The notes below the pieces were generated by a model. The model made no database searches. It was given only the letters and a program-made list of their open reading frames with translations, and was not told the origin of the DNA. DNA of 34,764 nt, taken from the NCBI GenBank assembly GCA_013821605.1, contig JACDGP010000053.1, positions 1 to 34,764 of the forward strand, written 5' to 3'. Every line of letters starts with the position of its first letter. Positions within the stretch are counted from its first letter, which is position 1. Made by a program: the position numbers and the translations under genes. This document shows positions 1-34,764 of the stretch, in pieces. The stretch comes from Herpetosiphonaceae bacterium. GTDB lineage: Bacteria > Chloroflexota > Chloroflexia > Chloroflexales > Kallotenuaceae.

Positions 1-136
1 ACGTTACCGAACGGGTCAATGCTGGATTACATAGGCGTTGCCTAAGAAGCTGCCGGACTTTAATCCGTGCAGTGTGTCACCTAGCATGAAAGTTCGCATA
101 CTTTAGAGTGATCGCCTTAGCAGTACGGAGGCAGCG

Positions 137-623
137 ATGAAAATGAAGCGTCTCGGTCAGGATGGCCCATCGGTTTCGGCATTGGGCCTTGGCTGTGATG
201 GGATGTCGGCACGACGACCCAGAAACGATGATGAAAGTATCGCGACTATCCACGCGGCGCTGGATGCCGGGATCACTTTCCTCAACACGGCCGACTTCGC
301 AGGGTGATCGACACTTTCTGCCGCCACGGATGCAGGGCGAGAATCTCATGCACAACATCGCAACCGTCGCGTTCCTGAAGGAGATGGCCGCTGCCAAGGG
401 GTATACGCCGGCGCAACTCGCGGTCGTCTGGCTGCTCTCCCGTGGCGACGACATCATCCCGCTGGTCGGCATGAGCCGACGCACGCGCTTGCCCGAGAAT
501 CTTGAGATTCTCGACATCAGCTTCAGTGCGGACGAACTGGCCGCGCTCGACCGCGCCTTCGGACCTGGTGCGATCATTGGGGACCGTTATCCCGACTTTG
601 TGCAGAAATTCGCGGCACAATGA
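137..623 (+). pseudogene. aldo/keto reductase, internally deleted and frameshifted
   Basis: From ATG 137, preceded by ACGGAGG, the frame reads a typical AKR N-terminus: a [20 protein letters not shown]-type beta strand, then a barrel segment ending [13 protein letters not shown], followed by TGA near 305. A second frame then resumes with the C-terminal AKR signature (QGENL, YTPAQLAVVWLLSRGDDIIPLVG, and a helix ending FVQKFAAQ), stopping at 623. The usual protein is about 330 residues. Here only about 55 N-terminal and 100 C-terminal residues remain, so the catalytic Tyr, Lys and His and roughly half of the TIM barrel are missing. The junction lies around 300-320 and is out of frame. I read it as one internal deletion and expect no active product. 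An intact AKR of another subfamily lies just downstream on the opposite strand. Confidence 0.85.
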
Positions 624-702
624 GGAACGGAGCGGCATGACGAGGCCACGCTCGTGCCCGACTCTCGCGCGAGGGGCGTCAGACCGGCAGTGGTACTGGT
701 GC

Positions 703-1584
703 TCATGAGGCAATGCCGTTCAGCTCGGTCAGGTCGTCCTCGGAAAGGGTCAGTGCAGCACCGGTGACGTTTTCGCGCAGATGCGCGACGGATGAGGTAC
801 CTGGGATAAGCAGGATGTTCGGGGAGCGCTGTAGCAGCCACGCCAGCGCGACGGCCATCGGTGTAGCGTTGAGACGCTTGGCGACTGACGCGAGTGTGTC
901 GGACTGCAGTGGGGAGAAGCCGCCGAGCGGGAAGTAGGGCACGTAGGCAATGCCCTGTGCAGCGAGCGAGTCGATCAGGTCGTCGTCGCTCCGGTGGGCA
1001 ACGTTGTAGAAGTTCTGCACGCACACGATCGGCGCGATGGACTGTGCTTCGGCGATCTGCTCGGCGGTGACGGTGCTGATACCGAGATGTTTGATCAAGC
1101 CCTCCTGCTGCAACTGCGCGAGCACGGTGAACGGTTCGGCGATCGAGCCAGGAGTAGGCCTGTCTAACCCTCCGACGCGCAGGTTGACGACGTCGAGTGC
1201 GTCGAGGCCCAGGTTGCCTAGATTGTCGTACACGGCCTGGCGCAGCTGCTCGGGAGCGAGCGCCTGGGGCCAGCCGCCCTCGGCGTCTCGCAACGCTCCG
1301 ACCTTGGTGACGATGTGCAACTCGTCCGGGTAGGGGTGCAGGGCTTCCTTGATGATCTGGTTTGTGACGTGCGGACCGTAGTAGTCGCTGGTGTCGATGT
1401 GATTGATACCTAGCTCTATCGCCTCACGCAGCACGGCCACGGCAGCATTGCGGTCGGCCGGCGGGCCGAACACGTGCGGGCCAGCCAACTGCATCGCGCC
1501 GTACCCCATACGAGTGACCATCAGATTTTCGGCCATGGTGAACGTTCCGCCGGGAAGTGTTTTTGCATCGGCTTGCAATGACAT
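703..1584 (-). CDS. pdxI: PdxI-like pyridoxal reductase (aldo/keto reductase)
   Basis: This 293-residue cytoplasmic AKR resembles E. coli PdxI (YdbC), which reduces pyridoxal to pyridoxine with NADPH. Diagnostic stretches are MGYGAMQLAGPHVFGPP near residues 26-42, NHIDTSDYYGPHVTNQII around 61-77, and FPLGGFSPLQS plus LAWLLQRSPNILLIPGTSSVAHLREN in the C-terminal third. The AKR tetrad is visible as D64, Y69 and K94 (IVTKVG), with the fourth position in the following strand. Length matches the family. ATG 1584 follows an AGAGGA-type ribosome site. The family assignment rests on recalled similarity to PdxI. Pyridoxal as the real substrate is inferred. No other vitamin B6 gene is nearby, and the gene stands alone on its strand. 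Confidence 0.85.
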   Translation of the reverse strand: MSLQADAKTLPGGTFTMAENLMVTRMGYGAMQLAGPHVFGPPADRNAAVAVLREAIELGINHIDTSDYYGPHVTNQIIKEALHPYPDELHIVTKVGALRDAEGGWPQALAPEQLRQAVYDNLGNLGLDALDVVNLRVGGLDRPTPGSIAEPFTVLAQLQQEGLIKHLGISTVTAEQIAEAQSIAPIVCVQNFYNVAHRSDDDLIDSLAAQGIAYVPYFPLGGFSPLQSDTLASVAKRLNATPMAVALAWLLQRSPNILLIPGTSSVAHLRENVTGAALTLSEDDLTELNGIAS

Positions 1585-1734
1585 ACTATTTTGTCCTCTT
1601 TCAAGAAACCCTAGAGTTTCGCTCCCACCTTTAATTGTGCCACTATTCTCAGACGGTGAGCCTCCAGAAGTTCACGTCTCTCACTTGCAGTTGATGTTCC
1701 CTGTCGTTTCTCTCTGCTTGGGGAGGATCCACCC

Positions 1735-1763
1735 TTCCCAAACGTATCACAAGGCCGCATAAT
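1735..1763 (+). promoter_or_regulatory. candidate promoter for the ABC-2 operon
   Basis: TTCCCA (1735-1740) and CATAAT (1758-1763) are spaced by 17 nt, 38 nt before the ABC ATPase start. The -35 box is weak, so this is a tentative call. An AAAGGAG ribosome site follows at about 1787-1793. Confidence 0.3.
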
Positions 1764-1801
1764 TGGTGGTGGAATTGTCTTAGAGAAAGGAGTTTTCTTG
1801 T

Positions 1802-2737
1802 ATGGCTGGGCCAGTCATTCGCACAGAACACCTTTCACGTTTTTTTGGCACAGTCAGGGCAGTAGATGATCTCTCACTGGAGGTGCCGGCAGGAATAGTC
1901 TTTGGTTTTCTGGGACCAAATGGCTCTGGCAAAACAACCACCATCCATCTCTTGCTTGGCCTCTTGGAACCAGCCCAGGGTCAAGCTAGCGTGCTTGGCT
2001 TCGATACCCGCACGCAGGCCGATCAAATTCGTACCCGCATCGGAGCTTTGCTTGAATTTGCGGGACTATACGAGCGCATGACTGCCGAAGACAACCTGGA
2101 CTTTTACGGGCGCATCTACCATATGCCTGCCGCCGAACGGCGGGCGCGCATCAAAGAACTGCTCACCCACCTCGATCTCTGGGATCGCCGCAAGGATCAG
2201 GTGGGCAAGTGGAGCAGGGGGATGAAACAAAAACTCGCGGTAGCACGGACGCTCCTTCACCATCCTCCATTGATCTTCCTGGATGAGCCGACAGCAGGGT
2301 TTGATCCGGTTGCGGCGGCGACATTGTGTAACGATCTGGCAAGCCTGGTAGCGCGCGAAGGGGTGACGGTCTTCCTCACCACGCACAATCTAACAGAAGC
2401 CGAAAAGCTCTGTGCCCAGGTGGGAGTGATTCGCCAGGGAAAACTGCTGACTGTTGGCAACCCAGATGAATTGCGTTTGAGGATGGGCGGTCCACAGGCA
2501 GAGATCGTGGGGTATGGCTTCAACGATCAGATGCTGGCATTGCTACGAGAGCGACCGGAGGTAGCACATGTCGAATTGCACAGTAATCATTTAACCATTG
2601 AACTGCGCGGACAGAGCCGGATTGGCCCGCTCGTCAGCTTGATCGTGGGGTTAGGCGGAGAGGTTGAGGAAGTACGAAGGGGAAAGGCCAGCCTGGAAGA
2701 TGTTTTCCTGACACTGATGGCGGAAGAAAATACATGA
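1802..2737 (+). CDS. ABC-2 type transporter ATP-binding protein
   Basis: A 311-residue ABC ATPase that would power a membrane exporter. The Walker A motif is GPNGSGKTT near residue 40, the signature is WSRGMKQKLAVART around 140-153, Walker B is LIFLDEPTAGFDP around 158-170, and the H-loop is TTHNLTEAE. After the nucleotide-binding domain there is an ~85-residue C-terminal extension of the DUF4162 kind found in drug, Na+ or antibiotic exporters (CcmA/DrrA type). The stop overlaps the start of the permease gene by the sequence ATGA, which indicates translational coupling in a two-gene operon. The substrate cannot be deduced. Confidence 0.92.
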   Translation: MAGPVIRTEHLSRFFGTVRAVDDLSLEVPAGIVFGFLGPNGSGKTTTIHLLLGLLEPAQGQASVLGFDTRTQADQIRTRIGALLEFAGLYERMTAEDNLDFYGRIYHMPAAERRARIKELLTHLDLWDRRKDQVGKWSRGMKQKLAVARTLLHHPPLIFLDEPTAGFDPVAAATLCNDLASLVAREGVTVFLTTHNLTEAEKLCAQVGVIRQGKLLTVGNPDELRLRMGGPQAEIVGYGFNDQMLALLRERPEVAHVELHSNHLTIELRGQSRIGPLVSLIVGLGGEVEEVRRGKASLEDVFLTLMAEENT

Positions 2738-3444
2738 GTGACATCTTGACAATAGTGTGGAAGGAAGCGAAGGACGTGTTCTTCCAGGGTGGGTGGAGGT
2801 CGCTCATACGTCCCCTGTTCGTGGTTGGTGTTATGGGAATCTATCTCCCATTGCAACTCGGGCCTCAGTGGGTGGACCTCACGCCACTTAGCATAGTTCT
2901 TTTGCTTTGGATCCCGTTCTTTGTGATTATCAGTTTCATAGGTGATGTGATCGCCGGCGAGCGCGAGCGTCATACCCTGGAAACCTTGCTGGCCAGCCGC
3001 ATGCCAGATCGAGCGATCCTGCTGGGGAAGGTCGTAACGACTGTCCTCTATGCTTGGGGCATGGGTGTGCTCAGTTTATTACTGGGCCTGGTGTTAGTCG
3101 ACCTATTTCGTACTCAGGGGAACTGGATGTTCTATCCTCTCGGTCTGTTCGTGGATGCTATCGTCTTAAGCTTGCTCGTCAATGTGCTTGGAGCAAGCGC
3201 GGGCGTGCTGATATCGCTGAGAGTATCGACGGTACGGCAGGCACAGCAAATTCTGAGCGTCGGCACGATAGTGTTTGTATTCGGGATCATCTTTGCACTG
3301 CAAGCCGTGCCTGCGAATGTTGTCTCATCGTTAACCTATTCGCAGATTTTGCTCGTTGCAATGGCGGTTATTGCCGTGCTAGATGCGATCTTGCTTGGAT
3401 TATCACTGGTTAGCTTCCAACGTTCGCGCTTAATCTTGAGCTAA
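2734..3444 (+). CDS. ABC-2 type transporter permease
   Basis: A 236-residue integral membrane protein with about six hydrophobic segments. The conserved loop IGDVIAGERERHTLETLLASRMPDRAILLGK, around residues 69-99, is the hallmark of ABC-2 permeases (the ERE...TLE..L motif). It pairs with the ATPase encoded immediately upstream (4-nt overlap) and would form the membrane channel of an exporter. The ending LVSFQRSRLILS is also typical of the family. No cargo gene is adjacent, so drug, lipid or ion export cannot be distinguished. Confidence 0.9.
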   Translation: MSDILTIVWKEAKDVFFQGGWRSLIRPLFVVGVMGIYLPLQLGPQWVDLTPLSIVLLLWIPFFVIISFIGDVIAGERERHTLETLLASRMPDRAILLGKVVTTVLYAWGMGVLSLLLGLVLVDLFRTQGNWMFYPLGLFVDAIVLSLLVNVLGASAGVLISLRVSTVRQAQQILSVGTIVFVFGIIFALQAVPANVVSSLTYSQILLVAMAVIAVLDAILLGLSLVSFQRSRLILS

Positions 3445-3499
3445 ATATGGCGAGGTCTGAACTGGTGACGGAGGATGTGGAGCGAAGAGCGGCAAAGGC

Positions 3500-3527
3500 T
3501 TGACTCGTGATGCTATGATAGTATTAC
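3500..3527 (+). promoter_or_regulatory. candidate sigma70-type promoter for secreted propeller gene 1
   Basis: TTGACT (3500-3505) and TATTAC (3522-3527) are 16 nt apart. An overlapping extended -10, TGCTATGAT (3511-3519), also occurs upstream of the paralogue at 13788. Transcription from here would give a leader of about 185 nt. That leader includes an imperfect hairpin at 3566-3594 and the conserved hairpin at 3676-3697. Confidence 0.45.
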
Positions 3528-3675
3528 CGTCCGTATTATTTGCCCACTACGTAATCGCCCGCAAGCCGGATACTGGTAGTCCTGCTGTGTCCGGACGGGA
3601 TTTCGTAAGGAGGTCGTTTCAGGGCTGAGGAATGTGCTCACAATCATCGCGCTGTCCGCCCTTGGTGCTCGCTTC

Positions 3676-3697
3676 TATCAGGCGACCGCGCCTGGTA
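3676..3697 (+). promoter_or_regulatory. conserved leader hairpin, copy 1
   Basis: A 22-nt inverted repeat, TATCAGGCG-ACCG-CGCCTGGTA, ends exactly 20 nt before the ATG of the secreted protein. The paralogous gene carries TATCAGGCA-ATGC-TGCCTGATA at the identical distance. The innermost arm pair changes from A-T to G-C on both sides while pairing is kept, and the third pair is a G-U wobble here. It could be an RNA stem or a dyad operator. Confidence 0.6.
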
Positions 3698-3717
3698 CCT
3701 TGAAAGGGAACATCTTC

Positions 3718-5313
3718 ATGTATCGCTTTCGGCTGTCTCCAGTTGTGTCTCTGGTCGGTGTTTTAGCGCTTGGTATGCTTCCCAATGTCGCTACCGCGAG
3801 CGTGCCGGTCCAATCATCCGGTACCACACGTGAAGTCCAATCCGCCGTTCATCCATACGTCTCACCGCCCCTCCGCAGCTTGGCTGCCGCTGCCGCTCCA
3901 GGCGCTACCCAGCCCCGCGTTCACCCACTGCTTCCTATTCCGCAGGCGGGTGCTACCGCAGAGCAGAGCGATGGGGCGCTCCAAACGTCCGCAGGTCCGC
4001 GTGTCGGGACGACTGCCGGCCTGAACTTCGCCGGCCTTGGTCAGGGTGATTATGGTTTTTCAGTCCAGGGTGCACCTCCGGACACTAATGGTGCTGTTGG
4101 TGCAACACAGTATGTCCAGTGGGTCAACACGAGCTTCGCCATCTTTAACAAGAGCACGGGAGCATTGATCCTCGGTCCGATCGCCGGGAATGCGCTTTGG
4201 GCAGGTGCCCACACGGGTGATGGCTGTGCTGCGAACAACGATGGCGATCCTATCGCCCAGTATGATAAGGCCGCCAATCGCTGGATCCTGACCCAGTTCT
4301 CGGTGTCGAGCACTCCCTACCTCCAGTGCGTCGCCGTCTCGCTGACCAGCGATGCTACGGGCAGCTACTATCTGTACGACTTCACAATGCCCAACTTCAA
4401 CGACTACCCCAAATTCAGTGTGTGGCCGGATGGATACTACAGCACCTACAATATGTTTAACCCTTCCGGCACGAGCTTCTTGGGTGCCCGCGTGTGTGCG
4501 ATGCAAAGCAGTGCGATGCGGGTTGGCGCAAGTGCCACAAGCATATGTTTCCAGTTTAACAACACCGTCTTTGGATTGCTTACCTCCGATCTGGATGGCA
4601 CAACCCCACCGCCGGCCGGCGCTCCTAATTACGTCATGAACATTGGGAGCAACGCGCTCAATCTGTATAAGTTCCATGTGGACTACACGACGCCGTCCAA
4701 CAGCACCCTTACCGGCCCAACCAACATTCCGGTCGCAGCCTTCACCGAGGCCTGCGGTACCGGTGGCACCTGTATTCCGCAACCGAACACTACGACGAAA
4801 CTCGACTCACTAGGTGACCGGCTCATGTACCGGCTGGCCTATCGCAACTTCGGCAACCATGAAGCGTTGGTGCTTAACCACAGCGTCAAAACGACGAGGT
4901 CGGTTGGCGTGCGCTGGTACGAAGTACGTAGCCCGGGCAGTACACCGACCGTCTTCCAGCAGGGGACCTACGCGCCCAGTTCAGTGCGGCGCTGGATGGG
5001 CAGCATCGCGATGGATAAGGTCGGGGACATCGCCGTGGGGTACAGTGCATCCAGTTCAACTCTTCATCCAAGCATCCGCTATACGGGCCGCGTTCCCACA
5101 GATCCGCTTGGTACCTTACAAGGCGAGGCAACGATCAAGGCAGGGGTCGGCTCGCAGACGGGTGGGTTGAGTCGCTGGGGCGATTACACGGCCATGACGG
5201 TCGATCCCGTCGACGATTGCACCTTCTGGTATACCAACGAGTACCTGAAAACCTCGGGGTCCTTCAACTGGAGTACGCAAATTGCGTCCTTCAAGTTCCC
5301 CGGCTGCCACTAG
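3718..5313 (+). CDS. secreted beta-propeller-like protein, copy 1
   Basis: A 531-residue exported protein. ATG 3718 is preferred over in-frame upstream codons because the paralogue at 13859 starts at the same aligned position with the same spacing to a GAAAGGGAA ribosome site and to the leader hairpin. Residues 1-26 form a Sec signal peptide (MYRFRLSPVVSLVGVLALGM, then ATAS). A Pro/Ala/Ser-rich linker follows to about residue 95. The globular part contains PPDTNGAVGATQYVQWVN, FNKSTGALILGP, DPIAQYDKAANRWILTQF, VWPDGYYSTYNMF and, near the end, SRWGDYTAMTVDP. These repeated aromatic strand motifs are consistent with a beta-propeller or sialidase-like fold. Function is unknown. It is probably extracellular, with Cys pairs that could form disulfides. 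A strong terminator follows, so it is monocistronic. Confidence 0.85.
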   Translation: MYRFRLSPVVSLVGVLALGMLPNVATASVPVQSSGTTREVQSAVHPYVSPPLRSLAAAAAPGATQPRVHPLLPIPQAGATAEQSDGALQTSAGPRVGTTAGLNFAGLGQGDYGFSVQGAPPDTNGAVGATQYVQWVNTSFAIFNKSTGALILGPIAGNALWAGAHTGDGCAANNDGDPIAQYDKAANRWILTQFSVSSTPYLQCVAVSLTSDATGSYYLYDFTMPNFNDYPKFSVWPDGYYSTYNMFNPSGTSFLGARVCAMQSSAMRVGASATSICFQFNNTVFGLLTSDLDGTTPPPAGAPNYVMNIGSNALNLYKFHVDYTTPSNSTLTGPTNIPVAAFTEACGTGGTCIPQPNTTTKLDSLGDRLMYRLAYRNFGNHEALVLNHSVKTTRSVGVRWYEVRSPGSTPTVFQQGTYAPSSVRRWMGSIAMDKVGDIAVGYSASSSTLHPSIRYTGRVPTDPLGTLQGEATIKAGVGSQTGGLSRWGDYTAMTVDPVDDCTFWYTNEYLKTSGSFNWSTQIASFKFPGCH

Positions 5314-5340
5314 CAACGAGTCCGCTCCATAGACAGGTAG

Positions 5341-5374
5341 GATGCCCCGGCCAGCAATGGCCGGGGCATCTTTA
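5341..5374 (+). terminator. Rho-independent terminator after secreted protein 1
   Basis: Perfect 12-bp arms GATGCCCCGGCC and GGCCGGGGCATC around the loop AGCAAT, followed by TTTAATT. The stem closely resembles the terminator of the paralogous unit at 15515-15550. Confidence 0.9.
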
Positions 5375-5522
5375 ATTCGGGATGTGCTTCAGCAATCGTC
5401 TGCTGGTACATAAGTTGCACGGTGGCTGCGTGCTGGCAAGGGTGCTGGCATGCGTTTTGAACTGGAGCCCGGCGTGCTGGTTATGGTTTCCTGGCCCTGT
5501 TCGTCATTTCTGGAGGCTCAGC

Positions 5523-6650
5523 GTGAGTACACCCCCATCTCGTCGGAACTTTCTGAAGTTGGCCGGAGCCGGTATTGCCGCCGCAGCAGCAGGGCATGCT
5601 CTCATCCAACCCGCCCTAGCGGCAATGCCATCATCCAGCTCTGGAACGACTCCGGCCTCAACCACGAATCTCAGTCTACCTACGGCGGGCACGCCTAATC
5701 CGCAGATGCAGGCAGTGGTCAGCGAATTGATGTCTCTCCAGGCCCCGAAGATCCCCGACATGACGCCGTTCAATGCCCGTTCCGGGGGTGTGCCGCTGAC
5801 ATTAGCCGTCCTTAGCGTTGCGGCACGTTTGGGCAAGCCATGTGTGGAGCTGGTTGGTAACGTCGCCCACCGCTTGATTCCGGGCGGTGATGGGCAACAG
5901 TTGCTGATCCGTATCTACCAGCCAGCCGGGCCGGGCCCATTTCCTACGCTGGTCTACTTTCATGGCGGTGGCTGGGTTATCGCGAACCTCGATACCTATG
6001 ACTCGTCGTGCCGAGCACTCGTAAACGCTGCCGGCTGTGCAGTCGTTTCGGTGGCGTATCGTCAGGCACCAGAGCACAAGTTCCCGGCAGCACCCGAAGA
6101 CGCGTTTGCGGCGTACAAATGGGTAATCGAGAACGCGGCCTCGATCCGCACAGATCCCAAGCGCGTTGCAGTTGGTGGCGAAAGTGCCGGTGGCAACTTG
6201 GCGGCAGTGGTCGCGCTGCTGGCACGTGATCGAGGTGCACCAATGCCCGTGCACCAGCTGCTGGTCTACCCGATCACCAACTATGCCTTCGACACCCCAT
6301 CGTACCAGGAAAATGCTATGGCAGTTCCGCTGAGCAAGGCTGCGATGGAGTGGTTCTGGAGCTACTACCTACCACGACCGGCTGATGGTTCCAGTCCGTA
6401 TGCATCGCCGTTGCAGGCAAAGAGCTTACAGGGCCTGCCGTCTGCCACGGTCATCACGGCCGAAATCGACCCGTTACGCGATGAAGGCGAAGCCTATGCC
6501 CAGCGCCTACGCGATGCCGGCATTATGGTTAAATCGACGCGCTACACAGGTGTTACCCACGAGTTCTTCTCGATGTCGGGCATCATCGACGTGGCCAAGC
6601 AAGCGGTGGATGAAGCGGCAGCCCAGCTCAAGGCGGCGTTTGGTTCCTAG
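5523..6650 (+). CDS. Tat-exported HSL-type alpha/beta hydrolase (esterase)
   Basis: The GTG at 5523 is chosen because GGAGG lies 7 nt upstream and translation begins MSTPPSRRNFLKLAGAG, a clear twin-arginine signal that ends near ALA at residue 33. The 375-residue protein is a hormone-sensitive-lipase/carboxylesterase family hydrolase. The oxyanion-hole motif HGGGW is at residue 147, the nucleophile elbow GGESAGGN has S221, the acid is D316 (DPLRDEG), and the base is H346 (THEFF). It would hydrolyse small esters or lactones outside the membrane after folding in the cytoplasm. Most relatives in this family are cytoplasmic, so the Tat signal is notable. It follows the secreted propeller gene but is separated from it by a terminator. 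Confidence 0.88.
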   Translation: MSTPPSRRNFLKLAGAGIAAAAAGHALIQPALAAMPSSSSGTTPASTTNLSLPTAGTPNPQMQAVVSELMSLQAPKIPDMTPFNARSGGVPLTLAVLSVAARLGKPCVELVGNVAHRLIPGGDGQQLLIRIYQPAGPGPFPTLVYFHGGGWVIANLDTYDSSCRALVNAAGCAVVSVAYRQAPEHKFPAAPEDAFAAYKWVIENAASIRTDPKRVAVGGESAGGNLAAVVALLARDRGAPMPVHQLLVYPITNYAFDTPSYQENAMAVPLSKAAMEWFWSYYLPRPADGSSPYASPLQAKSLQGLPSATVITAEIDPLRDEGEAYAQRLRDAGIMVKSTRYTGVTHEFFSMSGIIDVAKQAVDEAAAQLKAAFGS

Positions 6651-6715
6651 CCGCAGCCCGTAGAAGCGTTTGAGAGCGATGGCCCGTGGAGACACAAGTG
6701 GTACGGGTCGTCGCT

Positions 6716-6868
6716 CCAACGCCACCACTAGTGCCCACACGACATGTTTCCTTCGCATACCATACCTCCTTGTAAGGTTTAGTCTGCATCTTGGACGGGC
6801 TACGTGACATCTAATCCCAACTGCTCGCCATCCGATTGCCGTATACGCTGCGCCTGTCTGAAGGTGCC
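6716..6868. repeat. parent copy of a decayed duplication (partner 10355-10492)
   Basis: This stretch covers the last ~22 codons of the minus-strand methyltransferase gene and ~85 nt beyond its stop. It is recognisable at 10355-10492, for example CAACGCCACC, ATGTTTCCTTCGCA.ACCATAC.TCCTTGT and TCCCAACT.CTCGCCATCCGATT in both. The partner is degraded. Confidence 0.8.
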
Positions 6869-8455
6869 GAACTCGTCGGGCATCTTGATCGTAGCGCCGT
6901 GCAACAGCTCAGCAATCGTCAGGAGTTGAATCCGGGGATACTCGCGCTGGGTGAACGGTGAGCGATAGTAGCCCGCGCTGACCGCTTCGGTCACCATATC
7001 CCGGCTCGGCACTTCAAGGGTAATAAACACGCCCATGGCGGCACATTCACGCTCCACCGTGCCGCGCAGATCGCGTACATCACCGCTCTTGACATGGCCG
7101 GACTTGACCTGCACCAGTATGCGCTTCGGCTTGGCGTTGGCTTCGTCAATAAAGGTGATGACACCGTCGATGCCTCGGTCACTCCCTTTCTTGCCGGTCT
7201 TGCTCCCTTCCTGGCCACCGAGGGGTCGCGCACGGATCAGCGACAGCGCCCACCACTGGAACTGGTAACGATCATCTTTGGCGAGTTGCTGCGCCGCGCC
7301 CAGGTCTTCGGGCTCGCCAATGACCTTGAATTGAATACCAGGGAACATTTCTTCCAGCCGGTACTTTTGCAGTGTGATCGAGAGGTGCGTGATGTCGATG
7401 CCGATCCAGCGCCGCCCGAGCTTTTGCGCTGCGGCCACAGCGGTGCCACAGCCGCAGAACGGGTCAAGCACAACATCGCCGGGGTTACTGCTGGCCTGGA
7501 TGATGCGCTCTAGGAGGGCGAGAGGTTTTTGAGTGGGGTAGCCGAGGCGCTCGCTAGCTTGAGCACCAATAGGTGCAATGTCATCCCATAGATCCTGTAA
7601 TGGGACGCCAGGCATCTCGTCTAAATAACGCTTATAAGCCGGAACAGATCCTGGTTTTGATTGTACGATCCGTCCCTGCTCATACAGTTCTTGCATCCGT
7701 GCCTTGCTATAGCGCCAATAGCGTGTAACACCCAGGAACTCATACTGCGGATTACCTTTTGCCGCCCCACCGGGTCCAGTTATATCGCCGAGACGATAAC
7801 GGCGACCATCCTGGTCACGATGTCGGTAGAAGTCGTCGGTATAGTTTTCGCTGTAGGGTTGGTACAACTCCTGACGCCGCGCCTCATCAGTCTTCGTATA
7901 GAAAAGAATTATGTCGTGGATGCGTCCCATATGGACTACATTCCCCTGTGCCCGATCACTATGTGCCGAAGTCCGTTTCCACACGATCTCATTTCGGTAG
8001 TTTATTGGGCCGAAGATCGTATCAAGAATGATCTTTAGATAGTGGCTCGCTGTCGAGTCGCAGTGTAGGTAAAGGCTGCCCGTCGGCTTTAGTACACGGT
8101 GCAGTTCTACAAGCCTAGCGGCCATCATTACGAGGTAGGCCATCATCTGGTTCGCGCCAACGAACTGGCGTAGCGCTCCAATCATCTGCCCAACACGCTC
8201 TGGTCCCTGTGTTACAAGCTCGCGATAGGTATACTCGGCCTGCTGGTTCCAGTGCCACGTATCCTCGAAGGCGACGATTTGAGCTTCGCTATCCTTGCCT
8301 GACTCGTCACGGAAGAGCACGTTGTACGCTCTGGAACTGTTGAACGGCGGATCAAGATACACGAGGTCAACACTCTCATCGGCTAGGTACTCGCGCAGGA
8401 TGTCGAGGTTATCGCCGTAGAACAGGGTGTTGGCTATGATGGGGCGGCGGGGCAT
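6800..8455 (-). CDS. site-specific DNA methyltransferase with C-terminal Mrr-like nuclease domain
   Basis: A 551-residue protein. The catalytic motif IV, DPPF, is at residues 35-38. The AdoMet-binding motif [25 protein letters not shown], begins near residue 331, so motif IV precedes motif I as in beta-class N6-adenine/N4-cytosine methylases. A likely target-recognition region lies between them. After about residue 410 there is a second domain with GIDGVITF (D430) and ILVQVKSG (Q449, K451). This D...QxK pattern is the PD-(D/E)xK core of Mrr-type restriction endonucleases. One polypeptide could therefore methylate and cleave, or the nuclease fold may serve only to contact DNA. ATG 8455 has GAGGAG upstream. 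No separate restriction or specificity gene is adjacent. A decayed copy of the 3' end lies at 10424-10492. Confidence 0.9.
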
Positions 8456-8581
8456 AGAGGCTCCTCGTAGGGCCGTGGCAAGCGGCGCGACTGTCGGTGA
8501 GTTGAGCCGCAGTAGTATAGCTTAATCGGGTGAACGGATGCAGATAGCGAATAATACTCCATTTAGGATGGGAGATCTGTG

Positions 8582-9316
8582 ATGACCTTCAAGGTGCTTA
8601 GTTATAACATCCTCCTGGGAGGCGAAGATCGTCTGCAGCGGATCGCAGATATTATCCGGCGGGAGGAGCCTGACGCAGTGGCCTTGCTTGAGGCGAATGA
8701 TCGAGCTAACGTGACGACGTTGGCACACGATCTTGGGATGCAGCTTGTGTTTGGTGAAGCGAATACCGAATTCCATATTGCTTGGCTGAGTCGACTGCCG
8801 ATTCACCGATGGGAAAACCACCGGCTTGCTGCCCTCAGTAAGACGCTTCTCGAGATAGAGGTGAGGTGGGCAGGTCTGCCGGTGGGCCTCTTCGCCACCC
8901 ACTTGGGGTCACGACACGATCGGTTCCGGCCAGAAGACGAGGTGCCAGTTATTCTCGACGTGCTCCGTTCGCTCGCTGACGCGCCTCATCTGTTGGTCGG
9001 CGATTTCAATGCACTCCATCCAAACGATGCTGTCGGTACGCCGCCCAATGGCCAGGAAAAACGTGGAGAAGCGAACGAGGGTGTTCCACGCAAGGCGATC
9101 CAACTGATGCTCGAAGCTGGATATGTGGACTGTTATCACATGCTGCATCCACGGCAGCCTGGCTATACCTATCCGTCACATGCGCCATGGTTGCGGCTTG
9201 ATTATGTGTTTGCATCGTCACGGCTAGCACGGCATTTAACGGCATGCGACTCCATCACGGGAACAGCAGCGGAAAAGGCATCCGATCACTGCCCGGTCTG
9301 GGTCGCGTTCTCGTAG
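8582..9316 (+). CDS. endonuclease/exonuclease/phosphatase (EEP) family protein
   Basis: A 244-residue protein of the DNase I/EEP superfamily, a metal-dependent phosphodiesterase fold. Conserved residues are all present: N9 (LSYNILLGG), E37 (ALLEAND), D141 and N143 (LVGDFNALH), and the D235-H236 pair (SDHCPV) at the C-terminus. There is no signal peptide, so it should be cytoplasmic. Members include DNA repair nucleases, sphingomyelinases and nucleotide or phosphoinositide phosphatases, and the substrate cannot be chosen from sequence. ATG 8582 follows GGGAG; a GTG three bases earlier is also possible. It is divergent from the methyltransferase across a 126-nt gap. Confidence 0.9.
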   Translation: MTFKVLSYNILLGGEDRLQRIADIIRREEPDAVALLEANDRANVTTLAHDLGMQLVFGEANTEFHIAWLSRLPIHRWENHRLAALSKTLLEIEVRWAGLPVGLFATHLGSRHDRFRPEDEVPVILDVLRSLADAPHLLVGDFNALHPNDAVGTPPNGQEKRGEANEGVPRKAIQLMLEAGYVDCYHMLHPRQPGYTYPSHAPWLRLDYVFASSRLARHLTACDSITGTAAEKASDHCPVWVAFS

Positions 9317-9399
9317 GCAGGCGGGGCAGTGCATGGCTAGACCAACGCTGGTCATGCTTGTTATGGTACTGAGTGCGTGGTAGTAGGGAGAACAGAAGT

Positions 9400-9471
9400 C
9401 TGGAGCCAGGTACGCAGGTTGCGGATGCACCGAGTGTAGGTCATCGGAGCATCGGCTTTGCAGAGGAAGAG
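9400..9471 (-). pseudogene. remnant of an APH-family gene 3' end
   Basis: Read on the minus strand, 24 codons give FLCKADAPMTYTRCIRNLRTWLQ. The intact kinase at 11173-12060 ends FSTCKVDDLRTYAWCIRNLRSWLQAH. Nucleotide identity is obvious too (CGCAGGTTGCGGATGCACC in both). Nothing of the rest of the kinase is visible, so only the last ~23 residues survive. Confidence 0.8.
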
Positions 9472-9475
9472 ATGC

Positions 9476-9877
9476 TCACTCCGCTACCGTGACATATGGA
9501 CGGAGGCGATCAGCAAGCTCCTCCACAGTAAGGGTACCGCTCAAGGTAAGAATCCAGGTAGCAACAGCGTCCGGTGGAGCAGTCAGGGAATAACCGTTCT
9601 CCTCAAGAAACACGATGCCGGTGCCGTTGGCCATCCGTTTATTGCGATCAAGGAATGGTTGAGTCTCAGCAATACCATGAATAAGGACTGCTACTTGTAG
9701 CGCAATATCAGCATTCCCGTACATTGCATACTGCCAGGGCCGCATCAACGTGCCCTCTAACCCCGCACGATTCCGAAGCTGGTCAGCCGCCGCTTGAGGA
9801 TCACATCCAAATCGCCCGGCATAATAAGTAAGGACATCCTCTACTTCTAAGTAGAAGATGCCCTCAAGTTCTATCAT
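9476..9877 (-). CDS. Doc/Fic-type toxin with altered catalytic motif
   Basis: A 133-residue protein of the death-on-curing family. Doc toxins phosphorylate EF-Tu and Fic relatives AMPylate targets, both using the motif HxFxD(G/A)NKR. The overall pattern here is right (FYLEVEDVL at the start, ALQVAVLIHGIAE, then PFLDRNKRMA). However, residue 73 at the catalytic His position is Gln (codon CAA), and residue 78 in the anion-binding loop is Arg instead of Gly. Either the toxin is inactive or the motif is read differently in this subfamily. The gene lies 18 nt downstream of a small antitoxin-like gene on the same strand, the usual antitoxin-then-toxin order. ATG 9877 is preceded by GGGAGG-like sequence. 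Confidence 0.85.
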   Translation of the reverse strand: MIELEGIFYLEVEDVLTYYAGRFGCDPQAAADQLRNRAGLEGTLMRPWQYAMYGNADIALQVAVLIHGIAETQPFLDRNKRMANGTGIVFLEENGYSLTAPPDAVATWILTLSGTLTVEELADRLRPYVTVAE

Positions 9878-9895
9878 GGGCTATAGGGAGGAAAT

Positions 9896-10078
9896 TTAAC
9901 GGGTAGCAGTATTCTTTGGCTGTACGACCGGACCATCGTGAAGTTCAAGTAGTACATCTACTGCACGAGCTTTTTCAGCGATTTCCTTAGCACGTTCCAC
10001 AGTGAGTCGGTAGGCAGGACGAGGCGTCGTCTGCTTCTTCGTCGCTTCTGCACGCTTCTGCACTTTAGTTGTTGCCAT
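9896..10078 (-). CDS. putative antitoxin partner of the Doc-like protein
   Basis: A 60-residue basic protein, with a Lys/Thr-rich N-terminus (residues 1-20) and a central helix (LTVERAKEIAEKARAVDVLLE, about 25-45), then a short tail. ATG 10078 has an excellent ribosome site (GGAGGTGAGCG). Position immediately upstream of the Doc-like gene, small size and an operator-like dyad over its promoter argue that it is the antitoxin. I do not recognise a named DNA-binding fold in it, so the role is inferred from context. Confidence 0.7.
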   Translation of the reverse strand: MATTKVQKRAEATKKQTTPRPAYRLTVERAKEIAEKARAVDVLLELHDGPVVQPKNTATR

Positions 10079-10099
10079 CGCTCACCTCCGTCTGTTATA

Positions 10100-10131
10100 T
10101 GTATCCTAACATACAAATGTGTACGAATCAA
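10100..10131 (-). promoter_or_regulatory. promoter and dyad operator of the antitoxin-toxin pair
   Basis: On the minus strand TTGATT (10126-10131) and TAGGAT (10103-10108) are spaced by 17 nt. The inverted repeat TGTAT-CCTAAC-ATACA (10100-10115) covers the -10 box, as expected for autorepression by an antitoxin. Confidence 0.6.
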
Positions 10132-10354
10132 TTCCAGCAAACATACACAAGCCTACTACAAAGTCAGGAACAAGACTACAGAACATAAGATCGCCGCTAG
10201 AAAGAGCTTGCGCAGCCACTGTAGCAGGTAGAGTGGTTAATACCCTGATGCAGCCTATGAGGTGGTGGTGCTTGTGCTGGTGGGTGGTGCCCCGGTGACA
10301 GCAATCGGGGCCGAGCCGTTACTTGTTGAGCCAGCAGCACTTCCGCAGGCTGTC

Positions 10355-10492
10355 AACGCCACCAGGAGTGCCTATACGATATGTTTCCTTCGCACACCAT
10401 ACTTCCTTGTCCTGTTGGACAGGCTATACTACATCGAATCCCAACTACTCGCCATCCGATTGATGGACACGCTGAGGCTGCTTGAAGGGTCG
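10355..10492. repeat. decayed partner of 6716-6868
   Basis: A diverged copy of the methyltransferase 3' end and the sequence beyond its stop. It fills most of the apparent gap between the antitoxin promoter and the acetyltransferase. The in-frame codons upstream of the acetyltransferase ATG at 10568 are only this remnant read on the other strand. Confidence 0.75.
10424..10492 (-). pseudogene. remnant of methyltransferase 3' end
   Basis: On the minus strand 23 codons read RPFKQPQRVHQSDGE, stop, LGFDVV, stop. The intact enzyme at 6800-8455 ends [20 protein letters not shown]. The alignment is gap-free, with Gln changed to a TAG stop and the final stop kept one-to-one. Confidence 0.85.
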
Positions 10493-10567
10493 GTAGGACC
10501 GTTTGTGCCGATGGACAGCGGCAGATATGATCTAGTAGTACCCTCATGTTCTTTGGAGGTGATAGCA

Positions 10568-11068
10568 ATGGTCCGATTACGCCCCATGACTGAGGCCGAA
10601 TTCGAAGGGTGGCGGCCTGAGTCGCTGGAAGGATACGCGCAGGAGCGTGCCCGTAATCTTGGTGCACCGCTCGAAGAACAATGGGTCGAAGCTGAGCGAC
10701 AGTATGCTGAGTTGCTGAAGGACGGCGTGTACACTAATGGTCACTGGCTATGGATGGTCACGCTCGACACGGGCGAAGTGGTTGGTAACCTGTGGGTGCG
10801 TATAGCGGGCGACGGAACAAGCGCGTTTATCTTCGGCATCGACATTGACGAGGCACAGCGCGGCAAGGGCTACGGCAAACAAACACTGGATGCGCTTGAG
10901 GCTGAACTGAAATCACTCGGCGTTACGCGCATTGGTCTCAACGTTTTTAGCGACAACGTCGTCGCTACCCACCTGTACCAGAAACAAGGCTACCGGACGA
11001 CGAATTCCAACTTCAAGCCCGTATTACGCCCACCGCTCCACGAGATGGTGCATTGGGAGACCTGGTAG
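10568..11068 (+). CDS. GNAT family N-acetyltransferase
   Basis: A 166-residue acetyltransferase that would transfer acetyl from acetyl-CoA to an amine. ATG 10568 is chosen because TTTGGAGGTGATAGCA precedes it and the protein begins MVRLRPMTEAEFEGW, a typical GNAT start. The acetyl-CoA loop is RGKGYGKQTL at about residues 97-106, and the final strand-helix is GLNVFSDNVVATHLYQKQGYR. The family size is normal. Neighbouring APH-type kinase and other small-molecule-modifying genes suggest an accessory resistance or metabolite-modification role, but no substrate can be given. Confidence 0.88.
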   Translation: MVRLRPMTEAEFEGWRPESLEGYAQERARNLGAPLEEQWVEAERQYAELLKDGVYTNGHWLWMVTLDTGEVVGNLWVRIAGDGTSAFIFGIDIDEAQRGKGYGKQTLDALEAELKSLGVTRIGLNVFSDNVVATHLYQKQGYRTTNSNFKPVLRPPLHEMVHWETW

Positions 11069-11172
11069 AGCAAGCCCGACGCGCTCACGTTTCCGCTTGT
11101 CAAGATGTCGCTGCCAAACCCTACTCAGCAGAGCGCAGGAACCCGGCGGCAAGGTTCGCTAGCGGGCTGCAG

Positions 11173-12060
11173 TTAGTGCGCCTGCAGCCAGGAGCGCAGG
11201 TTGCGGATGCACCAGGCGTAGGTCCGCAGATCATCCACTTTGCAGGTAGAAAAGTAGAATGAGCAATACAGACGATAGAAGTCGAGCCAGCGCACCATCT
11301 CCGTGCCGTGCCGCTTCTCGACGAGTTGCATCAGGAAAGGAGTATCGTCCAGCTGGTAGCCATCCACGAGTTCCAGGTAGCCCACCGCGCCCGCCAGGTC
11401 CATGCGCGGGTCGCCTACCACACTGGTATAGCCGAAGTCACCAACTCCGCAGATATCGCACTGGTCGTTGATGTAGACATTCCCAGGGAAGTAGTCGCCA
11501 TGGACGAGGCACTTTTCCTGGAAGCTCTCCAGCGTCCCCAGTTCCGCACGCATGTAGGCCAGCACCGCGTCGACGCCCGGTACGTCCTGCTCCACATCGG
11601 CGCGGCTTAAGCGGTAGGTTTGCTGCAGCCGGTCCCAGACGAACTGCGGCCACGCAGTGCGCTGCAAAGGCTCGCCGGTCGTGAGAAGTTCGCCGAATGG
11701 CCGGTCGGTAAATTCGATAGTGCCGATTTGCGCAGCGACATCAAGATAGCTGGCCAGCGCGCGCTGCCGACCGGCTCCCTCCAGCGCGGGCAGCACGTCG
11801 GTAAAGGCGCGTCCACACATACGTTGCTCTACGGTGTAGATGCGGTCATTGAGCGTGCCACTTTCCAGGATCAGTGGGATCTCGAAGGGCGGTCGTTGTG
11901 CATGAAGCTGGGCGTAGAAGGCGTGGCGCCGCTCGATGTAGGCCAACGACGTCTGCGGCTTGTAGAGGCGTATGACGCGTGCATCATCGAGGGCGTAGAC
12001 TTCGGACTCGCCGCCCTTGCCGAGCAAATCACGCGGGTTGAGATGAAAGACGTTGATCAT
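11173..12060 (-). CDS. aminoglycoside phosphotransferase (APH) family kinase
   Basis: A 295-residue APH/choline-kinase fold protein. The nucleotide loop is LLGKGGESEVYAL near residues 10-22. The catalytic loop is LVHGDYFPGNVYIND (HGD...N pattern) around 183-197, and the Mg-binding DFG equivalent is VGDFGYTSVVGDPRMDLA around 204-221. It would phosphorylate a small hydroxylated molecule, not necessarily an antibiotic. The start is uncertain: ATG 12060 begins MINVFHLNP, and a GTG at 12072 is in frame. Neither has a ribosome site, and the promoter at 12077-12104 would start transcription at about 12070, so translation may be leaderless or nearly so. A 3' fragment of a second copy lies at 9400-9471. 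Confidence 0.88.
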   Translation of the reverse strand: MINVFHLNPRDLLGKGGESEVYALDDARVIRLYKPQTSLAYIERRHAFYAQLHAQRPPFEIPLILESGTLNDRIYTVEQRMCGRAFTDVLPALEGAGRQRALASYLDVAAQIGTIEFTDRPFGELLTTGEPLQRTAWPQFVWDRLQQTYRLSRADVEQDVPGVDAVLAYMRAELGTLESFQEKCLVHGDYFPGNVYINDQCDICGVGDFGYTSVVGDPRMDLAGAVGYLELVDGYQLDDTPFLMQLVEKRHGTEMVRWLDFYRLYCSFYFSTCKVDDLRTYAWCIRNLRSWLQAH

Positions 12061-12076
12061 TGCACGAATCACAGGA

Positions 12077-12104
12077 AGTATACCGGTGCGCGCAATCCAT
12101 GCAA
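12077..12104 (-). promoter_or_regulatory. promoter of the APH-family gene
   Basis: On the minus strand TTGCAT (12099-12104) and TATACT (12077-12082) are spaced by 16 nt. The predicted transcript start falls at about 12070, within a few bases of the possible GTG and ATG start codons. Confidence 0.55.
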
Positions 12105-12168
12105 CCCCGGCACATAGATTGCATCATGCCATGTAGCTAGGACCCCTAAGTACCCACGGAGGAGCAAA

Positions 12169-12807
12169 ATGGAACAACGACTGTACCAGGGTGGCGTCAC
12201 ACCTGAAGGCATGGCCGAAGCCTTACTAACAGCCTGGGACCAGGATGATACGATCGCACAAGGACTTGGTGACGGCGACCGCGTGGTGGTGCAGATCGGT
12301 CAGCGCAGGCCGGGCTTGTTCAGCGACGAGCCGCGCCAAGCGCTTACGCTGGATATTGAGCGAGTGGCGGAAGGCGTGCAGGTGACGATGGGCCAGCAGC
12401 GCTGGATCAAAGATACCAATGTCCAGATCTTTGCCGGCGGACTGATTGGCTTCTTGCCGTTTTTCTTTGCCTTTCCCCTCGGTCACCTGTTCGGCAGTGA
12501 TGAGACCGTTGACCAGAACCTGCCTGCGCGCATCTGGCAGTCGCTTGATCAGTATGTTGCGAGCCTGAGTCCTGCTGCCGCGACCGGCGCAACGACCCGG
12601 CTGGCAACCGTGGCTTGTCCCGCGTGCGGCGTTGCCAACCCCTTGGGCGCGCAGCAGTGTTCGGCGTGCGGAGCAGCATTAGCGGTGGACCTAGCATGCC
12701 CCCACTGCGGTCGTACGAATCCTCCCGGTGCCCGCTTTTGTAATCAGTGCGGCACCCCGCTCGCTTCGCCAGCGCAACCCCAGGGAGCTACTGGCGGCAA
12801 CACTTAA
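12169..12807 (+). CDS. double zinc-ribbon protein with one hydrophobic segment
   Basis: A 212-residue protein of unknown function. Residues 1-75 form an alpha/beta domain without recognised motifs. A hydrophobic stretch around 86-108 (IFAGGLIGFLPFFFAFPLGHLFG) could be one membrane helix. The C-terminus carries two zinc ribbons: CPACGVANPLGAQQCSACG (about 148-166) and CPHCGRTNPPGARFCNQCG (about 176-194), the DZR arrangement of four CxxC pairs. GGAGGAGCAAA precedes ATG 12169. The likely layout is a membrane-associated protein with a cytoplasmic metal-binding tail for protein contacts. The call rests on the Cys motifs. Confidence 0.8.
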   Translation: MEQRLYQGGVTPEGMAEALLTAWDQDDTIAQGLGDGDRVVVQIGQRRPGLFSDEPRQALTLDIERVAEGVQVTMGQQRWIKDTNVQIFAGGLIGFLPFFFAFPLGHLFGSDETVDQNLPARIWQSLDQYVASLSPAAATGATTRLATVACPACGVANPLGAQQCSACGAALAVDLACPHCGRTNPPGARFCNQCGTPLASPAQPQGATGGNT

Positions 12808-12872
12808 CCGGTGGGGGTTTCTGGTGTACCACCCATATGTCTAGGGCAGAATAGGACCAGGAAGCCCCTCGG

Positions 12873-12901
12873 TTACTGCGGTCTGAGGACTATAGTACTA
12901 T
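12873..12901 (+). promoter_or_regulatory. promoter of the small hypothetical gene at 12940
   Basis: TTACTG (12873-12878) and TACTAT (12896-12901) are spaced by 17 nt, with the gene start 38 nt beyond. This promoter is part of the reason to accept the following small gene. Confidence 0.5.
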
Positions 12902-12939
12902 GCTTAATGTGAGCCAGCACATGGAAGGAACACCCCCCT

Positions 12940-13299
12940 ATGACCTTAGTACCACAGACCGTCATACCGGTCGCCTCGTGCGATATCTTGTCGATGATCA
13001 CCTCCATGCAGCATGCCATGACTAACGACATAGCGGCTTGGGATATGCGTGCCGATGCTCGCGCACTGGTCCGTGCGCTGCAAACTGTTGACGATGATGA
13101 CGAGCTTGGCATGGCCGGCGGTGACGCCTACAAGCTGGCGTATGCTCTGGAGGAAGGCAGCAGCGACGACGATGTCCTGAACGGTATGGCGTTACTCGCT
13201 CAACTAGGCATCATCGCTCGTCATCCTGACCTTGTCGCGAAGCTCACCACACGCCTCTACGAACGTACGGCTGCAGCACTGGTGTTTGGCATCGACTAG
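12940..13299 (+). CDS. small hypothetical protein
   Basis: A 119-residue predicted soluble, acidic, mostly helical protein that I do not recognise. Visible features are an acidic patch (TVDDDDELG around 49-57), a second one (EEGSSDDD), and hydrophobic helices near the end (LNGMALLAQLGIIA, DLVAKLTTRLYERTAAALVFG). GGAAGGAAC lies 12 nt before ATG 12940 and a plausible promoter is in place. No signal peptide or membrane segment is seen. The frame is open throughout with coding-like composition, so I accept it as a gene with moderate confidence. Confidence 0.6.
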   Translation: MTLVPQTVIPVASCDILSMITSMQHAMTNDIAAWDMRADARALVRALQTVDDDDELGMAGGDAYKLAYALEEGSSDDDVLNGMALLAQLGIIARHPDLVAKLTTRLYERTAAALVFGID

Positions 13300-13361
13300 C
13301 GGTGTTCTGCGCAGCAAGCAATGCACCGTCCTGGCTCTCGCTGGGGCGGTAGTCTTTGCTG

Positions 13362-13442
13362 CTATACGTGGACCGAGTGAGCCGCAGGGTGTATGTGATG
13401 AACGCGCAGAGCAATTCCGTCACGGTGTTCAATGGGTATTAA
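13362..13442 (+). pseudogene. possible remnant of one YVTN-type beta-propeller blade
   Basis: A 26-codon open stretch ending in TAA reads LYVDRVSRRVYVMNAQSNSV followed by TVFNGY. This matches the consensus of a single YVTN-family propeller blade (vD..s.rvYV.Na.sNsVtV.dg). A TAG lies just upstream in frame and no further blades are visible. It sits between genes of a secreted propeller-like family. The short length makes this a tentative call. Confidence 0.4.
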
Positions 13443-13497
13443 CACTCACCCCAAGACACGAAACTTTTTGGCGGGAAATACGTTCTATATATTTAGA

Positions 13498-13534
13498 CGC
13501 CCCTGAGTCGACGACGCACGCAGACCCAGGGGCG
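13498..13534. other. hairpin in the gap before secreted protein 2
   Basis: Perfect arms CGCCCCTG (13498-13505) and CAGGGGCG (13527-13534) enclose a 21-nt loop. There is no T run, so it is not a convincing terminator. Apart from this hairpin, the propeller-blade remnant at 13362-13442 and the promoter region near 13788, I see nothing in 13300-13858. Confidence 0.45.
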
Positions 13535-13787
13535 CTGGTAAGCTATGCAGCAGCATGGTGCATAGGCCCACCCTCCACACGGCTGGGGCGGTCACCCATG
13601 GGATCGCCTCAGTACCGCCGTCTTGACCACGTGCCACACTGCACGAAGTGGTCACCGCAGTTTACCACGCCTGCCCCCTGTGCTGCTTCCATTCTCCAAC
13701 ACCATGAGTCCCGCCGCCCATGCCGCCACTTTCAACCCGCTATTAAGCGTGAGAAGCGCAACAACATGTCCTGTCAATGAAAAACTA

Positions 13788-13796
13788 TGCTATGAT
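13788..13796 (+). promoter_or_regulatory. extended -10 promoter element of secreted protein 2
   Basis: TGCTATGAT fits an extended -10 (TGnTATAAT) 63 nt before the start codon. No good -35 is present. The same nonamer occurs at 3511-3519 before the paralogue. Confidence 0.45.
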
Positions 13797-13816
13797 GGTC
13801 CTACGGCGCTCGCTGG

Positions 13817-13838
13817 TATCAGGCAATGCTGCCTGATA
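13817..13838 (+). promoter_or_regulatory. conserved leader hairpin, copy 2
   Basis: A perfect 9-bp inverted repeat, TATCAGGCA-ATGC-TGCCTGATA, ends 20 nt before ATG 13859, exactly as in copy 1 at 3676-3697. The 20 nt between hairpin and start are also related (GGAAGGAAAGATCTTC against GAAAGGGAACATCTTC). Confidence 0.65.
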
Positions 13839-13858
13839 AATTGGAAGGAAAGATCTTC

Positions 13859-15457
13859 ATGAATCGCTTCCGGTTGTCTCCGGTCGTATCCCTGGTCGGT
13901 GTTTTAGCGCTTGGTATGATCCCCAATCTCGCAACGGCAAGTGTGCCAGTCCAATCATCCGGTACCACCATTGAAGTCCAAGGTGCCGTCCATCACGACG
14001 TTTCGCCACCCCTGCGGAGCATGCACGCCGTGAGCACAGCCAGCGTTGGACAGCCCAGCGTTCGTCCGCTGCTTATCCCACCGAGGAGTACCGCCAAGGA
14101 GCAGAGCGATTCGGTCGCTCAAACGTCCGCAGGCCCCAGCGTAGGGGCGACGATTGGCCTGAACTTCCCTGGCGTTGGTCAAGGCGATTATGGCTTTAGG
14201 GACCAGTACGCACCTCCAGACACCAACGGTGCCGTCGGTGCGACACAGTATGTCCAGTGGGTCAACGTTGACTTGGCCGTCTTCAATAAGAGCAACGGCG
14301 CATTACTGCTTGGTCCGGTTGCCGGCAATACGATCTGGACCGGCTTTGGTGGTCCCTGTGAGCGCAACAATGATGGTGATCCGATTGCCCAGTACGACAA
14401 AGCCGCCAATCGCTGGGTGCTCACGCAGTTCGTTGTGTCGGGTGCGCCGCCCTTCCTGCAGTGCGTGGCGGTCTCCCAAACCAGCGATGCAACCGGTAGC
14501 TATAACCGCTACTCCTTCAACCAGCCCGGCTTCAACGACTATCCCAAGCTCAGCGTGTGGCCGGATGGCTACTACATCACCTACAACATATTCAACAACA
14601 GCGGCACCGCCTTCATAGGGGGACGTGTGTGTGCGATGGATCGCAGCGCGATGCTGGCGGGCACTGCAGCGACACAGCAGTGTCAGCAGTTGAGTTCGAA
14701 CTACAGCGGTCTGCTCCCCTCCGATCTCGATGGCAAGACCCCGCCACCAGGTGGATCGCCCAATTACGTGATGGACTTGGATACCAACAATAGTTCACTT
14801 AATCTGTGGAAGTTCCATGTGGACTTCGCGACGCCGGCCAACACCACCTTTACGGGTCCGACCAATATTCCGGTTCCCGCCTTCACCCCGGCCTGTGACG
14901 GTACGTCTCGCAACACGTGTATTCCGCAAAAGGGCACGACACAACAACTCGAATCCCTGGGTGACCGGCTAATGTACCGGCTGGCCTACCGCAACTTCGG
15001 TGACCACGAAGCGCTGGTGCTTAACCACTCCATCCAGTCGGGCAGGTCGGTTGGCGTGCGCTGGTACGAAGTGCGCAGCCCCAGCGCGCCGGTAGTCTTC
15101 CAGCAGGGCACCTATGCACCCAACGGGGCGCACCGCTGGATGGGTAGTATTGCGATGGATAAGGTCGGTGACATCGCCGTCGGCTATAGCGTCTCGAGTA
15201 GGCTTACCTATCCGAGCATCCGTTATACGGGCCGTGTCCCCACGGATGCACTTGGCACCTTGGAAGGTGAGGCGACGATCAAGGCAGGCAGCGGTTCGCA
15301 AAATGGCGGACTAGCACGCTGGGGCGATTACAGCGCTATGACCGTTGATCCCGTTGATGATTGCACCTTCTGGTATACCAACGAGTACCTGAAAACCACA
15401 GGGTCCTTCAACTGGAGCACGGAGATTGCGTCCTTCAAGTTCCCAAGTTGTCACTAG
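13859..15457 (+). CDS. secreted beta-propeller-like protein, copy 2
   Basis: A 532-residue close paralogue of the protein at 3718-5313, with the same signal peptide (MNRFRLSPVVSLVGVLALGM, then ATAS), the same Pro/Ser-rich linker and the same core motifs in order: PPDTNGAVGATQYVQWVN, DPIAQYDKAANRWVLTQF, FNDYPKLSVWPDGYYITYN, GDRLMYRLAYRNFGDHEAL, YEVRSPSAP and ARWGDYSAMTVDPVDDCTF. The differences are concentrated in the linker and in a loop around CDGTSRNTC. It is presumably extracellular, with several Cys residues placed as in copy 1. The leader hairpin, ribosome site and terminator are also duplicated, so a whole transcription unit was copied. The molecular function is unknown. Confidence 0.85.
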   Translation: MNRFRLSPVVSLVGVLALGMIPNLATASVPVQSSGTTIEVQGAVHHDVSPPLRSMHAVSTASVGQPSVRPLLIPPRSTAKEQSDSVAQTSAGPSVGATIGLNFPGVGQGDYGFRDQYAPPDTNGAVGATQYVQWVNVDLAVFNKSNGALLLGPVAGNTIWTGFGGPCERNNDGDPIAQYDKAANRWVLTQFVVSGAPPFLQCVAVSQTSDATGSYNRYSFNQPGFNDYPKLSVWPDGYYITYNIFNNSGTAFIGGRVCAMDRSAMLAGTAATQQCQQLSSNYSGLLPSDLDGKTPPPGGSPNYVMDLDTNNSSLNLWKFHVDFATPANTTFTGPTNIPVPAFTPACDGTSRNTCIPQKGTTQQLESLGDRLMYRLAYRNFGDHEALVLNHSIQSGRSVGVRWYEVRSPSAPVVFQQGTYAPNGAHRWMGSIAMDKVGDIAVGYSVSSRLTYPSIRYTGRVPTDALGTLEGEATIKAGSGSQNGGLARWGDYSAMTVDPVDDCTFWYTNEYLKTTGSFNWSTEIASFKFPSCH

Positions 15458-15514
15458 CGACAAACGTGCGTACTTGGCTTAGACCGGGCGCATAGTGTGG
15501 TAGAACAGGGTAGG

Positions 15515-15550
15515 AAGGAGGCCCCGACCATTGCTGGTCGGGGCCTCCTT
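15515..15550. terminator. bidirectional hairpin terminator
   Basis: Perfect 16-bp arms, AAGGAGGCCCCGACCA and its complement, enclose the loop TTGC. It lies between the convergent secreted protein 2 and the small membrane protein gene and can serve both. Its core CCCCG.CCA...TGG.CGGGG matches the terminator at 5341. Confidence 0.88.
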
Positions 15551-15585
15551 TGATGACTCTAAATGGAAGCAGCTATGCGTGTTGC

Positions 15586-15840
15586 TTAACGCAATTGCCG
15601 GCTGCGGCGCTGCCACAAGATAGCCAGACCTGCAGTTGCGACGGCTGCGACGCCAACCTCGGCGATATCGATCACCACAAAGCTCCAGCTAAGCAACAAC
15701 TCACCGCTGACATAGCTAGCTAATACCCCGGCAAGCAGGCTAACGACCAACAAGGCGACAACCCGCAAGCGCGGCGTGCGAATCAATTGCACCAGTGCGC
15801 CCAGCACAACACCGACGGTAATGGGGAAGAGTTCATCCAT
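15586..15840 (-). CDS. small membrane protein, three predicted helices
   Basis: An 84-residue hydrophobic protein with three predicted transmembrane segments, at about residues 5-20 (PITVGVVLGALVQLI), 26-45 (VVALLVVSLLAGVLASYV) and 52-75 (WSFVVIDIAEVGVAAVATAGLA). It has a basic tail (WQRRSRQLR), which suggests the C-terminus faces the cytoplasm. AAGGAGTATCACC precedes ATG 15840. I do not recognise a family. It is driven by a strong promoter with a long leader that resembles the promoter-leader of the S53 peptidase gene, so the two may be co-regulated. Confidence 0.7.
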   Translation of the reverse strand: MDELFPITVGVVLGALVQLIRTPRLRVVALLVVSLLAGVLASYVSGELLLSWSFVVIDIAEVGVAAVATAGLAILWQRRSRQLR

Positions 15841-15942
15841 GGTGATACTCCTTGAGCAGCAGCATTATACATCAGCAGGGGCGGTCATTGACTACCTTAG
15901 CATTACGCAGTGACCGACGTTGCTCGCTCCTTTTGACGAAGT

Positions 15943-15975
15943 AATGGCGTCACGCTCTCGCTGCGTGACGCCATT
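15943..15975. terminator. 13-bp hairpin: leader structure or terminator
   Basis: Perfect arms AATGGCGTCACGC and GCGTGACGCCATT enclose a 7-nt loop. It lies 40 nt past the stop of the secreted protein at 16015, so it may terminate that transcript. It also sits at the very start of the transcript expected from the promoter at 15979-16007. The T run is poor in either direction. Confidence 0.6.
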
Positions 15976-15978
15976 TGT

Positions 15979-16007
15979 ATCCTACCAGCCGTGTTGTGAC
16001 CGGTCAA
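15979..16007 (-). promoter_or_regulatory. sigma70-type promoter of the small membrane protein gene
   Basis: On the minus strand TTGACC (16002-16007) and TAGGAT (15979-15984) are spaced by 17 nt. The surrounding sequence GGCTTGACC...GGCTGGTAGGATACA is shared with the S53 peptidase promoter. The leader is about 130 nt. Confidence 0.65.
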
Positions 16008-16014
16008 GCCTCCG

Positions 16015-17793
16015 TTACTGTGGCTTCACGATGCTGATGAACGTACCCCAGTTGGCCAGCGAGGTTCGCGACGTGTTGGGAATATATTCCGCTGCCATGT
16101 AGATCGATCCGTCCGGACCGGCTACCGCTGCGGAGTAGTCGCCCCAGCGTCCTACGCCGGCACCACCGTAGGCCACGTAGCCCGAGAAGCCATCATCCGG
16201 TCCCGATCCCGCTCCCACCAGATGAATGTTCGGTGCACCCGCACCACCCAGCTTAGCATACGCTGCACTCGGGTAGTAGTCCGGTCCAACGAGCGTGAAG
16301 GTCATGATCGCTTGCCCATTGGCGTTGACGCCGATCGACGGGAACATGACGTTATTGCCGCTGACCGACAGGTAGCCTTGGTTGCTGATCGTGCTCGAGA
16401 GCTGGCCGACTTTGACTTCAAAATAAGCGATGCCGATCCGCAGCGTACTATCGGCGCTCTTCACCACGGTGTTGACGCCCGAATACAGCGTGTCACCGGC
16501 AAGGACAACCTGATTCATCCGATCATCGTTGCCTGCAAGCTGTTCCAGCGGTTCACCAAGGCTTTCGCCGAGCGGACGGGAACCAACCGGTCCGAGCCGC
16601 TGCTCCGCGTTCGGTGGCTGCCCGTAGGTTTCACTGGTATGGATCGAGGATACAAGGGTTAGCTTTGGCTGTGAGCTATTGAGTGAACTGGTGTTCAGCA
16701 AGCGCCAGACCGCAATCCGGTTATCGTACGTTCCCGTGAACTGCAACGCGCTCAAGAAGAACTCGGTGCCACCGTTCTTGGTGCTCTGCTCTGAAAGCGT
16801 GGGCGAGGTCGATGGCTGGACGCTGTAGGCTTGGCCTTCGGCCAGCGACAGATTGTGAAATAGCACCCCGTTGACAGTGGTGCCGGTTTCGAATGCGAGT
16901 TTAGGGAATGCGTAGATCTGCGCACCATTAAAGCCCGAGCCGACGAGCGGGAACTCATTGTTGCTGATGTAAAAGCCGTTTTGATCGGCTCCAATCAGTG
17001 GCTGATCCCCTAAACACGGGCAACCAGGATCGCTGGGCGTGCCGTTGGTGCCATCGTTGGTCGTATCAAGCGAATACAACGAGAATAGGCCGCGCGGGTC
17101 GCTGCTCTGGCTGACCGCGATTAAAGTGTGACTGTTGGTCGCGAAGTTACCCGTGGCCGGATCGACATCAATCTCCAGCGTTGTCACGAAAAAGCGGCTC
17201 GTTGCCGGATCGAAATAGCACTTCGGATCACTCACGAAGGGGCCGTAGATGTTAGTCGCACCTGGAGTCCGGTTGATATTCGGCGGCAGGCCGAAGAACG
17301 CATTGATCGCAGTGACGTCCGAAACAGGCGTGCCATCTGTAGTATAGGTCCGTAATGCGTCGTTCACGCCTTCCAAAATGAAGCCGCTACCCACGCACAG
17401 AGCCTGATCCGGTGGTTCAAGACTGAATTGGTTGCCCGACGAGGCATTCCGCTGATCGAGGTGCGATATGCCATTGAAGCCGGTGAAGCCGGCATGACGG
17501 GTCGTGACCGTGCTAGATGCGGGCTTCGGGGGCTTGGTGGGTGCTCCCGCGCGCGGCGCGCCGCTCCGTGTGATGTCGTACTCCGGGTGGTTGATAAACT
17601 CCGGCCCCTGTGCGGCTGCATTGGGCTTTGCGGCGCTCCCAAGCGCCAACAACGAGGTTTTCCCCAGGCTCTTCAGCCGCACGGGGATTTGCTGTGTCCC
17701 TGCTCGTGGAGCAGCTCCGGCCGGCATAGCGACCAGCAGGCTAAGCAACAACGAGCTTAGCATCGTCAGTGATGTGATCCTACCGATTTTCAT
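16015..17793 (-). CDS. secreted propeller-like protein, third and more distant family member
   Basis: A 592-residue exported protein. ATG 17793 (MKIGRITSL, with AGGGGT upstream) is preferred to an in-frame TTG two codons earlier. The signal peptide ends near AMPAGA at residue 27. A basic, Pro/Ala-rich linker runs to about 100. The core has FSLEPPDQALCVGSGFILEGVN, DPKCYFDPATSRFFVTTLEID, LIAVSQSSDPRG, and finally GRWGDYSAAVAGPDGSIYMAAEY. These correspond position by position to PPDTNGAVGATQYVQWVN, AQYDKAANRW and RWGDYTAMTVDP of the two shorter paralogues, so I place it in the same superfamily with extra insertions. The biochemical role is unknown. It is expressed from its own strong promoter with a dyad and a ~190-nt leader. 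Confidence 0.82.
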   Translation of the reverse strand: MKIGRITSLTMLSSLLLSLLVAMPAGAAPRAGTQQIPVRLKSLGKTSLLALGSAAKPNAAAQGPEFINHPEYDITRSGAPRAGAPTKPPKPASSTVTTRHAGFTGFNGISHLDQRNASSGNQFSLEPPDQALCVGSGFILEGVNDALRTYTTDGTPVSDVTAINAFFGLPPNINRTPGATNIYGPFVSDPKCYFDPATSRFFVTTLEIDVDPATGNFATNSHTLIAVSQSSDPRGLFSLYSLDTTNDGTNGTPSDPGCPCLGDQPLIGADQNGFYISNNEFPLVGSGFNGAQIYAFPKLAFETGTTVNGVLFHNLSLAEGQAYSVQPSTSPTLSEQSTKNGGTEFFLSALQFTGTYDNRIAVWRLLNTSSLNSSQPKLTLVSSIHTSETYGQPPNAEQRLGPVGSRPLGESLGEPLEQLAGNDDRMNQVVLAGDTLYSGVNTVVKSADSTLRIGIAYFEVKVGQLSSTISNQGYLSVSGNNVMFPSIGVNANGQAIMTFTLVGPDYYPSAAYAKLGGAGAPNIHLVGAGSGPDDGFSGYVAYGGAGVGRWGDYSAAVAGPDGSIYMAAEYIPNTSRTSLANWGTFISIVKPQ

Positions 17794-17848
17794 GCACAAC
17801 CCCTATCTCACTTCTACGGACTCCTGTGTCCTACCGAAACACTCCCTG

Positions 17849-17878
17849 CTTTGCTACTGGCGGCTGCTGGTAGCAAAG
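17849..17878 (-). other. leader hairpin of the third secreted protein
   Basis: Perfect 9-bp arms CTTTGCTAC and GTAGCAAAG enclose a 12-nt loop. It lies within the predicted ~190-nt leader, 56 nt before ATG 17793. It may be a structured leader RNA or a stability element. No known riboswitch class was recognised. Confidence 0.5.
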
Positions 17879-17970
17879 GACCGGTCAATGGATGATGGTC
17901 CAACGGTTGCGGAATGGGGAAACACGAACCTCCTTTCTACAATGGAACGGCTCATCGAGCTTATAGGTGT

Positions 17971-17988
17971 GTAGTACAATAGTACTAC
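17971..17988. promoter_or_regulatory. operator-like inverted repeat
   Basis: GTAGTAC-AATA-GTACTAC is a perfect 7-bp dyad. It lies just downstream of the predicted transcript start of the adjacent minus-strand promoter, a position typical of a repressor site. Confidence 0.5.
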
Positions 17989-17998
17989 CTTAATACAA

Positions 17999-18026
17999 AT
18001 TATACTTAATAAAGGGAGTCTGTCAA
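17999..18026 (-). promoter_or_regulatory. consensus sigma70 promoter
   Basis: On the minus strand an exact TTGACA (18021-18026) and an exact TATAAT (17999-18004) are spaced by 16 nt. It is the best promoter in the window and drives the secreted protein at 16015-17793. Confidence 0.8.
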
Positions 18027-18099
18027 CAAGACAACAGCTCGGCATGTGCTGAACTGTTGTCACTCTGATCAGTAGCAGAGGTCACAAACGGAGATAGCA

Positions 18100-18129
18100 A
18101 AGGGTGGCTGACCTGGGTCAGCCACCCTT
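18100..18129 (-). terminator. hairpin terminator after the S53 peptidase gene
   Basis: Perfect 13-bp arms AAGGGTGGCTGAC and GTCAGCCACCCTT enclose a 4-nt loop, 38 nt beyond the peptidase stop. The minus-strand transcript continues TTTGC, a short U run. Confidence 0.8.
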
Positions 18130-18167
18130 AACATAGCGCGATATGGTATCGCTATGCCGCACTGACG

Positions 18168-19511
18168 CTATGGTGCGATCGCGTTAACAAATTTAGCCGC
18201 GTTGATCGTACCAAGACCGCTTGCTAGGTCATAGCCACGGCCAGCCGTGTAGCCGGTGACGGTTACGGGGTTGCCGTTGGCATCCGTGAAGCTGAACGAG
18301 TTATTCCCGCGCGTCACATCCACAATGCCTGAGCCCGAGTTCTTGGCAAGCCTGTACAGTTGGTCGTTGATCAGGCCAAGCGAATGACCGGCCTTTTGGG
18401 CCGCAATCGACACAATGCCGGCGAACAGCGGTGTCGCCACACTGGTCCCGCCGAAGACGTAATATCCCGCCTGACCGGGCAGGAAGGAAAAGTAGACCAA
18501 CACCCCGCCATCAACGGCGGCACTCATGCTGATGTCCGGTACGCCCCGTTGTGGACCAACCACGTTTTCGACGCTGTCTTGAAAGCCGGGCCGTTCGAAC
18601 ACCGACGAGAGGCCACCGCCGGTCGCGCCGAAGTCGTTCCACACCTCGTCAGGTGCCAACCGATTACCTCTTGAGCCGAGCGTCAGATGCGTGCCGCCGA
18701 CCGCAGTCACCAACGGATCCGTCGCAGGCCACGCGGTGACCCGCGTCGGATAGCAGCAGGTGCCATCAAGGAATGCGTCGGTTGCGCCATCATCACCCGT
18801 AGCACCAAGCACAGTGACCTCATGGAGGCTCGCATTCTCAAAAGCGCTACGCAAATGACGGAGCGCATCAGGACTTGGGAACGTTTCTTCAGTGGCAGCG
18901 AAGCTCTGCGAGATGACGTCGCCCAACTTGTTGTTGATGACGTAATTCTCCGCTTGCACAATCTCCGGGAAGCCCGTGACGCCTTCGGTCTCGGCGACCG
19001 GCGTCTCGACCAGCAGAATATTCGCACCGGGCGCCATCACATGCGCCCACTCAACATCAAGCGTTGTCTCCTCCGCCCAGCCGGCCATCGTGGGGTCATT
19101 CGGATCGAAGGGCGGGACCGCTCCGGCGGGCTGAATAATCTTGAGTGAAGGCGGATCGGCCAAACCGAATGCCCGATCAAACTTATGCAAATCTTGCTGG
19201 ATCGTCGGTGAGCCAAAAGAATCAACGATCACAATCGTACGTCCTGTCCCGTTCAAACCTTGCGAGTACAGTGGTGCAAGATTATAGGCTTGTTGTAATT
19301 GGAACGGTTGGTAGCAGGCGATGCCGAACTGCGCCTCGCAATCGGCGGTAGTGGGTGGGGCGGCGGTCTGCTTCATGGGCTTGGAGATATGACCGGTGAC
19401 GGCCGGACGGGGTGCAACACGGGCAGACACCGTGCGTGCAGATACAACTCCGAAACTACAGAGGGCCAACACAGTCAGCAGGCTCAACAAGGCGGGCATT
19501 CGTCGGTGCAT
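18168..19511 (-). CDS. secreted S53 family serine-carboxyl peptidase (sedolisin)
   Basis: A 447-residue exported endopeptidase. The signal peptide is residues 1-25 (MHRRMPALLSLLTVLALCSF, then GVVSA). The sedolisin catalytic set is complete: E148 and D152 (EETTLDVEW, the ExxxD pair), D240 in GATGDDG (oxyanion Asp), and S357 in FGGTSVATP. The C-terminal calcium site is represented by IVDVTRGNN and GYDLASGLGTIN. S53 enzymes work at acidic pH outside the cell and are usually made with a ~150-200 residue inhibitory prodomain. Here only about 40 residues separate the signal peptide from the start of the catalytic domain, so that prodomain is absent. AAGGAGCC precedes ATG 19511. A promoter-leader of ~140 nt lies upstream. 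Confidence 0.93.
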   Translation of the reverse strand: MHRRMPALLSLLTVLALCSFGVVSARTVSARVAPRPAVTGHISKPMKQTAAPPTTADCEAQFGIACYQPFQLQQAYNLAPLYSQGLNGTGRTIVIVDSFGSPTIQQDLHKFDRAFGLADPPSLKIIQPAGAVPPFDPNDPTMAGWAEETTLDVEWAHVMAPGANILLVETPVAETEGVTGFPEIVQAENYVINNKLGDVISQSFAATEETFPSPDALRHLRSAFENASLHEVTVLGATGDDGATDAFLDGTCCYPTRVTAWPATDPLVTAVGGTHLTLGSRGNRLAPDEVWNDFGATGGGLSSVFERPGFQDSVENVVGPQRGVPDISMSAAVDGGVLVYFSFLPGQAGYYVFGGTSVATPLFAGIVSIAAQKAGHSLGLINDQLYRLAKNSGSGIVDVTRGNNSFSFTDANGNPVTVTGYTAGRGYDLASGLGTINAAKFVNAIAP

Positions 19512-19567
19512 GGGATAGGCTCCTTCATTGAGAGTCCGCAGCGATCCGATAGTGGGCGAAGAAACAG

Positions 19568-19688
19568 TGACTACCTTGCATTATGCGCTGAGTAGCGTGA
19601 TTATCTCCTTTCCGAAAGGTGATGGCGTCACGCGGCGAGGGCGAGCCGTCTGCTGTATCCTACCAGCCTCATTACGGTGGGTCAAGCC
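19568..19688 (-). repeat. promoter-leader module, copy B
   Basis: This aligns over its whole length with 15889-16010. The promoter part is best conserved. The segment corresponding to the copy A hairpin keeps only one arm (TGGCGTCACGC), while the leader block TGACTACCTTGCATTATGC is kept. Confidence 0.75.
19657..19685 (-). promoter_or_regulatory. sigma70-type promoter of the S53 peptidase gene
   Basis: On the minus strand TTGACC (19680-19685) and TAGGAT (19657-19662) are spaced by 17 nt, with the same flanks as the promoter at 15979-16007. Confidence 0.65.
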
Positions 19689-19784
19689 ACACTTTTTGGC
19701 CGGAAGGCCTTGGTCAAGCTGCGTTAAGTGTGAACTCTGGCCTTGTTGTTGCTCCAACTCCACTGACGAGGAGCACGGGGACCA

Positions 19785-20360
19785 ATGATCGCCATAGCAC
19801 TTTTATTTCTGTCGTTGGGCTTCGATACCCTGGCAGTTGCGGTTGGGCTGGGGGTAGGAGGCCTGCCACGGGAGCGCTGGCTACGGGTGGGCGTGACCTT
19901 TGCGTGTTTTGAGGGCGCGATGCCGGCGGTCGGTTTGCTACTGGGGCAGGGCCTAACCCAAGTGCTGGGCGATTGGGCAAGCTATGCAGCGGCCGTGATT
20001 CTGATCATCGTAGGTGTCCTGGCAATCAAAGAGGCGCTGGAAGATGACCACGATGAGCAGGAGCAGCACGCAGCGGTCCTCAGCAGAACGAGTGGGCGGT
20101 CCTTATTGCTGACAGGATTAGCTGTGAGTCTGGATGAGCTCGCGGTCGGCTTTGGGCTGGGTGTGCTCCGAGTGCCGGTCGGCTTGGCGTTAGGCTACAT
20201 TGCCGTTCAAGCCTTTGCGATCACGTTTATCGGTTTAGCTGCCGGTCAGCGGATTGGCGAGCGCCTGGGCAGCCGGGCTGAGCTGATCTCCGGCGTGGTG
20301 CTCACATTGTTGGGTAGCATGCTGCTTCTGAGTCAGGCTACCGGTCTTCGCTTCTTATAG
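19785..20360 (+). CDS. mntP: MntP-like manganese efflux pump
   Basis: A 191-residue inner-membrane protein with six predicted helices arranged as two repeats, as in MntP (DUF204), which exports Mn2+. The paired acidic motifs are visible: LSLGFDTLAVAVGLGVGG near residues 7-24 and AVSLDELAVGFGLGV near 114-128, each with the conserved Asp. A His/Glu-rich cytoplasmic loop (EDDHDEQEQH) separates the halves. GAGGAGCACGGGG precedes ATG 19785. MntP genes are often controlled by a yybP-ykoY Mn riboswitch. I do not see one in the upstream gap, which holds the divergent peptidase promoter. The last 28 nt overlap the end of the convergent ROK regulator gene. Confidence 0.85.
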   Translation: MIAIALLFLSLGFDTLAVAVGLGVGGLPRERWLRVGVTFACFEGAMPAVGLLLGQGLTQVLGDWASYAAAVILIIVGVLAIKEALEDDHDEQEQHAAVLSRTSGRSLLLTGLAVSLDELAVGFGLGVLRVPVGLALGYIAVQAFAITFIGLAAGQRIGERLGSRAELISGVVLTLLGSMLLLSQATGLRFL

Positions 20361-21649
20361 GACGGCTGGCCATTGCTGGCGACGAGACTGGGGACGTCGG
20401 GCATGGTGGCAGGGCTCGTGGCTGCTTGTGGCTCTTGACGCTTGATCAGCCGCACCAATCCCAGCTCGTTGGTCAACAAGAGCGCGGCGGCACCCAGCAG
20501 GACCGTATCATCACCTTGCGTCAAAATCTCGATCTCGGCCGCCTGGGCTAACTCCGGCAGAACCCGCTGCGCGACCTCTTGTTGAATAGCACGACAGAGC
20601 AGATCACCAAACGGTGCAATCCGTCCCGTAATAACGATGCGCTGGATGCTCAAGATCGCAACGAGGTTGGCAACCGCAATCGCGAGGTATTGCCCGATCT
20701 CCACGATGATCTGTTGAACGCCTGCATCACCCGCCACACAAGCCTGCACAACAGTGTCGAGGGTTATCGCTTGTGGCGTAGCGGCAAGTTGGTGCAGCAG
20801 TGAAGCAGGCTCACGCGTAGCGAGTTCCTGGGCACGGCGCACAATCGCCGGAATATTCGCTATGGCCTCCAGGCAACCAAAGTTACCGCACTTGCACTGC
20901 GGACCATGCTTATCGACCACCACATGACCGATCTCGCCCGTCCCAAATCCCTCGGTTTGGAATAGCTTGCCATTCAGCACAATACCGGCACCAATACCCC
21001 GTCCCACCTTGATCGCCACTAAACTGTGAGTATCCTCCTTGCGACCGAACATATACTCGGCCAGCGCCACCATGTGGCTATCATTGCCAAGGTAGACCGG
21101 CAGGTTATAGCGCGCTTGCACCATCGTGCGCAGTGGCAGATCATGCCAATTAAAGTTGACCGCCCGTCGCACCGTGCCGCTCCCGGTATCGATCACACCG
21201 GGCGAGCTAATGCCGATGCCGAGCACAGGCCGGTCGGCGACACTCATCAAGCTATCGATCAATGGAAAGAGGAGTGCCAGAGCACGCTCACTATCTTGCA
21301 CACCCAATGGTAACTGGGCCTGACGCCAGATGGCACCGCGTAGATTGACGAGCGCTCCCTTGATTTCGCTGTGAGTAATATCGATGGCGATGATGTGACG
21401 CGCATCATCCACCACACTTAACAGTGTGGGCGTGCGTCCCACACCCACCTGTCCTTGACCAACTTCTTCGACCAAACCCTGCACGATTAACTCACCGACC
21501 ACCTCGGAAATGGTTGTGCGCGTCAGTCCAGTCAGACGTGCGAGCTCAGCACGGCTTACCGTAATCGCGTCATAGATCGTCCGCAGCACCAAGCGATGGT
21601 TGTGCTCTTTAGTATGCTGCCGCGTCGCCTTTTCGAGCAAAATGGTCAT
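20333..21649 (-). CDS. ROK family transcriptional repressor
   Basis: A 438-residue NagC/XylR-type regulator. A winged helix-turn-helix is at residues 20-65 (SRAELARLTGLTRTTISEVV). The ROK sugar-binding half follows, with LGNDSHMVALAEY (D190 at the sugar-contacting position), GRGIGAGIVLNGKLFQTEGF, and the zinc motif H242 plus CKCGNFGCLE (C252, C254, C259). It very probably senses a sugar or sugar phosphate and represses the divergent ABC importer operon. It has its own promoter over which an AGTT...AACT dyad is placed for possible autoregulation. The first ATG is at 21649. The stop overlaps the end of the mntP-like gene. Confidence 0.92.
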   Translation of the reverse strand: MTILLEKATRQHTKEHNHRLVLRTIYDAITVSRAELARLTGLTRTTISEVVGELIVQGLVEEVGQGQVGVGRTPTLLSVVDDARHIIAIDITHSEIKGALVNLRGAIWRQAQLPLGVQDSERALALLFPLIDSLMSVADRPVLGIGISSPGVIDTGSGTVRRAVNFNWHDLPLRTMVQARYNLPVYLGNDSHMVALAEYMFGRKEDTHSLVAIKVGRGIGAGIVLNGKLFQTEGFGTGEIGHVVVDKHGPQCKCGNFGCLEAIANIPAIVRRAQELATREPASLLHQLAATPQAITLDTVVQACVAGDAGVQQIIVEIGQYLAIAVANLVAILSIQRIVITGRIAPFGDLLCRAIQQEVAQRVLPELAQAAEIEILTQGDDTVLLGAAALLLTNELGLVRLIKRQEPQAATSPATMPDVPSLVASNGQPSYKKRRPVA

Positions 21650-21671
21650 AGGATCATTCGCATAATATGTC

Positions 21672-21684
21672 AGTTCACTAAACT
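21672..21684. promoter_or_regulatory. candidate ROK repressor operator
   Basis: AGTTCACTAAACT has AGTT/AACT half-sites like known ROK operators. It sits between the ROK promoter and its start codon. Confidence 0.4.
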
Positions 21685-21691
21685 TACGTTT

Positions 21692-21720
21692 TGTATAGCA
21701 TGCCCTGCAGCATACGTCAA
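21692..21720 (-). promoter_or_regulatory. promoter of the ROK repressor gene
   Basis: On the minus strand TTGACG (21715-21720) and TATACA (21692-21697) are spaced by 17 nt, 42 nt before ATG 21649. Confidence 0.65.
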
Positions 21721-21803
21721 GATGCAGTATAACGGGTTGACAGGAGGTATAAGATCAGAAGTAAGTGCTCCAGTTAGCGTCTTAACTCGATCATCACAGC
21801 ATC

Positions 21804-21832
21804 TTGACAAACGCTTAACCTAGATGTATATT
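21804..21832 (+). promoter_or_regulatory. promoter of the ABC sugar importer operon
   Basis: TTGACA (21804-21809) and TATATT (21827-21832) are spaced by 17 nt. The leader of about 95 nt contains a small hairpin CCGTC-GTT-GACGG. Confidence 0.75.
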
Positions 21833-21933
21833 CGATTTTGTAAGCTGAGTTGACTAAGTCTTGAGGTGAACGCTTCCCTCGCTCCGTCGTTGACGGGCGT
21901 TTCTGATAGGTAGTAGCAGAAAGGAACTCCACC

Positions 21934-23523
21934 ATGTCGACAGAAGACGAAAAGGGCGTTTCCCGGCGCAAATTCCTCAAATTCGCGGCAATCACCGGCG
22001 GAGCTGCAGTTCTGGTAGCCTGCGGCTCGTCTCCTACGACGACCACCAGTGCCACCAGCAGCGCAGCAACCGGCGCGACGAGCGGCGCGGCGACGACGGC
22101 CGCTGATACGGCGACCATGGCGGCGACGATGGCTGCCACCACAGCCGACACTGCCACCATGGCAGCAACGATGGCCGCCACGACGGCTGCCACTGCCACC
22201 GCAGCTTCAACCTCAGCGAGTGGCAGTATGCCGCAGGTCGCAGCCGAGGCCATGAACCCACTTGGTCTCCAAGCCGGTACGGTCGACGGTGTTTTCTTTG
22301 CCGGTGGCTTCGGTGATGATTACATCAAGTATGCGGCCAAGCTGATGCAGCAACTGCACCCCGATACGACGGTCAAGACCCAAAGTATCCAGAAGGTCCA
22401 GGAGCAGCTCCAGCCGCGCTTCGTGGCGGGCAGCCCGCCCGATGTGATCGACGATAGTGGTGCAGGCTTGATCGCAATCACCGACCTGGTCCGGGATGGG
22501 CAATTGATGGACCTGACGCCGCTGCTGCAGGCTGCGGCGCTTGATACTCCCGGCAAGAAGTTTCAAGACACCTTGTTCCCCGGCTCACAGGATAGCGCGA
22601 CCTTCGACGGCAAGCCCTACGGCATCAACATCTCGTACACGATCTCCGGCATCTGGTACTCCAAGCCGGCCTTCGACAAGGCTGGCTATACCTATCCCAA
22701 GACTTGGGATGAGATGCTCAAGCTCTGCGAGCAGATCAAAAAAGAAGGCAAGCAGTCGCCGTGGACCTATCAGGGCAAGTACCCCTATTATATCTACGGC
22801 ATTGTCTGGAATATGCTGGTCTACCAGGCCGGCGGCAACGACGTCCTGATGAAGCTCGACAACCTCGATCCCAGTGCCTGGTCGGACCCGGCGGTCAAGC
22901 GGGCCACGGAAGATCTGTACCAGCTGTGGGACAAGGGCTATATCCTGCCGGGCACGGCCGGTCTGACGCACACCGAGTCGCAAACGGAATGGCTCAAGGG
23001 CCATGCGGTCTTCATCCCCTGTGGTAACTGGCTCGAAAACGAAATGAAAACCTTGACGCCGCCCGACTTCAACATGACGGTCTCGAACGTCCCCGGCTAC
23101 GCCGATGGCAAAGGTGACGCGAACGCTGTGAATGCCAGCGGCGGTGAAACATACATCGTACCGGCCAAGGGCAAGAACCCGAAGGGTGGCATGGAGTACA
23201 TCCGTGTCCTGCTTTCCAAGGACTCATCCAAGTACTTCGCCGAGAATGTGCGTGCCATTATGCCGGTTGTCGGCGGCACCGAGGGTGCCAAGCTCTCGGA
23301 GGGTATGAAATCCGCCGTGCAACTGGTGACCGATTCCAAGGGCGTCAGCGTTTTGATGAACTTCCCCAACTGGTATAGTACACTCCAGAAGGAGTTGGAA
23401 ACCCACACAGGCGAGCTCATGACCGGCAAGCTCAAGCCTGCTGATTTCATGACCACGATGCAGAAGGCTGCCGATACGGTTGCGAAAGATCCTGACATCA
23501 AGAAGTTCAAGCGTACCAAGTAA
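21934..23523 (+). CDS. ABC sugar importer, solute-binding lipoprotein
   Basis: A 529-residue family 1 extracellular solute-binding protein. The N-terminus combines twin arginines (SRRKFLKFAA, R11-R12) with a lipobox LVAC at C30, so it is probably Tat-exported and lipid-anchored. Residues 34-103 form a low-complexity Ala/Thr/Met linker with a perfect-length 14-residue duplication. The binding domain follows, with LTDLVRDGQLMDLTPLL, YGINISYTISGIWYSKPAFDKAGY (hinge region) and GETYIVPAKGKNPKGGMEYIRVL, typical of oligosaccharide or sugar-acid binders. GAAAGGAACTCCACC precedes ATG 21934. It is the first gene of the operon driven by the ROK-flanked promoter and captures the substrate for the two permeases downstream. 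Confidence 0.93.
   Translation: MSTEDEKGVSRRKFLKFAAITGGAAVLVACGSSPTTTTSATSSAATGATSGAATTAADTATMAATMAATTADTATMAATMAATTAATATAASTSASGSMPQVAAEAMNPLGLQAGTVDGVFFAGGFGDDYIKYAAKLMQQLHPDTTVKTQSIQKVQEQLQPRFVAGSPPDVIDDSGAGLIAITDLVRDGQLMDLTPLLQAAALDTPGKKFQDTLFPGSQDSATFDGKPYGINISYTISGIWYSKPAFDKAGYTYPKTWDEMLKLCEQIKKEGKQSPWTYQGKYPYYIYGIVWNMLVYQAGGNDVLMKLDNLDPSAWSDPAVKRATEDLYQLWDKGYILPGTAGLTHTESQTEWLKGHAVFIPCGNWLENEMKTLTPPDFNMTVSNVPGYADGKGDANAVNASGGETYIVPAKGKNPKGGMEYIRVLLSKDSSKYFAENVRAIMPVVGGTEGAKLSEGMKSAVQLVTDSKGVSVLMNFPNWYSTLQKELETHTGELMTGKLKPADFMTTMQKAADTVAKDPDIKKFKRTK
22105..22188 (+). repeat. tandem 42-nt repeat in the binding-protein linker
   Basis: Two adjacent 42-nt units each encode DTATMAATMAATTA. 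The codons differ between units at many third positions, so this is not a very recent copy. The surrounding linker is also Ala/Thr-rich. Confidence 0.8.
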
Positions 23524-23550
23524 TGGCTGGCCGGTGACCTAGCACCTGTG

Positions 23551-23578
23551 GCGGGGGCACGCAACTTGCGGCCCCCGC
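23551..23578 (+). other. intercistronic hairpin after the binding-protein gene
   Basis: Perfect arms GCGGGGGC and GCCCCCGC enclose a 12-nt loop in the 75-nt gap before the first permease. No U run follows. Such stems commonly protect the upstream mRNA or cause partial termination, giving more binding protein than permease. Confidence 0.65.
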
Positions 23579-23598
23579 TTCCACATTGGAGGCAACAT

Positions 23599-24486
23599 AT
23601 GAACCGTGGCAAAAACGGGCTCATCGTGTCGTTCCTGGCTCTCCCCCTCGGGCTCTACTCCGTCTTTGTGCTCTTCCCGTATTGCGCAGCAATGCTTTTT
23701 GCCTTTACCAGGTGGAGCGGCCTGTCATCCGTTATCCGCTTCAACGGCCTCAACAACTTCATCAAGCTGTACAACGACGAAAAATTCTGGCACGCGCTCT
23801 CACATAATGCGATTGCGCTTGTTATTCTGCCACCCATTACCCTTGGTCTGGCGCTCTTCTTCGCCTTTTTGTTCACACAAGGTACCCGTTTCGCGCGCTT
23901 CTTTCGGATCGCCTTTTTCTTCCCTCAGGTGTTATCGGTGGTGATCGTGGCGGTGGTCTGGAGCTTTATCTACCATCCCACGGTCGGGCTGCTGAACGCC
24001 TCGATCCAGGCCATCGGCATCAAGGGGCTCACGAGCTTCCCGTGGTTGGGCGATTCACGTACGGTCTTTGGTGCAGTGCTGGGGGTCGTGATCTGGCAGA
24101 GCGTTGGTTTCTATATGGTGCTGTTCGTGGCTGGCATGGGCAGTATTCCAGCAGATTATTATGAGGCTGCCAGAATCGATGGCGCGAGTCCTTGGGTGAT
24201 GTTCTGGAGCGTGACCGTGCCCCTGCTTTGGGATACGATCCGCACGGCCATTATTTTCATAGCGATTGCCGCGATGGATCTTTTCGGCATTGTGCTGGTG
24301 ATGACCAACGGGACCGGCGGACCCAGCCGGGCCGCCGATGTTGTCCCGACCTATCTCTTCTCGACTGCCTTTAGCGACGGCAATTTCGGCTATGCATCGG
24401 CAATGGGGCTGGTCTTGCTCGTCCTGGTCCTCGTCCTCTCGATCGTCAGCCTGCGCTTCACGGCGCGCGAATCGTTCGAGTACTGA
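23599..24486 (+). CDS. ABC sugar importer permease, MalF/UgpA type
   Basis: A 295-residue inner-membrane permease with six predicted helices. ATG 23599 follows GGAGGCAAC. The ATPase-contact EAA loop is YYEAARIDGASPWVMFWSVTVPLL around residues 190-213. It starts MNRGKNGLIVSFLALPLGLYSVF and ends with LRFTARESFEY. It pairs with the following MalG-type permease and the preceding binding protein. No ATPase gene is in the operon, so a shared MsmX/UgpC-type ATPase elsewhere must energise it. Confidence 0.93.
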   Translation: MNRGKNGLIVSFLALPLGLYSVFVLFPYCAAMLFAFTRWSGLSSVIRFNGLNNFIKLYNDEKFWHALSHNAIALVILPPITLGLALFFAFLFTQGTRFARFFRIAFFFPQVLSVVIVAVVWSFIYHPTVGLLNASIQAIGIKGLTSFPWLGDSRTVFGAVLGVVIWQSVGFYMVLFVAGMGSIPADYYEAARIDGASPWVMFWSVTVPLLWDTIRTAIIFIAIAAMDLFGIVLVMTNGTGGPSRAADVVPTYLFSTAFSDGNFGYASAMGLVLLVLVLVLSIVSLRFTARESFEY

Positions 24487-24500
24487 GAAGGAGTGTTGCC

Positions 24501-25403
24501 ATGGCTACCATAACCTCGCCGCGTAAAGCTGCTCAGCCCCAGACCGAGCGCAGTCTAGCCACGCGGAATGTGATCGGTAAAACGCTGATCTTGATTATTC
24601 TGGGCGCCTGGGCGGTTATCGTGATCTTCCCGATGCTGTGGTCGATCATGACCTCGTTCAAGACCGATCAGGAAATCTTTTTCAGCCCCTGGGCCTTGCC
24701 CAAAACGCCGGTCTGGAGCAATTTTTCACGTGCCTGGACCACTGCCCGGCTAGGCGAATACCTGCTTAATACCCTGCTGGTCATTGCGCCATCCTTGTTT
24801 CTGACACTGCTGCTGTCAGCGATGGCCTCATACGTCCTCGCACGCTTCGAGTTCCGCGGACGTATGTTGATCACCTACATCTTCTTGATCGGTATGATTT
24901 TTCCGCTGTTTCTAGCGCTGGTGCCGCTGTATTTTGTGATGCGCACGCTGCACCTGCTGGACACCTTTCCCGGCCTGATTCTGGTCTATGTGGCCTTCTC
25001 GCTGCCCTTCACGATCTTCTTTCTGACAAACTTTTTTCGGACACTGCCCAAGGAGTTGGGCGAAGCGGCGACGATCGATGGCGCGGGCCAGTACGGCATT
25101 TTCTTCCGAATCTACTTGCCGTTGGCCAAGCCGGGCCTGATCACAATGGGCATCTTTAACTTCTTGGGCCAGTGGAATCAATACATCCTGCCCAACACCT
25201 TAATGATCACGAACGACGACCAGCATACGCATTATGTGCTGTCGCAAGGGCTATATTATCTGCAGGCCAAACAGTTCTATCAGAGCGATTGGAGCGGTCT
25301 TTTTGCCGCCGTGACGATTGTGATGGTGCCCACCTTGATCGTGTATATTATTTTCAATGATCGTATCCAACGCGGCATGACCGCCGGGGCAGTAAAGGGG
25401 TAA
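24501..25403 (+). CDS. ABC sugar importer permease, MalG/UgpE type
   Basis: A 300-residue permease with six predicted helices and the EAA loop ELGEAATIDGAGQYGIFFRIYLPLAKPG around residues 188-215. The C-terminal FNDRIQRGMTAGAVKG is the standard CUT1 ending (fxdrfv.Glt.GAvKG), so the system belongs to the CUT1 oligosaccharide/glycerol-phosphate/sugar class. GAAGGAGTGTTGCC precedes ATG 24501, 14 nt after the previous stop. The next gene starts 2 nt after its stop, which is strong evidence that uptake and the downstream enzymes are one transcript. Confidence 0.94.
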   Translation: MATITSPRKAAQPQTERSLATRNVIGKTLILIILGAWAVIVIFPMLWSIMTSFKTDQEIFFSPWALPKTPVWSNFSRAWTTARLGEYLLNTLLVIAPSLFLTLLLSAMASYVLARFEFRGRMLITYIFLIGMIFPLFLALVPLYFVMRTLHLLDTFPGLILVYVAFSLPFTIFFLTNFFRTLPKELGEAATIDGAGQYGIFFRIYLPLAKPGLITMGIFNFLGQWNQYILPNTLMITNDDQHTHYVLSQGLYYLQAKQFYQSDWSGLFAAVTIVMVPTLIVYIIFNDRIQRGMTAGAVKG

Positions 25404-25405
25404 CG

Positions 25406-26674
25406 ATGCAGGCATACCCGCGCATTCGTGACGTCGAGCGCATCGTCGTTGATGTGCCATTCACTCCGCGCTGCCAGGAATGGAACGCCCGGGAAGTGTG
25501 GCAGTGGCGCATCTCAGAGGTCATCCGCGTCACGACCGATGTGCCCGAGCTGGTCGGCTATGGCGAAACGATCCTGCACTACACCTGGGGGCGCGTCTCC
25601 GACGCCGCCATTGAGCGCGTGCGCGGGGGTAACCCGGCCGAGTTCCTGGGTGACGACTCACTGGGTGCGGGTCTCCAGATGGCGCTGTACGATCTGGTCG
25701 GCAAAGTGCTCGGCGTGCCGGCCTACCGGCTGTTCAATCTGCCGCGTGTGCGTGAGTGGTGCCCGATCTCGTGGTGGAATATCGACATGCCTCCCGAGGC
25801 CTTTGCCGCCGAGGCGCAAGAGGCACTGGCACAAGGCTATACCTCCTATAAGATCAAGGCCCGGCCCTGGTGGGACGTGTACGCACAAGTCAAGCAAATC
25901 AGCGCCGTCACACCGCCGCATTTCCGCCTTGATCTGGACTGGAATACCATGCTGATCAATCAGGGCAATGCCGCGCCGGTACTGGCCGAGCTTGACAAGG
26001 AGTCGCGCATCGCGATCTACGAGTCGCCGATCATGCAGCATGATGTCGAAGGCCAGCGACTGCTGCGCCAAAAAATCACACGACCGCTGGCCCTGCACTT
26101 TGGCGAGCCACCCTTCCCGACCGTCGTACGCGACATGGTTTGTGACGGCTTCGTGGTGAGCGGCGGGGTCGCCGGTATCTTACGTCAGGGTGCCCTGGCC
26201 GGGGCCTTTGAAAAGCCCTTCTGGCTCCAAATGGTCGGCACCGGACTAACAACGGCCCTCTCGACCCATCTTGGCGCGGTCCTGCCCTTCGCCCAATGGC
26301 CCAGCGTGAACTGTCTGAATAACTACGCCGACGATCTGCTGTCCACACCGCTGGTGATTCAAGGCGGCTATCTGCAGGTCCCGGAGGCTCCCGGCTTAGG
26401 GATCGAAATTGACGAGCAGGCATTGATGCGTTATCGGATGGAGCCGCCCTATGAGCATCCGCAACCACGGCTGCTCATGTCGGTGGTCTGGCCTGGCGGT
26501 CGGGTGATGCACTACACCCAAATGCGCCCACAATGCTGGGATAATTTCCTCCTTGGCAACCAACCGGCGCAGGAGCGCGGCGTAACGATGGAAGTGCGGC
26601 CCGACGATGGCTCGCCCGAGTGGGCCGAATTATATGCACGGGCGCAACGTGCCCCAGTGCGCGACCAGCGATAA
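25406..26674 (+). CDS. enolase-superfamily (mandelate racemase/muconate lactonizing type) enzyme
   Basis: A 422-residue enzyme of the family that abstracts the proton alpha to a carboxylate, mostly sugar-acid dehydratases, racemases or cycloisomerases. The barrel has the KxK motif YKIKARPWWD (K149 and K151), then metal-ligand candidates D176/D178 (LDLDWN) and E206 (IYESPI). A third acidic ligand is less clear, around HFGEPPF. The N-terminal capping domain carries GYGETILHYTWG. An extra ~60-residue C-terminal tail runs beyond the barrel. It begins 2 nt after the permease stop, so the imported compound or its oxidised product is probably its substrate. The exact acid cannot be stated. Confidence 0.85.
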   Translation: MQAYPRIRDVERIVVDVPFTPRCQEWNAREVWQWRISEVIRVTTDVPELVGYGETILHYTWGRVSDAAIERVRGGNPAEFLGDDSLGAGLQMALYDLVGKVLGVPAYRLFNLPRVREWCPISWWNIDMPPEAFAAEAQEALAQGYTSYKIKARPWWDVYAQVKQISAVTPPHFRLDLDWNTMLINQGNAAPVLAELDKESRIAIYESPIMQHDVEGQRLLRQKITRPLALHFGEPPFPTVVRDMVCDGFVVSGGVAGILRQGALAGAFEKPFWLQMVGTGLTTALSTHLGAVLPFAQWPSVNCLNNYADDLLSTPLVIQGGYLQVPEAPGLGIEIDEQALMRYRMEPPYEHPQPRLLMSVVWPGGRVMHYTQMRPQCWDNFLLGNQPAQERGVTMEVRPDDGSPEWAELYARAQRAPVRDQR

Positions 26675-26686
26675 GAGAGGAAGTAT

Positions 26687-27397
26687 ATGCGTGTCCTGGT
26701 AGTTGGCGGTTCGGGCTATGTGGCAAGTCAGGTGCTACCCATACTGGCGCGTGAGCATACCCTGCGTGTTTTTGACCTACGCCCGCCCAGTGATCCCAGT
26801 TGGGAATATCATGACGGCAACATCGGTGACGCCCAGGCGCTGATCGCGGCTGCCGCAGGCATGGACGCGCTGCTATATATGGCGATGGGCGATAAAAACT
26901 ACACCAAGTTGCCCGGCGTCGTCTCCAATCTGGATGTCAATATCAAAGGCGTCTATCTGGCGCTGTATGCCGCGCACCAAGCCGGCATCGCGCATGCGGT
27001 CTATACCAGCAGCATGTCGGTGTATGGCGCTCCCTTGCTCGAGCGTTATTTTCCAGATGAAGAGCTCACACCCGATGCCACTGAAATCTACGGCTTCAGC
27101 AAGCGCTTAGGCGAGGAAGCATGCCGGAATGCCACCCGCGAGTGGGGCATGAGCGTGAATGCGCTGCGTCTGTGCTTTCCCACCCCTGAATCCGAATGGC
27201 TTGCTGCAACACACATCGGTACGCCGACGATTGCGACGACGAGCGGCGATGTGGCACGAGCGCTGCTAGCGGCGCTGGCCTATCGCGGCGGCTTTCAAGC
27301 CTTTATGATCAGCGGCGACTACGAGCAGAAGATCATGAACCTGGCCAAGGCCAAGCGGCTGCTGGGCTGGGAGCCGCTGGCGCGTCCCACCACATAA
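26687..27397 (+). CDS. NAD-dependent epimerase/dehydratase
   Basis: A 236-residue short extended-SDR protein. The Rossmann motif is MRVLVVGGSGYVAS (GGxGYxA at residues 7-13). The catalytic region is YTSSMSVYGAP plus Y135 and K139 in YGFSKRLGEE. It is shorter than classical 310-residue epimerases and has a small C-terminal substrate domain, resembling uronate dehydrogenases and related sugar-acid oxidoreductases. AGAGGAAGTAT precedes ATG 26687, 12 nt after the enolase-family gene. In this operon it may oxidise or epimerise the sugar before or after the dehydratase step. That is inference. Confidence 0.85.
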   Translation: MRVLVVGGSGYVASQVLPILAREHTLRVFDLRPPSDPSWEYHDGNIGDAQALIAAAAGMDALLYMAMGDKNYTKLPGVVSNLDVNIKGVYLALYAAHQAGIAHAVYTSSMSVYGAPLLERYFPDEELTPDATEIYGFSKRLGEEACRNATREWGMSVNALRLCFPTPESEWLAATHIGTPTIATTSGDVARALLAALAYRGGFQAFMISGDYEQKIMNLAKAKRLLGWEPLARPTT

Positions 27398-27406
27398 GGA
27401 AAGCGC

Positions 27407-28177
27407 ATGCACCTGTTGCTGGAAGAGCTGACCCGCGTCGAAGCGCGTGCCCAGGCACCGGAAACCCTCTTAATACTGCCGGTCGGCGCAACCGAACAGC
27501 ACGGCCCGCATTTGCCGGTCGGCGTGGATGCCTATACCGTGACACATATCGCACGCGAAGCCGCGACTGCGCTCCAAGGGCAACTGCCGGTGTTGGTAGC
27601 ACCAACATTGCCCTTCGGCAGTTCACACCACCATCTGCCGTTTGGCGGCACCATGTCGCTCAGCACGGAGACGTACTACCGCGTGCTCATGGATCTGATC
27701 GAGTCGTGCATTGTGAGCGGCTTCCGGCGCATCTTCGTGCTCAACGGTCATGGTGGCAATAACGAACTGATCCAACTGGCAGTCCGCGACCTGGCACTTA
27801 AGCATCCGGTGCAACTGGCCGCTGCTTCCTACTGGACCATTGCCTGGAATGCCCTAATCGCAGCCGAGGCCCATCTGCATGGTGGCTTGCCGGGTCATTC
27901 CGGCATCTTCGAGACCTCGCTGATGCTGGCACTACGACCCGAATTGGTCCGTGAGCCACGCCCGCACCGCGACGCGCCCGAGGGGACAGCTCCCCAGGGC
28001 TTGATGCCCTACCGCGCCGAACTACACGGGAGTTGGCAGCGCATTGATGGTTATACCGACAGTCCCGATCAGGCCAACGCCAAGTTAGGCGAGCACTATC
28101 TTGCGGTTATCGTGCAAGCAGTCGCTCAGGCGCTGACAGAGTTTTGCGAACTTGCACAGGGTAGCGATGTACCATAA
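27407..28177 (+). CDS. creatininase family amidohydrolase
   Basis: A 256-residue member of the creatininase/FAPy deformylase (ArfB/MftE-like) fold, metal-dependent amide hydrolases. Metal ligands are visible as E30, H32 and D41 in PVGATEQHGPHLPVGVDAY. Further conserved motifs are SSHHHLPFGGTMSLS and VLNGHGGNNEL, and a Glu in the C-terminal half (GHSGIFETSLML) completes the site. AAGGAAAGC precedes ATG 27407. Its place at the end of a sugar-acid operon suggests cleavage of an amide or lactam in the imported compound or an intermediate. Confidence 0.88.
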   Translation: MHLLLEELTRVEARAQAPETLLILPVGATEQHGPHLPVGVDAYTVTHIAREAATALQGQLPVLVAPTLPFGSSHHHLPFGGTMSLSTETYYRVLMDLIESCIVSGFRRIFVLNGHGGNNELIQLAVRDLALKHPVQLAAASYWTIAWNALIAAEAHLHGGLPGHSGIFETSLMLALRPELVREPRPHRDAPEGTAPQGLMPYRAELHGSWQRIDGYTDSPDQANAKLGEHYLAVIVQAVAQALTEFCELAQGSDVP

Positions 28178-28746
28178 CGGGGGTGGATGAAGTACAATAC
28201 GAGAGTGACTTGGTTGAGAGATGAGGCTTGCAGTTCGGCGCTGCTGGGGCAATGGTGACGGTATGACAACGATTCCCAGCGAAGTCCAGATTCACGCTGT
28301 TGCTCAATCGCGAGGGTGTGGTGAATCTCCGGCACGTACTGTACGAGCGAGGCGAACATCCACCTCCTCGCGCAACAGCTACCCCGGAGTAGTCTCACTC
28401 GTCGCTGATATGCTCTACAGTTATGGCAACAAATTATTTGCCAGCCATTCAGCTGCTTGCCCTACCCCCGTAATGACTCCACCTCGTATCAGCTTACCGA
28501 AGTTGTTGCTGGTCATATGCTAAAATAAGCTCATGTGGGAAATGGAAGCAGCCACAGTGAAGTTTCCACGGTGGTTTTGCGCGTTGCCATTCCCAACATG
28601 CTTTGGGCCTTTTGGGTTCGACTCCCAATGATACTTCCTCCCGTCGGTCTGCCTACGTGCAGCGGGATAGCGGCTCTGTAGGTTAAGACCTCCGCCGGTT
28701 ATGCCCGTGGTCGATGGAGGAAGTATTACTTTGTAAAGGATGCACT
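28178..28746. other. ~570-nt gap without a convincing gene
   Basis: The frames here are short, lack ribosome sites and match nothing I recognise. A 31-codon minus-strand frame at 28421-28516 (MTSNNFGKLIRGGVITGVGQ...) is open but unsupported. TTGGGTTCGACTCCCAA near 28617 looks like a tRNA T-arm, but no cloverleaf could be built around it. A CCTCC...GGAGG dyad lies just before the band 7 fragment. Confidence 0.5.
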
Positions 28747-28974
28747 GTGCCCCCTGTATGGCTTGTGATCGGCAATATCATATTTGCGCTGCTTGCACTC
28801 ATCGTCTTGGTAGCGGTGGTTGCACGGATTGTGTTGACCTTTTACCAGCGCGTGATCATCTTCGACTATGAGCGTGGTCTGCGCTATGACCGTGGCCAAT
28901 TGCATTCCGTCCTCCCACCAGGCGCACACTGGTACTTCAAGTATCGGACGACCATCCGTAAAGTTGATGTCCGG
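28747..28974 (+). pseudogene. truncated SPFH/band 7 (slipin-type) gene, 5' fragment
   Basis: From GTG 28747 (AAAGGA upstream) the frame encodes an N-terminal membrane anchor (VWLVIGNIIFALLALIVLVA) followed by FYQRVIIFDYERGLRYDRGQ, LPPGAHWYF and TTIRKVDVRP. This is exactly the start of a slipin/band 7 membrane scaffold protein. Homology ends abruptly after KVDVRP at about 28974, some 75 residues in, out of an expected 250 or more. The following codons are the antisense of an antitoxin gene, so the protein is lost. Confidence 0.8.
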
Positions 28975-29228
28975 CCGGTGTGGCGCTTCGCGGCGAGTGC
29001 CTTGACGCGACGCAGCACATCCTCATCGAAGCGAACAGGGACGGGTTTCGTGCGGGGCTGCGGCAACTCCTCCTTCGGAATAGTGGGCAGCGTCTCCCAA
29101 AGCTCCTCTGCGAGCTCGTAGGTCTGCCAGAAACGATGTTCCTCCTCCTCTGAGGCGAACACCGGAATCTCATTCATGCTCTGGATCAGGGTCATCGTTG
29201 GCTCCCGTGTTGCTTTTGGCATGGTCAT
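28972..29228 (-). pseudogene. CopG-type antitoxin, 3' truncated
   Basis: Minus-strand frame beginning MTMPKATREPTMT, then NEIPVFASEEEEHRFWQTYE and KPVPVRFDEDVLRRVKALAAK, the pattern of CopG-like antitoxins of type II systems. Family members continue past AAKxxTG with a final helix (GYQTLL-type). Here homology stops after RHTG at about 28972. The frame then runs ~29 codons through antisense band 7 sequence to a stop at 28884. The ribbon-helix-helix is thus incomplete and no partner toxin is adjacent. GAGGA lies upstream of the start. Confidence 0.75.
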
Positions 29229-29279
29229 TTTCCTCGTGTACGGTGATGCATGCCAATCAGCTCCCCGTGTCCGTTTGGT

Positions 29280-29627
29280 TTAGCTAGCAAGTAGCGTATT
29301 GAGCTTGGCGAGTACTTCGGCAACAGTCTGCTCAGGGAGTGTATCAATCTGTTCTGCCTGTCGGACACGCCAATCAAGGCTCTTCACTTGGTCCGATAAA
29401 ATCACGCCCGTCACCGAATGCCCTGCCGGAATGCTGACTTCAAACGGGTAGCCTTTTTGCTGATTCGTAATTGGACACAGAATGGCTAGTCCGACCTTCC
29501 CGTTATAAGCGGCTGGTGAGAGCACGAGGGCTGGTCGTCGTCCAGCTTGTTCGTGACCCGCTTGTGGATTGAGCGTAATCCAGACAGCATCACCACGATC
29601 TGGGATATATGCCATATGGCCTACCAT
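29280..29627 (-). CDS. mazF: MazF/PemK-type endoribonuclease toxin
   Basis: A 115-residue toxin of the MazF family, which cleaves mRNA at short motifs. Characteristic segments are PDRGDAVWITLNPQAGHEQAG (with the GHEQAGRRPALVLSP loop that carries the catalytic Arg), ILCPITNQQKGYPFEV, and GVILSDQVKSLDWR (with the catalytic Thr/Ser position in the preceding strand). Length is normal. ATG 29627 overlaps the last codons of mazE (ATGGTAG), and a second ATG at 29615 is possible. The arrangement is a standard mazEF operon with translational coupling. Confidence 0.92.
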   Translation of the reverse strand: MVGHMAYIPDRGDAVWITLNPQAGHEQAGRRPALVLSPAAYNGKVGLAILCPITNQQKGYPFEVSIPAGHSVTGVILSDQVKSLDWRVRQAEQIDTLPEQTVAEVLAKLNTLLAS

Positions 29628-29863
29628 TCTTCGTGACCGCGGGCGACACCTGTATCAATTTCCTGATGGCGATTGGTGTCAGTGATCCCCTGCAGCAATC
29701 CGTCAAGCGTGAAGGTTGGTCCTATGATCGGCGTCACTGCAAGCTGTCCGCCAATGAGCGCGAGGTCAACCTCCGAATCATGGTCCAGATGCAACTCTGT
29801 TGCGAACGATTTCGGAATGCGTACCGCTAAACTATTGCCCCACCGTTGCACACGTGTCCGCAT
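29621..29863 (-). CDS. mazE: MazE/AbrB-type antitoxin
   Basis: An 80-residue antitoxin. The N-terminal swapped-hairpin DNA-binding domain is clear: TRVQRWGNSLAVRIPKSFA (residues 3-21) then EVDLALIGGQLAVTPI. The C-terminal ~30 residues (TFTLDGLLQGI...ARGHEEW) form the acidic toxin-binding tail. AGGAGGATCGT precedes ATG 29863. It overlaps mazF by 7 nt. A dyad covering its promoter suggests autorepression by the MazE-MazF complex. Confidence 0.92.
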   Translation of the reverse strand: MRTRVQRWGNSLAVRIPKSFATELHLDHDSEVDLALIGGQLAVTPIIGPTFTLDGLLQGITDTNRHQEIDTGVARGHEEW

Positions 29864-29876
29864 ACGATCCTCCTGT

Positions 29877-29918
29877 TGTATCTACAATAAAGATACAGTA
29901 AACGAGGACACTTGGCAA
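29877..29918 (-). promoter_or_regulatory. mazEF promoter with dyad operator
   Basis: On the minus strand TTGCCA (29913-29918) and TATCTT (29890-29895) are spaced by 17 nt. The inverted repeat TGTATCT-ACAATAA-AGATACA (29877-29897) covers the -10 box. Confidence 0.65.
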
Positions 29919-30082
29919 GGCGTTGTCAGCTTTCGGCTCCCGCACGTTCTGCAGTTTTCATGCGTCGGTGTGCGCCCACGCCTGAGGTTTCCCTTGAAAC
30001 TAGCTCCGGAGTTCTCGTACAATGACAGGAGTACCAGACGTCGTCTGAGCACATACCACACCGGAAGAAAGCGTGAGCAAAG

Positions 30083-30205
30083 ATGCCGACCCTTGAAACC
30101 GAGCGGTTGATCCTGCGAGACGTTGTTCCTTCTGATTGGGATGCGCTCAATGCGTTCTTGTCTGATCCCGCCGTGACGCGTTATATGCACGGTTTGGGAA
30201 ATTAG
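30083..30205 (+). pseudogene. truncated GNAT acetyltransferase, 5' fragment
   Basis: From ATG 30083, 40 codons read MPTLETERLILRDVVPSDWD, then ALNAFLSDPAVTRYM, the standard RimJ/RimL-type GNAT N-terminus. The frame then ends at TAG 30205, shortly before the SIS gene. The acetyl-CoA-binding part is absent, so this is a broken gene. Confidence 0.8.
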
Positions 30206-30253
30206 GCATATCGGTATCGCTACGTCATCACCTCACAGAAGGGAGGAGCAACC

Positions 30254-31303
30254 ATGACGGTGGGAGAAGCGACACGCCTCGAGATCGCCAGTCAGCCTGA
30301 TGTGTGGCAAGCGACCCTCAACGAGTTGGGAACCCAACAGCCACAGCTTACCCAGCAACTGGCCGGCTATGCCGCAACCCCGTTCATCGTGACCGGCTGT
30401 GGCTCGACCTATTACCTGTCGTTGGCAACAGCAGCAACCCTCCGAAGTGTGGGTGTAGCGGCGTGGGCCTTGCCCGGCTCCGAATTGGCCTTGTATGAGC
30501 AGACGCACCTGCCACACAATTTTACCCTGCTCGCGATGTCGCGCTCCGGCACGACCAGCGAAACGCTATGGGCAGTGAAGCGTTACCGGGAGGAGCATCC
30601 TGACGGTCATGTCGTGGCCGTTACCTGCGTGCCTAATACACCGCTCGTACAGGCTGCGGATGTAGCACTGATTGCGCCGCAAGCGCAAGAGCAATCTGTC
30701 GCCCAAACGCGCTCCTTTACCACTATGGCGCTACTGGGGCAGCTGCTGGCAGGAGTGCTGGCGGGCGACCCGGCGCGGCTTGAACGACTCCATAAGCTGC
30801 CTCACGCGCTCACGTCCGTAATGGCAGAGGCAGGAACGTTGCCGGAAACCATAGGTGCTGACCTCAGCTTACAGCGCTACTTTTTCCTGGGAAGCGGTGC
30901 ACTCTACGGCTTCGCCTGCGAGGCGATGCTGAAAACCAAGGAGATGACGACCTCCTGGGCAGAGGCCTATCACACGCTAGAGTTTCGCCATGGGCCGATG
31001 TCAGTTGTGGATAGCAGCTCGCTAGTCGTCGGTCTGATCTCAGACAGCATTGCCGAGGCGGAGATCGCGGTGTTAAAGCAGATGAAAGGGCTGGGCGCAC
31101 GTACACTGGCCCTGACCGAGACGCGCGGCACGTATGACTGGACGGGCATCGATCAGGTCGTTGAGCTACGGAGTGGCGTGAGTGAGTGGGAGCGCGGGGC
31201 ACTTTATCTACCCGTCATCCAATGGATTGCCTTCTACCGCGCACTGGCGAAAGAGCTCGATCCAGATAACCCGCACAATTTGACCGCAGTCATTACTTTG
31301 TAG
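30254..31303 (+). CDS. SIS-domain sugar isomerase/deaminase (GlmS C-domain/AgaS-like)
   Basis: A 349-residue protein with two SIS domains and no glutaminase domain. The phosphosugar-binding loops are GCGSTYYLS at residues 48-56 and SRSGTTSET at 96-104, then EQSVAQTRSFTTM near 155, and HGPMSVVDSSS in the second domain. This is the arrangement of FrlB, AgaS and GlmS-type isomerases that act on amino-sugar phosphates or fructosamine phosphates. AGGGAGGAGCAACC precedes ATG 30254. It begins the second catabolic block, followed by an amidohydrolase and a PfkB kinase. The kinase may supply the phosphorylated substrate. Confidence 0.9.
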   Translation: MTVGEATRLEIASQPDVWQATLNELGTQQPQLTQQLAGYAATPFIVTGCGSTYYLSLATAATLRSVGVAAWALPGSELALYEQTHLPHNFTLLAMSRSGTTSETLWAVKRYREEHPDGHVVAVTCVPNTPLVQAADVALIAPQAQEQSVAQTRSFTTMALLGQLLAGVLAGDPARLERLHKLPHALTSVMAEAGTLPETIGADLSLQRYFFLGSGALYGFACEAMLKTKEMTTSWAEAYHTLEFRHGPMSVVDSSSLVVGLISDSIAEAEIAVLKQMKGLGARTLALTETRGTYDWTGIDQVVELRSGVSEWERGALYLPVIQWIAFYRALAKELDPDNPHNLTAVITL

Positions 31304-31360
31304 CACGATATAGCCTAACGACCGCAACGGAGCATGCCGTCAGGCGGTGGAAGGAGTGTT

Positions 31361-32410
31361 ATGGAGCTTGCTGAATGGGTGCCGCGCTCGATGCTAGTGA
31401 CGCCGGAGACCATGGTCACCAAGCCACGTTTTCCGGTGATCGATGCGCATAATCATCTGGGCAGCGATTTCGGTGGTGGCTGGGATAAGCGTCCAGTAGC
31501 TGAATTACTGGCGGTGCTGGATGCGGCGGGAGTTCGACAATTCGTTGACCTGGATGGTGGCTGGGGCGAGCATATTCTGGACGCGCATCTGGCGTACTTC
31601 AAGCACGCCGCCCCGGAGCGCTTCCTGATCTTCGGCGGAGTCGATTGGAGCGCCTGGCCCAAGCATGGCAGTCGCTTCGGCGAGTGGGCAGCCCAACGGC
31701 TACGCGCTCAAGCAGCGCGTGGTGCGGAGGGACTGAAAATCTGGAAGCCCTTCGGACTGCATGTGGTCGATGAGCACGATAAGCTGGTTGCGGTGGATGA
31801 TCCACGCCTCGATCCCGTCTGGCAAACTGCGGTCGAGCTTGGTTTGCCCGTCATGATCCATGTTGCCGACCCGGTCGCCTTCTTCGACCCACTCGACCGG
31901 CGTAACGAGCGCTGGGAAGAGTTACATGCTCATCCCGACTGGCATTTTCCTAGCCCTACCTTTCCGCCCTTTCTCACAATTCTTAATCAACTCGCCAACC
32001 TCGTCGCGCGCCACCCACAGACGACCTTCATTGGGGCGCACATGGGCTGCTACGCAGAAAATTTGCAGTGGGTCGGCGAATTGCTAGATCGCTGCCCCAA
32101 TTTTTATGTCGATATTGCTGCACGGCTGGGAGAGCTCGGGCGCCAACCCTATACCATGCGACGCTTTTGCCTCAAGTACGCCGACCGCATTTTGTTCGGG
32201 ACGGATGTACCGGCCAGTGTCGAGGCCTACCGCCGCCATTACCGCTTCCTGGAGACCGATGACGAGTATTTTTCCTACGACGGCAACGCCCTGTCCGGTC
32301 AGGGTCGTTGGCGCATCTACGGGCTCTACCTACCCAACGATGTGCTCCAGAAAATCTATTATCGTAATGCAGAGCGGGTGCTACTGAAACGCGTCTCGCC
32401 TGCGCTATGA
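31361..32410 (+). CDS. amidohydrolase family 2 protein
   Basis: A 349-residue TIM-barrel metal hydrolase or decarboxylase of the amidohydrolase-2/ACMSD-like group. ATG 31361 follows GGAAGGAGTGTT; an upstream in-frame ATG has no ribosome site. Metal and active-site motifs are H30 and H32 in [22 protein letters not shown] in the middle, FIGAHMGC, and [10 protein letters not shown] with the catalytic Asp. Such proteins include lactonases and sugar-acid decarboxylases. The last codons overlap the kinase start, so the two are co-translated. Confidence 0.9.
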
Positions 32411-33357
32411 GTGCTAGCGCGCCAATGAGTCCAGATTCTGAGCGGCCGTTCGATCTGTTGGTCGTCGGCGAACTAAATCCCGATCTGGTGTTACGTGGCG
32501 ATGTGACGCCAGCCTTCGGGCAGGTCGAACAACTGGTTGACGATGCGACGCTCACCATCGGCAGCTCCTCGGCCATCTTCGCCTGTGGTGCAGCACGGCT
32601 AGGGCTGCGCGTTGCCTTCGTCGGCAAGATCGGTGACGATATCTTCGGCCACTTCATGCGCGACGAACTGGCGGGACGCAGGATCGATGTGAGCGGTGTG
32701 GTTGTCGATCAGGATATTCGAACTGGCTTGAGCGTTATTTTATCACGGGGCAATGATCGTGCGATCCTAACCTATAGCGGCTCAATCGGAGCCCTGCATT
32801 ATGAAGAGATCGATCTCCGGCTCCTTGGACGAGCACGGCATCTGCATCTCGGCGCGTATTTCATGCTTGACACGCTACGGCCCCATGTGCCGCTCCTATT
32901 CGCCGCTGCCCGAAGTGCAGGGCTCACTCTTTCCCTTGATACAAACTATGACCCTAGCGAGCAGTGGAATGGAGGTCTTGACGAGGTCTTGCCCTTGGTC
33001 GATGTTTTTCTACCAAACGAGGCTGAGTTATTGGCGATTACGCGGCAGGCGACGCTCGACGACGCCTTAGACAGCCTCACATCCCAGGTACCGCTCATAG
33101 GCGTGAAACTAGGTGTGAAAGGCGGCCTCGCCCGGCGCGGGAACGAAACGGTGCAGGCTGCTCCATTGCCCGTCCAGGTGAAGGACACTACCGGGGCCGG
33201 CGATTCCTTTGATGCCGGGTTTGTCTACGGCTATCTACAGGGCTGGACGCTGGAGCGCACGTTACGGCTGGCTTGTGCCTGCGGCGCGTTATCAACGCGG
33301 GCCGCCGGAGGGACAGCTGCGCAGCCTACGCTTCGCGAAACCGGCGAGGTGGCGTGA
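32407..33357 (+). CDS. PfkB family carbohydrate kinase
   Basis: A 316-residue ribokinase-fold kinase that phosphorylates a sugar with ATP. The N-terminal motif is [19 protein letters not shown]. Substrate-binding [27 protein letters not shown] follows around residues 57-83. The catalytic anion hole is [13 protein letters not shown], with the base D266. ATG 32407 overlaps the amidohydrolase stop (ATGA). Candidates include 2-keto-3-deoxy sugar acid kinase or fructosamine kinase, both compatible with the neighbours, but the specificity is not resolved. It is the last gene of the catabolic block. Confidence 0.92.
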
Positions 33358-33453
33358 CAATCATCAACACTGCCACTGGTCAATGCCGCGCTACGAGTGT
33401 ACGCTCCTTTGTTGCGACCAGCGCTCCTTTTTTCACACCATACGGGAGGAAGC

Positions 33454-34107
33454 ATGCGACCAACTTCAACTCTGCCATCCGGTAGCTCCACCGATCAGGT
33501 GAAGGCCGCCGACGAACTGACGGCACTTGCGGACGTCATCGCCAGCCGCCGCTCGATCAAGCAGTTCGCGCCACTGCCGGTCCCACGTAGCCTAATCGAG
33601 CGCTTGATCGACGTGGCGGTCTGGGCGCCGAACCATCGCCTGACTGAGCCGTGGCGGTTCTATGTCCTGGACGGTGCCTCGCGCTCGCGGCTCGGCGTGA
33701 TCGCTGCGGAGATCACGCGCGCGAAAGTAGGTGCCGCAGGTGGGAGCGATCCTGCCGTACTCAAGCGGAAGGCGGACGAGGCCGCCGCGAGCTGGGCGTC
33801 CGTGCCGGTCTTGATCTACGTCACCGTCGTGACAGACCCGGTGCCGGAGGTCGACCGAGAAAACTACGGTGCAGTCTGTTGCGCGGTGCAAAACCTGATG
33901 CTGGCGGGCCATGCAGCCGGGCTCGGAACCTCGTGGAGCAGCGGCGCGGTGGCGGGTGCGGCCGAGCTTCATGCGCTGGCCGGGGCGGATGGCCAGGAGC
34001 GCATGGTCGGCCTGATTCGCGTCGGTTATCCCGCTCCAGAGGCAGCAGTCAGCATCCGCCAACGTACTCCAGGTGCCACTCATACGCGATGGATAGACGG
34101 CACGTAA
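33454..34107 (+). CDS. nitroreductase family FMN protein
   Basis: A 217-residue NAD(P)H-FMN oxidoreductase. ATG 33454 follows GGGAGGAAGC. FMN contacts lie in ASRRSIKQFAP (residues 30-40) and in the APNHRLTEPWRFYVL segment. The conserved central helix is YGAVCCAVQNLMLAGHAAGLGTSW (about 142-165). The family reduces nitro groups, quinones or flavins. Homologues include BluB- and TdsD-like groups, but nothing in the context fixes the substrate. It is separated from the kinase by about 100 nt and may have its own promoter. Confidence 0.88.
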   Translation: MRPTSTLPSGSSTDQVKAADELTALADVIASRRSIKQFAPLPVPRSLIERLIDVAVWAPNHRLTEPWRFYVLDGASRSRLGVIAAEITRAKVGAAGGSDPAVLKRKADEAAASWASVPVLIYVTVVTDPVPEVDRENYGAVCCAVQNLMLAGHAAGLGTSWSSGAVAGAAELHALAGADGQERMVGLIRVGYPAPEAAVSIRQRTPGATHTRWIDGT

Positions 34108-34307
34108 AGCGCGTCGTTCTGCCGGCTCCGGTCGGCACCGCGACGAGCAGCGAGCATTTTCCCGTATTAATCCACCTCCTGCCATTTCTCGTGCGCTTTT
34201 GGACGCGGATCGCGACTCTTACCCAATCTGGCCCGTTTCTGGTGAATCGTTGCCGCCCTTTTGTATATCAAGGTAGTAACTATTCCTTATGGAACGGGCC
34301 TCCGGTC

Positions 34308-34727
34308 TCAGGTAATCCGTTCGAGGATGATGACCGGGATCTGGCGGGTCGTCCGCTGTTGATATTCGGCAAAAAAAGGCATCAGGGCCGCCTGCTGATC
34401 GAAGAGACGTTGCCGTTCCTCACCTTCTGCGATGCTCGCCCGCGCCTGAAATCGCTCGCTGCCGACCTCGACGGTCACCTCGGGGTTCGCTACCAGATTA
34501 TGGTACCAGTCGGGATTCGTGGGCGAAGCACCCTTTGAGGCTATCAGGATGATGCGGTCGCCATCAGTACTGTAGTTGAGTGGATTGACGCGGAGCAATC
34601 CGCTTTTCGCCCCCGTGGTCGTCAACAAAATCAGCTTATTCGTACCATCACCGACCTTGCCACCATTGGCGCGGAACTCCTCGATGACGCCGCGATTACG
34701 TTCATTCCAGTCATGGACAACGGCCAT
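34308..34727 (-). CDS. DDN-type deazaflavin (F420)-dependent nitroreductase family protein
   Basis: A 139-residue split-barrel protein of the F420H2-dependent DDN family: NRGVIEEFRANGGKVG at the N-terminus, LILLTTTGAKSGLLRVNPL, IILIASKGASPTNPDWYHNL and NPEVTVEVGSERFQARA. These motifs bind the F420 or FMN cofactor. AGGAGGACGC precedes ATG 34727. It converges on the nitroreductase gene across a 200-nt gap in which I see no gene. The presence of this family points to an F420-using phylum such as Actinobacteria or Chloroflexota. Confidence 0.9.
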   Translation of the reverse strand: MAVVHDWNERNRGVIEEFRANGGKVGDGTNKLILLTTTGAKSGLLRVNPLNYSTDGDRIILIASKGASPTNPDWYHNLVANPEVTVEVGSERFQARASIAEGEERQRLFDQQAALMPFFAEYQQRTTRQIPVIILERIT

Positions 34728-34764
34728 GCGTCCTCCTCGGAGCAGAGTGTGAGTGGTTCTGCTC

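Follow-up and report, generated by a model that had tools for sequence, protein, structure and literature searches.

In the window, by which we mean the whole 34,764-nucleotide stretch of DNA that was analyzed, two paralogous genes for secreted proteins of a Chloroflexales-like bacterium each carry a 9-pair hairpin that ends exactly 20 nt before the ATG (Table 1), and the explanation that we prefer, with confidence that reaches the halfway mark and goes no further, is that this hairpin is a lineage-specific 5′-UTR stem-loop, kept by selection and affecting translation or mRNA stability. The element reads TATCAGGCG-ACCG-CGCCTGGTA in copy 1 and TATCAGGCA-ATGC-TGCCTGATA in copy 2, and both are described by the joint pattern TATCAGGC[G/A]-N4-[C/T]GCCTG[G/A]TA. 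Three stem positions differ between the copies and pairing is kept in all three cases, one of the exchanges being compensatory: copy 1 has G-C as its innermost (ninth) pair and T-G as its third, where copy 2 has A-T and T-A. The 4-nt loops differ at three of their four positions. A sequence-only reading had already proposed the coordinates of the two hairpins, their 20-nt spacing to the ATG, the switch of the innermost pair and the different loops, and all of this is borne out by the two sequences and, for position and spacing, by a pattern search. In both copies the stem is separated from the Shine-Dalgarno-like site by a gap of 5 to 6 nt. In the predicted ensembles the pairs of the hairpin have probabilities between 0.3 and 1.0, varying with the stretch that was folded, and the copy 1 hairpin on its own is weakly better than its shuffles (3/60; 0.1 in a second test). 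There is no run of T directly 3′ of either stem, as an intrinsic terminator or attenuator would have, and terminator scans of both sites were empty. The hairpin of copy 2 includes an ATG in its inner stem and loop (13826-13828) that is in frame with the gene, has no counterpart in copy 1 and lacks a good Shine-Dalgarno site.

Table 1. Coordinates of the two genes, their leaders and flanks in the window, and of the structured leader found in Ktedonobacteria
Feature	Position	Strand	Description
Gene copy 1	3718-5313	+	531 aa, signal peptide, secreted beta-propeller family
Gene copy 2	13859-15457	+	532 aa, 75% identical to copy 1
Leader hairpin, copy 1	3676-3697	+	9 pairs, one T-G; loop ACCG (sequence, pattern search, fold)
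Leader hairpin, copy 2	13817-13838	+	9 Watson-Crick pairs; loop ATGC (sequence, pattern search, fold)
Shine-Dalgarno-like AAAGGGA, copy 1	3703-3709	+	starts 6 nt past the stem (sequence)
Shine-Dalgarno-like AAGGA, copy 2	13845-13849	+	starts 7 nt past the stem (sequence)
Conserved leader block, copy 1 (-54 to -1)	3664-3717	+	alignment; alifold z -4.4
Conserved leader block, copy 2 (-54 to -1)	13805-13858	+	alignment; alifold z -4.4
Possible second helix around Shine-Dalgarno site and ATG, copy 1	3700-3732	+	TTGAAAG (3700-3706)/CTTTCGG (3726-3732) (fold)
Possible second helix, copy 2	13841-13873	+	TTGGAAG (13841-13847)/CTTCCGG (13867-13873) (fold)
Putative extended -10-like TGCTATGAT, copy 2	13788-13796	+	sequence, inference
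Same -10-like word, upstream of copy 1	3511-3519	+	about 157 nt before the copy 1 hairpin
Terminator-like hairpin after copy 1	5339-5372	+	loop GCAA
Terminator-like hairpin after copy 2	15514-15551	+	loop TTGC
Ktedonobacteria leader instances (this and the next two rows; loci L203, L200, L161, L199, L212, L215)	G214:C210:3498-3591 and 8494-8589
Ktedonobacteria leader instances	G343:C204:4890-4989; G337:C366:10440-10535; G142:C1:1938913-1939009
Ktedonobacteria leader instances	G293:C646:4992-5089; G343:C21:7451-7562	-

Given that a very recent duplication could by itself account for a shared hairpin, as the sequence-only reading had pointed out, the age of the gene pair matters. The two copies have diverged at synonymous sites to a dS of 0.88 (NG86) or 1.12 (YN00), and 97 of the 221 fourfold sites have changed (44%). 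Judged by this divergence the duplication is old, recent copying is ruled out as the source of the similarity, and it does not explain the shared hairpin. The remark that little else was conserved upstream turned out to be inexact, since over the entire leader (-54 to -1) the two copies can be aligned without a single gap and are 74% identical (40/54, ungapped comparison), with 15 of 18 positions identical in the stem and 25 of 36 in the remainder, while 5′ of -54 nothing aligns and identity is at the random level. The leader has thus changed less than the fourfold sites (14/54 sites versus 97/221, p=0.02), and the same comparison for the stem gives 3/18 sites (p=0.026). If three neutral differences are placed in the stem, all pairs of both copies survive in about 3 to 4% of simulations. 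RNAalifold folding of the two leaders (-54 to -1) scored z=-4.4 against column shuffles, whereas 31 control windows inside the genes ranged from -2.05 to 1.2. A single pair of sequences underlies all of these tests, and the feature was picked because it looked paired, so that we read them as support and not as proof; moreover, the two hairpins are non-independent evidence, because both descend from one duplicated leader. Taken together, the sequence comparisons suggest that both the leader and its stem are under selection, a claim that is supported but not proven. Folding also joined TTGRAAG at the Shine-Dalgarno site with CTTYCGG in codons 3 to 5, where an A-T pair in copy 1 is G-C in copy 2 (TTT/TTC, synonymous); this second helix appears in the folds, but alone it is not significant (z -0.28) and we do not count it as a supported structure.

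A full σ70 or other standard promoter consensus was not found at either gene copy. An extended -10-like word lies about 20 nt 5′ of the copy 2 hairpin, as against 157 nt in copy 1, and from its position the copy 2 RNA would begin around 13803, on the border of the conserved block. Conservation between the copies begins at this putative transcript start and is absent from the promoter region. A 13-nt similarity, ATGCTATGATRGT, was considered as a promoter common to both copies and was rejected as not significant. Under our preferred explanation, the 9-pair stem-loop would sit in the 5′ untranslated leader, a few bases 5′ of the Shine-Dalgarno site; the ancestral gene would already have had it in its leader, and it would have been copied along with the gene in the old duplication, after which selection would have kept both the pairing and the distance to the ribosome site. 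Most likely it would control how fast ribosomes load, how long the mRNA lasts or both, as a structured standby site or a protective 5′ stem. We infer that the stem is part of the transcript, folds in the cell and acts in this manner. Structured leaders 5′ of the Shine-Dalgarno site can change translation over 100-fold (PMC3936740), and 5′ stem-loops can protect mRNAs, while a stem very near the Shine-Dalgarno site lowered stability in the ermC example (PMC7509114).

When up to 3 mismatches are allowed, the pattern occurs twice in the window (0.15 expected), and within the 5.88-Mb genome the exact pattern occurs at these two sites only, near-matches lying inside open reading frames. The leader used as a DNA query retrieved no further copy from the genome, and with two sites and no further leader copy a genome-wide operator or repeat family is ruled out. 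Among the matches listed for the other Chloroflexota genomes sampled, none is exact, and the phylum-wide search with up to 3 mismatches gave, outside the own genome and among the matches listed, scattered hits with 2 to 3 mismatches; viral contigs yielded no relatives. As a control, we used 212 genes of the own genome (both paralogues included), called by a simple, purpose-written gene predictor. About 13% of them have leader hairpins that beat their shuffles at 0.05, which makes a hairpin before the ribosome site a common feature in this genome. A 9-pair uninterrupted stem at this position is rare in the genome: uninterrupted stems scoring at least 8.5 and ending between -31 and -9 were found in 2 of the 210 other sampled genes.

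The same picture of a narrowly confined element emerges from the homologues. The genomes sampled included few from the family of the own genome and none of the same genus, and they provided 128 distinct homologous leaders, about 126 of them from outside the pair. None of these roughly 126 leaders, among them those of two further intact paralogues in the own genome, has the TATCAGGC stem. The search of related genomes that the sequence-only reading had proposed as a check therefore went partly against it: there is no wider covariation, and pairing is kept only within the gene pair. Of its proposal that selection acts on an RNA stem or on a dyad operator, there remain the slower divergence of leader and stem, the kept pairs and the alifold score, with RNA favored over operator. 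Hairpins before the Shine-Dalgarno site as such are no trait of the whole protein family, since their rates are at background level: in Chloroflexota, 16% of the family's leaders have one, compared with control-gene rates of 13% in the own genome, 14% in Ktedonobacteria and 7% in other Chloroflexota, and in other phyla the family stands at 7.5% against 11.5% for controls.

The rival that survives best, and one that deserves serious attention though we still consider it unlikely, is that the stem is a functionless relic, a chance hairpin of the ancestral leader whose arms were kept complementary by inverted-repeat repair or replication template switching. Template switching is a source of perfect stems and compensatory changes and also preserves them (PMC8794818), and covariation within a duplicated pair can stem from it as well as from selection. 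A likely footprint of it is found at these very genes, whose terminator-like hairpins share the same stem core with one G-C/A-T switch while the loop of one (GCAA) is the reverse complement of the other's (TTGC); this inversion looks like a template-switching event. The frequency of hairpins near start codons in this genome and the lack of the stem sequence in all homologues outside the pair would suit a relic too. However, the leader hairpin shows no such loop inversion between the copies, and the slower change of the whole leader relative to fourfold sites argues for some constraint.

Somewhat less probable again is that the palindrome works as DNA, as a dyad operator just past the transcription start that is bound by a dimeric protein repressing or activating both genes. 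The 22-bp dyad is near-perfect, with one non-Watson-Crick pair in copy 1 and none in copy 2, its 5′ half-site is identical at 8 of 9 positions between the copies, and a dyad-binding site would likewise keep symmetrical changes; the window also encodes a ROK-family regulator (20333-21649), about 5 kb from copy 2. Yet there are but two sites in 5.88 Mb, neither of them near the ROK gene, and no exact match appeared among those listed for the other Chloroflexota genomes searched. The conservation spans the region from the start codon to the putative transcription start rather than surrounding the promoter, and the spacing that is kept is the one to the ATG, which an operator would not need. It is this constant distance, together with conservation from the putative start onward, variable loops and kept pairing, that leads us to favor an mRNA stem over an operator. 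Finally, that the leader is coding sequence read from an earlier start, with -54 to -1 encoding an N-terminal extension (GAR[FW]YQA..P..L.G.IF), is very improbable: copy 1 can be read without a stop from GTG 3634 onward, and the two translations agree at more than half of their 18 residues, but in copy 2 the frame is interrupted by a TGA at 13793 and its first start codon would be the ATG at 13826, within its own hairpin and missing in copy 1, while the changes are spread 2/5/7 over the codon positions and the Shine-Dalgarno site and signal peptide match the downstream ATG.

The proteins encoded by the pair belong to a large family of secreted beta-propellers with hundreds of members in many bacterial phyla, among them Acidobacteria, Chloroflexota and Proteobacteria, for which there is no Pfam or NCBIfam model; searches of Pfam, NCBIfam and PDB sequences gave no match. 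An AlphaFold model of copy 2 (pLDDT 86.6) has weak fold neighbors among sialidase, GH43 and WD40 propellers. Besides the pair and the two further intact paralogues mentioned above, the genome holds one remnant of a family member (locus L018, G000:C38:14954-15304, minus strand), made up of the last 117 residues with one TAG. A subtilase-like secreted peptidase is encoded in the window at 18168-19511 on the minus strand, about 2.7 kb from copy 2, and in a Ktedonobacteria genome a sedolisin-like protein (L203 3601-4816) lies 5 kb from a propeller homologue. A functional link between the propeller family and secreted serine peptidases is possible.

The comparison of homologous leaders had a by-product, a different and stronger structure. 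In one Ktedonobacteria family (f43, whose overlapping public contigs are labeled Ktedonobacterales), seven leaders of about 95 nt directly before the start codon have the form GCCAGG-[P2]-CCTGGG-[P3]-GGAGG, an architecture of P1 (CCAGG/CCTGG), P2 and P3 followed by the Shine-Dalgarno site. They precede genes for four propeller-family members, two secreted proteins that we take to be sedolisin-like from their sequences (no Pfam match) and a third secreted protein. Across the seven sequences, 93.6% of the cells pair and 12 pairs have changed on both sides (5.5 in shuffles), counts that lean towards structure because the alignment was fitted to it; sliding the partners destroys the covariation signal. 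P1 never varies and so has no covariation support. Model searches added two of the instances, G142:C1:1938913 and the one on G343:C21, with E values of 7.5e-8 and 0.003. The leader has no Rfam match, no convincing instance was found outside the family, and in the window's genome model R1 gave no match up to E=10 and none among the matches listed for L014-L017. By these alignments, it is a covarying, Rfam-negative structured RNA that is independent of the window's hairpin, a small but well-supported finding. Genes of the propeller family can thus carry structured leaders in this position, which we count in favor of an mRNA role of the window's hairpin. It is tempting to speculate that this family repeatedly gains such leaders, that the window's hairpin is the Chloroflexales version and that both belong to an undescribed RNA-based control of export, or of the secretome, in Chloroflexota, but we consider this a long shot. 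The Ktedonobacteria leader, which precedes genes of three secreted-protein families in an uncultivated bacterial family, would be a new regulatory RNA candidate with a searchable ligand or partner, and in this respect it outweighs the window's hairpin, which adds one more leader hairpin, supported by two sequences.

The sequence-only reading knew of no described element of this form. At the sequence level this stands, the window having no Rfam match above the gathering cut-off (4227 families), while a hairpin shortly before the Shine-Dalgarno site is a common kind of structure: the kind of element is ordinary, and the feature itself is lineage-specific. Among known systems, structured ribosome standby sites (PMC3936740) likewise have a hairpin directly 5′ of the Shine-Dalgarno site and a short single-stranded gap, whereas the window's hairpin is kept in one gene pair only. 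The protective 5′ stem-loops of Escherichia coli ompA and of recA/vacA (PMC7509114) resemble it in being stable leader stems 5′ of the Shine-Dalgarno site and in preceding the gene of an exported product; in the window, the stem is very near that site (5 to 6 nt) and the 5′ end is putative. With the dyad operators of dimeric regulators it has in common a near-perfect 22-bp palindrome 5′ of the gene, but its sites number two per genome and are fixed to the ATG rather than to the promoter. The Ktedonobacteria leader (models R1 and R2) is, like the window's hairpin, a structured leader directly before the Shine-Dalgarno site of genes of the same protein family, and it differs from it in sequence and in its P1-P2-P3 architecture.
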